Assembly (NCBI GenBank): GCA_016776725.1
Contig: JADHSV010000001.1
Span: 62,001 to 126,000 of the forward strand
Reading direction: 5' to 3'
Source: Rhodospirillales bacterium
GTDB lineage: Bacteria; Pseudomonadota; Alphaproteobacteria; Rhodospirillales; Shumkoniaceae
Length of the DNA stretch: 64,000 nt
A program made the translations under genes and the position numbers. Below, in pieces: positions 1 through 64,000 of the stretch (positions are counted from its first letter, which is position 1; every line of letters begins with the position of its first letter). Below the pieces are notes generated by a model. The model did not search any database and was not told where the DNA came from. It saw only the letters and a program-made list of their open reading frames with translations.

Positions 1-2
1 CG

Positions 3-980
3 CGCACCCTGCCGGACCCAGCGCTTTTGCTGCGTCCGTTGGGTCAGCGCGAAGCCCTGCGGTCTTCCAGTCTGGAAGGGACGTATGCGACGCCGGAAGA
101 ATTGCTTGCATACGAATTGAACCCACGAGACCCGATGTCGACAAAAGACCCGGCAAATCCGTGGCGCGAAGTTTTCAATTATCAGCGGGCTTTGGAACTA
201 GGTTGTGTGTTGGCCGACAAAGGGGTTCCGTTTTCAGAAAGAATGATCCGCCAAATTCATAATCGACTGATGATCGGTGTTCGCGGTGAAGACAAAAACC
301 CCGGCGAGTTACGCGACACGCAGGTTCACGTTGGGGCTGGCAGACGGTTTACGCCTGCACCGCCGGAACATCTAAAAGCACTGCTGGCGGAATTCGACCG
401 CGACACGCAACATATCACGAATATCGACCCCCTTGTCCGCGCGCTGATGGTCCACTACCAGTTCGAAGCCATCCACCCGTTTCGCGACGGCAATGGCCGC
501 GTAGGTCGCCTGTTGCTGGCGTTAATGATTTACAAACATTGCGAATTTGACAAACCGTGGCTCTACCTGAGTGAATTTTTCGACAACCACCGCGACGACT
601 ATATTGATGCACTCTTTAACGTAAGCGCCAATGGCGACTGGGCTCGCTGGATAGAACTCGGCCTTCTGGCAACCATCGAAACCAGCCGCAATACCGTACA
701 ACGCATCAGAAAACTTATGGAATTGAAGGATGAATACGAGGAACGAGTTCGCGAATTTGGCGGACGCGACCGATTGATGCACATCATTCCGCTTCTTCTT
801 TCATCACCAATCATCGTTTTCAAGGATCTGATGGAAACCCTGGATGTTACCTACCCGACCGCCAGGGGAGATATGGCGGCGCTCGAAAAGATGAAAATTG
901 TCAAAGATCTGGGTAGCCACAATCGACCACGCATGTTCATTTCAGAAGAAATTTTCAATCTGGCCTATAGCGATGACTGA
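3..980 (+). CDS. Fic family protein, 5' end outside window
   Basis: Fic-domain enzyme, probably an AMP-transferase that modifies target proteins using ATP. The core motif HPFRDGNGRVGR is intact at about 470-505, with the catalytic His and the phosphate-binding DGNGR. An N-terminal inhibitory motif of the form SxxxEG (SSSLEG, near 66-83) is present, as in autoinhibited class II Fic proteins. The C-terminal third looks like a winged helix (residues about 250-305), common in the Fic subfamily that also binds DNA. An internal ATG lies at 27, but the frame stays open to the left edge and the residues before it (LPDPALLLRPL) fit the family, so the true start is outside the window. It ends 26 bp before the stop of the convergent polyamine operon. 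Target unknown. Confidence 0.88.
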   Translation, partial: RTLPDPALLLRPLGQREALRSSSLEGTYATPEELLAYELNPRDPMSTKDPANPWREVFNYQRALELGCVLADKGVPFSERMIRQIHNRLMIGVRGEDKNPGELRDTQVHVGAGRRFTPAPPEHLKALLAEFDRDTQHITNIDPLVRALMVHYQFEAIHPFRDGNGRVGRLLLALMIYKHCEFDKPWLYLSEFFDNHRDDYIDALFNVSANGDWARWIELGLLATIETSRNTVQRIRKLMELKDEYEERVREFGGRDRLMHIIPLLLSSPIIVFKDLMETLDVTYPTARGDMAALEKMKIVKDLGSHNRPRMFISEEIFNLAYSDD

Positions 981-1005
981 ATTGCAGTAACGGCGAAATC
1001 ACGCC

Positions 1006-1260
1006 CTACCCGCCTTTGCTCACCAAAAACATCACGACGATGATGGCAAACAGCGCGATGCCCATGAGGACCCGCGACAGGGGAACGTCCATGGGATTCC
1101 GGTCAAAAGGTTCGTTGCATTGGGCGCAGGCGGGCGTGGTGGTGCCCGAGAAGGCGTCCTTGATCGGATCAAGCGGGTTCAGGTGGCCGCAGGCTTTGCA
1201 TTTGTAATCCTTGCGCAGGCGTCCATACGACGAAAAGCGCATGTCCCAACGGCCGCGCAT
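1006..1260 (-). CDS. small zinc-ribbon membrane protein, coupled to speE
   Basis: 84-residue protein with a CxxC...CxxC zinc-ribbon (CKAC at about residues 21-24, CAQC at about 45-48) and one C-terminal membrane segment (residues about 65-80, ending VSKGG). Its ATG overlaps the speE stop as TAATG, so it is probably translated by reinitiation after speE. Family and function not recognised; the context suggests co-expression with spermidine synthesis. A longer reading that starts inside speE in this frame is a shadow, because the overlap start and the onset of sensible composition both fall at 1260. Confidence 0.6.
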   Translation of the reverse strand: MRGRWDMRFSSYGRLRKDYKCKACGHLNPLDPIKDAFSGTTTPACAQCNEPFDRNPMDVPLSRVLMGIALFAIIVVMFLVSKGG

Positions 1261-2117
1261 TACTTCAACAACTCGGCGATGAAGGGCGGCAGGGCGAAGG
1301 CGGCGGCGTGAACGGCGGGGGTGTAATAGCGGGTGGCAAAGCCTGCCCCTTCGAAACGCGGTGCGATGTCGGCTTGGGTTTGCACCCGCAGGGCCGCGTC
1401 GTCGGTGGCCCAGCCCAGGGCCATGAAGCCGCCCACGTAGCTGGGCACGACCGTCAGATAGAACGAGACATCGGCGAACTGCGAGGACAAGCGACGATAG
1501 CTGTTGGTGACCTCGTCGCCCTGGAAACTGGGAACGCCGTTCTGGGTCACCAGAATGCCGCCCGGTGTCAGGCGCTTTTTGCAATCGGCATAGAAAGCTT
1601 CGCTAAATAACACTTCGCCGGGACCGACGGGATCGGTCGAATCGACAATAATAACATCGAAGGTCTGCTGCGTTTCGGCAACGAATTTCAGGCCATCGGT
1701 GATCAACAAATCGGCGCGCGGATCGTCGAACGCGCCGTCGCTTAAACCCGGCATGTATTCGCGGCACAAATCGACCACCGTGCGGTCGATCTCGACCATG
1801 GTCGCGGTTTCGACATCGTGGCGCAGCACCTCGCGCAGAACGCCACCGTCGCCGCCGCCGATGATCAGAACGCGCGCAGGCTCCCCATGGGCGAACAGCG
1901 GCACGTGGGCCAGCATTTCGTGATAGGCGAATTCGTCGCGCTCGGTGGTTTGGATAATGCCGTCCAGCGCCAGCACCCGCCCGAAATGCGGCGTTTCGAA
2001 AATGATCAGATCCTGGAAGTCGGTCTTGTTGCGGTAAACGACGCGAGAGACCTCAAAGCGCTGCGCGTAACCGTGACTAACCGCGCCGTCGTGCAGCACT
2101 TCGTTGAAATACTTCAA
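1260..2117 (-). CDS. speE: Spermidine synthase
   Basis: Cytosolic aminopropyltransferase moving the aminopropyl group of decarboxylated SAM to putrescine. The protein has 285 residues, normal for bacterial SpeE. It shows the family landmarks GGGDGGVLREVLRH (nucleotide pocket), a catalytic-loop DSTDPVGP, and an N-terminal segment with YQDL-type residues (TDFQDLIIFE). The start is TTG at 2117, four bases inside speD (TTGA overlap), the likely result of translational coupling. It directly follows speD, giving the complete SAM decarboxylase/spermidine synthase pair. The downstream zinc-ribbon gene overlaps its stop codon. Confidence 0.93.
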   Translation of the reverse strand: MKYFNEVLHDGAVSHGYAQRFEVSRVVYRNKTDFQDLIIFETPHFGRVLALDGIIQTTERDEFAYHEMLAHVPLFAHGEPARVLIIGGGDGGVLREVLRHDVETATMVEIDRTVVDLCREYMPGLSDGAFDDPRADLLITDGLKFVAETQQTFDVIIVDSTDPVGPGEVLFSEAFYADCKKRLTPGGILVTQNGVPSFQGDEVTNSYRRLSSQFADVSFYLTVVPSYVGGFMALGWATDDAALRVQTQADIAPRFEGAGFATRYYTPAVHAAAFALPPFIAELLK

Positions 2118-2527
2118 GGCATAAGGCCGCGTTTATGTTCGGCAAGCTGTACGCTATCGGGTTCAAACGCCCGACGCAGCACGGGAACGGCATCGTAAGG
2201 ATGGCAGTCGCCGCACATGAAAATATCGATGGCCGCGTAATCGCGCTCGGGCCACGTATGGATGCTGATATGGGATTCGGCCAGCACGACAACACCGGAC
2301 ACCCCGCCGAACGGCGAGAACCGATGGGTATGCGCGTGAAGAACGGTCGCCCCCGCCGCTAGTGCGGCTTCGCGCAACGCCGCTTCGATTGCGGTGGCAT
2401 CGTCAAGGCGCGTCGCCCCCCACATCTCGATCAAAAGATGGGTGCCCGCAAATTCCAGCCCGTCGCGATTAACGAAATAATCGCGCTTCTCAAGCGTTTC
2501 CAATTCGGCAAGGATGTTCTTGCTCAT
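2114..2527 (-). CDS. speD: S-adenosylmethionine decarboxylase proenzyme
   Basis: Pyruvoyl-dependent enzyme making decarboxylated SAM for SpeE. The 137-residue proenzyme carries the autocleavage site Glu84-Ser85 in LAESHISIHTWPE; the Ser becomes the pyruvoyl group. CGDCHPYDA downstream fits the bacterial class 1B proenzyme. A GTG/ATG further upstream at 2563 would add 12 residues, but the ATG at 2527 has a G-rich ribosome-binding stretch (GGGGGG about 5 bases upstream) and gives the usual N-terminus, so I chose it. First gene of the speD-speE-zinc-ribbon operon. Confidence 0.93.
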   Translation of the reverse strand: MSKNILAELETLEKRDYFVNRDGLEFAGTHLLIEMWGATRLDDATAIEAALREAALAAGATVLHAHTHRFSPFGGVSGVVVLAESHISIHTWPERDYAAIDIFMCGDCHPYDAVPVLRRAFEPDSVQLAEHKRGLMP

Positions 2528-2574
2528 TCTTACCCCCCCAAAACCAGTGGACTTCGTGTCCATTCGGGCAATTA

Positions 2575-2580
2575 ATTATA
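2575..2580 (-). promoter_or_regulatory. possible -10 box of speD operon
   Basis: On the minus strand the bases at 2580-2575 read TATAAT inside an AT-rich stretch about 50 bases upstream of the speD start. No convincing -35 hexamer sits at standard spacing, so this is only a candidate. Confidence 0.3.
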
Positions 2581-2646
2581 ATAAAACACACAACACCCCG
2601 GGGCCAACACGGAAATATTCGTCAGCCCAAGTGCGCCGCGGGGGCG

Positions 2647-2925
2647 TCACGTACCCGCGTCTTCCTCCGGCGTCAAGGTTTTTAGCGACAGGGCGTGAAT
2701 ATCGTCGGCCAATTCCTGCGCCAACGCCACGTACGTCATGCGCTGGCGCTCGACCCGCGATTTTCCGGCAAATGCCTCCGACACGATTTCGACGCTGAAA
2801 TGGCTTTCGCCCTCGGGGCGCGCGCCCGCATGGCCCACATGGCGGGCCGATTCGTCGATGATCTCCAAACGCATCGGCTTGAACTCATCGGTTAGCTTCT
2901 TTTCAATAGCGGATGCCACTCGCAT
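2647..2925 (-). CDS. BolA family protein
   Basis: 92-residue BolA-like protein, a small KH-fold partner of monothiol glutaredoxins in iron-sulfur handling and stress response. The central stretch HAGARPEGESHFSVEIVS and the following SRVERQRMTYVAL match the family; the conserved histidine in the HVGHAG region is present. Length is typical. It stands alone between the speD promoter region and a divergent DMT transporter. The gene symbol is left open because several BolA paralogues exist in alphaproteobacteria. Confidence 0.85.
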   Translation of the reverse strand: MRVASAIEKKLTDEFKPMRLEIIDESARHVGHAGARPEGESHFSVEIVSEAFAGKSRVERQRMTYVALAQELADDIHALSLKTLTPEEDAGT

Positions 2926-3030
2926 TACAAGGCGTCCTTTCCCTTCTCGCGGCGAAACAAGAAAATTGGTAAGGTCCGCCGCCGCGTCAAGGCACGTTTG
3001 CCCTTAATTCTAATCGGAAACACCTGCCAC

Positions 3031-3951
3031 ATGTCAAACAAACGGGAATTTACCGCCTATCTGCTGCTCGGCGCGGTGGTTCTGTTGTGGGGGGTCAACT
3101 GGCCGATCATGAAGATCGGGCTGGCCTATATCTCGCCCATGTGGTTCGCGCTGGCCCGTGTTTTTCTGGGGGGCGCATGTATTTTCGCAATTCTGGCATG
3201 GCAAGGGCGCCTTCACCTGCCCGCGCGCCGCGACTTACCCATCGTGATTACCGTCGGCGTCCTGCAAATCGCGGTTTTGCTGGCCCTGCTGCACACGGGC
3301 GTCCGTTATGTGGACGCCGGACGCTCGGCCGTACTGTCCTACACAACGCCATTGTGGATCGGCCCGCTGGCTTTGGTTTTCCTGCGCGAACGCCTGAGCG
3401 GCAGGAAACTGGCGGGGTTGGCCCTAGGGCTGGCTGGAATCGCCTTTTTGTTCGATCCGACGGTTTTCAATTTTTCCGATACAACCGGGTTGATGGGCAA
3501 TGCAATATTGATTTTGGCCGCTATCGTCCTTGCGGTGGTGATTGTGCATGTCCGGGCCCACCCGTGGCCGATCTCGGCTCTTGAGCTTCTGCCGTGGCAG
3601 ATGGCGCTGGGCGCTATGTTGCTGCTTCCCGTCACGTTTATGATGGAGGGCCCGCCCAAGGTGGTGTTTTCGCCCGCCCTGGCCGCCGTCCTTGTTTACA
3701 ACGGTCCCGTCGCCTCGGCGTTTTGCCTGTGGGCTTATCTGACGGTCATGCGCAACCTTCCGGCCATGAGCACGGCCATGGGCTCGTTGGGGGTGCCGGC
3801 GGTAGGAATTTTCTTTTCCGTCCTGCTCATGGGAGAGCCGCTTCCTGCCTCAAAAATCGCCGGATTGGCGCTGATTGCGATGGGTGTCCTGGTGGTCACC
3901 CTTGTGGATCTCGGAAAACCGCGCGAACCCGCCTTGCCAGAGAAACAGTGA
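3031..3951 (+). CDS. DMT (EamA) superfamily transporter
   Basis: 306-residue inner-membrane protein with about ten hydrophobic segments and two EamA halves (roughly residues 8-140 and 150-290), the usual arrangement of drug/metabolite exporters. The second half contains the family-like GEPLPASKIAGLALIAMGV. Substrate cannot be read from sequence. I prefer the ATG at 3031 to an upstream TTG at 2998, because the extra residues are not hydrophobic in a useful way and MSNKREFTAYLLLG is a normal N-terminus. Confidence 0.85.
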   Translation: MSNKREFTAYLLLGAVVLLWGVNWPIMKIGLAYISPMWFALARVFLGGACIFAILAWQGRLHLPARRDLPIVITVGVLQIAVLLALLHTGVRYVDAGRSAVLSYTTPLWIGPLALVFLRERLSGRKLAGLALGLAGIAFLFDPTVFNFSDTTGLMGNAILILAAIVLAVVIVHVRAHPWPISALELLPWQMALGAMLLLPVTFMMEGPPKVVFSPALAAVLVYNGPVASAFCLWAYLTVMRNLPAMSTAMGSLGVPAVGIFFSVLLMGEPLPASKIAGLALIAMGVLVVTLVDLGKPREPALPEKQ

Positions 3952-3968
3952 ACGCGCATATTAGAACT

Positions 3969-4565
3969 ATGGCCAGGGCAAACAAAAAGGCTTTCAACGG
4001 ATATTCGCCGCGCTACACGGGCGCCGAGGCGACGCGCGAGCGCGTCTGTGACTGGCCGGGCTGCGACGAGCAAGGAGAGCATCGCGCACCCAAATCCCGA
4101 ACCCATTTGAACGAATTCAGCTTTTTCTGCCTCGATCATATCCGCCAGTTCAACAAGTCCTGGAACTATTACGAAGGCATGAGCGAAGGCGACATCGAAA
4201 AGGAAATCCGCAAGGACACCATTGGCCGACGGCCCACTTGGCCCTTCGGCGCGCGCTCCGCCGCCTTCCGCTTCGCGCGCGGACAGTTCGGCGACGCCGA
4301 CACCTTCGGCCTGTTCGACGATGAAGACGATACCGATGGGCAAAGCGCCGGCTCCCGCCAATGGGCTCCCGGATCCCCCGAGGAAAGCGCCATGGTGGTC
4401 CTTGATTTAACCGCGCCGGTTACGGTCGAGGACGTCAAGACGCGTTACAAGAAACTCGTCAAGCGTCACCATCCCGACGCCAATGGCGGCGACAAGGCGG
4501 CGGAAGAAAGGTTCAAGCAGATCAATCTGGCCTATCACACGATCATGCAGAGCCTTTCGCCCTAG
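3969..4565 (+). CDS. J-domain protein preceding cobST
   Basis: 198-residue protein with an N-terminal Cys/His cluster (CDWPGC...FFCLDH, residues about 22-60) that could bind zinc, a variable acidic middle, and a C-terminal J-domain (about 145-195) with the HPD tripeptide (KRHHPDANGG) needed to stimulate a DnaK-type chaperone. This J-domain gene upstream of cobS recurs in alphaproteobacteria. Only 54 bp separate it from cobS, so a shared transcript is likely. I infer a role in cobaltochelatase assembly or recycling; a general co-chaperone role is equally possible. The ATG at 3969 is used; the same frame open further upstream lies over the transporter gene and is a shadow. Confidence 0.82.
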   Translation: MARANKKAFNGYSPRYTGAEATRERVCDWPGCDEQGEHRAPKSRTHLNEFSFFCLDHIRQFNKSWNYYEGMSEGDIEKEIRKDTIGRRPTWPFGARSAAFRFARGQFGDADTFGLFDDEDDTDGQSAGSRQWAPGSPEESAMVVLDLTAPVTVEDVKTRYKKLVKRHHPDANGGDKAAEERFKQINLAYHTIMQSLSP

Positions 4566-4619
4566 AAAAAAATCTCCGAACGATTAAGTACCTGAAGATC
4601 AAACACGGATATTGCCCAC

Positions 4620-5618
4620 ATGAACGCGCCAACAACGACCGAAAACCATTTCCCGCTGGATATGCCCGATATCATGGTTTCCGTGCGCCAGTGCTTCGGC
4701 ATTGACGTCGACATGGAAGTTCCGGCCTTCAGTCTGGGCGATGAACACGTCCCGGATGTCGACCAGGCCTACCAGTTCGATCACGACACCACGCTGGCCA
4801 TTCTGGCCGGGTTCGCCCACAACCGGCGGGTCATGATCCAGGGCTATCACGGCACCGGCAAATCGACCCACATCGAACAGGTCGCCGCGCGGCTCAACTG
4901 GCCGTGCATCCGCGTCAATCTGGACAGCCACATCAGCCGCATCGACCTGATCGGCAAGGACGCCATTGTGCTGCGCGACGGCAAGCAGGTTACGGAATTT
5001 CGCGAAGGATTGCTGCCGTGGGCTTTGCAACACCCGACCACGCTGGTTTTCGACGAATACGACGCCGGACGGCCGGACGTAATGTTCGTCATTCAGCGCA
5101 TTCTGGAAGCCGACGGCAAATTCACGTTGTTGGACCAAAACCGGGTTCTGCGGCCGCATCCCTGTTTCAGGCTGTTTTCCACCACCAACACGGTGGGCCT
5201 GGGCGACACCACGGGGCTGTATCACGGCACCCAGCAGCTTAATCAGGGCCAGATGGACCGCTGGAACGTCGTCGCCACGCTCAATTACCTGCCCCACGAC
5301 GACGAGGTGGGCATCGTGCTGGCCAAGGTTCCGGCCTACGGCGGCAAACACGGGCGCGATGAACTGGGCGCCATGGTTCAGGTCGCCGATCTGACCCGCA
5401 CCGGCTTTATCAATGGCGATATTTCCACCGTCATGTCGCCGCGCACGGTCATCACGTGGGCGGAAAATGCCGACATTTTCGGCGACCGGGGCTTCGCCTT
5501 CCGGGTCACGTTCCTGAACAAGTGCGACGAATTGGAACGCCCCATCGTGGCCGAGTATTACCAGCGCTGCTTTGGCGAGGAACTGCCCGAATCGCTGGCG
5601 CGAACCGTCGTTTCATAG
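4620..5618 (+). CDS. cobS: Aerobic cobaltochelatase subunit CobS
   Basis: AAA+ ATPase subunit of the aerobic cobaltochelatase (CobNST), which inserts cobalt into hydrogenobyrinic a,c-diamide during vitamin B12 synthesis. The 332 residues include a Walker A motif GYHGTGKST (about residues 77-85), a Walker B-like [10 protein letters not shown] (about 141-150) and a sensor region SPRTVITWA. Length matches the family. It is followed 10 bp later by cobT, its ring partner. The CobN subunit is not in this window. Confidence 0.95.
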
Positions 5619-5628
5619 GACATTCGCC

Positions 5629-7509
5629 GTGAGTCAGCCCGACGACCATAGCGAAAAGATCAAGCGCGTCACCACCGCCGCGTTCAAGGCCATCGCCGAA
5701 GAACGCGAGGTCACGGTCGAGTTCGCGCATGGCGCCGCCGGGGGAACCGAAACCAACGTGCGCCTGCCGTCACCGTCGCGCCGCTTTTCAGGCGAAGAAC
5801 TGACCCGCCTGCGCGGCGCAGCCGATGCGCTGGCCCTGCGCCTGCGCCATCATGATGCGGCCGTTCACCGGCGCCGTATGCCCTCGGCCGTTCATGCCAG
5901 ACGGCTGTTCGATACCATCGAACAAATTCGCGTTGAAGCCATTGGATCGCGCGATCTTTATGGCGTGGCGCAAAATCTGGAAGCGCGGCTTAACGAACAA
6001 TGCGTGGCCGAGGAACTGGCCGAAATTGAGACACGCGAGGCCGACAACCTCAATCAGGCCCTCCAGCTTTTGATCCGCGAGCGCCTCTCCGGTTCTCCCC
6101 TGCCCGCTTCGGCCACCGGACTGGCCGATTTGTGGCGGCCCTGGTTCAACAAACGCATCGCGAACCTGTTTGCCGAGTTGAGCGACCAAATGGACGATCA
6201 GGAAGCGTTTGGGTCGACCCTGCGCGAGGTGATGCACGTTCTGGAAATCGCCGACGAGACCGACGTTCCGCCCAACCCCGAGGACAACCCGGACCAGGAG
6301 GAGGACGCCGATCAGGACCAGCCGCCGCCCGATTCCCAAGGGGCCGAGCAGCAAACCGAAATGCCCCTGCCCGCCGACGGCGAGGACGCGGACCAGGACG
6401 AGGAAGCCGACGGCGCGGCCATGATGGAAGACGAACAGATGGCCGACGGCGGCGAGGACGAACAACCCGCCGGTCCGGCCCGCTGGAACAGGCGCCGTCC
6501 GCAAGACGCGCCGGATGATCATAACCTTTATAAGGCGTACACCACCGAATTCGACGAAGTTGTCGGGGCCGCCGATCTGGTGGATGACGAGGAACTGACA
6601 CGCCTGCGCGCCCAGCTGGATCTTCAGCTTGCCAGCCTTCAGGGCGTTGTCTCGACCCTGGCCAACCGGTTGCAGCGCTTCCTGCTGGCCAAACAGACGC
6701 GCTCGTGGGAGTTCGATCTGGAGGAAGGCCTTCTGGATGCAGGACGGCTGTCGCGTGTCGTGGTTGATCCGGTGCACCCGCTGTCGTTCAAGCGCGAGTC
6801 GGACGTTAATTTCCGCGATACCGTGGTGTCCCTGCTGATCGACAATTCCGGCTCCATGCGCGGGCGGCCCATCACCGTGGCCGCCATGAGCGCCGATATT
6901 CTGGCGCGCACCCTGGAAAGATGTTCGGTCAAGGTCGAAATTCTGGGCTTTACCACACGCGCCTGGAAGGGCGGCGAGGCCCGCGAGAAATGGGTGGATG
7001 CGGGCAAGCCGGTCAATCCGGGCCGCCTGAACGATCTGCGCCATATCGTGTTCAAGGGCGCCGACGAGCCCTGGCGGCGGGCGCGGCGCAATCTGGGCCT
7101 GATGCTGCGCGAAGGCCTGCTGAAAGAAAACATCGACGGCGAAGCCCTGCTGTGGGCCCACTCGCGCCTTTTGTGGCGCCCCGAAAAACGCCGCATCCTG
7201 ATGGTCATATCCGACGGCGCTCCGGTCGATGACGCAACGTTGTCGTCCAACCCCGGCAATTATCTGGAACAGCACCTGCGCGGCGCCATCGAATGGATCG
7301 AGACGCGCTCGCCGGTCGAATTGACGGCCATCGGCATCGGCCACGACGTAACCCGCTACTACCGCCGCGCCGTCACCATAGCCGACGCCGAAGAACTGGG
7401 CGGAACGGTCATGAAAAACCTGACCCAGCTGTTCGACGAAGATATGGTCAAAGCCGACTTGCGCCGCGAAGCCGCCGGCCCCTACGCCGACCACGGGCGC
7501 TATCACTAG
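5629..7509 (+). CDS. cobT: Cobaltochelatase subunit CobT
   Basis: 626-residue partner of CobS in the ATP-driven cobaltochelatase. The N-terminal half is helical; the middle (about residues 220-290) is extremely acidic with Glu/Asp/Gln/Pro runs; the C-terminal third is a von Willebrand A domain with the metal-ion-dependent adhesion motif DNSGSMRG (about 405-412). I chose the GTG at 5629 ([10 protein letters not shown]), 10 bp after cobS, because it gives the standard CobT N-terminus; an in-frame ATG at 5572 would start inside cobS. A long open frame on the opposite strand is a composition artefact. Confidence 0.94.
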
Positions 7510-7809
7510 CGCGGCCACCAGCCCCCGCCCTCGACAACAAGCCCGGAGCGGCGCGCAGCGCCCGACTAACGACCAAGCGGGAGTGCAGCCTTAATGGCGC
7601 TTGAACGAAATTAAACAAACCCGGCTCCGCCCGCACCCGCAAAGGAACTTGCGTCCCTTTGATCCCGCCTCTTTGACGCTCTTTCGTCTTCATCTCGCAC
7701 CTTTGCCCGACATCTGACCTGACTGATAGCCCACAACCCGACCGACGACCTACTTTACGGTAGTTTTTACCTTAAAATGTAATATTTTAGGATTTTTTCC
7801 GTTTTTATA
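7510..7809. other. intergenic region after cobT
   Basis: No gene seen. The first 220 bases keep the GC-rich composition of the neighbourhood; from about 7740 the DNA turns AT-rich (TTTACGG and TTTTAGG repeats) and leads into a promoter-like sequence for the next gene. No clear terminator hairpin with a T-run was found for cobT. Confidence 0.5.
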
Positions 7810-7838
7810 TTGACATATCTGTTTTGATAGCCTATTTT
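7810..7838 (+). promoter_or_regulatory. sigma70-like promoter of the 480-residue gene
   Basis: TTGACA at 7810-7815 and TATTTT at 7833-7838 are separated by exactly 17 bases in an AT-rich stretch, a strong match to the housekeeping consensus. The predicted start site lies about 30 bases before the ATG at 7876, which has a good ribosome-binding site (AGAGGAG, about 7863-7869). Confidence 0.6.
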
Positions 7839-7875
7839 CCCCATATCGTGATTTTTTTAACAAGAGGAGAAAGTT

Positions 7876-9318
7876 ATGGGTGCGGTTTACAGTACAGAAC
7901 CTCCTTCGAGCACAAAATCGAAGGACAAGAAGAATGACATTACGATCAACGGCATCCCGCCGGGAGCCCAGATATCGGTTGGTTCCGACAACATCGAACC
8001 GCCGGGCGCGGGCGATTCAGATGACGCGCGGGCTTCCGGCCCCGCAACGAAGGGTGCTATGGCCAAGGACCCCAACCAGGGCCGGGGCGGTCATCCCACC
8101 GAGTTGGGCGAGAAACAGGGCCCACGCTTTCTGGAGCCAAACGACGGAAGCAAGCAGAACAAAGACGGAACCGTCAATAAGCTGGGCGACAGCGGCCCGC
8201 AGGTCACCGAGATAAAGGAAGACAAGCCTCCGCGCGGAAACTTCGGCCCGTCGGGCTCCATCGACAGCGGCGACCGCAAAGCCCCGGCCCCGGACAAGGG
8301 CCCCAAAGGCGGCGGGTCCGGCGATAGCGGCGAGCGCCTGAAAGAACAAATCGCCAACATACGAGAGCGTCAGGAAAAACAGCAAAAGCAGCAGGAGGAA
8401 AAGGAGCGGCAGGACCGCGTCGCCAAGATGGAAGCCCTGAAGGCTGAATGCAAAGCCGCCAAGGGCACCTTCGGCCGCAATATCTACGAGCAAATGCGCG
8501 GAAAAGCCCCCGCCAAAGCCCCCGGCCCGTCCGGTTCGGTCGACAGCGGCGAGCGCAGGCCCAACCTGCTTGACGAGGCATCCAAGCCCCCGGCCAGCGT
8601 CCAAAACGCCCGCGCCTTCTATGATCGGCTGCGCGGAACCACGCCGGCCAAGCCCCACGGCCCGCCGTCCACACCCGATCCGCGCGATACGATCGACAGG
8701 GACGCCCTGCGCGATATCAAGGCTTTCGACAAGGAAGTCGCGCCGGAAGCCGACGAGTGGGAAGACCGCGCCAGAGACTTTATGGACGTTTATGGCGACT
8801 ACAAGGACATGCTCACGGGCGGCAAGCGTGCAACCGGCGCGGTCCCGCCCACGGCAGCCCAGGTTTCGGCCAACGCGCGCATGGTCGAAGGATTGGTCAA
8901 GGTGAGCGACGATACCATGCTGGCGGGCCTGTTCGCCGACTCCCTCAAAAGCGGATCGTCCGCCGCCTGGTCCGCCTACGCCGACTTTGTCGAACAATTG
9001 GGAGCCCGTGCACCGGATCGCGTTGAACCCTTTGAAGACGCCGTGGAAGGGGCGTTGGGAGGAGAGGACGGTGAAATGAGCGATTTTGTGAGGGCGCTTT
9101 TCAAGGCGGCTGGTCTAGACGCGATGCTTCCAAAATTACACGCCGATAGTTTGGCTTACAAACGTGAGATGTTAGCCCGGTATATCAATCAATCTCGAAG
9201 GAGCGGAGTTAAAGGGAGGGACATTGATCGCCTTGAAAGGATGCTGGATACAGATCACAAGGCCGCAGTAAAGGAGTGGGAGGAGAAAAATTGGGGGCCT
9301 ACAAAGGCCGAGAGATAA
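7876..9318 (+). CDS. unrecognised 480-residue protein with internal repeats
   Basis: No known family recognised. It has no signal peptide or membrane segment. Residues 1-150 are Gly/Pro/Asp/Lys-rich and probably disordered. A Lys/Gln/Glu coiled-coil follows (about 155-185). A degenerate repeat occurs three times: FGPSGSIDSGDRKAP, then GPSGSVDSGERRP preceded by IYEQMRGKAPAK, then FYDRLRGTTPAK with GPPSTPDPRDT. The rest (about 290-480) is predicted helical. Only one Cys is present. From about 9060 the codon use becomes markedly AT-richer, so the last 85 residues may have a different origin from the body. The start has both a strong promoter and a strong ribosome-binding site, so expression is likely. 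It could be a scaffold or a secreted effector; nothing seen decides this. Confidence 0.6.
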   Translation: MGAVYSTEPPSSTKSKDKKNDITINGIPPGAQISVGSDNIEPPGAGDSDDARASGPATKGAMAKDPNQGRGGHPTELGEKQGPRFLEPNDGSKQNKDGTVNKLGDSGPQVTEIKEDKPPRGNFGPSGSIDSGDRKAPAPDKGPKGGGSGDSGERLKEQIANIRERQEKQQKQQEEKERQDRVAKMEALKAECKAAKGTFGRNIYEQMRGKAPAKAPGPSGSVDSGERRPNLLDEASKPPASVQNARAFYDRLRGTTPAKPHGPPSTPDPRDTIDRDALRDIKAFDKEVAPEADEWEDRARDFMDVYGDYKDMLTGGKRATGAVPPTAAQVSANARMVEGLVKVSDDTMLAGLFADSLKSGSSAAWSAYADFVEQLGARAPDRVEPFEDAVEGALGGEDGEMSDFVRALFKAAGLDAMLPKLHADSLAYKREMLARYINQSRRSGVKGRDIDRLERMLDTDHKAAVKEWEEKNWGPTKAER

Positions 9319-9418
9319 AAAAAGATGCTACCAAACTGCTGATCTCCAATTATAGTTGCATCGCGCTGTTTTGCGTGGTTGATGTTAAAACAGGGTTAGT
9401 GGATCGTTGAGGTTGGTG

Positions 9419-10207
9419 ATGGTGGCGTTGCGAAGAGTCGGCGGTGACGTTTTTCTTCAACCGGCTCTTCGCGTCGTTTTCACTTTCATATGTCTCGCAT
9501 TTAGTTCCCCGTCACTTGGCGCGGAAAGCCAGCCGAACCATTCCCCTCCCTCAAACCGAACCGAAATCAAAGAACTTCTGACGACTGCCTTGTTTTCGCC
9601 AACGTGGCGGTGGCCTGTGCCTGCGTCGCGGGTTGCGTTGCTAAGTGAGACCACGGTCGTGGCAATGTATATGCCGCCGGATCCCGGACGGGAACAATTT
9701 GAACCGGTATTTCAAAGATTGGACGCCACGCTGGCGCGTTTGCAAAAGGACATCGGTTTTCCGCGCATTGACCCGAGCCGGAAGCTGGGAAAGGAGGATG
9801 AACTATTTTCCGCGCGGAAGGGCGATGATCCTTATGTCCTTATCTTCGCTTTGCCTCCGGACGAGTTTGCTCACTCGATGAACTTCAATTCCCGGACGTA
9901 TGGGGGGGGAATGGTGGACGTGGAACGTTATTTGAACCGGGGATGCTTCTTGCCGCCGAGTTGGGCGAAGAACGGAATCAAGAGCATCGAGACAGGATAT
10001 GTACGATCCGATCTCCCCGACGCCCAATTCGACAAATGCGTGGCCGATATCCTGTATCTGGCCCACGGCATCTGGGCCGAGGATGCGCGGCACAAGGATA
10101 TCGTGCTCAAAATCATGTACGACCCCATGGTGCGGCCCGGCATGACGCGCGAGGCCCTGTTCGAACTGGTCGATCAGGGCGTGTTTGATCATTTGCTGGG
10201 GAAGTAG
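9419..10207 (+). CDS. secreted DUF2927-like protein
   Basis: 262-residue protein with an N-terminal hydrophobic export signal (FTFICLAFSSPSLGAES, cleavage likely after LGA, about residue 38). The C-terminal half has two cysteines (RGCFLP and DKCVADI) and a YDPMVRPGMTREAL segment resembling the end of DUF2927 proteins, whose function is unknown; this is recalled similarity, not a search result. The 5' two-thirds are AT-richer than the last 200 bases, which return to local composition. I use ATG 9419; in-frame TTG/GTG codons precede it by up to 12 bases. It follows the 480-residue gene by 100 bp on the same strand. Confidence 0.55.
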   Translation: MVALRRVGGDVFLQPALRVVFTFICLAFSSPSLGAESQPNHSPPSNRTEIKELLTTALFSPTWRWPVPASRVALLSETTVVAMYMPPDPGREQFEPVFQRLDATLARLQKDIGFPRIDPSRKLGKEDELFSARKGDDPYVLIFALPPDEFAHSMNFNSRTYGGGMVDVERYLNRGCFLPPSWAKNGIKSIETGYVRSDLPDAQFDKCVADILYLAHGIWAEDARHKDIVLKIMYDPMVRPGMTREALFELVDQGVFDHLLGK

Positions 10208-10308
10208 CGGCGCGTACCGCCATCACCGAACTGGTGGTCAAGGTGAAGGCCGAAGGTGAGAGTGTGCCGTATCAGCGGTGGGGGTTCCTTTGCCCCCACG
10301 GTACGGGG

Positions 10309-10710
10309 TCAGGTTTTGCGAACTTTAATAAACGGCTTGAAGTCGAGGTCGGCGTTGATGACGTCGTCCATGAGGAAAAACACGAGATCCTTTTTCAATG
10401 CCTCGCGGGCAAGTTGATTGTCCGCGGCCTTTGCCGCCAATCCCAGGATGGTCGCCATCTTGCCATCGAGAGCCCGGTGATGATCGTGATGCTTTTGTGT
10501 TTCGGGATAGCCGATATCGGCCAGAAACGCTTCTTCTCTGACGAAATGCTGTTTTGCGAATTTGACGAATTTGGGGACGCGCGTGGCGCATTCCGTGGCG
10601 TGATCGCCATCAATGGCCGCGACGATGGCGTTAACCATCTCGACCAGACGGCGATGGTCGCGATCAATGATTTCGCATTCGGTTTCGAACGATGACGACA
10701 GGTCAACCAT
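10309..10710 (-). CDS. bacteriohemerythrin
   Basis: 133-residue four-helix hemerythrin-like protein, normally a soluble non-heme diiron O2 carrier or sensor. Ligand positions seen are IDRDHRRL (His about 19), HFVREE (HxxxE, about 55-59) and HHDHHRAL (HxxxH, about 75-79). The last helix normally reads WLxxHIxxxD; here it reads FLMDDVINAD, so the final His ligand is replaced by Asp while the terminal Asp is kept. Oxygen binding may therefore be altered. It stands alone upstream (on the minus strand) of no obvious partner; the ferric ABC operon lies on the same strand 56 bp to its right and is transcribed toward it. Confidence 0.85.
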   Translation of the reverse strand: MVDLSSSFETECEIIDRDHRRLVEMVNAIVAAIDGDHATECATRVPKFVKFAKQHFVREEAFLADIGYPETQKHHDHHRALDGKMATILGLAAKAADNQLAREALKKDLVFFLMDDVINADLDFKPFIKVRKT

Positions 10711-10766
10711 TCGCGATGTCTCCCTTTGTTATCCGCATCTGGCGATTGCCCCGGCCCAAGGCAAGT

Positions 10767-11864
10767 TTATTCCGCAGCCATGCCAATCGGCGCAGCGCTG
10801 GCGGTGTCCTCCTTCAGGGGAAAGACAAAGGTGTCGGAAGCTTCGATACTGGCAAAAATCGTGTCCTCCAATTCGGGGGAAAATTCACGGTGCACGCGGG
10901 CAAAGTACTCATCCCCGCTATTGCCATCGGGGCTTACGCTAACGATGCTGCTGTGGCCAAGCAGGTGGGTTGAGCTCACCGAAACCGGGATTCCGGGGTT
11001 TGATCCAGTGTTGCCGCCGCTCAGGACAATTCCCTCGGGGCGAATCAGAACCTGCACGGCCGTTCCGTCCGCAATCCCACCGGCCCCAACCCTGCCCAGC
11101 GGGGTTTCGACCGCGCCGTCCCGAACGACGCCGCCTAAGCGGTTCATCAGGCCGAACAGGCCGGCGACGAATTCGTCGTTCGGCTTGTAGTAAATATCGT
11201 GCGGGCTTCCTGATTGCCGCACGCGGCCATGGCGGCCCAGGATCTTGATGCGGTCGGCCATGAACATGGCTTCTTCCGGATCGTGGGTCACCATTAGCGT
11301 GGCGACGCCGTTTTGCTTTAGCACATTCAGGGTGTCCTCGCGGATCATCTGTCGCATGTTGGTATCAAGGCCCGAAAACGGCTCGTCCAGCAAAAGCAGC
11401 TTCGGCTCCGGCGCCAAAGCCCTTGCCAGGGCTATGCGTTGCTGCTGGCCGCCTGAAAGCGTGTGCGGATAGACCTTTGCGTAGTCGGCCATTCCGACCT
11501 GATCCAGCATTTCCAGGGCGCGGGCCCTGGCTTTATCCCTGGCCATGCCGATCAAGCCGAAACAGACGTTGGCAACGATGTCCAGGTGCGGAAACAGGGC
11601 GTAGTCCTGAAACATCAAGCCGATATGCCGATGCTCGGGCGCGAGCGAACTTTCTTTCGTGGCAACGGTTTGGTCGTCGATGACGATGGTGCCGCATTGA
11701 AGGGTTTCCAGGCCCGCGGCCAGACGCAGCAAGGTGGATTTTCCGCAGCCCGACGGGCCAAGCAGGCACACCAGTTCGCCCGTCGGAATGGTCAGCGACA
11801 CATTGTTGAGGACCTTGTTATTGCCGTATGCGTGCGATACGCCGTGGATGTGAAGGCCCTTCAT
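10767..11864 (-). CDS. Ferric-iron type ABC transporter ATPase
   Basis: 365-residue ATPase energising the permease encoded just upstream (FbpC type). It shows Walker A GPSGCGKSTLL (about residues 37-47), the signature LSGGQQQR (about 136-143), Walker B LLLLDEPFSG and the switch His in MVTHDPEEA. The C-terminal 120 residues form a TOBE-type domain as in iron and spermidine importers. Its ATG overlaps the permease stop by four bases (ATGA), so the two are translationally coupled. Last gene of the three-gene operon. Confidence 0.92.
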   Translation of the reverse strand: MKGLHIHGVSHAYGNNKVLNNVSLTIPTGELVCLLGPSGCGKSTLLRLAAGLETLQCGTIVIDDQTVATKESSLAPEHRHIGLMFQDYALFPHLDIVANVCFGLIGMARDKARARALEMLDQVGMADYAKVYPHTLSGGQQQRIALARALAPEPKLLLLDEPFSGLDTNMRQMIREDTLNVLKQNGVATLMVTHDPEEAMFMADRIKILGRHGRVRQSGSPHDIYYKPNDEFVAGLFGLMNRLGGVVRDGAVETPLGRVGAGGIADGTAVQVLIRPEGIVLSGGNTGSNPGIPVSVSSTHLLGHSSIVSVSPDGNSGDEYFARVHREFSPELEDTIFASIEASDTFVFPLKEDTASAAPIGMAAE

Positions 11865-13549
11865 GACATTTCCTTTTCTGTGTTGCTGCCATGGCCTGGG
11901 CGGGCTTTGGATATTGCAATGGAAAGCGCGATCACCGGCAAAACACCAAAGCCGACAATCGCCAGTGCGGCCAGCGAGGCTTCGCCCAATTGCTCGTCGG
12001 AGGCAAATTGATGGACGTAGGTGGCGAGCGTGTGAAAATTAAACGGCCTCAGGATGACCGTAATGGGAAGCTCTTTCATACAATCGACGAAAACCAGCAT
12101 GACGGCGGTCAGCATGCTGCCTCTGATCAGCGGCAAATGAATGCGCCGAAGGGTGCTGAAGGTTCCGTGTCCCAGGCTGCGTGAAGCGCCGTCCATGCTG
12201 GGTGTGATCTTACCCAGACTGGCCTCCACCGTACCGAACGAAAGGGCCAGAAAGCGCACCAGATAGCCGAACGTCACGGCAGCGATGGTGCCGCTAAGAA
12301 GCAATCCGGTGGAAATACCGAACGTTTCGCGCATATAGGCATCGACGCCATTATCGAACGCCCCCAGCGAAACCATGATCCCGACAGCCAGAACCGACCC
12401 CGGAACCGCGTAGCCCAAACTGGCCAGACGGACCATCACCTTCAACACAGCCTCGCCGCGCAGCCGCACGGCATAAGCCATGAAGATACCAATGGCGACC
12501 GCGATGGTGGCCGCAATAGTCGACAATAGCAGGCTGTTCCCGGCGTGACGTAGCACCTCAGCGTTGGCGGCATCGTCGAAATGGATTGCCGCGTAGCTGG
12601 CCAGCACGGCCGCAGGCAGGGCGAACCCCAGAAGTACCGGCAACGCGCAACCGGCGGTGGCCAGGACGGCGCGGGCTCCGGTTAATTGATATCCGGGCAG
12701 GGCTTTGTATTTTGAGGTGGTGTGATGGAACTTTTGTTTGCGCCTGCCAAAGCGTTCCGACAGCACCAGGAAGGCCACGAACAGCAGCAGCACCCCGGCC
12801 AGTTGAGCGGCTCCTGCGATATTGTTCATGTTCAGCCACACGTCGTAGATGCCCAGCGTGAAGGTGCCGACGGCAAAGAAGTCGACGGTGCCGAAATCGT
12901 TCAGGGTTTCCATCAGAACCAGGGACAGGCCGATGACGATGGCCGGGCGGGCCAGCGGCAGGGCAACCGAAAAAAAGCTTCGCCACGGACCGCGGCCCAG
13001 AACCCGGCTGGCTTCCAGCACACACACCGATTGTTCCATAAAAGCGGCGCGTGAAAGCAGATAGACGTACGGGTACAGCACCAGTGTCATCATCGACGCC
13101 GCACCTCCCAGCGACCGTATTTCCGGAAACCAGTATTCGCGCTTGGTGGTCCAGCCAAAAAACTCGCGCAGCATTGCCTGAACCGGACCGGCGTATTCCA
13201 GAATGTCGGTGTAAACGTAGGCGATGATATAGGCCGGCATGGCCATGGGCAGCAGCATCGCCCACTCAAACACGCGCTTGCCGGGGAAACGGCACGTACT
13301 GACCACCCATGCCGACCCGACACCGATGATAAAGGTGCCGACCCCGACCAGCGCCATCAGTTGCAGGGTGGTCCACACGTATCCGGGAAGAACCGTGGAA
13401 ACCAGATGGCTCCAGATGTCGTCGCTTGGCGTCAGCCCGACGTAACCCACCGCAAGAATGGGCAATGTTACGATCAAGGCGATGGCGACGGTGCCAAGGG
13501 TCCAGGCGTTCAACCAGCCCAGCGAGACCCTTTTGGCACCGAGCGCCAT
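11861..13549 (-). CDS. Ferric-iron type ABC transporter permease (fused)
   Basis: 562-residue double-length permease with about 12 membrane segments and two binding-protein-dependent transport modules. It carries two EAA-type loops: LEASRVLGRGPWRSFFSVALP (split over residues about 190-215) and the MDGASRSLGHGTFSTLRRIHLP region near residue 460. A fused permease is the normal FbpB arrangement for Fe(III) import. The gene lies 10 bp after the binding-protein gene and overlaps the ATPase gene by four bases. Substrate iron is inferred from the binding protein. Confidence 0.9.
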   Translation of the reverse strand: MALGAKRVSLGWLNAWTLGTVAIALIVTLPILAVGYVGLTPSDDIWSHLVSTVLPGYVWTTLQLMALVGVGTFIIGVGSAWVVSTCRFPGKRVFEWAMLLPMAMPAYIIAYVYTDILEYAGPVQAMLREFFGWTTKREYWFPEIRSLGGAASMMTLVLYPYVYLLSRAAFMEQSVCVLEASRVLGRGPWRSFFSVALPLARPAIVIGLSLVLMETLNDFGTVDFFAVGTFTLGIYDVWLNMNNIAGAAQLAGVLLLFVAFLVLSERFGRRKQKFHHTTSKYKALPGYQLTGARAVLATAGCALPVLLGFALPAAVLASYAAIHFDDAANAEVLRHAGNSLLLSTIAATIAVAIGIFMAYAVRLRGEAVLKVMVRLASLGYAVPGSVLAVGIMVSLGAFDNGVDAYMRETFGISTGLLLSGTIAAVTFGYLVRFLALSFGTVEASLGKITPSMDGASRSLGHGTFSTLRRIHLPLIRGSMLTAVMLVFVDCMKELPITVILRPFNFHTLATYVHQFASDEQLGEASLAALAIVGFGVLPVIALSIAISKARPGHGSNTEKEMS

Positions 13550-13559
13550 ATAGGTGGAA

Positions 13560-14597
13560 CTAGTCGTTGTATTTCACCTTGTCCATAATGCGTGAGGCGA
13601 CTTTGCGGCGTTCGGCCACATCCGCCAAATGCACATCATCGGCCTTGAACGTGCCCCACGAGGCGACAATCGGATGCACTTTGGCGCCGGCCTTGACCGG
13701 GTATTCGAAGTTATCCTCGGCGTAGATTTTCTGCGCCGCGTCGCCGCTGAGGAATTCGATCAATTTGATCGCATTGCCCTTGTTCTTGGCGCTTTTGGTA
13801 ACGCCCGCGCCGCTGATGTTGATGTGGGTGCCGCGATCATTCTGGTTCGGAAATACCAGGTTAACCGACGCCGCCCAGTCTTTCTGTTCGGGCTCCTTCT
13901 CGTTGGTGACCATTTTTCCCATGTAATAGGTATTGCCCAGCGCCACATCGCATTCACCCTGGAACACGGCCTTGACCTGGCCGCGATCATTGCCCTGGGG
14001 CTTGCGCGCCAGATTGGCCTTCACGCCAGCGGCCCATTTTTCGGCAGCCGCCTCGCCCTTGGCGGCGATGACCGAGGCGAGCAGCGAGATGTTATAAACA
14101 TGCTTGCCCGAACGGGTGCATACGCGGCCCTTCATGTGCGGCGCGGCCAAGTCTTCATAGGACGTCACCTCGCCCGGCTTGACCCGGCTTTTTGAGACAA
14201 ACAGCACCCGCGCGCGCGTCGTCAGCCCGTACCACAGGCCGTCGGGATGGCGCAGATTGGCCGGGATGTTGGCCGCCAGCACCGACGAACCGGTTGGCTG
14301 CATCAGGCCCGCTGCAACGTGATTGTGAAGATTGCCGATGTCGGAAGTCAGGATCATGTCGGCCGGGCTGTTGGCCCCTTCAGATTTGAGGCGCTCAAGC
14401 ATGCCTTTCTTCAGATAGACCATGTTGACCTTGATCCCGGTCTCCTTGGTAAAAGCATCGAGAAGCGGGTCCATAAGGAACGGCTGACGGCCTGAATACA
14501 GATTTACTTCGGCAGCCAGCGCGCGATCCGCCGAAAAGGAAGCCGCGACCAACAACGCCGCACCGCAAAGGACTCCTCCAAATACTCGTTTTTTCAT
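13560..14597 (-). CDS. Fe(III) ABC transporter substrate-binding protein
   Basis: 345-residue periplasmic binding protein with a signal peptide (MKKRVFGGVLCGAALLVAAS, cleavage near ALA-AEV). The mature protein starts with VNLYSGRQPFLMDPL, typical of FbpA/IdiA-type ferric binders. An adjacent tyrosine pair in GNTYYMGKM (about residue 208) matches the iron-ligand tyrosines of that family. The ATG at 14597 has AAAGGG upstream; a longer reading to 14669 adds 24 residues before the signal peptide and is unlikely. First gene of the operon; I did not find a convincing Fur or Irr box upstream. Confidence 0.9.
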   Translation of the reverse strand: MKKRVFGGVLCGAALLVAASFSADRALAAEVNLYSGRQPFLMDPLLDAFTKETGIKVNMVYLKKGMLERLKSEGANSPADMILTSDIGNLHNHVAAGLMQPTGSSVLAANIPANLRHPDGLWYGLTTRARVLFVSKSRVKPGEVTSYEDLAAPHMKGRVCTRSGKHVYNISLLASVIAAKGEAAAEKWAAGVKANLARKPQGNDRGQVKAVFQGECDVALGNTYYMGKMVTNEKEPEQKDWAASVNLVFPNQNDRGTHINISGAGVTKSAKNKGNAIKLIEFLSGDAAQKIYAEDNFEYPVKAGAKVHPIVASWGTFKADDVHLADVAERRKVASRIMDKVKYND

Positions 14598-14915
14598 TCG
14601 ACAACCCTTTATTGTTGTGCTTGGTAAAACAACGCTCTCATCGTGAGACATCCGCAAGCATGACGCCATTCGGACTCAATTGCAATTAATATTCACCCGC
14701 ATTCTTAACAACGATCTGCATCAAGAAGCAGAATGACTTCTTGTTTTTATTTGTTCTAATTTAAAAACATGAGCTGCGGCGCAGCAATGCGGCGGCGGCG
14801 TGCGCATCACTTTTCAACCCGATTTGCCAGCTGAATGTGGACATCCGGGCGAGCGGGGTTTAGCTTGGCGCATCGTGATACAAACACTTGATTACCACTG
14901 GGGGGATTAGTCGTT
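14598..14915. other. AT-rich divergent intergenic region
   Basis: This 318-bp gap separates the iron operon (leftward) from the aldolase gene (rightward), so promoters in both directions should lie here. It is AT-rich and includes AATTGCAATTAAT near 14680 and the hairpin noted separately. No ORF looks real. Confidence 0.4.
14722..14750 (+). terminator. terminator-like hairpin without an upstream gene
   Basis: CAAGAAG (14722-14728) and CTTCTTG (14737-14743) form a perfect 7-bp stem around an 8-base loop, followed at once by TTTTTAT. This is the form of an intrinsic terminator for plus-strand transcription, but no plus-strand gene ends here. It could end a short leader RNA or act as an attenuator. 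Confidence 0.4.
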
Positions 14916-15674
14916 ATGCGTGAGAATCCGGTTCGTACAGCCTGGGCCGAAGGCCGCGGAGCTATTACGGCATGGTTGACCATCGCCAATTCATACAACG
15001 CCGAAATCCACGCGCATGATGGCTTTGACGCCATTACGGTCGATGTTCAGCACGGCGTTGTTAGTTTTCAACAAGCCTACGAGATGATGCAGGCCATTAC
15101 GACCGGCTCGCCCGCACCGATTGTCCGTGTTCCTTGGAACGATCCGGCGTCGATCATGAAGATGCTTGATGGCGGCGCTTATGGCATCGTCTGTCCGATG
15201 ATCAACACGCGCGAGGAATGCGAAAAGTTCGTCGGCGCCTGCCGCTACGCGCCAACCGGTTATCGCAGTTTCGGCCCGGCCCGCGGCGTCCTTCACGGCG
15301 GCCCCGATTACTTCGATCACGCCAACGACACCATCGTCACCCTGGCCATGATCGAAACCCGCTCAGCTCTTGATAACCTTGAAGAAATCGTAAAGGTCGA
15401 CGGCTTGGACTCGGTCTATATCGGCCCCAACGATCTGTCCATCAGCCTGGGCCATGGTCCGGCGCCCGAGCCCAAGGCCAAAGAGGTGATCGAAGCTGTC
15501 GATCACATCTACAAGGTGTCCAAGGCCAACGGCGTTCGCGTCGGCATCCACTGCCCGTCGGGCGAATCGACCCGCCGGCGCTTGGCACAGGGCTACGACT
15601 TCATCGCCATTTCCAACGACGCCCGTCTGATTTCCGCAATCAACAAGAAAGAACTTGCGGACGCCCGGGGCTAA
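14916..15674 (+). CDS. HpcH/HpaI family aldolase
   Basis: 252-residue class II pyruvate aldolase, cleaving a 2-keto-3-deoxy acid (4-hydroxy-2-oxoacid type) to pyruvate and an aldehyde. It shows the base-containing VDVQHG (about residues 42-47), VRVPWND (Arg about 70), the metal-binding Glu in MIETRSAL (about 149) and Asp in IGPNDLS (about 176). The exact substrate cannot be set; relatives act on 2-keto-3-deoxy-rhamnonate, 2,4-dihydroxyhept-2-ene-1,7-dioate or keto-deoxy sugar acids. ATG 14916 is preceded by GGGGGGA. Single-gene unit. Confidence 0.88.
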   Translation: MRENPVRTAWAEGRGAITAWLTIANSYNAEIHAHDGFDAITVDVQHGVVSFQQAYEMMQAITTGSPAPIVRVPWNDPASIMKMLDGGAYGIVCPMINTREECEKFVGACRYAPTGYRSFGPARGVLHGGPDYFDHANDTIVTLAMIETRSALDNLEEIVKVDGLDSVYIGPNDLSISLGHGPAPEPKAKEVIEAVDHIYKVSKANGVRVGIHCPSGESTRRRLAQGYDFIAISNDARLISAINKKELADARG

Positions 15675-15758
15675 CATCACCGGCCCGCGCCAAGCCGCTA
15701 ATTGGCGCATTCCGCCTATTCGTGCTAGTATTTCACGTAACTGGGCGGGATTAGTGGC

Positions 15759-16488
15759 ATGACGGAAAAACCGGCTGCCTTTGTTCGTGTTTTCGGCACC
15801 TTGGCCGTGCTTTGTTTCGGCCTGAGTACGGGCGCTTGCGTCACCACGTGGGACCGTATTGCCGAAACGGTCATGCCCAAAAGCCAAGCGGTTGCACAGA
15901 AACCCGACGCCGCCATCATTGAAATTGCCGCCCTTCCCGACCTGCCCGACATGGAGACCGCTTCCGGCGGCGATCCCGGCGAGCAGGCGGCCATTTCCCA
16001 TATCGAACAACTGGGCGACGATGTACTGGCCGCGCTGGGAAACAGCGCCATCGACACCGACCAACGCGAGGCCGTTTTCCGCACTATCCTGGCCCGTGAC
16101 CTGGATATCGAATTAATCGCCCGATTCGTTCTGGGACGGCACTGGAAAAAGGCGTCGGAAGATCAGCAAAAGCGCTACACCAGCGTCTTTTCAGAATTTC
16201 TGGTGCAAACCTACGCGACGCGCCTGGGCGGCGTCAGGATTGATGATTTTCACGTTGACGAGGATCGGCAGCAACGACATCCTCGTGCGCTCGCAGGTCG
16301 ACCATGGCGCACGTAAGCCCGTACGCGCCGATTGGCGGGTCCGGGAAAACGACGACGGCTTCAAAATCATCGACCTTTCCGTCGCCGGCATCAGCATGGC
16401 CCTCATGCTTCGCCAGGAATTCGCCTCGATCCTGCGCAAACAGGACCTTGAAGGCCTGATCCTGCTCCTCCATGACCGCATCGTCTGA
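15759..16488 (+). pseudogene. MlaC-like phospholipid-binding protein, frameshifted
   Basis: The two halves of one MlaC/Ttg2D-type gene lie in different frames. Frame 1 (15759 onward) encodes an export signal with a possible lipobox (LSTGAC) and ARFVLGRHWKKASEDQQ...FLVQTYATRLGG. Frame 2 (from about 16264) continues with IGSNDILVRSQVDHGARKPV and DGFKIIDLSVAGISMAL, the normal MlaC C-terminus. The switch lies near 16257-16266; removing one G from GAGGATC would join VDE to IGSN exactly. MlaC proteins ferry phospholipids across the periplasm. It may be a true pseudogene or a one-base sequence error, since both halves keep good coding character. Confidence 0.78.
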
Positions 16489-16502
16489 GCGGCCAAAACA
16501 TT

Positions 16503-16967
16503 ATGGATGATTTCACCCTGGCTAGGGCGATCCATGTGATCGCAGTGGTGGCTTGGATCGGCGGGGTTTATCTGGTGACCACGGTTATATTGCCGTCGGT
16601 CAGCAGCCTGGCCGCGCCGGAGGAGCGCATCAAGGCGTTCGAGGAAATCGAGGGACGCTTTGCGTGGCATGCGCGCGTGGCCACCGTGGCCGCCGGGGCC
16701 AGCGGGTTTTATATGCTTTACGTATTGGGCGCGTGGGAGTGGTATCTCGATATCGAATATTGGTGGCTACACGCCATGACCCTGATATGGACGCTGTTCA
16801 CGCTCGTCCTGTTTGTTCTGGAACCCCTGTTCCTGCATGACTGGTTTCGCGCGCAAGCCCGTCAGGCTCCGGAACGGACCTTCCGAATTGTCACGCGTTT
16901 CCATCGCATACTGCTAACCGCCAGCCTGATCACCGTTGCCGGCGCGGTCTTCGGCGTACATGGATGA
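16503..16967 (+). CDS. CopD-like integral membrane protein
   Basis: 154-residue inner-membrane protein with four hydrophobic segments (residues about 8-30, 52-74, 83-105, 130-150). The N-terminal HVIAVVAWIGGVYLVTTV and the conserved His residues in membrane segments resemble the CopD family (copper resistance or heme-linked membrane proteins); the family match is by eye. It starts 14 bp after the MlaC-like stop, so the two may share a transcript. Function unknown. Confidence 0.7.
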   Translation: MDDFTLARAIHVIAVVAWIGGVYLVTTVILPSVSSLAAPEERIKAFEEIEGRFAWHARVATVAAGASGFYMLYVLGAWEWYLDIEYWWLHAMTLIWTLFTLVLFVLEPLFLHDWFRAQARQAPERTFRIVTRFHRILLTASLITVAGAVFGVHG

Positions 16968-16983
16968 CGCCTGAAACAAGAAA

Positions 16984-17002
16984 GGCCCGCATGATGCGGG
17001 CC
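16984..17002 (-). terminator. Rho-independent terminator of rpmB
   Basis: GGCCCGCA (16984-16991) and TGCGGGCC (16995-17002) form an 8-bp stem with a 3-base loop. On the minus strand the stem is followed by TTTCTTGTTTC, so it fits as the rpmB terminator; it may also stop the convergent membrane-protein gene. Confidence 0.7.
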
Positions 17003-17036
17003 ATTTCCGAATTCGTCGAAACTGTTTGGCGGCGCG

Positions 17037-17330
17037 TTACGCGGCCTTGCGTTCGATGGCTTTTTGGATCTGCTTTTTGACGCGCCGGAATTCGGGCGAG
17101 AGTTTGCTGTCCCGAGTCGCCAGAAGATAGGCATCAAGGCCGCCCTTCTGTTCCAGCAGCCGCAGCGCATAGGCGCTGACGCGAACACGAACGCCCTTTT
17201 CAAGGGCTTCGCTCCAAATCGACGTCGCCTGAAGGTTGGGCAGGAACCGCCGCCGCGTTTTGTTGTGAGCATGGCTCACATTGTTTCCGGTCTGGACGCC
17301 CTTGCCGGTCAGGGAGCAGCGCTTGGCCAT
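17037..17330 (-). CDS. rpmB: 50S ribosomal protein L28
   Basis: 97-residue L28, a component of the large ribosomal subunit. The N-terminus MAKRCSLTGKGVQTGNNVSHAHNKTRRRFLPNL... (positions 17330-17230) and SEALEKGVRVRVSAYALRLL are typical; length matches alphaproteobacterial L28. AGAGGA lies about 9 bases before the ATG and the upstream DNA is AT-rich. Monocistronic, with its own terminator. Confidence 0.97.
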   Translation of the reverse strand: MAKRCSLTGKGVQTGNNVSHAHNKTRRRFLPNLQATSIWSEALEKGVRVRVSAYALRLLEQKGGLDAYLLATRDSKLSPEFRRVKKQIQKAIERKAA

Positions 17331-17479
17331 CGATCTGGTCCTCTTAATCTACAAAATAAATCAGGCCGCGCCGATTGCGACCTGTGGACGCGGTTTATTA
17401 AGGAAATGCGGGGGCCGCGTCAAGGAAAAAGGGTCCCCAGACGCGGCTAATCACATTTGCCCGCCGTTTCCCGCGAACC

Positions 17480-18259
17480 TTAAAACGTTCCCGGATATTT
17501 GCCGCCGTCGATCAGCATGTTCTGACCGGTGATGAAACCGGCCTGGTTGCTGCACAAGTAGGCGCACAGCTCGCCGAATTCCGAAGGATCGCCGAAGCGC
17601 CCGGCGGCAACCAGGCCCTGCCGGATTTGGCGCATTTCTTCAAAATCCTTATCCTTCAGCTTGGCCATCGCCCTGGTGTTGTCGATGTGACGTTCGGTTT
17701 CGAAATCACCGGGAAGCACGTTGTTGATGGTCACGTTGTGCTTGGCCACTTCGCGCGAGGTGCCGGCGACAAAACCGGTCAACCCCGCCCGCGCGGCATT
17801 GGACAGCCCCAGAATGCCGATGGGCGCCTTGACCGCGCTGGACGTGATGTTGACCACACGCCCGAATCCGCGCTCGATCATGCCGTCAACGGTGTCCTTG
17901 ATCATGAACACGGACGCCAGCATGTTGTTGTTCAGGGCCGAAAACCAAATCTCGCGGTCCCAGTCGCGGAAATTGCCGCTGGGCGGGCCGCCGGCGTTGT
18001 TAATCAAAATATCAGGCTCGGGGCACGCAGCAAGCGCCGCGGCGCGTCCTTCATCCGACGTGATGTCGGCGGCGATGGGCGTTACGTTCGCGCCCGTCGC
18101 GGCGGCGATTTCCTCGGCAGCCTTTTCGATGTTTTCCGGCGTCCGGGAAACGATAACCACATCAACGCCTTCACGCGCCAGCGACATGGCGCAAGCCCTG
18201 CCCAGTCCGGCGCTGGCGCCGCCAACGATGGCTTTCCTGCCGGCGATACCAAGATCCAT
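17480..18259 (-). CDS. SDR oxidoreductase lacking the usual YxxxK
   Basis: 259-residue short-chain dehydrogenase/reductase. The cofactor motif is GGASAGLGRA (about residues 13-22) and NNAGG follows at about 90. The catalytic Ser region NITSSAVKAPIG is present, but the position where most SDRs have YxxxK reads LSNAARAGLTGF, giving Ser and Arg in place of Tyr and Lys. This atypical pattern occurs in some FabG-like subfamilies, so the enzyme may be active by a variant mechanism. It lies 26 bp downstream of the ABC permease and is the last gene of that operon, so I infer it acts on the imported compound. Confidence 0.85.
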   Translation of the reverse strand: MDLGIAGRKAIVGGASAGLGRACAMSLAREGVDVVIVSRTPENIEKAAEEIAAATGANVTPIAADITSDEGRAAALAACPEPDILINNAGGPPSGNFRDWDREIWFSALNNNMLASVFMIKDTVDGMIERGFGRVVNITSSAVKAPIGILGLSNAARAGLTGFVAGTSREVAKHNVTINNVLPGDFETERHIDNTRAMAKLKDKDFEEMRQIRQGLVAAGRFGDPSEFGELCAYLCSNQAGFITGQNMLIDGGKYPGTF

Positions 18260-18284
18260 TTATTATTCTCCTTCTAATTATTCT

Positions 18285-19037
18285 CTAGCGCGCGCTGGCG
18301 TAGAATTCGACGCGGCGCTCCACATACCCCACGGCTTCCGCCGTGGCAAAGGCAAATGCGAACACCATCAAAAGCAGCGCCCAGAATTCCTCGAACAGGA
18401 AGTTGCGCGAATACAATTCGAACAATTCGCCAATGCCCATAATGGCGACCAGCAATTGCCCGATAACAACGCCCTTCACCGCCCGAATGAGGCCCATGCG
18501 AATACCGGCAAGAACTTCCGGCAAGGCGGCCAGCAGGTAAATGCGCGTAAACACCGTCCAACCGTTGGCGCCGAACGAAAACGCCATTTCCGGCAACGAC
18601 GGGTTAACCGATTTGACCCCTGCCCGCGTATCCAGGACGATGACCCAGATGGCGAACATGAAGACGCTGGCGATGACCGTGGTCTGACCAATGCCGAACA
18701 GAACCATGAGAACGGGCACGATCGCCGTTAGCGGCGCGCTGACGAAAATGTTGACCCAGGTGCCGACCAGTTGGTCAACGACCTTGCTGTAACCCATCAA
18801 CGAGCCAAGCGGAATGCCAATCAAAACGGCCAGTCCCATGCCCACGAAATAGGCGTGTAGCGTGATCGACATGGCGTTGTGGAACTTGTCGGTGGGAACT
18901 ATCTCCAGCCCGGCTTTGAAAATCTCCGTGAGCGGTGGAAAAATATCAAACCAGCCCGTATGGCCGACGACTTCCCACACCAGCGCCCACAGAAACAGCG
19001 AGAAGATGATATGGACCTTTTTGCCGAATATTGTCAT
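18285..19037 (-). CDS. NitT/TauT-type ABC transporter permease
   Basis: 250-residue inner-membrane permease with about six membrane segments and an EAA-type loop (LPEVLAGIRMGLIRAVKGVV, about residues 165-185). The family includes SsuC/TauC and carriers for small sulfonates, pyrimidine precursors and aromatic acids. Its ATG at 19037 meets the stop of the ATPase gene. Second permease of the operon; with the other permease at 19898 it probably forms a heterodimer. Confidence 0.88.
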   Translation of the reverse strand: MTIFGKKVHIIFSLFLWALVWEVVGHTGWFDIFPPLTEIFKAGLEIVPTDKFHNAMSITLHAYFVGMGLAVLIGIPLGSLMGYSKVVDQLVGTWVNIFVSAPLTAIVPVLMVLFGIGQTTVIASVFMFAIWVIVLDTRAGVKSVNPSLPEMAFSFGANGWTVFTRIYLLAALPEVLAGIRMGLIRAVKGVVIGQLLVAIMGIGELFELYSRNFLFEEFWALLLMVFAFAFATAEAVGYVERRVEFYASAR

Positions 19038-19867
19038 CAGCCTCGGACCTTTCTCGCCGCCGCGCTCTCATCCTCCTGCAGGTACTCGCGCAGGATGGCC
19101 CAAATCTCGTCGACGCTGTCCAGATAGTTCTTCTGTCGGCGCACTTCATCGGGAGAAACGCTTCGATCAAGATCGGTGGTGAAGATGTTCGCGACCTTGC
19201 CCGGCCTGCGAGACAGCAGGACGATTTGATCGGACACGTAAACCGCTTCCTCGATGCTGTGGGTCACGAAAATCACCGTCTTCTTTTCGATCGCCAGCAG
19301 GTCCAGCAGGTCGTCCTGGAATTTGCGCCGGGTCTGTTCATCGACCGAGGCGAACGGCTCATCCATCAAGATGATATCGGCGTTCACGGCAAGGGCTCTG
19401 GCCAGACCGACACGCTGGCGCATGCCGCCGGACAGCTCGTGCGGATAGGCGTCTTCAAAGCCCTTCAGGCCCACTTCGGCGATATATTTCGTGGCCTTTT
19501 CGTACCGCTCTTCCTTGGAGGCACCGCTCAATTCAAGTCCGAAAGCGACGTTGCGAATTACCGTCGCCCACGGCATCAGGGCGAAATCCTGGAACACGAA
19601 GGAGCGGTCGGGGCCCGGGCCGGTTACCTTTTGGCCGCGAATGCGCACCTCACCCTCGGTCGGATCCAGCAATCCGGCGATGATTTTCAAGAGCGTCGTC
19701 TTGCCGCAACCGCTGGGGCCGAGGAAGGTGGTCAACTGCCCTGCCGGGATATCAAGATTGACGCCCTTTAAAGCCTGGACACCGCCTTCGTAACGCTTGG
19801 CAATCCCGTCCACGGAGACAATGGTATCATCGGCCGAATTCGAAACTTTTTCTGCAACTTGGTTCAT
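19037..19867 (-). CDS. NitT/TauT-type ABC transporter ATPase
   Basis: 276-residue ATPase with Walker A GPSGCGKTTLL (about residues 52-62), the family-specific FVFQDFALMPW Q-loop, the signature LSGGMRQRVGLARAL, Walker B IILMDEPFASVD and the switch His in FVTHSIEEA. Matches the SsuB/TauB group. It sits between the two permease genes. Confidence 0.92.
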   Translation of the reverse strand: MNQVAEKVSNSADDTIVSVDGIAKRYEGGVQALKGVNLDIPAGQLTTFLGPSGCGKTTLLKIIAGLLDPTEGEVRIRGQKVTGPGPDRSFVFQDFALMPWATVIRNVAFGLELSGASKEERYEKATKYIAEVGLKGFEDAYPHELSGGMRQRVGLARALAVNADIILMDEPFASVDEQTRRKFQDDLLDLLAIEKKTVIFVTHSIEEAVYVSDQIVLLSRRPGKVANIFTTDLDRSVSPDEVRRQKNYLDSVDEIWAILREYLQEDESAAARKVRG

Positions 19868-19897
19868 CTGTCTAATTCCGTATCTCTTAAATCGACA

Positions 19898-20665
19898 TCA
19901 ACGAGCGCGGTTTTCGGGCCGAACAAAGACCTCGAGCTTCAGCAAACCCGTCAGGGTCACCGCCGCAAGCACGATGATCGACGTAATGGCGGCAAACATT
20001 TCGGGATAATCCGCGACCGACCGGTGGTAGGTGATCAGATCGCCAATCCCCGTCGGTGTGATCAGCAACTCGGCCAGCACGACGCCGATGAAACCGGCGC
20101 CGACTCCCAGCCGAAGGCCCGCGAAAATCAGCGGGCTGGCGGCGGGCAGGATGATCTTCATGATCTCCTGCATGCGCGATCCCTGGAAGGACCGGCTCAT
20201 TTCGAGCAGCGACGGGTGTGTGTGGCGGATACCCTTGTAAGAATTAAGCACGATCAATGGCAGCGACATGATGACCACCGCAATCACCTTGGAGGTCAGG
20301 CCGATACCGTAAAGGTAGGTGATCAGCGGAATGATCGCTGCGACCGGGGCCGCCTGCAGAATGATGAAAATGACCAGTGTGCACCATTCGAAACCACGCC
20401 ACAGGCCCATGCCGACACCGCAGGCGATACCGGCAAAGGAACTGATGAGCACACCGATGAGCAAGGGCTGGACGGTTTGCGCATAGGCACCCAGGAAGCT
20501 TCCGTCGAACGTCATGCGCATGAAGGCGACGAACGTATCGACAAAGGTTGGAAACGAAAGGCTGATTGGAATTTGGCCGGCGATTTCCCATGCCCCGAAG
20601 AATAGGACAAAGGAGAGGATTTTCCACATCCACGCCTGGCGGCTAAGATCGCGAAGCGCCATCAA
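19898..20665 (-). CDS. NitT/TauT-type ABC transporter permease
   Basis: 255-residue membrane protein with about six hydrophobic segments and an EAA-type loop (MQEIMKIILPAASPLIFAGLR, residues about 155-180). It is related to but distinct from the 250-residue permease in the same operon. It follows the binding-protein gene by 117 bp, a gap that contains no ORF. Confidence 0.88.
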   Translation of the reverse strand: MMALRDLSRQAWMWKILSFVLFFGAWEIAGQIPISLSFPTFVDTFVAFMRMTFDGSFLGAYAQTVQPLLIGVLISSFAGIACGVGMGLWRGFEWCTLVIFIILQAAPVAAIIPLITYLYGIGLTSKVIAVVIMSLPLIVLNSYKGIRHTHPSLLEMSRSFQGSRMQEIMKIILPAASPLIFAGLRLGVGAGFIGVVLAELLITPTGIGDLITYHRSVADYPEMFAAITSIIVLAAVTLTGLLKLEVFVRPENRAR

Positions 20666-20781
20666 TTGTCGTCCCGTTGTTTGAGTTTATTAAATAAATT
20701 CGGGATATCCCGGAGAGAACGGCGGAAGCCGAACTCCCCGGGTGTAGTTTGCCTTACGCGGGTTTTTTAAGACGTCCCGCT

Positions 20782-21780
20782 TTACTTAAGCTTATTAAGC
20801 ACCGTGTCCAACGGCTTGAGGTACCAGAAGTCCTCAACCTTCAGATCGGCCGCGTTGCCCTTGATCTGACCGGCGACGCTGTAGAAATCGAAGTCGGCGC
20901 GAGCAGCACTGGCGCCACCGCCGTCATTCGGGAACATGCCGCCCGCAGCGCCCACTTCGAAGTAGGGCAGGATTTCTTTTTCGAGATCCTTCGGAAGGTC
21001 CTTCAGCAGGCCATATTTGGTCCGTTCGGTCTGAACAATCGCCGGGTTCTTGTTGATTTCACGCCACGTTTTGACGAGCTCTTCAAGGAAGACCTGCACG
21101 TCGGCCGCGTTCTTCTCAAGATAATCCTTGCGCGCGAACAACGCTTCGTCGCTGGCCGCCAGATCGCCCAGGGGAAGAACCTGGAACTTTTTGGCGTCTT
21201 TGCTCTTGAGGAAGTTGGTGTTGACCGAATCGATGATGGAAGCCTTGATGTTGCCCTTGAGCATACCAAGCGCGCGAACTTCCGAACCCGGAACGTAAGA
21301 GATGGAGCCGTACTTGATGCCGTGCTTCAGAGCCATCAGGTTGGCAATGGCCAGCGTGCCGGACGTGCGCGAATGAACCACCAGGTCGCCACCGTCCAGG
21401 TCTTTCCAGGTCTTGTAATGTTCGGTGTTGACGACCGGATAGAACTGCAGCGTGCTCAACTGGAAGAACAGCCGGATCGGCGCCTTGACCTTCTGAATAA
21501 TTGCATACGGTGTGCCGATGCCGATATCGGCCTGATCATTGACGATCGCCTGGTTGGCAACGTCTTCGGACTTGAACGAAATCAGATTGACGTCGACGCC
21601 ACGCGCCTTCGTGCGTTCGATCGCAATCATCAGATTGAGGGTCTCAACCGATTCAATGTCGCCCAGACCAAGGCGGATTTCACCGGCCGACGCCGGGCTT
21701 TGCACCACCGAAGCGGCGGCAAGCAAAACAGCCGGAGCAATCAGCCGACTGGCGAAACGAAAAGCTTTTCCCATAGCCAT
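20782..21780 (-). CDS. NMT1/SsuA-type substrate-binding protein
   Basis: 332-residue periplasmic binding protein with a signal peptide (LIAPAVLLAAASVVQSPASA, cleavage about residue 32). The mature part has the NMT1/NitT-type two-lobe pattern, including IRLGLGDIESVETLNLMIA near its start and GGDLVVHSRTSGTLAIANL (about 128-147). First gene of the operon binding protein-permease-ATPase-permease-SDR. The ligand is not evident; the divergent GntR regulator and nearby dehydrogenases suggest an organic acid. Confidence 0.87.
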   Translation of the reverse strand: MAMGKAFRFASRLIAPAVLLAAASVVQSPASAGEIRLGLGDIESVETLNLMIAIERTKARGVDVNLISFKSEDVANQAIVNDQADIGIGTPYAIIQKVKAPIRLFFQLSTLQFYPVVNTEHYKTWKDLDGGDLVVHSRTSGTLAIANLMALKHGIKYGSISYVPGSEVRALGMLKGNIKASIIDSVNTNFLKSKDAKKFQVLPLGDLAASDEALFARKDYLEKNAADVQVFLEELVKTWREINKNPAIVQTERTKYGLLKDLPKDLEKEILPYFEVGAAGGMFPNDGGGASAARADFDFYSVAGQIKGNAADLKVEDFWYLKPLDTVLNKLK

Positions 21781-21837
21781 CCCCTATTGCGTGATTAAAA
21801 TTCTATGACGGGCCATCAAAAACCACAGAAGAAAGCA

Positions 21838-21849
21838 ATTGTCAACAAT
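21838..21849. promoter_or_regulatory. candidate GntR/FCD operator
   Basis: ATTGTCAACAAT is an inverted repeat (ATTGT-CA-ACAAT) containing TTGT/ACAA, compatible with the TnGT...ACnA cores bound by FCD-type GntR regulators. It lies in the divergent region between the ABC operon and the GntR gene, so one site could control both. A half-match (CTAACAAT) follows about 20 bases later. Confidence 0.5.
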
Positions 21850-21974
21850 CGTGTTTTTTGCTAACAATATTTTTGACGGTTGGAAATTACTGCTATTGCG
21901 TGGTAGTCACGACGCAATACGTGTTCTGCTACGGTGAAAACAACACAAAACGTACGAGAAAGAAACGGAAGACC

Positions 21975-22625
21975 ATGATCCAGCGCCCGCAATCGCTGAC
22001 TTCCATCGTTTTGAATGAGTTGGAGAGTCTGATCCTTTCCGGTCAGCTCGGGCCCGGCGAGCCCATTAACGAGAAAGCGTTCGCCGAGCGCAGCGCGGTC
22101 AGCCGCGGGCCGATTCGCGAAGCCTGCCGCAGGTTGGAACAGGCCGGCTTGGTGACGATTATCCCCAATCGCGGCGTGTTCGTTCGCAAGCTGCAGCCAA
22201 AAGACGCCATCGAAATCTGTGACGTTCGCGCCGTACTGTCGGGATTTGCCGGGCGCATTCTGGCCGGTTGCGTCACGCCAGACCAGGTGTCCGAACTGAC
22301 CGACATGATTGCGCGCATGGAAGCGGTGGCGCAAACAGGCAACGCCCAGGCGTTTTACCCGATCAATTCCGAATTCCACGCCGCCATCTTCGACTTCGCG
22401 GGCAACGGCCGCCTACGCGAGATGTACGCGGCCATCAGCAAGGAGTTGCACCTGTTTCGCTGGCGCGCCATGCTGGTCAGCCCGGACCTCGTGAATTCCA
22501 ATCAAGAACATCGCGAAATCGTCGACGCGCTGAAAAACAACGATACCCAGGGCGCGGCCCATATGATGGAGAGCCACGCCATTTCGGTGAAGAACCGGAT
22601 TGTCGGTTCCGGTCTGGGCGACTAG
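21975..22625 (+). CDS. GntR family regulator, FCD subfamily
   Basis: 216-residue transcription factor. The N-terminal winged helix (residues about 5-75) contains LILSGQLGPGEPINEKAFAE and SRGPIREACRRLEQAGLV; the C-terminal all-helical FCD ligand-binding domain (about 80-210) carries metal-site His residues (EFHAAIFD, SNQEHREIV, MMESHAISV). FCD regulators commonly respond to organic acids. I use the ATG at 21975, since the reading upstream to 21858 is AT-rich and not protein-like. Divergent from the ABC operon it probably controls, and convergent with the dehydrogenase gene, with a 4-bp overlap of ends. Confidence 0.9.
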   Translation: MIQRPQSLTSIVLNELESLILSGQLGPGEPINEKAFAERSAVSRGPIREACRRLEQAGLVTIIPNRGVFVRKLQPKDAIEICDVRAVLSGFAGRILAGCVTPDQVSELTDMIARMEAVAQTGNAQAFYPINSEFHAAIFDFAGNGRLREMYAAISKELHLFRWRAMLVSPDLVNSNQEHREIVDALKNNDTQGAAHMMESHAISVKNRIVGSGLGD

Positions 22626-23521
22626 GACGGCTTAACGTCGGCCAGCTTTCCAATAAAATCGATCATTTTCGGAACGGGGTTTGCGCCCTGCCCTTGCGCT
22701 TCGGCCAGCACATAGGTCTGATGGGCGGCAGCGGCCACGCCCGAAGGCACCTTCGCTGCGGCAGCCATGCCCACATAATACCCCATATCCTTGCAAGCAT
22801 TGGATATGGAGAACCGGAAGGCCGATACGTCGTCTTGTTCCAGATAGGGGCGAACCCGACGCAATATGGTGCTGTCACCGCCGCCGGTTTGCAGGACTTC
22901 GCTCAACGTCTCGATATCGACGCCGCCCTTTTGCGCGCACACCACCGCCTCGGTCAGAACCACCGCGTTGGTCAACGCCACGAAGTTGTGCAGCAACTTC
23001 ATCTGATGGCCGGTACTGACGCCCCCGGCGCGATAAATGTTTTCGGCAATGGCGTTCAGCAGCGGTTCGGCAGCAGCGAAGTCGGCGTCCTCGGCCCCGA
23101 CCATAACGTTGACGCGCCCTTCCTCCGCCTCCATCGGCGTGCGGGTCATGGGGGCGTCGATGTAACGCGCGCCTTTTTCGACAATGGCGGCTGCTACTTT
23201 CATGGTCGATTCGGGTAATGCCGTCGAACAATCGATAACCAGCTTGCCCGCGCCCAGGCCTTCTAACAGCCCGCCGGCCGAAAAAACCACGTTTTCCACC
23301 TCGGGCGATCCGGTGACGACGATAAACACCACATCTGACGCTCGCGCGATGTCGGCTGCGCTCGCCAATCCTTCGGCGCCGCCGTCGATCAGGTCATCAA
23401 CGGGCTGGTTGCCGGGATGCACGAGAAAATTGATCCGATAGCCGGCCCTTTGAACACTCTTGGCCAGCCCGTGGCCCATCATGCCGATACCGATGAAGCC
23501 CACTTTTCTGCCGTCACTCAT
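22622..23521 (-). CDS. 3-hydroxyisobutyrate dehydrogenase-like oxidoreductase
   Basis: 299-residue NAD(P)-dependent beta-hydroxyacid dehydrogenase. It shows GFIGIGMMGHGLAKS (cofactor site, residues about 8-22), the substrate loop DCSTALPESTMK, and the catalytic Lys in GGVSTGHQMKLLHN. Relatives include tartronate semialdehyde reductase and 3-hydroxyisobutyrate dehydrogenase; the sequence alone does not choose. The location beside a GntR/FCD regulator and an acid-type ABC importer supports a role in hydroxy-acid breakdown. Confidence 0.88.
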   Translation of the reverse strand: MSDGRKVGFIGIGMMGHGLAKSVQRAGYRINFLVHPGNQPVDDLIDGGAEGLASAADIARASDVVFIVVTGSPEVENVVFSAGGLLEGLGAGKLVIDCSTALPESTMKVAAAIVEKGARYIDAPMTRTPMEAEEGRVNVMVGAEDADFAAAEPLLNAIAENIYRAGGVSTGHQMKLLHNFVALTNAVVLTEAVVCAQKGGVDIETLSEVLQTGGGDSTILRRVRPYLEQDDVSAFRFSISNACKDMGYYVGMAAAAKVPSGVAAAAHQTYVLAEAQGQGANPVPKMIDFIGKLADVKPS

Positions 23522-24116
23522 GGATTCCCCTCCTGCAATTCAACGCGGGTATTTTCGTCTGCGCGAATGTAATGCCCAAGTTCGAGCCTGTCCCGGTCTT
23601 TCTGCCTTTATTTTTGCTGATTCTTCCGCATTTTTCCCCTAATTTTGGTTTTAATAGGGTGTTTCGATGTTTAATGGTTTTTTTGAAATTCACCGCATGA
23701 GGCAAAAACTTCGCTATTTTTTTAGGTTTTTTCTTTTTTTATCCTTTATTTCTATTTTTCTACTGTTTTTTAAGACCGGAATTGATTCCAACAAAGACGA
23801 TTGCCCAAAAACTAGAATATTCTCAACCCTTTTTTCCATCAGTGGGGGCGGGAATAGAATTTTTCTCCTTTGCGTTTCTCCGCGCTGATCGGGAAGTGAG
23901 CCCCGAATATCCAGTGACATGGCGAAATTTAAAACCGTCATGCGATCGCGCCGTTTAGTGTTGCTCAATACCTGAGTTCGAGCCATCATCGCCGCACAAG
24001 CGAGTTGCCAAGTCGTCACGAGAACAACTGGAAACACGCAAACCCCTGCCGGATATTCCGACCGGCGCCAAATTGCCTGAAAATTCCTGATCATAAGCCT
24101 TACGGAGATTGAATAG
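23522..24116. other. 595-bp intergenic region, T-rich
   Basis: No convincing gene. The plus strand is strongly T-rich from about 23600 to 23790, giving a Phe/Leu-rich 73-codon ORF at 23667-23888 that I do not accept because it has no ribosome-binding site and reads as low-complexity. The last 180 bases should contain the peroxiredoxin promoter; GGAGA lies about 10 bases before its ATG. Confidence 0.5.
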
Positions 24117-24638
24117 ATGACCCAAGTACCCAATACCGTTTTCAAGACCCGCGTTCGTAACGAGGCCCTGGGCGGGCCCAATCCTTTTGAATGGAAAGAC
24201 GTTTCCAGCGACGATGTTTTCAAGGGCCGCAACGTGGTGGTATTCTCGCTTCCCGGCGCGTTTACCCCCACCTGCTCGACCAGCCACTTGCCGCGCTACG
24301 AGGAACTTTGTGATGAGTTCAAGGCTGCGGGCGTTGACGGGATCGTGTGCGTGTCGGTCAACGACGCCTTTGTCATGTTCCAGTGGGGCAAGGCCCAGGG
24401 CGCCGAAAAGGTCTTCCTGCTGCCCGACGGCAACGGCGAATTCACCCGCAAAATGGGTATGTTGGTGGACAAATCCAATCTGGGCTTCGGCATGCGCTCG
24501 TGGCGTTATTCCATGTATGTGGAAAACGGCGAGATCAAGAAGCTCTTTTCCGAAGCGGGCTATGAAGACAACTGCCCGACCGATCCCTTCGAAGTCTCAG
24601 ATGCCGACACCATGCTGGCCTATCTGAAAGGCCGGTAG
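24117..24638 (+). CDS. Peroxiredoxin, Prx5/AhpE-like redoxin
   Basis: 173-residue thiol peroxidase reducing H2O2 and organic hydroperoxides. The peroxidatic Cys is in [16 protein letters not shown] (about residue 52), the typical Prx5 motif; the active-site Arg lies in [14 protein letters not shown] second Cys ([10 protein letters not shown], about residue 154) fits the atypical two-cysteine group, which form an intramolecular disulfide. No glutaredoxin fusion. It is alone between two intergenic regions. Confidence 0.93.
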
Positions 24639-24782
24639 AGGGAATCCGTTTATGCGCTGCGCTGCGCCTGGCGCCAAAAAGGGGCCAGCGCGCGTGGCGC
24701 TAGTGGACATATGCCGCCAAAGCTCCACAAGCACACCGTTATCTGTTAGTGTCCTCTACGTTGCCCGTTACAAATTGGGCCG

Positions 24783-26855
24783 GTGGCTGATCGTGGTCGA
24801 GGACACGTGCTAATTCCCATAAACAGATCGCTGAAAATCGGTTTTCCACTGGTGATGGGGCTGGTGGTTACGATCAGTGCCGCATTTGCGCAAACAGGCC
24901 TCGAAAAGCTGGAAATCACGGTGGCGACCCCCGGCCACTTTCCCCCCCATTACTCGGTCGAGCCTTCAGGCCTTCCAGGTGGGTTCGCCATTGATGTGAT
25001 GAACGAGATTGCCAAGCTTGCCAATCTGGACGTCACCTATCGGGTCGAGAAGAACTGGCCCACGTCGCACGATGCGCTGCGGAACGGTACGGTCCATGTC
25101 ATTCCGAACATGGGAATTACCGAACGCCGGAAAAAGGATTTCGCGTTCTCCTCGCCGGTCGAAACGTTCGCTGTTTCATACTTCGTCAGCAGCGACAGCA
25201 CGCGTTTCAGAGAACCGCAGGATTTGATCGGGCACAAAATCGGCGTGGTCAAAGTCAACGTTGGTTATGCATTGTTGAAAGACAGAAAAGACGTTGAACT
25301 GGTTACCTATTCCGATCTGCCCCCAGCGCTTTTTGGGCTATTGGCCGGGCAAGTGGATGCCATCGCCTACCCCGAGCCGGTGACCTGGAAATTTGCACGG
25401 GACGCAAAAGTATCCGATCGGTTAAAAGTCCTGTCGCCGCCGCTGATCGAAATAAAGCGGGGCCTTGCCGTTCGAAAAGACAACACGGAATTGCTGGCCC
25501 GGCTTGATAGGGCCGTTGTTACGTTCGTCGAATCACCTGAATATATGAAAATATATCACCGCTGGTGGGGTGAACCGGTGCCGTTTTGGACGGTCACGCG
25601 GGTAGCGATCGCCATGGGACTGGCCCTGTTCCTTTCCATTGCGACCGTGATGGTCTGGCGGCATTTTTCACTCCTGCGGGTCAATCGGCGCCTTGAAGCC
25701 GCCATTGGCGAACTGCGGGATACGTCCGCCGCGCTGCAAAAAAGCGAAGAGAACTTTCGCAATCTTGCGGAACATATTCGCGAGGTCTTCTGGGTCGGTT
25801 CCCCCGACTGGCGGGAAGTCAAGTACGTCAGCCCCGCCTATGAAGAAATCTGGGGCCGCCCCCGCCAAAGCCTTTACGATGACCCCATGTCCTGGGCGCA
25901 AAGCGTTCATGCCGACGACCAACCAGCCATGATGAAGGTGATCATGGAAAGGGTGGAAAACGACACTACGGTCGCCATTTTCCCCGAATATCGGATTATT
26001 CGCCCCGATGGCTCCCAACGATGGATTTTTGCCCGCGGCTTCCCGGTTCAGGACGAGGACGGAAATGTGGTCCAGATCGTCGGCATCGCCGAGGACATCA
26101 CCGAACGAAAACTGGCCGAGGACAACTCACGGGACCTTCATGCCGAACTCGCGCATGTTTCGCGCCTCAGTAATCTGGGCGAAATGGCGGCGGGATTTGC
26201 CCACGAACTCAATCAGCCGCTGACCGCCATCTCGAATTATGCAGCCGGAAGCATTCGCAGGCAGCAACTGGGAACGTTCGGCCCAGACGATACGGCCGCG
26301 GCATTTGAACTGGTTGCCGAACAGGCCAACCGGGCCGGTGAAATCATTCGCCGAATCCGCAAATTCGTCAGCAAAGAAGGAACAGAGACCGGACCGATAA
26401 ACATAAACGCCTCGATCATCGATGCGGCAGCTTTGATGCGCCCCGATGCCGAGAAAAACGACGTCGCGTTTAAACTTGATCTGCCGGAAGGCCTTCCGAA
26501 GGTCGCCGCCGATACGGTCGAGATTCAACAGGTTGTGATTAATCTGGCGCGAAACGGTATCGAAGCGATAGCCGTCGCGGAATCCGAATTACGCGAATTG
26601 GCAATTCGGACCGAAGTGCTGGACGCAACCGACGTCAAAGTTACCGTAACCGATACCGGCAGCGGCATTCCCGACCATGTGAGCAAGCGCTTGTTCGAAC
26701 CCTTCTTCACAACCAAGGAAGGGGGCATGGGGATAGGCCTTCTCATCTGTCAGCGCATTGTCCAAGGCCATGGAGGCAACCTTACAATCGCGCCCAACGG
26801 CACCAACGGCACCTCCATCTCCTTCACCCTGCCCATCGCACAGGCGGGCGAATAG
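24783..26855 (+). CDS. sensor histidine kinase with solute-binding and PAS domains
   Basis: 690-residue hybrid-input kinase. An export signal or membrane anchor (about 18-36) leads a periplasmic bacterial extracellular solute-binding family 3 domain (about 40-262), then a membrane segment (about 268-292), a PAS domain with PAC motif (about 320-440), a HisKA domain with phospho-acceptor His in AAGFAHELNQPLTAIS (about 473), and a HATPase domain (NLARNGIEAI, DTGSGIP, FEPFFTTKEGGMGIGL). No receiver domain and no adjacent response regulator. The start is uncertain: GTG 24783 or GTG 24807, the latter with GAGGA only three bases away. Probably senses an amino-acid-like or organic solute. Confidence 0.88.
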   Translation: MADRGRGHVLIPINRSLKIGFPLVMGLVVTISAAFAQTGLEKLEITVATPGHFPPHYSVEPSGLPGGFAIDVMNEIAKLANLDVTYRVEKNWPTSHDALRNGTVHVIPNMGITERRKKDFAFSSPVETFAVSYFVSSDSTRFREPQDLIGHKIGVVKVNVGYALLKDRKDVELVTYSDLPPALFGLLAGQVDAIAYPEPVTWKFARDAKVSDRLKVLSPPLIEIKRGLAVRKDNTELLARLDRAVVTFVESPEYMKIYHRWWGEPVPFWTVTRVAIAMGLALFLSIATVMVWRHFSLLRVNRRLEAAIGELRDTSAALQKSEENFRNLAEHIREVFWVGSPDWREVKYVSPAYEEIWGRPRQSLYDDPMSWAQSVHADDQPAMMKVIMERVENDTTVAIFPEYRIIRPDGSQRWIFARGFPVQDEDGNVVQIVGIAEDITERKLAEDNSRDLHAELAHVSRLSNLGEMAAGFAHELNQPLTAISNYAAGSIRRQQLGTFGPDDTAAAFELVAEQANRAGEIIRRIRKFVSKEGTETGPININASIIDAAALMRPDAEKNDVAFKLDLPEGLPKVAADTVEIQQVVINLARNGIEAIAVAESELRELAIRTEVLDATDVKVTVTDTGSGIPDHVSKRLFEPFFTTKEGGMGIGLLICQRIVQGHGGNLTIAPNGTNGTSISFTLPIAQAGE

Positions 26856-26862
26856 AGGAAAA

Positions 26863-26898
26863 GGCCCGCCGTATTCGGGCGGGCCTCCTTGTTTTTTT
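26863..26898. terminator. bidirectional Rho-independent terminator
   Basis: GGCCCGCC (26863-26870) pairs with GGCGGGCC (26878-26885) around a 7-base loop. A T-rich tail (TCCTTGTTTTTTT) follows on the plus strand and TTTTCC on the minus strand, so it can serve both the kinase and the convergent gene. Confidence 0.85.
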
Positions 26899-26913
26899 CC
26901 AGTGGATACCGGG

Positions 26914-28284
26914 TTATGCGCCCCAGGGCGTAATGGCCGCTTTCAGGGCCTCGTAGCCGTCGATGAAGCGCGGGCGTTCACCACCATACACCTCGTCAAA
27001 GGTGGCCAGCGCGCCGTCCAGGAAGTCGCGCAGTTCCTGGTTTCCGGGGTTGGCGTCCAGATAGGCGTCGCGGATCAGCACGAAGTGGATGCGCGGATCA
27101 TAAGGCTTCTTGGTTCCGCCCATGCTCTCATCGCCATCCAGCAGCCGCAGCAGCATGGCGTCAGCCGAACCCAGCGTCTGTTCGTGAATGGGCGGCCCTT
27201 CCATGCGGTGCATGACCGAGGTCATATCCCGCCCGTTGCCGGTGGTGTGGCCCATTTCGGACCAGACCATGTCCATATCGGCCTCGACGCCGAAGTGTTT
27301 CGCCACCATGCCGCCGAAGGCGCGCAGCGGGTCGGAAACGTCGGCCAGCAGGTCGGTCAGGCGATCGCCGTCCAAATCCGTGGCCAGTACGATGGAATCT
27401 TGCTTTTCAATCAGATCCCAGATCAGCAGGCCGTAGTTGGTGTCCGAGATATGCTGCTCGATCTGTCCGCCCCAGTTCTCCATGCCGTCTTTGAAGTCGG
27501 GCGGCAGCAGGGCGATGATGCGGTCGATGTTTTCCTTGTGCTCTTCGTAGGCATCCACGGCGTATTTGCGGCCTACCTTGAACTTGGTGCCCTTCAGCAG
27601 CCAGGTATGAAGGCCTGCGTTGATGCCGTCTTCCATGGCCTGCGTCGGCTTCATGGCAACGCGGCCCAGACGCCCCGTTTCATGAACCATCTTCAAAAAA
27701 AGGCGGTTGGCATAAGCCATCTGCACGCCGGGCGAATTCATTTCCGTATGCACATGGCCGGTATCGGCGTCGACCGTGAAGACGGCCCGGTTTTGCGAGT
27801 AAGGCAGGCACGGCATGCACCGGACCACCGTGATCGGCCCGTAAGGCCGCACATTGCAAAATACGCCCGACTGGGTGCGCAATGGCGCGTTGGCCGATTT
27901 TCCCATAACCACGACCTTGCCGCCCTTGCCGTCGTCGACCATGGCGTCACCGGCGGTGGACCACTTGATCGAGGTATAGGGCAGGTTGCCGAACCAGGCC
28001 AATGAGGCCAGCTTGGTGTCGTGCCGGTATTGCGACCACATAGGCACCGCGTAATACGGCAAGCCCAGCACGTCGACGGCTGCAAGCGTGCCCAGCAGGG
28101 CGTACGCATCGGTCAGCGAGTGCACGACAGGGTTCACGTCGCCGCCGTGTTTTCCACCCTTCCAGACGACTGCGTCGGGATGGCCTTCGGGCCGGACGTC
28201 GGCGGGCTCAAACATATTCGACATCAGGCCGAACAGGTCACCCCCGTCGGCCTCGGTGCGGGCAATTGATAACAGATCAAGCAT
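26914..28284 (-). CDS. 456-residue cytosolic protein of unknown family
   Basis: I do not recognise this family. There is no signal peptide or membrane segment; the protein looks soluble and well folded. Notable features are a CNVRPYGPITVVRCMPCLPY stretch (three Cys within 18 residues, about 142-160), a DADTGHVHTEMNSPG segment, an Asp-rich LATDLDGDRLTDLL (about 300-313) and a WSEMGHTTGNGRDM segment (about 340). Several His/Asp clusters could bind a metal. ATG 28284 has a strong GGGGAG site 8 bases upstream, and codon use matches neighbours, so this is a resident gene. It is transcribed toward the kinase and shares its terminator. Confidence 0.75.
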   Translation of the reverse strand: MLDLLSIARTEADGGDLFGLMSNMFEPADVRPEGHPDAVVWKGGKHGGDVNPVVHSLTDAYALLGTLAAVDVLGLPYYAVPMWSQYRHDTKLASLAWFGNLPYTSIKWSTAGDAMVDDGKGGKVVVMGKSANAPLRTQSGVFCNVRPYGPITVVRCMPCLPYSQNRAVFTVDADTGHVHTEMNSPGVQMAYANRLFLKMVHETGRLGRVAMKPTQAMEDGINAGLHTWLLKGTKFKVGRKYAVDAYEEHKENIDRIIALLPPDFKDGMENWGGQIEQHISDTNYGLLIWDLIEKQDSIVLATDLDGDRLTDLLADVSDPLRAFGGMVAKHFGVEADMDMVWSEMGHTTGNGRDMTSVMHRMEGPPIHEQTLGSADAMLLRLLDGDESMGGTKKPYDPRIHFVLIRDAYLDANPGNQELRDFLDGALATFDEVYGGERPRFIDGYEALKAAITPWGA

Positions 28285-28465
28285 AGGCGCTCTCCCCTTT
28301 CATATTCGAATCGGCGTGTTTGTGTCCGTCGGGGTGCGCCCCTGTTCCCTGCGATGATAATGCGAATCTGTGTCGCCCGGACCTGCGCGACCATATTCAA
28401 GACCGCGCATTTTGGCAAGTCCAAGCACACTATCGGCGCGAACGCTGTTCCGGTATTCTAAATGG

Positions 28466-29323
28466 ATGAGCGCACCGGATACCAGCCTCGGAGAGGGGCG
28501 GAACGGAGAGCCCCCCACCGAAATCCTTATCGAGGGCCTGCACAGGTCCTTCAACGGCAATGATGCCCTGAGGGGCGTCAATCTGACGATCCGCCGCAAC
28601 GCCATCGTCGCCATCGTCGGCGGTTCGGGCTGCGGCAAGACGGTACTGCTCAATCATATTCTGGGGCTCATGGTTCCCGACCAGGGTCGCGTCCAGGTCG
28701 CCGACCACGACAAGGACGGGGCGCCCCTGGTCGATCTGGCGGCCATGAACTCCAACCAGCTGGACCGCATTCACACGCGCTGGGGGGTGGTGTTCCAGAA
28801 CAACGCGCTTTTCTCGGGCAGCGTTTTCGACAACATCGCCCTGTGGCTGACCGAGGTCAAAAACATGCAAGACCACGAGATCAGGCACATCGCCCGCACG
28901 GTGCTGGACGCCGTGGCCCTGCCGTCGGACGACGGTTTCCTGGGTCTCGATGTCCACGATCTGTCGGGCGGCATGGCCAAGCGCCTGGCCGTGGCGCGCG
29001 CGCTGGCCATGAAGCCGCTGGTCATCTTTTATGACGAACCCACCACCGGGCTGGACCCGACCAGCGCCGCTCAGGTTCAGGACCTGATCGTCTCCACCCA
29101 CGTCGAGTTCAGGGAAGCGGGCTTTGACCGCACCACGGTGATCATCACCCACGACAAGGATCTGCTCAGCCGCCTGCGCCCGCGAACGGTAATGGTGCAC
29201 GAGGGCCGCGTTTTCTTCGACGGCCCGCTGGAGGAATTCGAGAAATCCAAATCCCCTCACATCCGCCCCTACTTCGACATCATGCCCATCCTCCAACAGG
29301 GCCATAAACTGCCCGAGGGCTAA
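28466..29323 (+). CDS. MlaF-type ABC ATPase, orphan
   Basis: 285-residue ATPase of the Mla/Ttg2 (retrograde lipid transport) type. It shows Walker A GGSGCGKTVLLNH (about residues 52-64), Q-loop WGVVFQNNALFSG, signature LSGGMAKRLAVARAL, Walker B VIFYDEPTTGLDP and the switch His in IITHDKDLL. The usual partners MlaE and MlaD are not adjacent; the only other Mla-like gene here is the broken mlaC-like gene 12 kb away. The ATG at 28466 is used; an upstream start at 28370 would add a Pro/Arg-rich tail. Confidence 0.82.
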   Translation: MSAPDTSLGEGRNGEPPTEILIEGLHRSFNGNDALRGVNLTIRRNAIVAIVGGSGCGKTVLLNHILGLMVPDQGRVQVADHDKDGAPLVDLAAMNSNQLDRIHTRWGVVFQNNALFSGSVFDNIALWLTEVKNMQDHEIRHIARTVLDAVALPSDDGFLGLDVHDLSGGMAKRLAVARALAMKPLVIFYDEPTTGLDPTSAAQVQDLIVSTHVEFREAGFDRTTVIITHDKDLLSRLRPRTVMVHEGRVFFDGPLEEFEKSKSPHIRPYFDIMPILQQGHKLPEG

Positions 29324-29344
29324 GGACGGTGGGGGCGTGGGCGC

Positions 29345-29543
29345 CTATTTCTGCGTCAGTTTGAACTCGATGCGGCGGTTGCGGCGGTAGCCGATTTCGT
29401 CGTTGCGGGGGTCGAGCGGGTGGAATTGCCCGAAGCCGGCGGCGACCAGCCGTTGGGCGGGAATGCCGCTGTCGATCAGGAACTTGACCACCGAAACGGC
29501 GCGCGCGGTCGACAGTTCCCAGTTGGATGAGAACTGCTCGTTA
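29345..29543 (-). pseudogene. 3'-end fragment of an ompA-like gene
   Basis: These 199 bases are a near-copy of 32676-32874, the last 66 codons (including stop) of the intact OmpA-like gene, in the same orientation. By eye I count five differences, all at silent codon positions: CTC/CTG, two within the TTC-CTG/TTT-CTC pair, ACC/ACG and CGC/CGA. The match begins at the stop codon and ends abruptly at 29543, where the mobile-element end begins. No start or 5' part exists, so it is non-functional. Confidence 0.88.
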
Positions 29544-29544
29544 G

Positions 29545-29610
29545 GTTTTCGGTGACAGGTTTTCGGTGACAGTTTACTTTTTACGTTTTCGGTGACAGTT
29601 TACTTTTTAC
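29545..29610. repeat. iterated terminal repeats of the RAYT element
   Basis: GTTTTCGGTGACAG occurs three times in tandem, at 29545, 29559 and 29585. The second and third copies are identical 26-base units ending TTTACTTTTTAC. The inner copy overlaps the transposase stop codon. The inverted match to this end is at 30318-30336. Confidence 0.88.
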
Positions 29611-30286
29611 TGCGCGCTGATGGAAACTTCGTCCCCGTCTTCCGCCCACGTTTCTCCGGTCGGACGCGCCGTCCCAATTCGGCCTCGATCTCCTGCAACC
29701 ATTCGGCCTCGCCCAACGGACGGCCGATGGTCTCGGCGGCACGCAGGGACTTGCTCATTTCCTCTTCCTCGCCACTTTCCAGCAATGCCGTAAAGTCCGG
29801 AAACCGTTTGAGCACCGGCTCGGGCGAAACCAACCTATCGCCTTTTCCCGACAAATGGGCGTTGACGCTGGACCACCGCCAGTCGGCAGCCCGCTTGACG
29901 AGCCCCGCCCGCACCGGATTGAGCGAGACATAGCGCACCGCGCCCGCCAGATGGGCCTCGTCCATCACCACCGAACCGAAGCGCCCCTGCCACAGATGCC
30001 CCGTCCATTTATTCCGCGCATTAACATGCCGCGTGTAGCGCCGATGTGCGTCGGCCAGCGTCGCCCGCAGACCGTCGGCATGGGCGGGAACCATGATCAG
30101 ATGAACGTGATTGGGCATCAGGCAATAAGCCCAGACTTTCGTTCCCGCCTTCTTCGCCGCCGCGTCAAGCAACTCCATGTAATAAAGGTAGTCACCGTCC
30201 TCAAAAAACACGGTCTCGCGCCGATTGCCGCGCTGTGTAACGTGATGAGGAAAACCGGGAAGGACGATGCGGGCCAATCTGGACAT
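29600..30286 (-). CDS. REP-associated tyrosine transposase (Y1_Tnp)
   Basis: 228-residue single-strand DNA transposase of the IS200/IS605-related RAYT group. It carries the HUH metal site in CLMPNHVHLIM (about residues 56-66), the catalytic Tyr in VRYVSLNPVRAGLV (about 120-133), and the N-terminal PGFPHHVTQRGNR typical of RAYT proteins. The C-terminal SKK and stop codon are encoded by the element's own terminal repeat. The basic tail (RPEKRGRKTG) is common in the family. The frame is intact, so it may still be active and able to move the related hairpins at 48.7 and 56.5 kb. Confidence 0.92.
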   Translation of the reverse strand: MSRLARIVLPGFPHHVTQRGNRRETVFFEDGDYLYYMELLDAAAKKAGTKVWAYCLMPNHVHLIMVPAHADGLRATLADAHRRYTRHVNARNKWTGHLWQGRFGSVVMDEAHLAGAVRYVSLNPVRAGLVKRAADWRWSSVNAHLSGKGDRLVSPEPVLKRFPDFTALLESGEEEEMSKSLRAAETIGRPLGEAEWLQEIEAELGRRVRPEKRGRKTGTKFPSARSKK

Positions 30287-30317
30287 GTGGAACTATACCA
30301 TGCGCCGACGGAAAGTT

Positions 30318-30336
30318 AAAAAGTAAACTGTCACCG
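30318..30336. repeat. right inverted repeat of RAYT element
   Basis: AAAAAGTAAACTGTCACCG is the exact reverse complement of the left-end motif. Its last six bases supply the final Arg codon and TGA stop of the neighbouring 84-codon gene. Confidence 0.85.
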
Positions 30337-30585
30337 TAATCCATAGCCAACGACATAGGAACGGTATGCGGCATATGGACTTTTTTTCTGATTTATTTCC
30401 ACATCTTCTTTTATGGCTTCATATACCTGTGATTGCAACACCTCGTACCCGAGAACATTGGCCCTTTCCAGGTCAGATAAAGCCATCGCTTGCGCCTGTG
30501 GAACTGGACCCATCCACCCTTCAATAGCCGCAGCTTTTACTATCGCAGCGTAAATATCTGCTTTAAAACTACTTTTATCAGCCAT
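30331..30585 (-). CDS. 84-residue hypothetical protein ending in the RAYT repeat
   Basis: Small, unrecognised, probably helical protein (MADKSSFKADIYAAIVKAA...) with no membrane segment. AAGGA sits about 8 bases before the ATG, supporting translation. The last two codons (CGG TGA) are part of the transposon end at 30331-30336, so the original reading frame was probably longer and has been cut by the insertion. It lies 18 bp downstream of the Sel1-repeat gene and may belong to that operon. Confidence 0.5.
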   Translation of the reverse strand: MADKSSFKADIYAAIVKAAAIEGWMGPVPQAQAMALSDLERANVLGYEVLQSQVYEAIKEDVEINQKKSPYAAYRSYVVGYGLR

Positions 30586-30602
30586 AAACGATCCTTACCA
30601 AC

Positions 30603-31508
30603 TCAGTTGTTTTTTTCACCGCGAAATGCTTTTGAGGCCGTCAACAACATAGTCACCATTTCGGCGGTTGAAGGCGCGCTGAGGAATTCTCTTGCGTCAG
30701 CATGAGTTACGCCCTGCCTCTTCGAGTGGACAAACCATTTCTTGCCTTTCTCAGGATCCCTGGGAAGTCCAAGTCCACTGACATACATCAACCCCATTAA
30801 AAGCTGCGCATATCCATTTCCTTGAGCCGCAGATTTCCGAATCCATTTCACCCCATCGACCGGATTCGACGGCCAGGTGTGATTTCCAATTCCAATTCCG
30901 AAATTATCTAAGTACAGGCTCCCAAGTAAAAATTGCGCGACATCAAATCCGCTGTTTGCCGACTTTGTCAGCCACATCAATGTCTTCTCCGTGTCTTCAT
31001 CCAGATCTTCTCCGAAGAGGTATAGGAGGCCTAAATCATATTGAGCCCAAGAATTCGATCGATGTGCCGCGTTTCGCAACCAAATCAGCGCGGTCGCTTT
31101 GTCGGTTCTAGTGCCACGGCCAAACTTCAACGCATTTGACAAATCATACATGGCGGCAGCGTAATCTTGTTCCGCCGCATTTCGAAGTAGATCAAATGAC
31201 TCCTGATACCGACTATTAATGGCCAGCAAATAGCCCAATTGAAACTTGAAACGCGCGGAATCCGGGTATGCCTCAAGTGCTGCTCTGCATTCTGCGATAG
31301 CTTTTTCCGACGCCATGAACCAGTCTGGTGGGGAATCCGTGACCCGCTGGGAATCGCTCGGATGCGCAGCGAGTTGATCGCATTCATGGATTGGCACGTT
31401 TGGCTCGCTTGCTCGCAACAAGGTAGCTTGGGAAACAAGAAAAATAACGCCCAACGAAAGGAATGCCGCCGAAATTCTAGATTTTGGAAACACCTTACTT
31501 AATTTCAT
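30603..31508 (-). CDS. Sel1-repeat (TPR-like) exported protein
   Basis: 301-residue protein with an export signal (SAAFLSLGVIFLVSQATLLRA, residues about 12-33) and at least four Sel1-type helical repeats between about 90 and 265, recognisable by AxxxLGxLYxxGxG-like units such as AQYDLGLLYLFGEDLDEDTEK and AQLLMGLMYVSGLGLPRDPEK (the latter about 240-260). Sel1 proteins are scaffolds for protein-protein contacts. Lower GC than neighbours, so possibly acquired. Its ATG overlaps the stop of a 33-codon ORF (ATGA). Confidence 0.82.
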   Translation of the reverse strand: MKLSKVFPKSRISAAFLSLGVIFLVSQATLLRASEPNVPIHECDQLAAHPSDSQRVTDSPPDWFMASEKAIAECRAALEAYPDSARFKFQLGYLLAINSRYQESFDLLRNAAEQDYAAAMYDLSNALKFGRGTRTDKATALIWLRNAAHRSNSWAQYDLGLLYLFGEDLDEDTEKTLMWLTKSANSGFDVAQFLLGSLYLDNFGIGIGNHTWPSNPVDGVKWIRKSAAQGNGYAQLLMGLMYVSGLGLPRDPEKGKKWFVHSKRQGVTHADAREFLSAPSTAEMVTMLLTASKAFRGEKNN

Positions 31509-31606
31509 CTTCCCTTCTCCGCATCATTTCCGCCGGAATGCAATTCAACGATCACGCGCGCACCGGTCTCGCCGTTGAACCCGATTGCCTTCATTGGTTG
31601 TGCCAT
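31505..31606 (-). CDS. 33-residue small ORF coupled to the Sel1 gene
   Basis: Codes for a 33-residue peptide starting MAQPMKAIGFNGETGARV. It has a strong ribosome-binding site (AGGGGGCG about 5 bases before the ATG) and ends in TGA overlapping the Sel1-gene ATG as ATGA, so it is probably translated and coupled to it. Codon use is GC-rich, unlike the Sel1 gene. Family unknown; it may be a leader peptide, a remnant of a displaced gene, or a real micro-protein. Confidence 0.45.
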   Translation of the reverse strand: MAQPMKAIGFNGETGARVIVELHSGGNDAEKGR

Positions 31607-31615
31607 AAACGCCCC

Positions 31616-32668
31616 CTATGCCGCCAGCTTTTCAACCGGCGGGCGGTTCGCGTTCTCATTGGCGTATCGGAAGCCCCGGTTTGATCGCGAACCATCTATG
31701 GGAGCATGATCAAAGCAGGCTTCCGGGCTCCGGTCGCCAACGAAGCCATAGGCCGCCTCCACCCCCATGGCATCCAAATCCAGCGTCACGCCCGCGTCAT
31801 CCATGACGAACACGGTGTCCTCGCCCGCACCACCTGAAACGCTGGTATCGGCGGCGTCCATGAACAGCACGTCGTCGCCGTCGCCGCCCGACAGGGTGTC
31901 GGCCCCGTCGCCGCCGATCAGCCAGTCGTCGCCGGCGCCGCCCGTAATGGCGTCATCGCCCGCGCCGCCGTCCATATACACACCCTGGGCGGTGTCGGCC
32001 CCGGTGTCGGGGTCGGGCTCGCCGGAGCCTGTGGTGTAGGTTGCGCTCAGCGCATCGTCACCGTCGTGGGCGAACAGGCCTTCCAGGTTGTGGGTGGCGA
32101 GATCGAGGGTCACCGCGTCGGCGTTTTCGACGAACGCGATATCAAAACCGTCGCCGCCGTCCACGCTGGTGTCGTCGGCGTCCATGAAGACGATGTCGTC
32201 GCCGTCGCCGGCGTCCAATACATCGGCCCCGGCCCCGCCGGCGATCCAGTCGTCGCCGGTGCCGCCGGTCAGGGTGTCGTTGCCTTCGCCGCCTTCCAGC
32301 AGCACGTCGGCGGCGGTGCCCGCGCTCAACGCGTCGTCGCCGTCAAAGCCGAACGCGCCCATATACCCCAGTTGGCCGAGATCGACGGAAAGGTCGGAAA
32401 ACCGCCCGTCGAAATACACGTCCGAGCCGTCCGCCGCCTGCAGATCGAAGCTGCCGTCGGCGGCGATGCGATAGCCGATTTGCGAGGTGGCCAGCGAAAC
32501 GTCGCCGAAATCCCTCGTGCCGCCCCCGGCAACGGTGTAGCTGCCCGTGCCGTAAATGTGGTTGGAGCCGACGGCTTCCTCGACGCCGTCACTGGAAAGG
32601 GTGATGGAGGTGATGCCCATGGAACCCGGGTCGGTCCCCAGGGACTTGAACTCACCGGAACAACGCAT
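31616..32668 (-). CDS. RTX calcium-binding repeat protein, truncated
   Basis: 350-residue fragment-like protein with GGxGxDxxx nonapeptide repeats, such as GGTGDDWIAGGAGADVLDAG and GGAGDDWLIGGDGADTLSGG. A unit of about 85-100 residues occurs twice in tandem: FDGDDALSA then repeats, FMDADDTSV and VTLDL in the first; HDGDDALSA, FMDAADTSV and VTLDL in the second. A third unit begins (AYGFVGD) but breaks off and is replaced by a 37-residue unrelated tail from RSPEACFDHAP. There is no signal peptide and no type I secretion C-terminus. I infer a remnant of a much larger secreted RTX adhesin. ATG 32668 lies 8 bases after the OmpA-like stop. Confidence 0.75.
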   Translation of the reverse strand: MRCSGEFKSLGTDPGSMGITSITLSSDGVEEAVGSNHIYGTGSYTVAGGGTRDFGDVSLATSQIGYRIAADGSFDLQAADGSDVYFDGRFSDLSVDLGQLGYMGAFGFDGDDALSAGTAADVLLEGGEGNDTLTGGTGDDWIAGGAGADVLDAGDGDDIVFMDADDTSVDGGDGFDIAFVENADAVTLDLATHNLEGLFAHDGDDALSATYTTGSGEPDPDTGADTAQGVYMDGGAGDDAITGGAGDDWLIGGDGADTLSGGDGDDVLFMDAADTSVSGGAGEDTVFVMDDAGVTLDLDAMGVEAAYGFVGDRSPEACFDHAPIDGSRSNRGFRYANENANRPPVEKLAA

Positions 32669-32675
32669 GACCAAC

Positions 32676-33743
32676 CTATTTCTGCGTCAGTTTGAACTCG
32701 ATGCGGCGGTTGCGGCGGTAGCCGATTTCGTCGTTGCGGGGGTCCAGCGGGTGGAATTGCCCGAAGCCGGCGGCGACCAGCCGTTGGGCGGGAATGCCGC
32801 TGTCGATGAGAAACTTGACCACCGAAACGGCTCGCGCCGTCGACAGTTCCCAGTTGGATGAGAACTGCTCGTTATGGATGGGGATGCGGTCGGTATGGCC
32901 ATCCACGCGCAGCACCCAGTCGATCCCGGACGGGATCGTCGCCGCCACTTCGGCCAGGGTGCGGGCGAACTGCTGCAACTGGGCCATGCCGCCACCATCT
33001 TGACCTCCCTTGGCCAGAACCGCCTCGCCGCTGCCGAAAAGCACCTCGGACTGAAAAACGAAACGGTCGCCGACGATGCTGATGTCGCGCCGGTCGCCCA
33101 GAACCCGGCGCAGCCGGCCGAAAAATTCCGACCGGTAGCGGGCCATTTCCTCGATCTTGCCGGCCAGCGCCTCGGCCAGCCGCGCGTCCAGCTTGCCGAT
33201 CTTTTGTTCGTTGGCTTTGTTTTTCTTCTCGGACGCCTCCAGCGACTTGTTCAGAGCCGCCAGTTCGGCCAGAACCGCTTCCAGATTACGGTGCTGTTTG
33301 TTCAGCTCGCGCTCTTTCTCCTTGCCCGCCGCGCGTGCCTCGTCCAGCGCCGTCTCGGTCTCGGCAACCCTGGTTTCAAGGGCGGCGATTTTGCTGTCCC
33401 GGTCGGCTTCCACGTCGGACAATTTGGCGCTTAGCGCCTCGCGTGCAGCCGCCATGTCGTCAAGCTCGCTGGACAGGCCGCTGGTCTTGCCGCGAAGAAG
33501 CACGTTTTCCTGCCCCCGCGCACCCAGCAGACGCACCGCCTCCTCGACCTGCTTTTCAAGAGACTCGAGAGTTTCCGGCGGGACCGTTTCCCCCAGGCCG
33601 CCGACGCGTCCCTCAAGGTTTTTGATCATCTTCTGGATTTCATCGAAGGTGCCGTCGGCCTGCTGGGCGGATGCGAAACCACCCCAACCCATCAGCACGA
33701 AAATGATGAGGGCAAGCAAAAACCGTAATGATCTACGCCCCAT
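32676..33743 (-). CDS. OmpA/MotB-type peptidoglycan-binding protein
   Basis: 355-residue envelope protein. A signal or anchor segment (LRFLLALIIFVLMGWGGFASA, about residues 5-25) is followed by a long Glu/Lys/Ala coiled-coil (about 30-200) and a C-terminal OmpA domain (about 225-355) that binds diaminopimelate-peptidoglycan: VDGHTDRIP and NWELSTARAVSVVKFL are the conserved core, with RRNRRIEF at the end. It resembles the flagellar-motor-like OmpA proteins of alphaproteobacteria. ATG 33743 is preferred to 33818, which would overlap the LOG gene. Its last 66 codons are duplicated at 29345-29543. Confidence 0.88.
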   Translation of the reverse strand: MGRRSLRFLLALIIFVLMGWGGFASAQQADGTFDEIQKMIKNLEGRVGGLGETVPPETLESLEKQVEEAVRLLGARGQENVLLRGKTSGLSSELDDMAAAREALSAKLSDVEADRDSKIAALETRVAETETALDEARAAGKEKERELNKQHRNLEAVLAELAALNKSLEASEKKNKANEQKIGKLDARLAEALAGKIEEMARYRSEFFGRLRRVLGDRRDISIVGDRFVFQSEVLFGSGEAVLAKGGQDGGGMAQLQQFARTLAEVAATIPSGIDWVLRVDGHTDRIPIHNEQFSSNWELSTARAVSVVKFLIDSGIPAQRLVAAGFGQFHPLDPRNDEIGYRRNRRIEFKLTQK

Positions 33744-33807
33744 GAAAGGCCTCCCAACCCAAACACAGGCGCAAACTATAGCCCGAATTGACAGGGGAAC
33801 GGAACGA

Positions 33808-34443
33808 TCAATCGCCACCCAAATGGCTCAGCAGGATTTCGCGGTCAGGCGCGCGCGCATCAAGAGCGGCGCCGAACACCTCTTCCACGGTATCCACGGT
33901 GCTGATCAGGCCGGGCATGGCCGGATGGGCGAAGCCGCTCGAAACCACATGCTCCAACAAGCCGCTCAGCGGTTTCCAGAAACCGTCGATGTTGAGGGCG
34001 ACAATGGGCTTGGTGTGAAGCTGAAGCTGCTTCCAGGTGGCGATTTCCAGTGTCTCGTCAAGGGTGCCCAAGCCGCCGGGCAAAACCACAAAGCCGTCCG
34101 ACAGCTCGTACATCCTGGCTTTTCGCTGGTGCATGGTCTCAACCACGACCAGTTCGGTAACGCCGGGATCGCCCACTTCCAGCGACATCAGGAATTCCGG
34201 AATGACGCCCACGACCTCACCGCCGTTTTGCAAAACCGCGCTCGCCGCCAGCCCCATCAAACCGATGTTGCCGCCGCCGTAAATCATGCGAATGCCGCGT
34301 TCGGCCATCATTTCGCCCAGACGAACGGCGGCCTCGCGATAGCGGCCGTTTTCGCCTACCCGCGACCCGCTAAAAACGCAAAGTGATTTGATTTCACCGT
34401 TCAATTCTTCGTTACCGACCATAGCCGTGTTCGCATCCTGCAC
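33808..34443 (-). CDS. LOG family protein (cytokinin-activating type)
   Basis: 211-residue Rossmann-type nucleotide 5'-monophosphate phosphoribohydrolase (TIGR00730 group), cleaving N6-modified AMP to base and ribose 5-phosphate. It shows CVFSGSRVG (about 22-30), YGGGNIGLMG (about 56-65) and the catalytic PGGLGTLDE (about 121-129). GTG 34443 with GGGA upstream is used; ATG 34422 is an alternative. The physiological role in bacteria is often unclear. Adjacent to the OmpA-like gene with 64 bp between. Confidence 0.9.
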   Translation of the reverse strand: MQDANTAMVGNEELNGEIKSLCVFSGSRVGENGRYREAAVRLGEMMAERGIRMIYGGGNIGLMGLAASAVLQNGGEVVGVIPEFLMSLEVGDPGVTELVVVETMHQRKARMYELSDGFVVLPGGLGTLDETLEIATWKQLQLHTKPIVALNIDGFWKPLSGLLEHVVSSGFAHPAMPGLISTVDTVEEVFGAALDARAPDREILLSHLGGD

Positions 34444-34517
34444 TTGGAATTCCCGTTTCGCGGCCCCTTATACCAAGCTCCGGGAGATGGCGTTCTCTTT
34501 TTTTTGGAGATGACAAA

Positions 34518-34964
34518 ATGACACGGAAATTTACCAAGTTCATGATTTTCGCATTGCTTGCTACCGTTTTGACGGCTCCGGCGATGGCCGACGAGGCCGC
34601 CATTAAGTACCGCCAGGCCGTGATGAAGGCCCTTGGCGGCCATATGGGTTCGGTTGCCGCAATCGTTAAGGGGAACGTTGCCCATTCGGGGCATCTGGCC
34701 GATCACGGCAGCGCCATCGCCGGCATTGGAAAAATGACCGCCGATCTTTTCCCCAAGGGCTCCGACATGGGTAAAACCTCGGCCCTGCCCGCGATTTGGG
34801 AAAAACCCGGCGACTTCGCCAAAGCCGTCGCCGCATTTGAGACCGCTTCAGCCGATTTCGCCATGGCGGCAAAGGGGGGCGATATGGGCGCCGTTGGCGC
34901 GGCACTGGGTAAACTGGGCACCGCCTGCGGCGGCTGTCACAAGCCTTTCCGGATGAAGAAGTAA
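34518..34964 (+). CDS. Cytochrome c'
   Basis: 148-residue periplasmic four-helix cytochrome of the c' family. A signal peptide (FMIFALLATVLTAPAMA, cleavage after AMA-DE, about residue 24) leads the mature protein; the heme motif CGGCH is near the C-terminus (about 138-142) followed by KPF, as usual. Such proteins bind NO or CO and protect against nitrosative stress. Its stop overlaps the next cytochrome gene, suggesting co-translation of an electron-transfer pair. Confidence 0.92.
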   Translation: MTRKFTKFMIFALLATVLTAPAMADEAAIKYRQAVMKALGGHMGSVAAIVKGNVAHSGHLADHGSAIAGIGKMTADLFPKGSDMGKTSALPAIWEKPGDFAKAVAAFETASADFAMAAKGGDMGAVGAALGKLGTACGGCHKPFRMKK

Positions 34965-35842
34965 TCATCGCGCCTTCCAAAATCGCCGTTTTCCTCGCGC
35001 TGGCAATCACGTTCGGCGCGGGCCCTGCGGTTGCGGACGACAACGCGCAAGCGCTCAAGCGCGGGAAATACGTATTCGATACCGCCGGCTGCGCCGCCTG
35101 CCACACGGACGAGCCCAACAAGGGCGCGCCCTTGGCAGGCGGCCGCAGGCTGAAAACCCCGTTCGGCGATTTCTACAGCCCCAACATCACACCCCACGTC
35201 GAAACGGGAATCGGCAAGTGGACGGATGAAGAGTTCATAAACGCACTGGACCGGGGGCTCGCCCCAGACGGAAGCCACTACTTCCCGGCATTTCCCTACC
35301 CGTCCTATACGGCCATGACCGAGCGCGACATGCGCGACCTCAGGGCCTACCTATTTTCGCTGCCTGCGGTCGAGCGCGCAAATACGCCCCATGATCTAAC
35401 CCCGCCTTTCGGATGGCGGTTTCTGGTAACGTTTTGGAAGCTCCTGTTTTTCGACCCCGCCAGGACAGAGACCGGGAACCGCGGCGCATATCTGGCCACG
35501 GCGCTGGGCCATTGCGGCGAATGCCACACGCCGCGCAATCCCCTGGGAGCGGTAAACGGCGACATGGCTTTTGCCGGAACCCGCAACGGCCCGCAAGGCG
35601 GGGCCGTTCCCAATATCACACCCGACAAGAAAACCGGCATCGGCGAGTGGTCCGAAGATGATCTGGATACCTTTTTGACCATGGGAATGCTGCCCGACGG
35701 CGACTTCGTCGGCGGCGAAATGGCCGATGTCGTTTTTGGCGGCACGGCACGCCTGACGCCTGCCGACCGAAAAGCGCTGATCGAATTCCTGCGCACCCTG
35801 CCCGCGATTTCCAACGATGTTTCCGCCGAACCAACCGGATGA
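34964..35842 (+). CDS. Diheme cytochrome c with non-canonical ATC start
   Basis: 292-residue exported cytochrome with a signal peptide (KIAVFLALAITFGAGPAVA, cleavage before DDN) and two c-type heme motifs: CAACH (about residue 46) and CGECH (about 186). Sequence resembles cytochrome subunits that accept electrons from periplasmic dehydrogenases. No ATG, GTG or TTG precedes the signal peptide in frame; the first such codon (TTG 35132) would delete the signal and the first heme. The frame begins at TAATC, where the cytochrome c' stop overlaps ATC, exactly where TAATG would be expected. I place the start there. A one-base sequence error (G read as C) is the alternative. Confidence 0.8.
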   Translation: MIAPSKIAVFLALAITFGAGPAVADDNAQALKRGKYVFDTAGCAACHTDEPNKGAPLAGGRRLKTPFGDFYSPNITPHVETGIGKWTDEEFINALDRGLAPDGSHYFPAFPYPSYTAMTERDMRDLRAYLFSLPAVERANTPHDLTPPFGWRFLVTFWKLLFFDPARTETGNRGAYLATALGHCGECHTPRNPLGAVNGDMAFAGTRNGPQGGAVPNITPDKKTGIGEWSEDDLDTFLTMGMLPDGDFVGGEMADVVFGGTARLTPADRKALIEFLRTLPAISNDVSAEPTG

Positions 35843-35939
35843 ACACCAGAACGTTGCGCTGACTCCAACGCCGTATTACTGTTACGCAACGTTTTTGGTG
35901 CGTTTTGCACCTCTGTTCGGGAAAGTCTGAGGGGTCCGC

Positions 35940-37337
35940 GTGAATCGCCCGCTTGTCATTACCATCATCGGCGTCGTCATCGTACTGGTTGCTATCGGCG
36001 CGAATTTCCTGCTTTGGCAGCAGGAGATAAAGGAAGAGCCGCTTTCCGAGCAGTCCTCCGCGCCACAGGCCGCGGCACAGGCTGCCGCCAATGCGGCGGA
36101 AGAAGCGAGGCAAAAGGCCAGCAAAGCGGCTCAGATCGCGGAAAAGGCAAAGACGGAAGCGCGCCGGGCCGTGGCGCGGGCCACCGCGCCGGACGCCACG
36201 GCAGAGGTTAAGCAAGAGGCGGCCAAGGCCGAAGCCACTGCTACCGAAGCCGAGGAAACCGCACAAAAGGCGGCAACCGAATCCAAAGCGGCGGCAGCGG
36301 TCGCCGAGGCGGCAGCGCAGGCGGCGAAAATGGCTGAAGCACCGGCTGAGGCTCCCAAGCCACAGGCCGAACCCGCGCCTGCGGCGCCCACCACGCAAAC
36401 CGCTGCCGCACCGAGCGCTAAACCCGCCGCCGAACCGGCTGCCGAACCGGCCCCCCAGCCTGCCGCCGAGCCCGCCGCTCCGGTGGCGCCGTCTTTCGAC
36501 GTGGTCAGGATCAACCCGCAGGGCGACACGGTCATGGCCGGACGCAGCCAACCTGGCGCCAAAACAAAGATTCTCGACCGCGGAAAGGTCATCGGCGAGG
36601 TAACTGCCGACAAACGCGGCGAATGGGTGTTCGTTCCCGATCAACCGTTGCCGCCGGGCACCAGCGAGTTGACGTTGCAAACCGAACCCAAATCCGGGCA
36701 GGCCGTTGTTTCCCAAAAAACGGTCATGCTGGTGGTGCCGGAACCGGGTAAAGATATTGCTGGCCGACCGACCGAAAAGCCGACCCAGCCGCTGGCCATT
36801 TTGGTTCCGACCGAAAAGCCTGAAATGGTGGCCATTCCCGACAAGCCCGCGCCCAGCGTGGTTTTGCAAAAACCCAGCCCCGGCGAGGCAACCCTGCCCC
36901 TGACCGTGGATGCGGTGGACTACGACGATGAGGGACGCCTTAGCATCAGTGGCCATGCTCCCGAAATGGCCCTGATTCAGCTTTATCTGGACAATGGGTT
37001 CATCGGCCGCGCCACGGCGCAAGAAAACGGCGTGTGGAGCGTCACCCCGGATGTCCGTGTCAAACCGGGCATTTACACCTTGCGCGCCGATCACGTGGAT
37101 TCGGCGGGCAAGGTCGTGGCCCGCGTATCCATACCGTTCGCCAGAGCAGAACCGGTTGCGCCGGGACCTGGGCGTTATGTCATCGTTCAGCCCGGCAACA
37201 GTCTGTGGCGTATTGCGCGGCGAACCTACGGATCGGGTTTCGGATATACGGTCATTTACGAGGCCAACGCCGATCAGATCGCAGACGCCGACCTGATCTT
37301 CCCGGGTCAAATATTCGCCCTGCCGAAATCAAACTAG
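35940..37337 (+). CDS. LysM-domain envelope protein
   Basis: 465-residue inner-membrane-anchored protein. One N-terminal membrane segment (ITIIGVVIVLVAIGANFLLW, about 8-27) is followed by a long Ala/Glu/Lys stretch (about 38-130), a Pro/Ala linker (130-180), beta-rich Ig-like repeats (SISGHAPEMALIQLYLDNG and related units, about 185-400) and a C-terminal LysM domain (YVIVQPGNSLWRIARRTYG, about 415-463) that binds peptidoglycan. GTG 35940 has GAGGGG six bases away. It lies 97 bp downstream of the cytochrome gene, on the same strand as psd. A long frame on the opposite strand is a shadow of this composition. Confidence 0.85.
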   Translation: MNRPLVITIIGVVIVLVAIGANFLLWQQEIKEEPLSEQSSAPQAAAQAAANAAEEARQKASKAAQIAEKAKTEARRAVARATAPDATAEVKQEAAKAEATATEAEETAQKAATESKAAAAVAEAAAQAAKMAEAPAEAPKPQAEPAPAAPTTQTAAAPSAKPAAEPAAEPAPQPAAEPAAPVAPSFDVVRINPQGDTVMAGRSQPGAKTKILDRGKVIGEVTADKRGEWVFVPDQPLPPGTSELTLQTEPKSGQAVVSQKTVMLVVPEPGKDIAGRPTEKPTQPLAILVPTEKPEMVAIPDKPAPSVVLQKPSPGEATLPLTVDAVDYDDEGRLSISGHAPEMALIQLYLDNGFIGRATAQENGVWSVTPDVRVKPGIYTLRADHVDSAGKVVARVSIPFARAEPVAPGPGRYVIVQPGNSLWRIARRTYGSGFGYTVIYEANADQIADADLIFPGQIFALPKSN

Positions 37338-37353
37338 ATAGGCGGGCTCTGCC

Positions 37354-38040
37354 GTGTTGAAAACCGTTTTCGTACCTATCCACCGCGCCGGTTGGCCGTT
37401 CATCGCGGTCTTCGCGACGATTGCCGTTGGCCTGTCATTCCTGTGGCAGCCTCTGGGCTGGATCGGCGCGATCCTTACGGTCTGGTGTGCTTGCTTTTTT
37501 CGCGACCCGCCGCGCATAACGCCGTCGCGCGAAGGCTTAATCATCAGCCCGGCCGACGGCGTGGTTCAATTGATTGACCGCGCCGCGCCCCCGCCCGAAC
37601 TGGACATGGGCGACGAACCACGCAACCGGGTTTGCGTTTTCATGAATGTCTTCAATGTTCACGTAAATCGCGTCCCCGTCGACGGAACCATCGCCGCCAC
37701 CCACTACCGGCCCGGCAAATTCTTCAACGCTTCGCTGGACAAGGCGAGCGAATTTAACGAACGCCAAAGCCTGCGCCTGACCATGAGCGACGGGCGCGAC
37801 ATCGCCTTCGTGCAAATCGCCGGGCTGGTCGCGCGGCGTATTTGCTGCTTCGTCTCGGCGGACCAGCCGGTCAAGGCCGGAGAGCGCTTTGGTCTGATCC
37901 GGTTCGGCAGCCGCGTGGACGTTTATCTGCCGGACGGCGTTGAGCCCCTTGTCGCCCTGGGGCAACGCACCCTGGCCGCTGAAACCGTGATTGCCGACAT
38001 GCAAAACGCGGAACCGGCGCGAACCGGTGAAATCCGTTAA
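37354..38040 (+). CDS. psd: Phosphatidylserine decarboxylase proenzyme
   Basis: 228-residue pyruvoyl-dependent enzyme making phosphatidylethanolamine from phosphatidylserine at the inner membrane. Two N-terminal membrane segments precede the catalytic part. The autocleavage site is the Gly-Ser of [13 protein letters not shown] (about residues 183-184), and SPADGVV and NVHVNRVP are conserved. Length and motif match the short PSD-A group of alphaproteobacteria. It is followed 10 bp later by pssA, which makes its substrate. Start GTG 37354 or TTG 37357. Confidence 0.94.
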
Positions 38041-38050
38041 GGTCACAAAA

Positions 38051-38881
38051 ATGGCAAGAACACCGACCCACCGACGCCGACGCCTGAGGGCCATGCCCTT
38101 CAACCGGATGATCCCCAACATCCTGACCCTGCTTGCCTTGTGCGCCGGGCTTACGGCCATTCGTTACGGCCTCATTGGGCAATGGGAAAAGGCGCTTCTG
38201 GCGATCACGGCGGCGGCGATCCTGGACGGATTGGACGGTCGCATTGCCCGCATCCTGAAAGGGACAAGCAAGTTTGGCGCGGAACTTGATTCGCTGGCCG
38301 ATTTTGTCAGCTTCGGGGTGGTGCCGCCCATGCTCCTATACCTTTGGACCCTGCAGGAAGCCGGGCGATTCGGATGGATTTTGGTGCTTTTGTATTCGGT
38401 CTGCATGGTTCTTCGCCTGGCCCGCTTCAACACCTTTCTGGAGGATGTGGAGCAGCCGGCCTGGACCGCCAATTTCTTTACCGGTGTCCCGGCCCCCATG
38501 GGCGCGGGACTCGTTTTGTTGCCCATGGCCCTTTGGCTGGTCACCGAGAGCGACCTGTTCAGAAGCCCGTACCTGGTTTCATTTGTCCTGATCGGTGTCG
38601 CCGCCCTGCTGGTCAGCCGAATCCCGACGTTCTCGTTCAAGAAGGTCAAAATCGCCCGCCGCTGGGTTTTGCCGACCATGTTGATCGTCGGCCTTTATGC
38701 CGCACTTCTGATCAATACGCCGTGGGCGACCGTAGCCGCCACCCTGCTGCTTTATCTTGCCAGCATTCCGTTTAGTATGCGCGCCTATCGCCGAATGCTG
38801 GAACGCGGCAGCGATGAAACCGAGACGGACGATATGGACGAGACAGAAGAACCCCTCGACCCAACGACTGCAGACGACTAA
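38051..38881 (+). CDS. pssA: CDP-diacylglycerol-serine O-phosphatidyltransferase
   Basis: 276-residue membrane enzyme forming phosphatidylserine from CDP-diacylglycerol and serine. It has about eight hydrophobic segments and the CDP-alcohol phosphotransferase motif DGLDGRIAR...GAELDSLADFVSFG (about residues 61-92, with the three Asp residues of the catalytic site). The C-terminal tail is acidic (DETETDDMDETEE). ATG 38051 has AAGG 8 bases upstream. With psd it completes phosphatidylethanolamine synthesis. Confidence 0.94.
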   Translation: MARTPTHRRRRLRAMPFNRMIPNILTLLALCAGLTAIRYGLIGQWEKALLAITAAAILDGLDGRIARILKGTSKFGAELDSLADFVSFGVVPPMLLYLWTLQEAGRFGWILVLLYSVCMVLRLARFNTFLEDVEQPAWTANFFTGVPAPMGAGLVLLPMALWLVTESDLFRSPYLVSFVLIGVAALLVSRIPTFSFKKVKIARRWVLPTMLIVGLYAALLINTPWATVAATLLLYLASIPFSMRAYRRMLERGSDETETDDMDETEEPLDPTTADD

Positions 38882-38902
38882 ACGAACGCCGCCGTTGCAT
38901 TA

Positions 38903-39355
38903 TTAGCGGTTCTTGCAAATTCGCCATTCCGCCGAATTCGCCGCACCGGAAGTTCGCTGCATTATCTCGTTGAATACGTGGGTTTCGACAATTGTCACTT
39001 TGCCAAGTGCGCCATTGGCGACGGAGGTCAATCGCGTTGCAACGGTGGTCTTGTTGATCCGTCGGCCCTTCCCGACCTTGACGGGTTTTTTGAACATCTC
39101 CAGCATGATGGCGTCGCGAATTCGCGGCGACATGGCGCAAAAACGCCTGATGTCCGTATCCTTTGACACTTCAAAAACGAGGGTCATCGGAAATTGGACG
39201 CGCTTTCCTCCGGCGTTAAGGCCGGGCGCCAAAAAAGACGCCAGCCGGACATACGGATTGTCCGAACTCTTGCTGCCTGGCTTGTCCGCCGCCAACAGCG
39301 GTTGAGCCAAAAAAACGCCCAAAAGGAAACCGAGCACAATCCCGACGACCCTCAT
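38903..39355 (-). CDS. small exported protein of unknown family
   Basis: 150-residue protein with a clear signal peptide (VVGIVLGFLLGVFLAQPLLA, cleavage after LAADK). The mature part (about 125 residues) is beta-rich, with one internal and one C-terminal Cys (RRFCAMSP and WRICKNR) that could form a disulfide. I recall no named family. Its G-rich ribosome-binding region is a 10-base homopolymer immediately upstream of AGAAA-ATG. Convergent with pssA, 21 bp apart. Confidence 0.7.
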   Translation of the reverse strand: MRVVGIVLGFLLGVFLAQPLLAADKPGSKSSDNPYVRLASFLAPGLNAGGKRVQFPMTLVFEVSKDTDIRRFCAMSPRIRDAIMLEMFKKPVKVGKGRRINKTTVATRLTSVANGALGKVTIVETHVFNEIMQRTSGAANSAEWRICKNR

Positions 39356-39360
39356 TTTCT

Positions 39361-39370
39361 CCCCCCCCCC
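39361..39370. repeat. 10-base poly-C/G tract at a ribosome-binding site
   Basis: Ten consecutive C on the plus strand (G on the minus strand) lie five bases upstream of the ATG of the exported-protein gene at 39355. Such tracts slip during replication, so spacing or strength of the ribosome-binding site could vary between cells. Length may also be a sequencing artefact. Confidence 0.5.
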
Positions 39371-39691
39371 GGAGATCTGAGATATTTCGCCAAACCCAGT
39401 GGCCCAGGCTCGGTCGGCGATACACCGTGAAAAAACTGTCCCACGAAAGGTAGGGTCGGCTCACCCAAAATCAAAGGATTATTAGGACCGTTTTTTTCCC
39501 TTCTTCCGGTATTGCAGACCAACAATGGCCGAGCATCCTTGTGCCAAAACCGACCCGAAAAAAATTGTTCGCTCAAATCCTTCGATGACATTAAAATAGG
39601 CAAAAAGATGGGCGAAAATATTGCGTAACCATCGGTTATCTTCTATTGGGACACTCTGCCCCATTACGAGCAAAGACGGGATCCATTCAAA
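39371..39691. other. intergenic region between exported protein and MarR-PAS gene
   Basis: About 320 bases, AT-richer than neighbours, with no convincing ORF. It should contain divergent promoters for the flanking genes. A short stretch near 39432 (GAAAAAACTGTCCCACG) vaguely resembles the RAYT-type ends but is too degraded to call. Confidence 0.4.
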
Positions 39692-40888
39692 GTGTCACGG
39701 AAGTCACAAGCGGAAAAACAGGCGACGATTTCGGTTATTCTGAAGTACGACCTTTTGCGCCACGTTAAACTTCGCGAAGACGTGGAAACACGGATGTCCG
39801 CCGCGCCCGTCGAAAAATCGGGTCGGACAACGAAGCAATCTCTTTGGGATATTCTGTTCACCCTTCTTGAGGATTATCTGACGGCGCGAACCACGGTGAT
39901 TTCGGACCTGCACGTGGAAACAGGCCTTGCCAAACCGACCGTAACCAGACGCCTGCAGGAACTGGCGTCCATGGATGTCATTGCCATCCGAACGGACCCG
40001 AATGACCGCCGCTGCCGACTGGTTTCACTGACCGAGGCATACAAAGCGAAGGTCGATCAATTCGTCGACGAATGTTCCAACGAATTTCGCGATTTGATTA
40101 ACATTCACGACAAGCGTGAACGCGACGTGGCTGAAAAGTCTCTGGCGGAAAGCGAAGAACGGTTCAGAGACCTTGTTGAAGGATCCGTTCAGGCAATTAT
40201 CATCGCCCAAAATCGACGGTATATCTTTGCCAATCAATCGGCCGCCGACATAATGGGGTATTCCACGCCCGAGGGGGTGTTAAACCTTCCGGATTCATTT
40301 CAACTTGTTGCTCCGCGCGAGCGAGAGCGGATCGAGGGATATCGCGACGCCCGCCTTCGCGGGGAGGATGCTCCCTCCTTCTACGAATTTGAAGGTGTTC
40401 GAAGCGACGGTTCCTCCATTTGGCTGGAGAACCGGGTGAGGGTGGTGAACTGGAAAAACGAACCCGCGATCCAGTTTACGTTCGTCGATATTACGGCACG
40501 CAAGGAAGCCGAGGAGGCGCTACGACAACGCGAGGCCGACTACCGCCTATTGGTGGACAATCAAACCGATCTGGTGGTCAAGGTCGACCTTGAAGGCCGG
40601 TTCCTGTTTGTCAGCCCTTCCTACTGCCGAATGTTCGGCAAAACCGAGGACGAATTGCTTGGCAACGCGTTCATGCCCCTTGTTCATGAGGACGACCGCG
40701 AGGCCACGGCGGAAGCCATGAAGGAACTGTTCGCACCGCCACACACCGCCTACATTGAACAACGGGCGCAAACAAAGGACGGATGGCGCTGGCTGGCGTG
40801 GCTCGACACGGCCATCCTAGACGAGCATGGAGAGGTAACCGCGATCATCGGCCTGGGGCGCGACATTACCGAAAAACGAAATTCCTAA
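39692..40888 (+). CDS. MarR-type HTH protein fused to two PAS domains
   Basis: 398-residue soluble protein with an unusual order. A MarR-like winged helix (about 45-125: ISDLHVETGLAKPTVTRRLQEL with the DPNDRRCRLVSLTE wing) comes first, followed by a linker helix and two PAS/PAC modules (about 148-270 and 275-395; SEERFRDLVEGS, DITARKEAEEAL, and DYRLLVDNQTDLVVKVD, IIGLGRDITEK). There is no kinase, cyclase or other output, so DNA binding is probably the output and the PAS domains are the sensor. GTG 39692 is used. It converges on the RND permease gene with a 4-bp overlap. Confidence 0.82.
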   Translation: MSRKSQAEKQATISVILKYDLLRHVKLREDVETRMSAAPVEKSGRTTKQSLWDILFTLLEDYLTARTTVISDLHVETGLAKPTVTRRLQELASMDVIAIRTDPNDRRCRLVSLTEAYKAKVDQFVDECSNEFRDLINIHDKRERDVAEKSLAESEERFRDLVEGSVQAIIIAQNRRYIFANQSAADIMGYSTPEGVLNLPDSFQLVAPRERERIEGYRDARLRGEDAPSFYEFEGVRSDGSSIWLENRVRVVNWKNEPAIQFTFVDITARKEAEEALRQREADYRLLVDNQTDLVVKVDLEGRFLFVSPSYCRMFGKTEDELLGNAFMPLVHEDDREATAEAMKELFAPPHTAYIEQRAQTKDGWRWLAWLDTAILDEHGEVTAIIGLGRDITEKRNS

Positions 40889-43800
40889 GCCGCTGCGGCT
40901 TCGGCCCGTTGTTCGCGCCTTTCGCGCCGCCGCACCTTCCAGTCATGCACATTGGCCCGGATCATCAGCGCACTGGGTGTGACGATCAACGTCAGGATCG
41001 AGGCAAAGCCCAAGCCAAATACGATGGCCGCGGAAAGCTGCGCCCACCACTGGCTGGAGGGCGCCCCTATGGTGACCTCGCGGGTGATGAAATCGATGTT
41101 CATCTTCAGCGTCATGGGCAGCAGGCCCAAAATCGTCGTTGCCGTCGTCAGCAGCACCGGCCGCAGGCGCTGCCCGCCGGTTCGCATGATCGCCTCCCAC
41201 GGCGTATCCACCTCTTCGCGCAAGCGGTCGAAGGTGTCGATCAGAACGATGTTGTTGTTGACGACAATACCGGCCAGCGCGATGACCCCGACGCCGGTCA
41301 TGATGATGCCGAAGGGTTGCCCGGTAATCATCAGCCCCATCAACACGCCGATGGTCGACATGATCACCGCCGACAGGATCAGGAACGACGAATACATACT
41401 GTTAAACTGGGTCACCAAAATGATGGCCATGATGGCGATGGCGATGGAGAAGGCCTTGGTCAGGAAGGCCTTTGACTTTTCCTGCTCCTCGTCCTCGCCC
41501 TTGTAGGTGATACTGATGGCCGGATCGATCCCGGCGTTCGCGACCCAGGCTTGAATTTCGGCCAGTTTCGCCGATGTATTCACGCCATCGACAACATCGG
41601 CCTTGACGCTCATTTCCCGCCAGCCGTCGATACGCTTGACCGTACCGACACTGGGTTCGGCCCGCCTTTGGACGAAATTGCTAATGGGAACCAAACCGTG
41701 CGCCGTGGCAATGCGAACATTGTCCAGTTGTTCCAGAGTCCGGTAGTCGCGCGGATACCGCGAGCGAATATCGATTTCGTCGTCCGAATCGTCCGGTCTG
41801 TATTCGCCCAGCTTGATACCCGTGGTGACCATTTGAAGGGCGTTGCCAACAAGATTGAGGTCGACATCGAACTTCGCGGCCTGCGCCCGGTTGACGCCGA
41901 ACTCCCAATCAATACCCGGCAACGGGCGGCTGTCCTCGATATTGATCAACCCGTCAAACTGTTGAAGGCCCTTGAGAATCTGCTCCGCCGCAATGGGTAA
42001 CTTGGCCGGATCACGCGCGGTCATTTGAATGTGGATCGGTTTGCCGACCGGCGGCCCTTCCTCCTGCTTGCGCCGATCAATGATGATCCCGGCCAGATCG
42101 CTGGTGCGTTCGCCAATATCATCGAGAATTTCGTCCGCCGAGCGGCGTAGGTCCCAATCAACAAATTCAAGGGAAATGGTGCCGATGATGTCCTCGGCCT
42201 CCTGCGAATTACCTTCCTTGCCGGTGCGCGCGTAAATCGTGTCAAACTCGCCGGTTGTCGGGATTCGGCTTTCCACTTCGCGAACCAAAGTGTCCATCTC
42301 GTAGACGGAAAGGTTTCCGCGGGCGCGAATTTGAAGCTTGGCGTTCTTGGGCTCGACCTCGGGGAAGAACTCAACCCCCTGACCGTAATGCCCATACAGG
42401 ACCGGCATTCCAATCAACAAGACACAGGCAATCATCATCACCTTTGCCGGGTGGCGAAGGGCCACCTTCAGTATCTTCAGGTACCCCCCGGTTATGCCGC
42501 CCAGGCCCAACAGCGAGCTGATTTCGCTGCCCGCCGCCAATGCCTTCATGGTGTTCGCGTTGGCATCACCCGGTTTGCCGAAATAGCGCCCCATGGTGGG
42601 CACGAAAATCAGCGCCATTACCAAGGCTGCGCTTAACACGGCCAATACGGTAATCGGCAGGTATTTCATGAATTCGCCGACAACCCCGGTCCAGAAAAGC
42701 AGCGGGAAAAACGCCGCCAGGGTGGTCGCTGTTGACGCGGTAATTGGCCAGGCCATGCGCTTGGCGGCCAACAGGTAGGATGTTCGGCGGTCCACACCTT
42801 CCAGCATTTTGCGATCGGCGTATTCGGTCACCACGACCGACGCATCGACCAGCAAGCCGACGGAAAGGATCAGGCCGAACAGAACGACCATGTTAACGGT
42901 CAACCCAAACGCCCCGATCACCATGATTCCAGCCAGAAATGACCCCGGCACGGCGATGCCGACCAGTCCGGCCGAACGCACGCCCAACGCCGCGACCACC
43001 ACGATCATGACCAGAATGACGGCAATAATGACGCTGTTTTGCAGATCGACCAGCATATCGCGGATATCGACGGACTGATCCTGAGCGAAAGACACTTCGA
43101 CCGCGTTCCGCAGGGCCGCGGGCCAGGCCGTTTTCTCGGAAGCGACAACGGCGCGCACGGCTTCAATGGTTTCAATGATGTTCTCGCCGGTTCGTTTGGA
43201 AACCTCCAGCGTGATCGCCGGCTTGCCGTTGACCCGCGCAAACGAACTGGGATCCTTGAAGGTGCGGCGGATTTCGGCGATATCCACTAAACGCACAACC
43301 GCATCGCCGTCAACTTTAATTGGAACTTCAAAAACGTCGGATACCGTTTCAAAAAGACCGGGTACCTTGACCGAGAACCGGCCCTTGCCGGTATCCTGCG
43401 CGCCGGCTGCCACCAGAAGGTTGCTACGCTGCATGAAGACGATAGTTTCTCTGATAGTCAGGCCATAGCTTTCCATCTTCACCGGATCGATCAGGATTTC
43501 GACCAGTTCGTCGCGGTCCCCCACGATCTTGGCTTCCAGCACCGAATTAATGCCTTCGATGCTGTCCTGAAGGTCGCGCCCCAGACGCACCAGCGCGCGC
43601 TCCGGCACGTTACCCGAGAGGGTGACCAGGATAACAGGGAACAGGCTGAAATTGACCTCGTGAACGGTCGGCTCGTCGGAATCGTCCGGCAGTTCCGGCT
43701 TGGCCAGATCGACCTTTTCGCGAACGTCGTCAAGCGCAGTGTCGGCATCGAACCCGGCCTCGAATTCCAGCAATACGTTGGCGCCGCCTTCATAACCGGT

Positions 43801-44049
43801 GGAACGCATTTCCTTCACGCCCTCGATGGCGCGAAGCTCTTTCTCCATGGGGCGGATCAGCAGGCGTTCCGAATCCTCGGGAGAAATTCCCTCGTGCGGG
43901 ATCGTCACGTAGATGATCGGGATGTTGATGTCCGGCGCGGATTCCTTGGGGATGTTGATATATGCAACCGTACCCGCGAACAGAATCACGAACAGCGTCA
44001 AAAAGACGACACGCGAACGATTGAATGCGAAGTCGATAATTCCAATCAT
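40885..44049 (-). CDS. RND efflux transporter permease
   Basis: 1054-residue inner-membrane proton/drug antiporter with 12 membrane segments and two large periplasmic loops. The proton-relay segment normally containing VDDAI reads LLVDASVVVTEYADRK (about residue 400), so the second of the two conserved Asp residues is replaced by Ala. The protein otherwise follows the HAE-RND plan. It is overlapped by the adaptor gene (ATGA, 4 bp), and the operon order is PadR regulator-adaptor-permease. An outer-membrane channel gene is not adjacent. Substrates unknown. Confidence 0.92.
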   Translation of the reverse strand: MIGIIDFAFNRSRVVFLTLFVILFAGTVAYINIPKESAPDINIPIIYVTIPHEGISPEDSERLLIRPMEKELRAIEGVKEMRSTGYEGGANVLLEFEAGFDADTALDDVREKVDLAKPELPDDSDEPTVHEVNFSLFPVILVTLSGNVPERALVRLGRDLQDSIEGINSVLEAKIVGDRDELVEILIDPVKMESYGLTIRETIVFMQRSNLLVAAGAQDTGKGRFSVKVPGLFETVSDVFEVPIKVDGDAVVRLVDIAEIRRTFKDPSSFARVNGKPAITLEVSKRTGENIIETIEAVRAVVASEKTAWPAALRNAVEVSFAQDQSVDIRDMLVDLQNSVIIAVILVMIVVVAALGVRSAGLVGIAVPGSFLAGIMVIGAFGLTVNMVVLFGLILSVGLLVDASVVVTEYADRKMLEGVDRRTSYLLAAKRMAWPITASTATTLAAFFPLLFWTGVVGEFMKYLPITVLAVLSAALVMALIFVPTMGRYFGKPGDANANTMKALAAGSEISSLLGLGGITGGYLKILKVALRHPAKVMMIACVLLIGMPVLYGHYGQGVEFFPEVEPKNAKLQIRARGNLSVYEMDTLVREVESRIPTTGEFDTIYARTGKEGNSQEAEDIIGTISLEFVDWDLRRSADEILDDIGERTSDLAGIIIDRRKQEEGPPVGKPIHIQMTARDPAKLPIAAEQILKGLQQFDGLINIEDSRPLPGIDWEFGVNRAQAAKFDVDLNLVGNALQMVTTGIKLGEYRPDDSDDEIDIRSRYPRDYRTLEQLDNVRIATAHGLVPISNFVQRRAEPSVGTVKRIDGWREMSVKADVVDGVNTSAKLAEIQAWVANAGIDPAISITYKGEDEEQEKSKAFLTKAFSIAIAIMAIILVTQFNSMYSSFLILSAVIMSTIGVLMGLMITGQPFGIIMTGVGVIALAGIVVNNNIVLIDTFDRLREEVDTPWEAIMRTGGQRLRPVLLTTATTILGLLPMTLKMNIDFITREVTIGAPSSQWWAQLSAAIVFGLGFASILTLIVTPSALMIRANVHDWKVRRRERREQRAEAAAA

Positions 44050-45131
44050 GATGCGCCGCCATCAGCCTCTTGCACGGGAATCACGCGCTGGCCGACACGA
44101 ACGAACTCCTGGCCGACGGTGATCAGGTTCAATTTTTCGGGAAGCCCGCGCAGCCATACGCCGTCGGGCGTATCGGCGATCAGTTCCGCCGGATAAAACT
44201 CGACCACGTTCTCATTTCCAACCGCCTTGACGCCGATGATGCCCTCGTCGGAAAGGGTCAGTACGGCCGGTGAAACACGGTGTGCAAACACGCGGCCCAA
44301 CGGCAGGCGAAGTTCGGTGGTCAGTCCTTCGGCGATATCGCCGTTCGGGTTGTCAACCTCGACCTCGACGCGGAAAGTTCGGGTCGCTTCGGCGCCGACC
44401 TTGGAAACATAGCTCACGGTGCCCCCGACCTCCTCGCCGGTAACCAGGCGAACGACGCCAAGCGCACCCACCGCAACGGCGGAAACGTTTCTTTCGGCAA
44501 CCGATCCGACCACCAGAATGGGATCAAGATCGACGATACGCGCGACCGTGCTGCCAACGTCCACGACATAGCCGATTTCGGCGGGCAGCCTATCCACCAC
44601 GCCGGCAAACGGCGCCCGGATGGTGCAGCGCTGGATGTCCAGCTTGATGGCCGCAAGGGCCGCCTTGGCGGATTCCAGATCGGCCTTGTTCTGCGCCAGC
44701 GTAACGACCGAGCGGAACTGCTTTTTGGACAGTTTCTGCGCGGCTTCATAAGCAATCTTGCGCTGCTCGACCAATGCCTGGGCCTGGGCAAGGCGGGCCT
44801 TGCGGTCATCCATGGCGATGCGCACCAGCACGTCGCCGCGCTTGACCCAATCCCCCTTTTTGACGAGACGCGAGACGACCCGACCCTTGGTTTCGGTCAT
44901 GACGTCAACGTTTCGCACGGCCTCGGTGCGGCCAAACAGGAAAATCTCGTTCTCCCGTTCCTGGGCGACCATGGCGCGCACGCGCACCTTGGGCAGAACC
45001 TCGTCGGCGGCAGCGGTCGCGACAATGGGGTCAACGCCTTCGGTCACGCTGGTCTGGCCGATCTGCCCAGACATGATCCAGCCGACGACCGAAATGGCGA
45101 CCAGGACGGCAAATAGATATGAACGTTTCAT
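44046..45131 (-). CDS. RND efflux periplasmic adaptor (membrane fusion protein)
   Basis: 361-residue adaptor that links the RND permease to an outer-membrane channel. An N-terminal membrane anchor (about 5-20) precedes a biotinyl-lipoyl half (VVSRLVKKGDWVKRGDVLVRI), a helical hairpin (about 115-155), the second lipoyl half (IRAPFAGVVDRLPAEIGYVVD) and beta-barrel domains. Length is usual. Start and stop overlap the neighbouring genes by 4 bp on both sides, so the three genes are co-translated. Confidence 0.92.
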   Translation of the reverse strand: MKRSYLFAVLVAISVVGWIMSGQIGQTSVTEGVDPIVATAAADEVLPKVRVRAMVAQERENEIFLFGRTEAVRNVDVMTETKGRVVSRLVKKGDWVKRGDVLVRIAMDDRKARLAQAQALVEQRKIAYEAAQKLSKKQFRSVVTLAQNKADLESAKAALAAIKLDIQRCTIRAPFAGVVDRLPAEIGYVVDVGSTVARIVDLDPILVVGSVAERNVSAVAVGALGVVRLVTGEEVGGTVSYVSKVGAEATRTFRVEVEVDNPNGDIAEGLTTELRLPLGRVFAHRVSPAVLTLSDEGIIGVKAVGNENVVEFYPAELIADTPDGVWLRGLPEKLNLITVGQEFVRVGQRVIPVQEADGGAS

Positions 45132-45691
45132 TGCGCTGCTCCCACGCTTTGCTCACGGGTCGGCGCAGCGTCGGCGTCGGCCGTATCCGCCAGAACGTGG
45201 CGGTTATTTTCCATGAATTCGACGATGGCCCTGTAAATGGACAGGCCGAAGTCGTGAACGAATAACTGGCCGGGGGCCAGCCCGTCCAAATCCGCGCAGC
45301 ACATCCCTTCGACGGTAGCGCGGTATTGCCCAAGGTAGTCCTCGAAAATCTCGTCGGCCCGCCCGGTTTCAAGAAAATGGGCGAAAAACATCATAAACAG
45401 ATACTCCGAGCGAATTCTGTCTTCGCTGGGGTTCTTGCCGAGCGTTTTGCGAAACGCGGCCAATCCCGCGTCGGTAATGCGGTAGATTTTCTTGCCGGGG
45501 CGTTTTTCCTGCGCCATTTCGGTGCACGTCACCTGTCCGGCTTCCGCCAGAGCTGTCAATGCCGGATAAATCGAGCCATACCCCGCCCGATAAAAATGGG
45601 CCAGCGGTCCTTCTTCAAGCTGCTTTTTTATCTCGTAACCGCTCGCGTCACCCTGGGTAAGGACGCCCAGACAAAGGGTTTTCGCATCCAT
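45128..45691 (-). CDS. PadR family transcriptional regulator
   Basis: 187-residue repressor with an N-terminal PadR winged helix (LGVLTQGDASGYEIKKQLEEG, GYGSIYPALTALAEAGQV, KKIYRITDAGLAAF, residues about 5-85) and a helical C-terminal domain for dimerisation. PadR proteins typically repress adjacent efflux genes until a ligand binds. The ATG at 45691 has GGAAGG 8 bases upstream; the longer reading to 45865 runs through an AT-rich operator-like region and is rejected. First gene of the RND operon. Confidence 0.88.
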   Translation of the reverse strand: MDAKTLCLGVLTQGDASGYEIKKQLEEGPLAHFYRAGYGSIYPALTALAEAGQVTCTEMAQEKRPGKKIYRITDAGLAAFRKTLGKNPSEDRIRSEYLFMMFFAHFLETGRADEIFEDYLGQYRATVEGMCCADLDGLAPGQLFVHDFGLSIYRAIVEFMENNRHVLADTADADAAPTREQSVGAAQ

Positions 45692-45739
45692 GCCGCCAAC
45701 CTTCCGCCCTGAAAAACAGAGCCGCTTTATATATATCGA

Positions 45740-45796
45740 TCCGATATATTTCAATATGGAATATATAGGTTCGGAATATATCAATTTGCAATATGC
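45740..45796. promoter_or_regulatory. candidate PadR operator region
   Basis: Two related motifs lie upstream of padR: TCCGATATATTTCAATATGG at 45740-45759 and a similar TCGGAATATATCAATTTG... at 45771-45796. Within them ATATATT (45744-45750) and AATATAT (45760-45766) form an inverted repeat with a 9-base spacer. Paired AT-rich dyads are typical of PadR autoregulatory sites. Confidence 0.5.
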
Positions 45797-45902
45797 CGAA
45801 GCGATATTAATTCGCGATTTTTCCGTATATCGCGGATCGCCCAAATCGTTTGTGAAGCAGTTCACATTTGATGGTAGGAATCATGGGAGAGGTGAATTAA
45901 GA

Positions 45903-45918
45903 GTCGAGAATTCTCGAC
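45903..45918. promoter_or_regulatory. 16-bp perfect palindrome
   Basis: GTCGAGAATTCTCGAC is a perfect palindrome between the PadR operon and the low-GC membrane-protein gene. It is downstream of the membrane-protein gene's stop (on the minus strand) and upstream of the padR promoter, so it could be an operator or a small hairpin. Purpose unknown. Confidence 0.35.
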
Positions 45919-45961
45919 ACGAATTAGCTTTCACGGCCAAACTTATTGTTGGGATCGCTAA

Positions 45962-46525
45962 TTAGCGCGGACCGAAGCCCTTATGCATGGCAACGAAGGT
46001 CGCTAACGACACGCAAAGTGCTAAAACCAAAATAACTGCACAATCATAGAATTTTTGATTGGGAATCTCTCTGTCCCTTGGAGGCTTAAGAAAATAGATC
46101 AAACCATACCCGGCGACCGTAAATGCCGCCACCGCACCAGTGTGCCAAATACCATCATCTAAATCGCGATAGAGGAAAGCCACGAGTGAAGGCATCAAGA
46201 TAAATAATGGCGTAAATATGCTCTGCTTTCCAGCGGTACCTCCGGTTCTATAGACAAGCAACGCCAAGCATAGAGAATCCGCATACCCCATTAAAAAGGC
46301 GAAAAAAACTTGCTTTTCTTCTGTTATTCTTTCGATTCCAAATACATCCATAGAGAGGAAAACTGAAATAAAAAATATTACACCAGTAACGGAAAATGCT
46401 AATATCGCCCATCTGTCAGGTATTTCTTGAACACTAACCAGCCAAACGGCATACCCGATCGCCGCTATACCAACTCCGAATAGTTGCGCAAGTATTACCG
46501 ACTGCCACCAAGGATCCCACGTCAT
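45962..46525 (-). CDS. integral membrane protein partnered with radical SAM gene
   Basis: 187-residue, strongly hydrophobic protein with about six predicted membrane segments; the most polar loop is around DRDLDDGIWH. No recognised family. AT-rich codon use matches the radical SAM gene 21 bp upstream, with which it forms an apparent two-gene operon. Conserved Arg/Glu/Asp residues face the loops (RITEEKQ, RDLDDG). Function unknown; an exporter or a membrane partner of the modified product is possible. Confidence 0.65.
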   Translation of the reverse strand: MTWDPWWQSVILAQLFGVGIAAIGYAVWLVSVQEIPDRWAILAFSVTGVIFFISVFLSMDVFGIERITEEKQVFFAFLMGYADSLCLALLVYRTGGTAGKQSIFTPLFILMPSLVAFLYRDLDDGIWHTGAVAAFTVAGYGLIYFLKPPRDREIPNQKFYDCAVILVLALCVSLATFVAMHKGFGPR

Positions 46526-46546
46526 ACCTTCCCCAATTTTTCCTCG

Positions 46547-47686
46547 TTATAGTTTTTCAAGAAAGCCCTGAGCGAAGATGCTCGTCGGGTTGTTTCTATA
46601 GTGCCGACTGCAGAAATAGGCCGCCGCCAAGCAATTGTCGTTGCACTTCCTCAAATTGTCTTCGATCGCGTTTTCCAGTTTTTCGAAGTATCGTTTATCC
46701 AATTCGAACACGGTTGTTCCCAACCCGTCAAGCAACACCGAGCATTGCATAATCGCGCCGTCACTGTCGATTGTGAGGTGGTGTTTCCCCGCGTCACACT
46801 TCCAAATTCCGGCTTCCCCGCGAACATGTCTTTTCATTGCATGATAGTACTCGTTGGGTTCAGTCGTAACAATTCCGTCCGCTTTCCTTTGCAGGATGGT
46901 GTTCGCCGCGTCATCAACCATCTTTACATCTTCCGGATCAGAAGAGAAAAAGACGTCGGTCTCCTCTTTCCAACCGGTGGGTTTTATCGGGGGGCGAAAG
47001 GCCAGGCGAATTGAAATGATAATATTATGCCGATCGGCAAAATCCATCACCGGCGTCAATTGGTCCAAGTTTCCCTTTGTGAGCACAAGATTTGTCTTAA
47101 TTCCGTACCTGTGCCGTTCCCGCCCCCTGAAGAGCGTTTCGAAAACCTCTTCGCGGTGGTAGAGGTCTTTCTTGCTGGCATCAAACCTCGCGACACTGTC
47201 AAGGGAAACATCGATTAACCCTATGCCGGCTTGGCCGAGATTTTCGACATAGGTTTCATCCTTTAATAAAAATGCATTGGTTGGGAGTTGGGTAAATATT
47301 TGTTTCGATTTACTCGCGTATTCAATAACTTTCAACAATTCTCGTTTGCGAAGAGTGGGTTCTCCTCCAAAAAAAGAAATCCATCTTGTCCCCATACTCG
47401 CAAGTTTATCGACTGTATATTTCAGTTCTGACAAATCCATCTCCTTTTTTGGAGTAGATAGTCCCATCTCCTTAAGTTTGTCTTCCGTAACATAGCAATA
47501 TGAGCAGGTGAGATTGCATTTCCTCGTCAAGAGGATGTAGGCCCAAACAGGAAAAGGGCGACCTGACAGCAAGGACTGCAAATATTCAAGATTGTGAATG
47601 GCGTTGCGGTGATGGTGCGGGCCGAAAAACCGGTGAAGGAGCTTCATTGGGTTGGCCCTCAATTCCCGAAGTTTGAATGCAGTCAC
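46547..47686 (-). CDS. radical SAM protein with C-terminal Cys-rich region
   Basis: 379-residue radical S-adenosylmethionine enzyme. The [4Fe-4S] motif is CNLTCSYC (CxxxCxxC, about residues 58-65), followed by FFGGEPTLRK (GGE motif) and SLDS. The C-terminal part has a further Cys set, WKCDAG, MQCSVL, KCNDNC and YFCSRH, arranged as in SPASM/twitch-type auxiliary cluster domains used in peptide modification. GTG 47686 has an AGGGGGG ribosome-binding site; the reading to 47731 is a weaker alternative. No precursor-peptide ORF was found beside it. It is lower in GC than its surroundings. Confidence 0.85.
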   Translation of the reverse strand: MTAFKLRELRANPMKLLHRFFGPHHHRNAIHNLEYLQSLLSGRPFPVWAYILLTRKCNLTCSYCYVTEDKLKEMGLSTPKKEMDLSELKYTVDKLASMGTRWISFFGGEPTLRKRELLKVIEYASKSKQIFTQLPTNAFLLKDETYVENLGQAGIGLIDVSLDSVARFDASKKDLYHREEVFETLFRGRERHRYGIKTNLVLTKGNLDQLTPVMDFADRHNIIISIRLAFRPPIKPTGWKEETDVFFSSDPEDVKMVDDAANTILQRKADGIVTTEPNEYYHAMKRHVRGEAGIWKCDAGKHHLTIDSDGAIMQCSVLLDGLGTTVFELDKRYFEKLENAIEDNLRKCNDNCLAAAYFCSRHYRNNPTSIFAQGFLEKL

Positions 47687-47973
47687 GCGATTCCCCCCTA
47701 GGTTCGGTCGATTGCTCAACAAATTAAACATCGGCTAATCGGTTCCCGAAATCGGTCGCGATGATAGCCCACGCGCCCTTTTCAGACAAAGAATAAATTA
47801 ATCTCAGGCACCTTGCCAGTTATCCGTAACAACACAACTATTATGTTAGAAACATGCCTTCTGGCAGTCAATATTCCGGTTCAATTCGGCGATCAGATTG
47901 AAAAACGAAATACACAGCGCCCAATTCAATAATTTGGTGTGAGCGGGTTCGGAATCTCGGGAGAAGTGGCTAT

Positions 47974-48669
47974 TCAGTCGCTGGCCTCGACAATGAGTTC
48001 AAGCTGCTCGGGATCCAGCAGCGTGACCGAGCCGCGCTTAAGGCGGAGCAACCCCTCGTCTTCCCAGGCCCGCAATTGCTTGTTCACGGCTTCGCGCGAG
48101 GTGCCCATCATGGCGCCCAGAACGCGCTGCGAGAGGGTGAGCGAAATGCGCACACCGCCGTCTTCCTCAATACCATGATCATTGGCCAGATCCAGCAGGC
48201 GTTTCGCCAGCCGCGTGCGCAAATCCAGAAAGCTGAAATCCTCCAACTGTTCGCTGGTTCGCCGCAACCGGTGGCACATGACCATCAACAACTTGATGCA
48301 AAGTTCGGGATTGCGCTCCAGGAAGGGCAGGAAATCGCGGCGCTCCAGAACCATCAGTTCGGTGTTTTCCATGGCCACGGCGTTGGCCGTGCGTTCGCCG
48401 CCGTCAATCAGGGCGATCTCGCCGAACACCTCACGCGGACCGATAACGTTCAGCACCACCTCGCGCCCTTCGGACGAATACGAACTGATGCGCACCCGGC
48501 CCGAAATGACGGCCATCATGCCGCTGGCCGGATCGCCCTTCATGAAGACCGGCTCTTTGGCCGCGAAGCGCCGCGTCATGGCGAATTTCTCCAGCCGCGC
48601 AAGATCCTCTTCCGGTAAATGCTTGAGAAGAAAATGTTCTGCAAGAATGTTTGGTATCTGGCTCCCCAC
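47974..48669 (-). CDS. Crp/Fnr family transcriptional regulator
   Basis: 231-residue cAMP-receptor-like regulator: cyclic-nucleotide-binding beta-barrel (about 20-130, with GPREVFGEIALIDGGERTANAVA), long helix, and C-terminal helix-turn-helix (LSQRVLGAMMGTSREAVNKQLRAW). No N-terminal Cys cluster, so it is not an oxygen-sensing Fnr; the Cys at about residue 120-125 does not match FNR ligands. The start is uncertain: GTG 48669 (AGGGG upstream) gives a normal N-terminus, and TTG 48714 would add 15 unlikely residues. The hairpin element at 48720-48780 lies directly upstream, in its promoter region. Confidence 0.85.
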   Translation of the reverse strand: MGSQIPNILAEHFLLKHLPEEDLARLEKFAMTRRFAAKEPVFMKGDPASGMMAVISGRVRISSYSSEGREVVLNVIGPREVFGEIALIDGGERTANAVAMENTELMVLERRDFLPFLERNPELCIKLLMVMCHRLRRTSEQLEDFSFLDLRTRLAKRLLDLANDHGIEEDGGVRISLTLSQRVLGAMMGTSREAVNKQLRAWEDEGLLRLKRGSVTLLDPEQLELIVEASD

Positions 48670-48719
48670 GATCCCCTGAGAAAAACTGATACCACATGGC
48701 GCCCCCCCGCCCAAGCATG

Positions 48720-48780
48720 CGTATTTGGTGACAGTATACTAAATTATTATAAATAATTTAGTATACTGTCACCAAATACG
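48720..48780. repeat. 61-bp perfect palindromic RAYT-related element
   Basis: Left arm 48720-48748 and right arm 48752-48780 are perfect inverted copies (29 bp each) around a 3-base centre. The arms contain GGTGACAGTATACT and its complement, resembling the transposon ends (GGTGACAGTTTACT) at 29.6 and 30.3 kb. There is no ORF. It resembles a miniature (non-autonomous) element moved by the RAYT transposase and lies between the Crp/Fnr gene and kduI. Confidence 0.8.
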
Positions 48781-48937
48781 GCTGATTGTGCGCTTGCATC
48801 ATTGGCGCGAAATCAGCATGATGCGGGGGGAACACGTCAATACATTCGGGGAACCATTCTCGACCGCCGCCTAGCCGTTGGCTTGTGCGCGGAGAGAGTG
48901 GTTTTTTTGGTTAGCACAAAACGAAAAGGAAAGATCG

Positions 48938-49768
48938 ATGGACGTTCGCCAGGGCATTCACAGCGACCATGCCAAGACTTTAACCACCGAGGGAATTCGT
49001 AAAGAGTTCCTGATTGATGACATTTTCGTTCCCGGCAAAATCACCATGACCTACAGCCACATCGACCGCATCGTGGTCGGCGGGGCTTGCCCGGGAACGT
49101 CCGATATCGCGCTTGAAGCCAGCACGGCTTTCGGGGTCGATTTTTTCCTGCAACGCCGCGAGCTTGGTACCATCAACATCGGCGGCCCCGGCGTTGTCAC
49201 CATCGACGGCGAGGCGTTCGAGCTTGCCGCCGAGGATGGCCTTTACGTGCCCATGGGCACCAAGGAAATCCTGTTCCGCAGCAATGACGAAGCCAACCCG
49301 GCCAAGTTCTATTACACCAGCGCACCGGCCCACACGGCGTACAAGGCGGTCAAGATCAATATCGCCGACGCCGAGTCCGAAGCCCTGGGCGATCCCAAGA
49401 CCGCCAACGTGCGCACAATTTACAAGTATCTGCACCCGGCGGTGCTGCAAAGCTGCCAGCTGTGCATGGGCCTGACCAAGCTGAACGAAGGCAGCATGTG
49501 GAACACCATGCCGTGCCACACCCACGAGCGGCGCATGGAAGTCTATTTATACTTCCGCCTGCCCGAGGACGGCGTCGTCTTCCATATGATGGGCGAACCT
49601 GCCGAAACCCGCCACGTTGTCATGCGCAACGAACAGGCGGTCATCAGCCCCAGCTGGTCGATCCATTCGGGCGTCGGCTCCACCAACTACAACTTCATCT
49701 GGGCCATGTGCGGCGAAAACCAGGTCTTCGGCGACATGGACTTCATACCCATGACGGAACTGAAATAG
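48938..49768 (+). CDS. kduI: 5-keto-4-deoxyuronate isomerase
   Basis: 276-residue cupin that isomerises 5-keto-4-deoxyuronate to 3-deoxy-D-glycero-2,5-hexodiulosonate in pectin and alginate-type uronate breakdown. The metal-binding segment [15 protein letters not shown] (about residues 192-206) supplies His/His/Glu, and IHSGVG supplies the fourth ligand. Length matches. ATG 48938 has AAAGGA upstream. It is a single gene, followed by a terminator; the rest of the uronate pathway (kduD, kdgK) is not in this window. Confidence 0.93.
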
Positions 49769-49792
49769 CCACCGAGGCATACCTATCGCGCG

Positions 49793-49827
49793 AAGGGGGA
49801 GCGGGCGTATAGCCCCTCCCCCTTTTC
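49793..49827 (+). terminator. Rho-independent terminator of kduI
   Basis: AAGGGGGAG (49793-49801) pairs with CTCCCCCTT (49816-49824), with an inner GGGC/GCCC stem, then TTTTCTTTT. A strong intrinsic terminator 25 bases after the kduI stop. Confidence 0.9.
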
Positions 49828-49858
49828 TTTTGGCCGGTCTTGAGATAGAGCTGCCCTG

Positions 49859-50725
49859 ATGACTACGAAGCCAGACCCCCAATCCGCACTTTCGGCCAAC
49901 ATGCGCGGTATTTTGTGGATGGCGCTGACGGCTTTTCTGCTGACCGTCACGGCGGCGCTGATGAAGGGTGCCGGACAGGCGTTGCCGCTTGCCGAAATCG
50001 TCTGCATCCGCATGACCATTGGTGCGCTATCGGCGCTGCCGTGGATGTTGCGGGGCGGTCTGGCGGGGCTGGGCACACATCGGCTGGGTGGGCATTTCGT
50101 GCGCGCCGTGCTGGGGATCTCGGCTTTCACCCTTTACACCTACGCAATCACCAACATGCTGCTGGCCAACGCCATGGCGCTGGCCTTCACCACGCCGTTA
50201 TGGATGATTATCGTTTCGCGCATCGTACGCGGCGAAAATGCGGGCTGGCCGCGCGCCATTGCCACCATCGTCGGCTTCGCCGGCGTTCTTGTCATCGCCC
50301 GGCCGGATGTGGAAATCAGCCTTCCGGCGCTGGCCGCGCTGACCAGCGCCTTTTTGCTGTCGCTGGCCATGCTTCACGTCAAGCACCTGTCCAGCACCGA
50401 ATCGCCCGAAAAACTGGCCTTCTACGTTCAACTGTTCGGCGCCGTTTTCACCGCGCCTGTCATGCTGATGGATTGGCAAACGCCGACCGGCAGTGACTGG
50501 ACGATCCTGCTGGCCGCCGGAGTAATCGGTACGTTCGGTCTTTTTGGTCAGGCCAAGGCCTACAGCACAGGAAATCCCACCGCCGTCGCGCCGGTGGATT
50601 TCACGCGCCTGCCCATCGCGGTACTGCTGGGCGTCCTCTTCTTTGGCGAACTGCCCGATGCCGTTGCATTTGGCGGAATGGCCATCGTTATCGGCGCGCT
50701 GTTATTCATTTCACGCCGGGCGTAG
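49859..50725 (+). CDS. DMT (EamA) superfamily transporter
   Basis: 288-residue ten-helix inner-membrane exporter, with two EamA halves (about 12-140 and 152-285). The second half includes GELPDAVAFGGMAIVIGALLF. It is a paralogue-type protein to the one at 3031-3951 but not closely similar in sequence. Substrate unknown. It converges on glnS with 3 bp between the stops. Confidence 0.84.
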   Translation: MTTKPDPQSALSANMRGILWMALTAFLLTVTAALMKGAGQALPLAEIVCIRMTIGALSALPWMLRGGLAGLGTHRLGGHFVRAVLGISAFTLYTYAITNMLLANAMALAFTTPLWMIIVSRIVRGENAGWPRAIATIVGFAGVLVIARPDVEISLPALAALTSAFLLSLAMLHVKHLSSTESPEKLAFYVQLFGAVFTAPVMLMDWQTPTGSDWTILLAAGVIGTFGLFGQAKAYSTGNPTAVAPVDFTRLPIAVLLGVLFFGELPDAVAFGGMAIVIGALLFISRRA

Positions 50726-50728
50726 AAC

Positions 50729-52429
50729 CTACTTCTTTCCGCCGCCGCCCTTTGCCTGGATCTTGGCCCACTTATCGCGCAAGGCGACCGTGCGGTTAAA
50801 GACAAGTTTTTCGGGCGTGGAATCCGGGTCCACACAGAAATAGCCCTGCCGCTCGAACTGAACCGCCTTGCCTGCCTTCGCCTCCGCCAGCGCCGGTTCC
50901 AGCAGGCAACCTTCCAAAACGCTGAGCGATTCCGCATCGACGTCGTCCAGGAAATTGCCGTCGGCGCCGGGGTCGGCGCGCGAGAACAGATGATCGTAAA
51001 GGCGCACTTCGGCGGGCACGGCATGGGCCGCCGACACCCAGTGCAGCGTCCCCTTGACCTTGCGCCCGTCGGGCGAATTGCCGCCGCGGGTTTCGGGGTC
51101 GTAGGTGCAGCGCAGTTCAACCACCTCGCCCGCGTCGTTTTTGATGACGTCCGTGCAGGTGACGAAATAGGCGTAACGCAAGCGCACCTCACGGCCCGGC
51201 GCCAGCCGGAAGAACTTGCGCGGCGCGTCTTCCATGAAGTCGCTGCGTTCGATGTAAATTTCGCGGCCGAACGACACCTTACGCTTTCCGGCGGCCGCAT
51301 CCTCGGGGTTGTTCACCGCGTCCAGTTCTTCGCTCTGGCCCTCGGGATAGTTCTCGATAACCACCTTCAGGGGATCGAGAACGGCCATGCGGCGCAAGGC
51401 CTTTTTGTTAAGGTATTCACGCGCGCAGTGGTCCAGCAGCGCCACCTCGATGACGTTATTGCTTTTGGTCACGCCGACACGCTTGGCGAAATCGCGCAAA
51501 GCAGCGGCGGGCAGACCCCGGCGGCGCATGCCTGAAATGGTCGGCATGCGCGGGTCATCCCATCCGCGCACATGGCCTTCTTCAACCAGTTGGCGCAGAT
51601 AGCGTTTGGAAACAATGGTGTGCGACACGTTGAGGCGCGAAAATTCGTACTGGCGGGGGCGCGACGGCGCGTCGATGTTATCAAGATACCAATCATAAAG
51701 CGGCCGATGGTCTTCAAATTCCAGGGTGCAGATGGAATGGGTAATGTGCTCGATGGCGTCCGACTGGCCGTGGGTGAAATCATAGGTCGGATAGATGCAC
51801 CACGCATCGCCCGTGCGCGGGTGGCTTTCGTGGACGATGCGGTACATGACCGGATCGCGCAAATTCATGTTGCCCGACGCCATGTCGATCTTGGCGCGCA
51901 ACACCCGTGCGCCGTCCTCGAACTCACCGGCGCGCATACGCTGGAACAGATTGAGGTTCTCCTCGATGGAGCGATCACGGTACGGGCTGTTCTTTCCGGG
52001 TTCGGTCAGGGTGCCGCGGTGGGCGCGGATTTCGTCGGCCGACAAATCGTCCACATAGGCCTTGCCTGCCTTAACCAGTTGCACGGCCCATGCATAAAGC
52101 TGGTCGAAGTAGTCCGAGGCGAAAAACAGATTGTCGCCCCAATCGAAACCGAGCCAGCGCACGTCCTTCTGGATGCTGTCGACGTATTCCTGCTCTTCCT
52201 TGGCCGGGTTGGTGTCGTCGAAACGCAAATGGCAGCGCCCGCCGAATTCCTGGGCGATGGAGAAGTTCAGGCAAATGGACTTGGCGTGGCCGATATGCAG
52301 ATAGCCGTTGGGCTCGGGCGGAAACCGCGTCACCACACCGTCATGCTTGCCCGCATCCAGATCGGCGCGGATGATTTCGCGGATGAAATCGCGGGTATCT
52401 TCACTGTTCTTGGTGTCGGCTTCGCTCAT
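50729..52429 (-). CDS. glnS: Glutaminyl-tRNA synthetase
   Basis: 566-residue class I synthetase charging tRNA-Gln with glutamine. It shows [16 protein letters not shown] (HIGH motif, about residues 36-51) and the KMSKS equivalent [11 protein letters not shown] (about 264-274); the C-terminal half is the glutaminyl-specific beta-barrel anticodon-binding part. Length and order are normal. ATG 52429 (MSEADTKN) is chosen over 52450. Most alphaproteobacteria lack GlnRS and use the GatCAB route, so its presence suggests acquisition or a lineage trait. Confidence 0.94.
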
Positions 52430-52551
52430 CACGCTTGCGCTCCGGTTCACGCTTCAATAAGGATATTTCGAGAGTTTCAAATTCGGTGCCCCTGTCTGCA
52501 AGAAAACGCGGCCATCGTCAAGCCAACCGTAGGAATAATCGGGAATTTACG

Positions 52552-53382
52552 ATGCCAGATAAACCGGCCAAGCGCGATCCAAACGGCCTGAAATCCGTAC
52601 ACAAGACGGTCGCGGTGCTGGACTGCTTCTCCAGGAATGAGCGCTCGCTAAGCGTTGCCGACGTGGCCGAAAAAACCGGGCTGCCAAAAACCACCGCACA
52701 TCGGATTTTGGCAACCCTTCGCGAGATCGGCTTCGTTGAACAGGAACGTGAACGCGAACAATACCGGCTGGGCATCCGCCTGTTCGAACTGGGTAGCGTC
52801 GTTTTGGACAGCATGGACCTGCCCCGCGAAGCGGCACCCTTCGTCGAACGTCTGATCGCGCTATCGGGCGAAGGAAGTCATCTGTGCGTGTTCGATGGCG
52901 CGCATGTCGTTACCGTCGATCACCGCGAACCCGACGGCGGAACCGGCCACCGGATCACCACCATTCTGGCCGCCCCCGCCTATTGCACCGGCGTCGGCAA
53001 GGCGGCGCTGGCGTTTCAATCCGAAGAAACCATCTCGCGGATTATTCAGGCCGGATTGCAACGCTATACCCGCACGACCATCACCGAGCCCGATGAGTTG
53101 CGCTCCGAACTGGCCGAAATCCGCGAACAGGGTTACGCCGTCGACAATTGCGAACACGAGGTGGGGCTGAGGTGCGTCGCCGCGCCCATCCGCAACGCGG
53201 CGGGCGATGTCTTCGCCGCCATCAGCGTCTCGGGGCCACAGGTTCGCATCACCGATGATCGGGTTCCGGCATTGGCCGAACTGGTGATGGATATCGCCGA
53301 GCGGATCAGCCGGCGGTTGGGATACGCCGGGCCTTCACACGCACTTCGTTCGAAAGTTGACGAAGAGCCGGACTCCGAGTAG
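52552..53382 (+). CDS. IclR family transcriptional regulator
   Basis: 276-residue regulator with an N-terminal winged helix (SVHKTVAVLDCF, LPKTTAHRILATLREIGFVEQ, residues about 12-75) and the C-terminal IclR effector domain (about 85-260; APAYCTGVGKAALAF, NCEHEVGLRCVAAPI). Many family members control aromatic or sugar-acid catabolism. ATG 52552 is used; the frame continues upstream but without good signals. It is divergent from glnS and lies upstream of the aldolase gene on the same strand, separated by paired palindromes. Confidence 0.88.
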   Translation: MPDKPAKRDPNGLKSVHKTVAVLDCFSRNERSLSVADVAEKTGLPKTTAHRILATLREIGFVEQEREREQYRLGIRLFELGSVVLDSMDLPREAAPFVERLIALSGEGSHLCVFDGAHVVTVDHREPDGGTGHRITTILAAPAYCTGVGKAALAFQSEETISRIIQAGLQRYTRTTITEPDELRSELAEIREQGYAVDNCEHEVGLRCVAAPIRNAAGDVFAAISVSGPQVRITDDRVPALAELVMDIAERISRRLGYAGPSHALRSKVDEEPDSE

Positions 53383-53396
53383 TCTCCGAGATAAAT

Positions 53397-53411
53397 TGGA
53401 ATTGAATTCCA
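53397..53411. promoter_or_regulatory. candidate IclR operator
   Basis: TGGAATTGAATTCCA is a 15-bp perfect inverted repeat with a single central base. Its layout matches the IclR consensus palindrome TGGAAATNATTTCCA. It lies between the IclR gene and the DapA-family gene. Confidence 0.6.
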
Positions 53412-53423
53412 CATTCCGGAATG
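53412..53423. promoter_or_regulatory. second perfect palindrome beside the IclR site
   Basis: CATTCCGGAATG is a 12-bp perfect palindrome directly adjoining the IclR-type site. Both sit 12-38 bases before the GTG at 53435, so a bound protein would block the aldolase ribosome-binding region or a nearby promoter. Confidence 0.45.
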
Positions 53424-53434
53424 GGAGAAAAGCC

Positions 53435-54325
53435 GTGACATCCAAGCTCTGGGGCATCGTTCCCCCCATGACCACACCTTTTGACGCCAATGGCGATATC
53501 GACCTTCGGGCCGTGAAGCCCCAGGTGGACTGGTGCGTGGACCAGGGTGCGCACGGGCTGGCCGTGGGCGGCAGCACCGGCGAAGGCCACACGCTGGACG
53601 TCGAGGAATTCCGCGACCTGATCGAAGCGGCCGTCGAAGCATCTGCCGGGCGCGTTCCCATCATCGCCGGGATCATCGTGGACAGCACGCGCGACGCCAT
53701 CCGCCGCGGCCTGGCCATTCGCGATCTGGACGTCGCCGCGTTGCAGGTCACACCGGTCCATTACCTGTTCCGCCCCACCGATGAAGCCATGCAGGAACAC
53801 TTCCGCGTCATGGGCGAGGAAACCGGCCAGCCGATCCTTATCTACAACGTCATTCCGTGGTCGTACCTGTCGCCGGAACTGTTGTGCAAAATCATGCGCG
53901 AAGTGCCGCACGTGATCGGTGTCAAGCAAAGCGCCGGTGACTTGAAAATGCTGGCCGACCTGATGCTGATGGCACGGCCCGAGGATCGCATTTTCAGCGC
54001 CGTCGACGCCCTTTTGTATCCGTCCTACGCGCTGGGGGCGTGCGGTTCCATTGCGGCGACGCTATCGGCCATTCCGGGCCCGTGCGTTGAACAGTGGGAC
54101 GCGGTTCAAGCGGGCGATCACGCCCGCGCCCTGGCCCTGCACGAGAAAATCCTGCCCATGTGGAACGCCATCGTCGCCGACAACCTGCCCGCCTGCACCA
54201 AGTACGCCCAATCCATTCAGGGCTGCCCGGCACTTTATCCGCGCGCGCCCATGCCGCAGGCCAGCGACGAGCAAAAAACGGCGATCCGCATAGCCCTGAC
54301 GGACCTGGGGATCGCTATTTCCTAG
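53435..54325 (+). CDS. DapA/DHDPS-family aldolase or dehydratase
   Basis: 296-residue Schiff-base lyase of the dihydrodipicolinate synthase family. The core is GGSTGEGHTLDVEEF (GTTGE equivalent, about residues 47-52), the Tyr position in TPVHYLFRP (where DapA has Tyr) and the catalytic Lys in VIGVKQSAGD (about residue 164). It differs enough from DapA that lysine synthesis is unlikely; keto-deoxy sugar-acid aldolase or dehydratase chemistry is more likely. GTG 53435 has GGGAG 8 bases upstream. It follows the IclR gene and converges on the aldehyde oxidoreductase gene, 10 bp apart. Confidence 0.86.
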   Translation: MTSKLWGIVPPMTTPFDANGDIDLRAVKPQVDWCVDQGAHGLAVGGSTGEGHTLDVEEFRDLIEAAVEASAGRVPIIAGIIVDSTRDAIRRGLAIRDLDVAALQVTPVHYLFRPTDEAMQEHFRVMGEETGQPILIYNVIPWSYLSPELLCKIMREVPHVIGVKQSAGDLKMLADLMLMARPEDRIFSAVDALLYPSYALGACGSIAATLSAIPGPCVEQWDAVQAGDHARALALHEKILPMWNAIVADNLPACTKYAQSIQGCPALYPRAPMPQASDEQKTAIRIALTDLGIAIS

Positions 54326-54335
54326 TCCGCGGCTC

Positions 54336-56201
54336 CTAATCCGCGAACGGCGACAATCCGAGGCGTGTCAGCGTCTCGGACGCCGGGCGCCCTTCTTCCG
54401 TCCAGCCGCGCGCCGCATAATAGTCGCTCAGCATGGGAGCCAGCGGCGGCACGTCCAGGTCAAAATCAGCGCCGACTTTACGCAGCGTGCGCATACGCGG
54501 CGGCAGGGTGTCGTCCTTGCGGCCGATGCCGAAGCGGTTGTTGATCATACGCTTCAGGTTGAAGCCGCGCTCGCCGATTTCATTGAAATCCTGCACCGTG
54601 ATGTCGCGCCCGGTAATCATGGTGTACCACTCGGCCATGCGCGAGTACGTCGTGGCGTCGGCGATGGCGGTGAACTTGCAGATCACCAGACTGTCCAGAA
54701 CGTTCATCAGGTTCTGCACCATGGCCGTCACTTCGCCCTTGCCTTCGCGCTGGTACTTGGGATGGGATTCGGTCAGCCCCATTTCGGGTATCGTACCGCC
54801 ATCCTCGTAGACGTTCATGAAGCCCGCCAGATGGCAAGCGCCGCGATTGCTGGTGGCGTAGGCCAAAGCCTGTCCCCAGCTGTAACGCGGATCGTGCATG
54901 GGAAGCTCCAGTCCCTTGACCTCCACCGCGTACTCGGCGGCCATGCCACCAAATATTTCGGCGGCGCGGCGCGACCCGCCGGCGAGCGCGCAATCGAAAT
55001 CGCTTTCCGGGCGCCCCAGGCGTTCAAGCAGGGCCAGCGCCGACGCCCCGTCTCCGAAGGTCAGTTCCAGCCCGTCCGTGTCCTCCAGCGTCACAACGCC
55101 CTTCTCGAAACATTCGAAGGCGAAGGCGATGACCATGCCGGCCGAAATGGTGTCGAGGCCCAACTGGTTGCAGCGTTCGTTCAGTTTGATAATGGCTTCG
55201 GGGTCGTCGATGTTGAGCAGGCTGCCGAAACTGGCCATGGTTTCGTATTCGGGGCCGGAAATTTCGCCCACGGTGGCGAACGGTCCGTCTTTCACTTCCA
55301 TGGTGCGCGCGCACAGGATGGTGCAGCGTTTGCACCCGCTTCGCTTTAACTGATATTTGCGGATCATCGCCGTGCCGGTGATCTTTTTGGACAGCGGCGT
55401 GTTCTGCCCGGTGCGCCAGTTATCGATGGGCAAATCGCCGATCTCATCGCAAATAATTAACCCGCCGCCGGTGCCATAGGTGCGGAAGTTTTCCAGCGTT
55501 TCCTGAACCTCCGGGACGGTGGCCTTGATGGATGCCGCCAGTTCATCGGGCTTGGCCACGGGGGCCACGGCCTTGCCTTTGCCCGACACGACAACAGCTT
55601 TCAGCATCTTCGAGCCCATCACCGCGCCGACGCCACAGCGCCCGGCAAAGCGGGTGTGCCGCCCGTCATGGCCGATGGCCGCGAAGCCGACCATGCGCTC
55701 GCCGCCCGGTCCGATCACGCCGTTCACCACGTCCTTGCCGTAGGCCGCCTTGAGGTTCTCGTCGACCTCGTAGATCTCCTGACCCCAATAGGGCGCGCCG
55801 TCTTCCAGGCGAATTCCATCTTCTTCGATGACCAGAATGACCGGCGCCTCCGACGCCCCGGTAAAGACAATTCCGTCCAGCCCGCAGCCCTTGAGTTGAC
55901 GCCCGAAGGCCCCGCCGCTGTTGGCCTCGCCATAGCCGCCCGACACCGGCGACAGGGTGACGACTTCGTAACGCCCGCCCGCCGGAATATTGGTGCCGGT
56001 AAACGGCCCGGTCATCATGATCAGGGGATTGTCGGGGCCCAGCGGATCGGTATCGCCGTCGGTCAGCCGCGCCAGAATGGCCGCGCCCAGACAGCTGCCG
56101 CCAATGAAATCACCCGCATCCGCCTCGCCTATGGGCCGAACCTCGATCTCGCCTTTGGTCAGATCAACCCAGGCCACGCGATCATGATATCCACCGAGCA
56201 T
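54336..56201 (-). CDS. Tungsten-type aldehyde ferredoxin oxidoreductase
   Basis: 621-residue enzyme of the AOR family, which oxidises aldehydes to carboxylic acids with a bis-tungstopterin cofactor and one [4Fe-4S] cluster. The cluster motif is GCKRCTILCART (CxxCxxxC, about residues 289-297) with the fourth Cys in SNRGACHLAG (about 497); DTISAGMVIAFAF and the N-terminal YHDRVAWVDLTKGEIE (the latter about 5-20) match AOR. ATG 56201 has AGGGAG upstream. The upstream intergenic DNA holds palindromes, then a RAYT-type hairpin. Tungsten enzymes are rare in alphaproteobacteria. Confidence 0.93.
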   Translation of the reverse strand: MLGGYHDRVAWVDLTKGEIEVRPIGEADAGDFIGGSCLGAAILARLTDGDTDPLGPDNPLIMMTGPFTGTNIPAGGRYEVVTLSPVSGGYGEANSGGAFGRQLKGCGLDGIVFTGASEAPVILVIEEDGIRLEDGAPYWGQEIYEVDENLKAAYGKDVVNGVIGPGGERMVGFAAIGHDGRHTRFAGRCGVGAVMGSKMLKAVVVSGKGKAVAPVAKPDELAASIKATVPEVQETLENFRTYGTGGGLIICDEIGDLPIDNWRTGQNTPLSKKITGTAMIRKYQLKRSGCKRCTILCARTMEVKDGPFATVGEISGPEYETMASFGSLLNIDDPEAIIKLNERCNQLGLDTISAGMVIAFAFECFEKGVVTLEDTDGLELTFGDGASALALLERLGRPESDFDCALAGGSRRAAEIFGGMAAEYAVEVKGLELPMHDPRYSWGQALAYATSNRGACHLAGFMNVYEDGGTIPEMGLTESHPKYQREGKGEVTAMVQNLMNVLDSLVICKFTAIADATTYSRMAEWYTMITGRDITVQDFNEIGERGFNLKRMINNRFGIGRKDDTLPPRMRTLRKVGADFDLDVPPLAPMLSDYYAARGWTEEGRPASETLTRLGLSPFAD

Positions 56202-56304
56202 CTTCTTCAACTCCCTGTAAAATCCCGTTTCGAGCCTGCGAAAGCCCGCTTGAAACAAACTACCACATTGAAAACAAACAAAAACACCCCCAAACGGCAC
56301 GAAA

Positions 56305-56326
56305 ATGCATGCATTTGCATGCAAAT
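56305..56326. promoter_or_regulatory. overlapping palindromes upstream of AOR
   Basis: ATGCATGCAT (56305-56314) is followed by ATTTGCATGCAAAT (56313-56326), a 14-bp perfect palindrome. They lie about 105 bases upstream of the aldehyde oxidoreductase ATG and are candidate operator or regulator sites. The regulator is unknown. Confidence 0.45.
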
Positions 56327-56467
56327 GTCGTCATTCAGCACCTTGGCAGCAGCTACCCTTTCCCAAAAATCTTCTCTATTTTCCTTTTTCAGCATCATAA
56401 TTCCATCTTGAGATATGATACCGCAACCCCAAGATAGCTCCCCGATAAAGCCGATTTGGCCATGACG

Positions 56468-56587
56468 AAAACCGGGGACAAAAACCGGGGACGACAAAAA
56501 CCGGGGACAGTATACCATTTCCTGTCACGGAAAATCGAGCAGCACGAAAAAAAGGAAACGCGAAAACGGTATACTGTCCCCGGTTTT
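56468..56587. repeat. RAYT-related miniature element with iterated end
   Basis: AAAACCGGGGAC occurs three times on the left (56468, 56481, 56497). The third copy extends to AAAACCGGGGACAGTATACC (56497-56516), and its perfect 20-bp inverted copy is at 56568-56587. No ORF lies between. The GGGACAGTATAC core matches the RAYT ends and the 48.7-kb hairpin, and the iterated left end parallels the RAYT element itself. Confidence 0.75.
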
Positions 56588-56605
56588 CGAATTCCTTTGG
56601 CTGGC

Positions 56606-57976
56606 TTAGCGTACGCGGCCTCGGGTTAGGGAGGCGAAGATGCCCAGGATGCATAGGGTGGCGAAGATGGCGAAGGCGACTTTCATGCCTTGCATGAGGG
56701 CCGGGTAGTGTTCGGGCGCGATGCGCACCCGTCCCATGAAGACGGCGAAGATCAGGGTGGCGATGCCCATGCTGACCATCTGCCCCAACAGGCGCATGGT
56801 GCCCATTATGCCCGTCGCGATGCCGTAGAATCGCCGGTCAACGGAGCTCATGATGGCGTTGGTGTTGGGCGACGTGAACAGGCCCAGCCCGGTTCCGAAA
56901 ACGGCCAGCACGACCATCAGGAAAGAGAGCGGCGTATCGCCGTTCAGGAAAATCAGGGCAATCAGGGCCGTGGTCGAGCAGGCCATGCCCAACGACGAGA
57001 TAATGCGCGGCTCGATACGGTCCGACAGGCGCCCGGCCAGGGGTGAGACGATGGCCATCATCACCGGCTGGGCGACCAGCACCAGACCCGCCGCCTGGGG
57101 GCTCATGCCTTTTAGGTGTTGCAGATACAGGCTGAGCAGGAAGGCCACGGCGAAGGTGGCGCTGTAGTTGAGCATCGCCGCCAGACTGGACAGGGCGAAG
57201 ACCCGGTTCTCGAAGAACAGGCTCATGCGCAGGACCGGGTTGTCGACGCGCATCTCCCACACCACGAAGGCCGCCATGCACACGATGCCGGGCACGATCA
57301 GCGCCAGGCTGAAGACACCCGGCAGCAGCGAAACACCCCACATGATGCAGATCAGCGCCAGGGCGTAGATAAGGGCGCCGGGCAAATCGAAGGCCTCACC
57401 CCGGGCCTCGGCCCAATCGCCCTTGAGGCGCGTGAAAGTAAGGCCCAGGCTAAGCAGGCACAGGGGCAGGATGAAGACAAAGATGCCGCGCCACGATAGA
57501 TACTGGGTGAGGATGCCGCCCAAAAAAGGCCCCATGGACAGGCCCACGTAAACGGCTGCCACGTTGATGCCCAGCACCTTGCCCCGTTGTTCTTTGGGAA
57601 ACACCGACATGAGAATGGCCGTGCCCGTGGCGAAGATCATGCCGCTGCCAAAACCCTGAAAGACGCGGAACGCAATCAGCATGGGGCCCGAGGTGGACAG
57701 GGCGATCAGCAGCGAGAACACGGTGAAGGTGATCATCCCCACCGTGAAAATGCGTTTGCGCCCATGAATGTCGGCCAGCCGCCCGGCGGGAACCAGGGCC
57801 ACCGCCGCCGCCAGCAGATAGGCCGTGGCGACCCAGCTTAGCAGCACCGCATTCATGGGGAAGTCCCGCTCGATGGAAGGAAGCGCGATGTTGACGGACG
57901 CCCCCATGAACGGCGTCACGAAGGACGTCACCATGGCGATGGCCAAGGCCGATTTCCGTGTCTTGCCGTCTTCCAT
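56606..57976 (-). CDS. MFS transporter, DHA2-like
   Basis: 456-residue major facilitator with about 12-14 membrane segments. It shows the cytoplasmic loop motif GRLADIHGRKRIF (motif A, about 67-79) and RVFQGFGSGMIFATG (motif C-like, about 107-121), typical of the drug/H+ antiporter-2 group. Substrate unknown. ATG 57976 (MEDGKTRK) is preferred to 58036. It ends 19 bp from the hairpin element. Confidence 0.85.
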   Translation of the reverse strand: MEDGKTRKSALAIAMVTSFVTPFMGASVNIALPSIERDFPMNAVLLSWVATAYLLAAAVALVPAGRLADIHGRKRIFTVGMITFTVFSLLIALSTSGPMLIAFRVFQGFGSGMIFATGTAILMSVFPKEQRGKVLGINVAAVYVGLSMGPFLGGILTQYLSWRGIFVFILPLCLLSLGLTFTRLKGDWAEARGEAFDLPGALIYALALICIMWGVSLLPGVFSLALIVPGIVCMAAFVVWEMRVDNPVLRMSLFFENRVFALSSLAAMLNYSATFAVAFLLSLYLQHLKGMSPQAAGLVLVAQPVMMAIVSPLAGRLSDRIEPRIISSLGMACSTTALIALIFLNGDTPLSFLMVVLAVFGTGLGLFTSPNTNAIMSSVDRRFYGIATGIMGTMRLLGQMVSMGIATLIFAVFMGRVRIAPEHYPALMQGMKVAFAIFATLCILGIFASLTRGRVR

Positions 57977-58310
57977 GGAGAAACCGCCGGTTGTTGTTAT
58001 TGTTCGCCGCAATCCCGAGCCACGAGACCATAACACCCGCGCCCCCGGTTAAAAAGGCGACAACACGAATTGAGCCACACAACACGAACGCTATCGAATC
58101 GAACCGGGCAGGTCCTGGCTGGTCGGATCCAAGGATTTCCCACGCGATCTTGTCCCGGTGTTCAGGCAGCAGATGAAACGAATGCTGGCCGACGGGACCT
58201 ATTTTGGAAGACCCCCGCCGCCAATCTCCATGCTGGCGGATTGAAGCTCCATCCGTCACCCTTTACAATGGGTTTCACCAATCCTTCATCAAATCCACCA
58301 GGAGCAAAAA
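57977..58310. other. intergenic region upstream of SDR
   Basis: About 330 bases with no convincing gene. It should hold divergent promoters for the MFS and SDR genes. CAGGAG lies about 6 bases before the SDR ATG. Confidence 0.4.
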
Positions 58311-59072
58311 ATGGGATCACTTGTTGGGAAGCGGGCTTTCGTGACGGGGGCAGAACAAGGTATCGGCAAAGCCGTTGCCGAGGGTTTGCTGCATGCAGGT
58401 TGTGATGTCGCCATCCACTACTTCATGGGTGAAGAGGGACCGAAAGAGCTGGTCGCGCTGGCGGAAACGCTCGGGCGCAGGGCAAGCTATTTTCAGGCCG
58501 ACCTGACAGATGAAAACGCAGTCGTCGAGGTGGTCAAACAGGCCAGTGACTTCCTGGGCAGCATGGATGTTCTGGTCAATAATGTCGGCGGGCTGGTCGA
58601 ACGCCGGTGGCTGGAAAAGATGGACCTGACCCTTTGGCGGAAAGTCAACGACATCAACATGACCTCTATGATGTTGGTCACGCGCGAAGCTGTGCCGCAT
58701 CTTGCCAAAGCTGGTGGCGCCTCCATCGTCAATCTGGCGTCGCTGGCGGGCCGGAAAGGCGGCCATCCGGGATCGCTGGCCTACTCGATCACCAAGGGTG
58801 CGGTTTTGACGTTTACGCGGGCGCTGTCCAACGAATTGGGCGACCAGGGTATTCGCGTCAATGCGGTGGCGCCGGGGCTAATTCTGGGGACCCGTTTCCA
58901 CGACACGCACACGACGAAGGAATCCGCCGACGAGACGATTAAAGGAATTCCATTGGAACGCGCCGGAGATGTCTACGATGTCGCAAGGCCGATCGTCTTC
59001 CTGGCGTCCGAATACGACGGATTTATCACCGGCGAGACCATCGACATCAACGGCGGGGTGTACTGCGCCTAA
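58311..59072 (+). CDS. SDR family oxidoreductase
   Basis: 253-residue classical short-chain dehydrogenase. Cofactor site TGAEQGIGKAVAEG (about 9-22), NNVGG (about 88), catalytic Ser in NLASLAGRKGG and YSITK (YxxxK, about 157-161), C-terminal FITGETIDINGG. Substrate unknown; glucose/sugar-alcohol or 3-oxoacyl reductase roles are possible. It converges with the first GMC gene, overlapping stop ends by 4 bp. Confidence 0.9.
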   Translation: MGSLVGKRAFVTGAEQGIGKAVAEGLLHAGCDVAIHYFMGEEGPKELVALAETLGRRASYFQADLTDENAVVEVVKQASDFLGSMDVLVNNVGGLVERRWLEKMDLTLWRKVNDINMTSMMLVTREAVPHLAKAGGASIVNLASLAGRKGGHPGSLAYSITKGAVLTFTRALSNELGDQGIRVNAVAPGLILGTRFHDTHTTKESADETIKGIPLERAGDVYDVARPIVFLASEYDGFITGETIDINGGVYCA

Positions 59073-60652
59073 ATCTTGCCAAGAATATGATCGGCGGCCT
59101 TCTCCGCGATCATGAGGGTCGGGGCGGCCGTGTTGGAGCTGTTGACCCGTGGCATGACGGACGAGTCGCAGACACGCACGTTCTCCAGCCCGTGGACTTT
59201 GAGGTCCGTGCCGACCACGGCCATGTCGTCGACGCCCATTTTGCATGCGCCCACCGGGTGATAGTCCGTTTTGGCGAATTTGCAGGCGTAGGCGGCGATT
59301 TCGTCGTCGGTCTGGACGTCCGGGCCCGGCAGAAATTCGCCTTTTAGATAGGGCTCAAACGCCGATTGGCGCATGATTTCGCGCACCCAGCGAAACGCCT
59401 TGATGGAGATTTCCCGATCATACGCATCGCCCCAGTAGTTGGGGTCGATAAGCGGCGGCTGCGCGGGATCGGCGCTTTGCAATTTCACCGATCCCCGGCT
59501 GCGCGGACGCAGGAAGGCTGAATTGGATGTGACGCCGTTGCGGATTTTCTCAACACCCACTTCCAGGCCCGATCCGGGCAGGAAATGGAACTGGATATCG
59601 GGCGAGCGGGCGTCCGGATCGGCGTACCAGAAGCCGCCGCCGTCACACAGGTTGGACGCAATGGGCCCCGATCTGAACATCAGGTATTGCAGCCCGGCCC
59701 AGACTTGCATGGGCAACGATTTGTAAACATCGAAACTGTAATCGCCCGAGCATTCGTTGATGGCGAATATGTCCATGTGATCATGGAAATTCCGGCCGAC
59801 ACCTTCCAGGCTGTGCACCGTGTCGATGCCCACTTCCTTCAACTCGGGCCCGCGCCCGACACCCGACAGCATCAACAGCTTTGGCGATCCGACCGCGCCC
59901 GCGGTAACGATAACTTCGCGCTCGCAAACGGCGCTTTGCAGAGCCGATGAGCCGCGTTCCACCCACTCGACACCAACGGCCCTTTTGCCTTCAAACAAAA
60001 TGCGGGTGGCCATGGCGCGGGATTTGACGGTCAGGTTCTTGCGTCCGCGTGCCGGATACAGGTAGGCCGACGCGCCGCTTGAACGTTTACCGTCGCGGTT
60101 GGTCACCTGATAAACACCGATGCCTTCCTGCACCGCCCCGTTGAAATCGTGATTGTAGGGAATACCCGCCTGCTGGGCGGCACGCACGTAAACCAGGGTT
60201 AGAGGATGGGGGACCGGATCGGACACCTGAAACGGGCCGCCCTGGCCGTGGAATTCATCGACGAAACGCGGGTTGTCCTCCAGCTTTCGATAGTAGGGCA
60301 GGATGTCGGCAAACGCCCAGCCTTGGCAGCCGCATTCGTTGGCCCATTCATCGAAATCTGCAGGGTGCCCGCGGGTATAAACCTGGGCGTTGATGGACGT
60401 GCCGCCGCCCATAACCTTGCCCTGCGGGTACCAGACGCGCTTGCCGTCCAGCCCCTTTTGCGGAACCGTTTCATAGCCCCACGTGCCACGCGCGCCGGTC
60501 AGTTTGGCAAAACCGCCGGGCATCCTGAAATAGGGATGGCTGTCGGGATCGCCCGCTTCCAGCAGCAGAACTCGAGCGTCTGCGTCTTCGCTGAGACGAT
60601 TGGCCAGACAACACCCGGCCGGTCCACCGCCTGCGATAATGTAATCGTACAT
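59069..60652 (-). CDS. GMC family oxidoreductase (choline dehydrogenase-like)
   Basis: 527-residue FAD enzyme of the glucose-methanol-choline family, oxidising an alcohol. It starts with the ADP-binding MYDYIIAGGGPAGCCLANRL; GMC signature 1 is near GGGTSINAQVYTRG (about 83-96); the C-terminal active-site pair is in HPVGACKMG and SSNTAAPTLMIAEKAA. Length matches. It follows the second GMC gene by 9 bp on the same strand, forming an operon with the sugar ABC genes. Confidence 0.9.
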   Translation of the reverse strand: MYDYIIAGGGPAGCCLANRLSEDADARVLLLEAGDPDSHPYFRMPGGFAKLTGARGTWGYETVPQKGLDGKRVWYPQGKVMGGGTSINAQVYTRGHPADFDEWANECGCQGWAFADILPYYRKLEDNPRFVDEFHGQGGPFQVSDPVPHPLTLVYVRAAQQAGIPYNHDFNGAVQEGIGVYQVTNRDGKRSSGASAYLYPARGRKNLTVKSRAMATRILFEGKRAVGVEWVERGSSALQSAVCEREVIVTAGAVGSPKLLMLSGVGRGPELKEVGIDTVHSLEGVGRNFHDHMDIFAINECSGDYSFDVYKSLPMQVWAGLQYLMFRSGPIASNLCDGGGFWYADPDARSPDIQFHFLPGSGLEVGVEKIRNGVTSNSAFLRPRSRGSVKLQSADPAQPPLIDPNYWGDAYDREISIKAFRWVREIMRQSAFEPYLKGEFLPGPDVQTDDEIAAYACKFAKTDYHPVGACKMGVDDMAVVGTDLKVHGLENVRVCDSSVMPRVNSSNTAAPTLMIAEKAADHILGKI

Positions 60653-60661
60653 GGAAGTTCC

Positions 60662-62182
60662 CTAGCTCGCTTTCAGTTCGCTTTCCCTTAAGTGTTCGCC
60701 GACCCGTAAAGCCTGCGCCGCCACCGTCAACGCCGGATTGACCGCCGCCGAAGATGGGAAGAACCCGGCATCGACCACATACAGGTTTTCGTGATCATAG
60801 GCCTTGCATAACGGATCCAGCGGCGCTTTCGCCGGATCGTCGCCGAAACGCACGGTGCCGCATTGATGCGACGGCGTTTCCTTGGAAAAGGTCTGGCTGA
60901 CGACAATGGGAAATCCGGCCGCGCGCAAAAACTTCTTGGTGCGCGCCACAAGCCGCGCGTGCGCCGCCGTGTTGGTGCGCCGCCACGATAAGCAGATGCC
61001 GCCGTCGTCGCGAACGGTGACCCGGCTTTCGGGATCGGGCAAATCTTCGCTCATGGCGTACCAATCGACGCTGTGCCCGGCCAGCCATTGCCGGCCCCAC
61101 CCAGGCATCCAGCCCAGCGCGCCGCGCAGCATGGGTTCCTTGATTTTGCCAAGCAGCTGAATGTTGCCCAGCGGGTAGCCATATGCCTCGCCATCGCCGA
61201 AATAAAAATCGTTGAGGCTGAGGCTTTTCTGGAACCGCGTCGTGAATTTGTGAAAAGGTTTCAGCGCCATGACCGCGCTGCAATTGTGGTTCATGTAGAA
61301 CCGCCCGACCATGCCGGACGAATTGGCCAAGCCATCGGGGTTGGCGTCATTGGCCGAGCGCAGCAGCAAAACGGCGCTGTTGATGGCCCCCGCCGACAAC
61401 ACGAAAAGATCGGCCTCGATGCTTTCGCTGCGGCCATTCAACGTGACTTCGACGGCAACGATCCGCTTGCCCGTCTCGTCCGTGACCAGACGATTGACCA
61501 TCGCGCCGGTACACAGCGTGACATTGCCTGCGGCCAAGGCAGGATCAAGCAGGCAAATCTCGGCGTCGCCCTTGCCGTCCACCTTGCAAGGGAAGCCGTC
61601 GCAGGTGTCGCACGCGATACATTTTCCGCCGTCGTGGTACTGAACCGATGTCGGCAGCGGGAACGGTTTCAGCCCCAATTCGCGCAAACGATCCGCCACG
61701 CCCGCAATTTCAGGGTCGTGCGGCACGGGCCCAAAGGGGTAACCGCCCGAACGCGGCGGCTCGGTCGGATCACGCCCGGCTTCGCCGTGCACGCCAAACA
61801 GCCGTTCAGCTTCGGTGTAATAAGGCTCCAGCGTATCGTAGCTGACCGGCCACGCGGGCGATGTGCCCCCTTCGTGTTCCAGTTCGCCGAAATCCTCGGC
61901 CCGGAACCGCAGCATGGTGGTGCCAAACACCTTGGTATTTCCGCCGACGTAGTAGAATTGTCCGGGCTGGAAGGGCTGGCCTTGCGCGTCGAACCAGTCT
62001 TCATCGGCCTTGTAACAGGCCTTGGCGTAGACCTCTTCGACGTCCCAGTTGCGATCCTCGCGAACTAGGCGTTCGCCGCGTTCCAGCACCAGGACGGACG
62101 CGCCGCTCGACGCCAGACAATGAGCAATCGCAGAGCCGCCAACGCCGGAACCAATGATCACGACGTCTACGCGGTCCGCCAT
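60662..62182 (-). CDS. GMC-type flavin oxidoreductase, second copy
   Basis: 506-residue FAD oxidoreductase with an N-terminal dinucleotide-binding VDVVIIGSGVGGSAIAHCLA and a C-terminal GMC domain (SHQCGTVRFGDD, AVNPALTVAAQALR). It is distantly related to the first GMC enzyme and resembles the gluconate 2-dehydrogenase/cholesterol-oxidase-like branch. The ATG at 62182 is used; a longer frame to 62245 runs into the ABC ATPase gene. It lies 4 bp downstream of that gene. Confidence 0.87.
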   Translation of the reverse strand: MADRVDVVIIGSGVGGSAIAHCLASSGASVLVLERGERLVREDRNWDVEEVYAKACYKADEDWFDAQGQPFQPGQFYYVGGNTKVFGTTMLRFRAEDFGELEHEGGTSPAWPVSYDTLEPYYTEAERLFGVHGEAGRDPTEPPRSGGYPFGPVPHDPEIAGVADRLRELGLKPFPLPTSVQYHDGGKCIACDTCDGFPCKVDGKGDAEICLLDPALAAGNVTLCTGAMVNRLVTDETGKRIVAVEVTLNGRSESIEADLFVLSAGAINSAVLLLRSANDANPDGLANSSGMVGRFYMNHNCSAVMALKPFHKFTTRFQKSLSLNDFYFGDGEAYGYPLGNIQLLGKIKEPMLRGALGWMPGWGRQWLAGHSVDWYAMSEDLPDPESRVTVRDDGGICLSWRRTNTAAHARLVARTKKFLRAAGFPIVVSQTFSKETPSHQCGTVRFGDDPAKAPLDPLCKAYDHENLYVVDAGFFPSSAAVNPALTVAAQALRVGEHLRESELKAS

Positions 62183-62186
62183 CGCC

Positions 62187-63296
62187 CTAAATCCGTTCTT
62201 CGGTCTCGGTATCGAAGAAGACCGCCTTGGACATGTTGACGGCAAATTTGGTCATTTCGCCCATGTGCACGTTGGCGCTGGAACGCATGCGCGAAACCAC
62301 TTCAATACCGCCCAGCAACAACACGGCCAGCATGTCGGGGCCGGTCGGCTCGGTGACTTCGACCGAGCACTCCACTTCCTGGATGTCGCCGCCGCTGTCG
62401 CTGCTTTCGAGATCGGTAATGGCCTCGGGCCGCAACCCGAGAAGGACATCGGAACCGACATGTGCCGACAAGCCCTTGCCCGTACCATTCAGTTTCAGAC
62501 GCAGGGTGCGCTCGTCAGCCGTCGCGATCTCAACACTCAGTCCGTCACCGTTTTTGGCGATTTTGGCCGGGATCAGGTTCATGGGCGGCGAACCCATGAA
62601 ACCGGCGACGAACACATTGGCCGGACGATCATAAATTTCCTGGGGCGTGGCGAATTGCTGCAAGATACCGTCCTTCATCACCGCAATGCGGGTCGCCAGG
62701 GTCATGGCTTCGATCTGATCGTGGGTCACGTAAACGATGGTGGTGCCCAAGCGCCGGTGCAGCTTTTTGATCTCGGTGCGCATCTCGACGCGCAGCTTGG
62801 CGTCCAGATTGGACAGCGGCTCGTCGAACAAAAAGATTTTGGGATCACGCACCAGGGCGCGGCCCATGGCGACGCGCTGGCGCTGGCCGCCCGAAAGCTG
62901 GCCGGGCTTGCGTTTTAACAGCTCCTCAATCTGCAACAGCTTGGCGACGCTCATTACCGCCTTGTCGCGCTCGGCCTTGGGAATTTTTCGCATCTCCATG
63001 CCGAAGGCCATGTTCTTCTCGACCGTCATGTTGGGATAAAGCGCATAGGACTGGAACACCATGGCGATGTCGCGGTCTTTGGGATGAACGGCGTTGACGA
63101 CCTTGCCGTCGATCAAGACCTCGCCATCGGTAATCGAGTCGAGCCCGGCGATCATGTTGAGCAGGGTCGATTTCCCGCAACCCGAGGGGCCCACGAGAAC
63201 CAGGAATTCACCGTCTTGGGCGTCGATATCAATGCCCTTGAGGACTTCGACGTCGCCAAATCGCTTGATGACATTGTTAACTTGAAGGCTCGCCAT
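62187..63296 (-). CDS. Sugar ABC transporter ATPase (UgpC/MsmX type)
   Basis: 369-residue ATPase of carbohydrate importers. Walker A GPSGCGKSTLL (about 37-47), signature LSGGQRQRVAMGRAL, Walker B IFLFDEPLSNLD, switch His in YVTHDQIEA, and a C-terminal TOBE/OB domain (about 240-369). It energises the permease at 63303 and lies 6 bp downstream of it. The permease/GMC linkage suggests uptake of a polyol or sugar that the dehydrogenases oxidise. Confidence 0.93.
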   Translation of the reverse strand: MASLQVNNVIKRFGDVEVLKGIDIDAQDGEFLVLVGPSGCGKSTLLNMIAGLDSITDGEVLIDGKVVNAVHPKDRDIAMVFQSYALYPNMTVEKNMAFGMEMRKIPKAERDKAVMSVAKLLQIEELLKRKPGQLSGGQRQRVAMGRALVRDPKIFLFDEPLSNLDAKLRVEMRTEIKKLHRRLGTTIVYVTHDQIEAMTLATRIAVMKDGILQQFATPQEIYDRPANVFVAGFMGSPPMNLIPAKIAKNGDGLSVEIATADERTLRLKLNGTGKGLSAHVGSDVLLGLRPEAITDLESSDSGGDIQEVECSVEVTEPTGPDMLAVLLLGGIEVVSRMRSSANVHMGEMTKFAVNMSKAVFFDTETEERI

Positions 63297-63302
63297 CTTA
63301 TC

Positions 63303-64000
63303 TTACCCCTTCACGGCGCCGGCCATCAGGCCGCGCACGAAATATCGTCCCGCCAGGACGTAAACCAACAGCGTCGGCAACGCCGCATAGATCGCCGTCG
63401 CCATATCGACGTTGTATTCCTTCACACTGGTCGAGGTGTTCACCACGTTGTTCAGCGCCACCGTCATGGGCGCTGCGTCACCGGACGCGAACGACGCGCC
63501 GAACAGGAAGTCGTTCCACACGTTGGTGAACTGCCAGATAACCGTGACAACGATGATGGGCAGCGAATTGGGCAGCAGGATGCGCCAGAAGACGCGGAAG
63601 AACCCGGCCCCGTCCAGCTTCGCCGCCTTGATCAACTCGTCCGGGAACGCCTGATAGTAGTTGCGGAAAAACAGCGTGGTGAAACACAGCCCATAAGTGA
63701 CGTGGACCAATACCAGCCCCGGTGTCGTCTGCGCCAGTCCCAGCTTGCCCAAAATGGTCGCCATGGGAACCAGCACGATCTGGAACGGAATGAAGCAGCC
63801 GAACAGGATCAGGCCGAAGAAGATATCGGCGCCCTTGAACCGCCACTTGGTCAGAACGTAGCCGTTGACGGCCCCCATGAAGGTTGAAATCGCCACCGCC
63901 GGGATCGCCATCTTGAACGAATTGAAGAAGTACTTGTTAATGCCGGTGCATTCGACGCCGACACAGGCGTAGGACCAGGACTTCACCCAGGCATCGAAGG
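63303..64000 (-). CDS. Carbohydrate ABC transporter permease, 5' end outside window
   Basis: At least 230 residues of an inner-membrane permease of the MalG/UgpE type, with five to six membrane segments and the EAA loop FPDELIKAAKLDGAGFFRVF. The frame is open to the right edge (FDAWVKSWS...), so the start is outside the window; a GTG at 63986 is internal. Partner of the ATPase that follows. The second permease and binding protein presumably lie beyond the edge. Confidence 0.9.
   Translation of the reverse strand, partial: FDAWVKSWSYACVGVECTGINKYFFNSFKMAIPAVAISTFMGAVNGYVLTKWRFKGADIFFGLILFGCFIPFQIVLVPMATILGKLGLAQTTPGLVLVHVTYGLCFTTLFFRNYYQAFPDELIKAAKLDGAGFFRVFWRILLPNSLPIIVVTVIWQFTNVWNDFLFGASFASGDAAPMTVALNNVVNTSTSVKEYNVDMATAIYAALPTLLVYVLAGRYFVRGLMAGAVKG

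Follow-up and report, generated by a model that had tools for sequence, protein, structure and literature searches.

A perfect 61-bp palindrome upstream of kduI in a Rhodospirillales bacterium is probably a miniature element made of two fused TIRYT-type terminal repeats

What is a perfect 61-bp palindrome doing in the gap between a Crp/Fnr-type regulator gene on the minus strand and kduI on the plus strand, 157 bp from the start of the latter? The palindrome lies in a 64,000-nucleotide stretch of DNA from a Rhodospirillales bacterium, which as a whole we call the window, and it is built exactly as the first-pass annotation had described it, namely of 29-base arms around a three-base centre. 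It ranks first among the inverted repeats of the window, and with mismatches allowed its arms reach 41 nt at 90%. Moreover, the predicted RNA fold of the 61-mer, at -40 kcal/mol with a z of -13.8, agrees with the strong hairpin that the annotation had expected in RNA. The features at the site are the following:

48720 to 48780, no strand: perfect palindrome, with perfectly complementary arms of 29 nt each at 48720-48748 and 48752-48780 and the loop ATA at 48749-48751
48723 to 48777, no strand: repeated unit of 55 bp, ATTTGGTGACAGTATACTAAATTATT followed by its reverse complement, matched by the covariance model over all 55 positions and delimited by comparison within and between copies
48727 to 48740, plus strand: core GGTGACAGTATACT in the left arm, from the core search
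48760 to 48773, minus strand: core GGTGACAGTATACT in the right arm, from the core search
47974 to 48669, minus strand: Crp/Fnr-type regulator gene with cNMP_binding and HTH_Crp_2 domains, a neighbour outside the element; its likely GTG start, near 48669, is deduced
48938 to 49768, plus strand: kduI, 5-dehydro-4-deoxy-D-glucuronate isomerase, a neighbour outside the element; ATG at 48938, NF002091 at 436 bits with a cut-off of 250

An intrinsic terminator was considered and rejected, as no G+C-rich stem with a U-tract was found between 48550 and 49000 (0 calls). Rfam returned 11 hits below threshold, all of them to microRNA hairpin models and far below their gathering scores, which we take to be chance matches to a long stem.

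The core is found, with up to 2 mismatches, at 7 places in the window, as against 0.05 expected from shuffles. Namely, these are the two arms of the palindrome, the ends of a transposase unit at 29565, 29591 and 30322, and two places in a dimer at 56503-56581. The corresponding features are these:

29600 to 30286, minus strand: Y1 transposase gene, IS200-like/TnpA-REP-like, 228 aa, related to the palindrome and not its exact partner; PF01797, NF047646 at 75 bits with a cut-off of 80
29565 to 29609, plus strand: left end GGTGACAGTTTACTTTTTA of the window transposase unit, present twice in tandem, from the core search
30317 to 30335, minus strand: inverted right end GGTGACAGTTTACTTTTTA of the same unit, from the core search
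56497 to 56587, no strand: second terminal-repeat dimer, of the GGGG subtype AAAACCGGGGACAGTATACC, with 24-nt arms and 43 nt between them, from the core and inverted-repeat searches

The left end of the transposase unit is in fact arranged in tandem over 29545-29610, as one 13-nt stub and two longer copies, and resembles the stubs beside elements in relatives. At 56470-56590, two truncated end copies stand in tandem to the left of the GGGG-subtype dimer, the ends of which are similar to those flanking another Y1 gene of the same assembly, on contig C36.

In our judgement, with a probability of about 0.8, the palindrome represents a miniature element that is non-autonomous and consists of two TIRYT-type terminal inverted repeats that are joined head to head by a 3-nt loop. 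It belongs to a dispersed family with the fixed end consensus ATTWSGTGACAGTATACTAAATTATT, the ends of Y1 genes are nearly identical to it, and sister elements are gained and lost at orthologous sites. The genome search for the core that the first-pass annotation had proposed did find further copies, contrary to what would have refuted its reading: in the own assembly, 2.48 Mb in size and 73.9% complete, the core with at most 2 mismatches occurs at 58 places, as against 7 for a reversed control, and the places, extracted with their flanks, are mostly pairs. A covariance model built from 18 members (17 own copies and one from genome G530) gave 46 matches in the assembly at E <= 0.01, both strands counted, and among the matches listed there are at least 18 places of the palindrome's type and at least 2 of the GGGG subtype. 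In other words, the family comprises about 20 scattered copies. The unit reads ATT(T/A)(G/C)GTGACAGTATACTAAATTATT, which after a short loop is followed by its reverse complement. The three outermost pairs of the window copy, CGT/ACG, fall outside the family sequence, since the flanks beyond the unit are unrelated between copies. Perfect palindromes are also a known type of artefact in assemblies, and the one studied here could in principle be a fold-back inverted duplication that arose in assembly or amplification; however, the same family stands at at least 18 of the places listed, with different flanks, as well as in other genomes, and we regard an artefact as extremely improbable.

Outside the own genome, the exact element is scarce. 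In particular, GTGACAGTATACTAAATTA occurs in 1 of 385 genomes of the class, namely the own one, and in a genome collection from which the own genome was possibly excluded it is found in 2 records, of which a Rhodospirillales bin contributes one perfect palindrome and Thiohalocapsa halophila a single match, on one strand only. A genome of the same order and another family, G137, holds 8 short palindromes with the core, and G530 holds one copy of the element, next to a coq7-like gene for which the own assembly gave no match, so that no empty site was obtained for it. Viral contigs gave 0 matches to the paired core, and no mention of six core letter strings was found in the open-licence literature. 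No clean empty site for GTGACAGTATACT elements emerged when G086 was compared with its congeners G075, G052 and G007, the region near the element being unaligned. As for the direct target-site duplications expected of a MITE of a DDE-type insertion sequence, a direct repeat of 3 or more bases flanks no more than 1 of 17 copies under six trims, and the apparent 2-base repeats, AT or TA, beside the copies are yielded by the palindrome itself.

Where would the transposase come from? The assembly holds three Y1_Tnp genes, on contigs C32 (that of the window), C36 and C45, with the ends GGTGACAGTTTACTTTTTA, GGGGACAGTATACC and GGGGACACCATACTTAATT, respectively; each of them, like one in G137, lies between inverted ends, and those of the C36 gene match the own GGGG palindromes. 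The first-pass annotation had assigned to the palindrome the core of the window's transposon, and the core is indeed present in both arms; the end of the window unit, however, is one mismatch away from it and diverges further in (GTTTACTTTTTA versus GTATACTAAATTATT), and so the unit is not the exact partner. None of the three Y1 genes in the 73.9%-complete assembly has GTGACAGTATACTAAATTA ends, and at this level of completeness such a gap does not decide membership in TIRYT. For the GTGACAGTATACT core, the best link to a transposase is provided by G137, where GTGACAGTATACTT-type ends and short core palindromes are found in one genome: a Y1 gene stands there between inverted TGACAGTATACTTA ends, and this is the one genome in which the exact palindrome end flanks a Y1 gene, in variant form. 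No Y1 gene match was found in G530. In an alignment of the four proteins the HVH/HIH and Y..LNPV motifs are conserved, as is a C-terminal stretch that all of them have. Y1_Tnp is the one Pfam domain in all four at E up to 0.1, and against NF047646, the model of REP-associated tyrosine transposases, they score 63-75 bits, below its cut-off of 80. The window protein matches one solved structure, PDB 4er8, at E 1.8e-6, and is thereby kin to the TnpA-REP of E. coli. Pfam gave no C-terminal HTH in the four proteins, nor, when their C-terminal parts were searched alone, any at E up to 10.

The two arms change together. In the 18-member alignment 96.4% of the cells pair, and two-sided changes affect 8 of the 26 pairs, amounting to 25 cells versus a shuffled mean of 7.7 (0 of 500 shuffles), while one-sided paired cells number only 2. 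Likewise, the arms of one and the same copy differ at 26 positions over 16 members, position -5 included, as compared with a permuted mean of 46.3 and a minimum of 30 in 20000 permutations. For example, the window copy and that at C7:47133 have the same loop and are otherwise identical over 45 nt apart from a mirrored stem change, ATAC/GTAT to ACAC/GTGT, and the copies at C7:58994 and C17:62328 also have a loop in common and a mirrored stem change; mismatches between the arms are present in copies on C3, C31, C50, C11 and C27. Beyond position -4, outside the unit, pairing is about as expected per position. The outer pairs match for 7-8 positions in at least 3 of 16 copies (the window copy, C32:32647 and C6:85696), with those on C48 and C27 looking alike, which is suggestive only of a palindromic flank around the repeated unit in some copies. 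Presumably the palindrome, when single-stranded, folds into a hairpin which a Y1/HUH transposase related to TnpA-REP would recognise and move, and one arm is copied onto the other by template switching or hairpin processing, which would keep the two identical and mirror any change on both arms. Compensatory changes and template switching are both already known, and which of them acts here we infer rather than observe. In two further copies (C48:15836 and C27:42479) both arms have GGTACAG instead of GTGACAG, a mirrored change at the level of a subfamily. A lone half-element, CCCTATTTAGTGACAGTATACTAAATAGGG at C50:9136-9149, looks like what would be left of a palindrome after a deletion between two CTAAAT repeats had removed its middle.

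Could the palindrome nevertheless serve the genes around it? The first-pass annotation had placed it at the promoter of the Crp/Fnr-type gene and upstream of kduI, and this position holds; however, it is atypical for the family, because, by a crude call of ORFs, the neighbouring genes converge at 11 of the 17 own copies, run in the same direction at 4 and diverge at only 2, one of them being the window copy. The base rate in the window is 15 convergent pairs among 59 pairs of adjacent genes, and the 11 of 17 against this rate, taken as 25%, corresponds to a binomial p of about 6e-4. An operator or a bidirectional promoter for the two divergent genes would fit the place of the window copy, as well as a symmetric promoter-like GTGACA-18-AATAAT (10/12) inside the palindrome, present on both strands (2 found, 0.4 expected). 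That said, we find such a role very unlikely, given the 2 divergent sites against 11 convergent ones, the variation of the flanking genes from copy to copy and the situation in two genomes of one genus in the same family as the window, G001 and G004. Namely, the alignment of their sequence upstream of kduI, with the adjoining upstream bases conserved, ends roughly where the palindrome has its right edge, and neither genome has the palindrome there. This comparison shows lineage-specific presence and not a clean empty site, because the gene to the left of the site differs from the window's left-hand neighbour. Between a PadR-type gene and kduI (45128-48780), G001 and G004 carry an aldolase-like gene instead of the radical SAM and Crp/Fnr genes of the window, and the segment that is thus replaced has the palindrome at its edge.

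The convergent bias itself could be read in another way, in that the structure might be selected at the 3' ends of genes, as a bidirectional terminator or a stabiliser of mRNA ends, a role that has been proposed for REPs, with the window copy at a promoter by accident. The 11 convergent copies, often with both stop codons only a few bases away, and the strongly negative predicted folding energy would be in line with this. However, the window copy has neither a U-tract nor a terminator call, and the two-sided paired changes come with almost no G-U intermediates, which DNA-level copying fits better than RNA-level selection. The bias would also be expected if selection removes insertions from promoters and genes, REP families have the same positional bias (PMC3733652), and the count depends on crude gene calls, one of the 11 copies (on C3) having its left gene 731 bp away. 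We therefore deem selection at 3' ends unlikely. Since most copies lie between convergent genes and two relatives lack the palindrome upstream of kduI, it is unlikely as well to serve kduI or the Crp/Fnr gene, and its effect here is probably not specific for either, beyond a strong hairpin that it would add to the transcripts that cross it. In our view, the window palindrome is mostly an ordinary dispersed element and not a regulatory device of kduI; it is the reuse of sites in the relatives that is worth pursuing.

In these relatives the covariance model gave 87 strand matches in G001 and 76 in G004. The elements of the two genomes are built in the same way, with spacers that are longer and ends such as ATTTCGGTGACAGTGCACT(A/T)AATTC and ATTT(C/T)GGGGACACCATACTTAATTC. 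We compared 23 of them, 12 of 20 fetched from G001 and 11 of 12 from G004, by querying the other genome with their joined flanks, and the outcomes by site cover 17 of the 23 (L161, L163, L171, L208, L209 and L210 are outside them). At 12 sites the element is in both genomes, altered in places:

L155, L158, L162, L166, L168, L170, L173, L202, L204, L205, L211 and L212: element at the same site in both

Only a half stands at the site corresponding to L206, and 4 of the 23 elements are missing in the other genome: L156 and L160 face rewritten intergenic DNA in G004 and not clean empty sites, L203 has left an end remnant in G001, and L207 is the only one of the four with a near-clean empty site. 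The claim of the first-pass annotation that the element is likely non-autonomous fares well on this gain and loss between congeners, together with the roughly 20 dispersed copies, the near-identical Y1 ends in the own and in another genome and the high stability of the predicted hairpin.

Shared elements can also differ in their interiors. The spacers can be compared at 8 shared sites and are homologous in 3 (L162, L168, L173). At 5 of the 8 they are unrelated or inverted: that of L170/L181 is inverted, with a reverse-complement identity of 0.72 where shuffles reach at most 0.58, and 4 pairs (L202, L204, L211, L212) align no better than shuffles. At L212/L220, where the oriented spacers reach 0.59 and the largest shuffle 0.62, the two genomes have different subfamilies at one site. 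The element L159, which occupies the site of L204 in G001, has a spacer 0.93-0.95 identical to those at the G001 sites L161 and L163. Differences between orthologous sites are mirrored at L155, L202 and L204 and one-sided at L166, L173 and L211. Truncated copies of their own ends flank many elements, on both sides at L159 and L169. Insertion into older copies, or overwriting of them, would explain both the replaced spacers and subfamilies and the flanking stubs, with independent insertion at hot spots as the alternative. We tentatively suggest, while holding it to be rather doubtful as yet, that existing copies act as docking sites: new ones would enter the centre of a palindrome or overwrite it and leave outer stubs, orthologous sites would come to differ in lineage, subfamily or orientation, and arm-to-arm copying would keep the arms perfect. 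If this were true, the palindromic flank beyond the unit in some copies, that of the window included, would be what an earlier occupant has left behind. With palindromes that are near-perfect and traceable, spacers that mark lineages and a pair of congeners in which some sites are shared and others are not, excision, insertion, overwriting and homogenisation of the arms can here be told apart.

How do these repeats compare with known systems? In a single event, template switching produces stems that are perfect, changes on both sides and an inverted spacer (PMC8794818, PMC8604942), and all three are seen here too; it is, however, a mutation process and not an element, and the likeness to these repeats is one of description. 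REPINs and their RAYTs (Bertels and Rainey 2011, PMC3116915) resemble the family more closely, with short inverted repeats, a variable spacer, a hairpin, extragenic position and a link to a TnpA-REP-like gene, and two-sided compensatory changes are reported to be common in them. Two inverted repeats with a variable spacer that form a predicted hairpin, as in a REPIN, are what we find. On the other hand, the GTAG/GTGG tag at the foot of REP hairpins occurs nowhere in the 18-member alignment, a half alone is not a REP-type hairpin, and there are about 20 copies, not hundreds. TnpA-REP subclass 2.1 (PMC6006769) has likewise Y1 proteins and no REP beside the gene, and differs in its C-terminal HTH-like domain, which Pfam did not detect here; according to its authors, it probably corresponds to TIRYT. 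In TIRYT/TIRtron, Y1 genes lie between terminal inverted repeats, many with GGGGWSAS, and the repeats are also dispersed without a gene, be it singly, as dimers or in groups (Di Nocera et al. 2013, PMC3733652); the motif is found in the majority of TIRYT repeats and not in all (PMC3733652, PMC6006769). Two own Y1 genes, with the ends GGGGACAC and GGGGACAG, and the own GGGG palindromes carry it, and the window palindrome has GGTGACAG. The family differs from TIRYT/TIRtron in that each of its dimers forms a fused 55-bp palindrome with almost no loop and its core is (G/C)GTGACAG, not GGGG; it is like it in the repeat ends of its Y1 genes and in the dimers dispersed without a gene. The relation to RAYT ends that the first-pass annotation had put forward stands as far as the near-identical Y1 gene ends go, and because the GTAG/GTGG tag is absent, TIRYT/TIRtron is a better name for it than RAYT/REP. 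The best published correspondence is with the terminal repeats of TIRYT/TIRtron.
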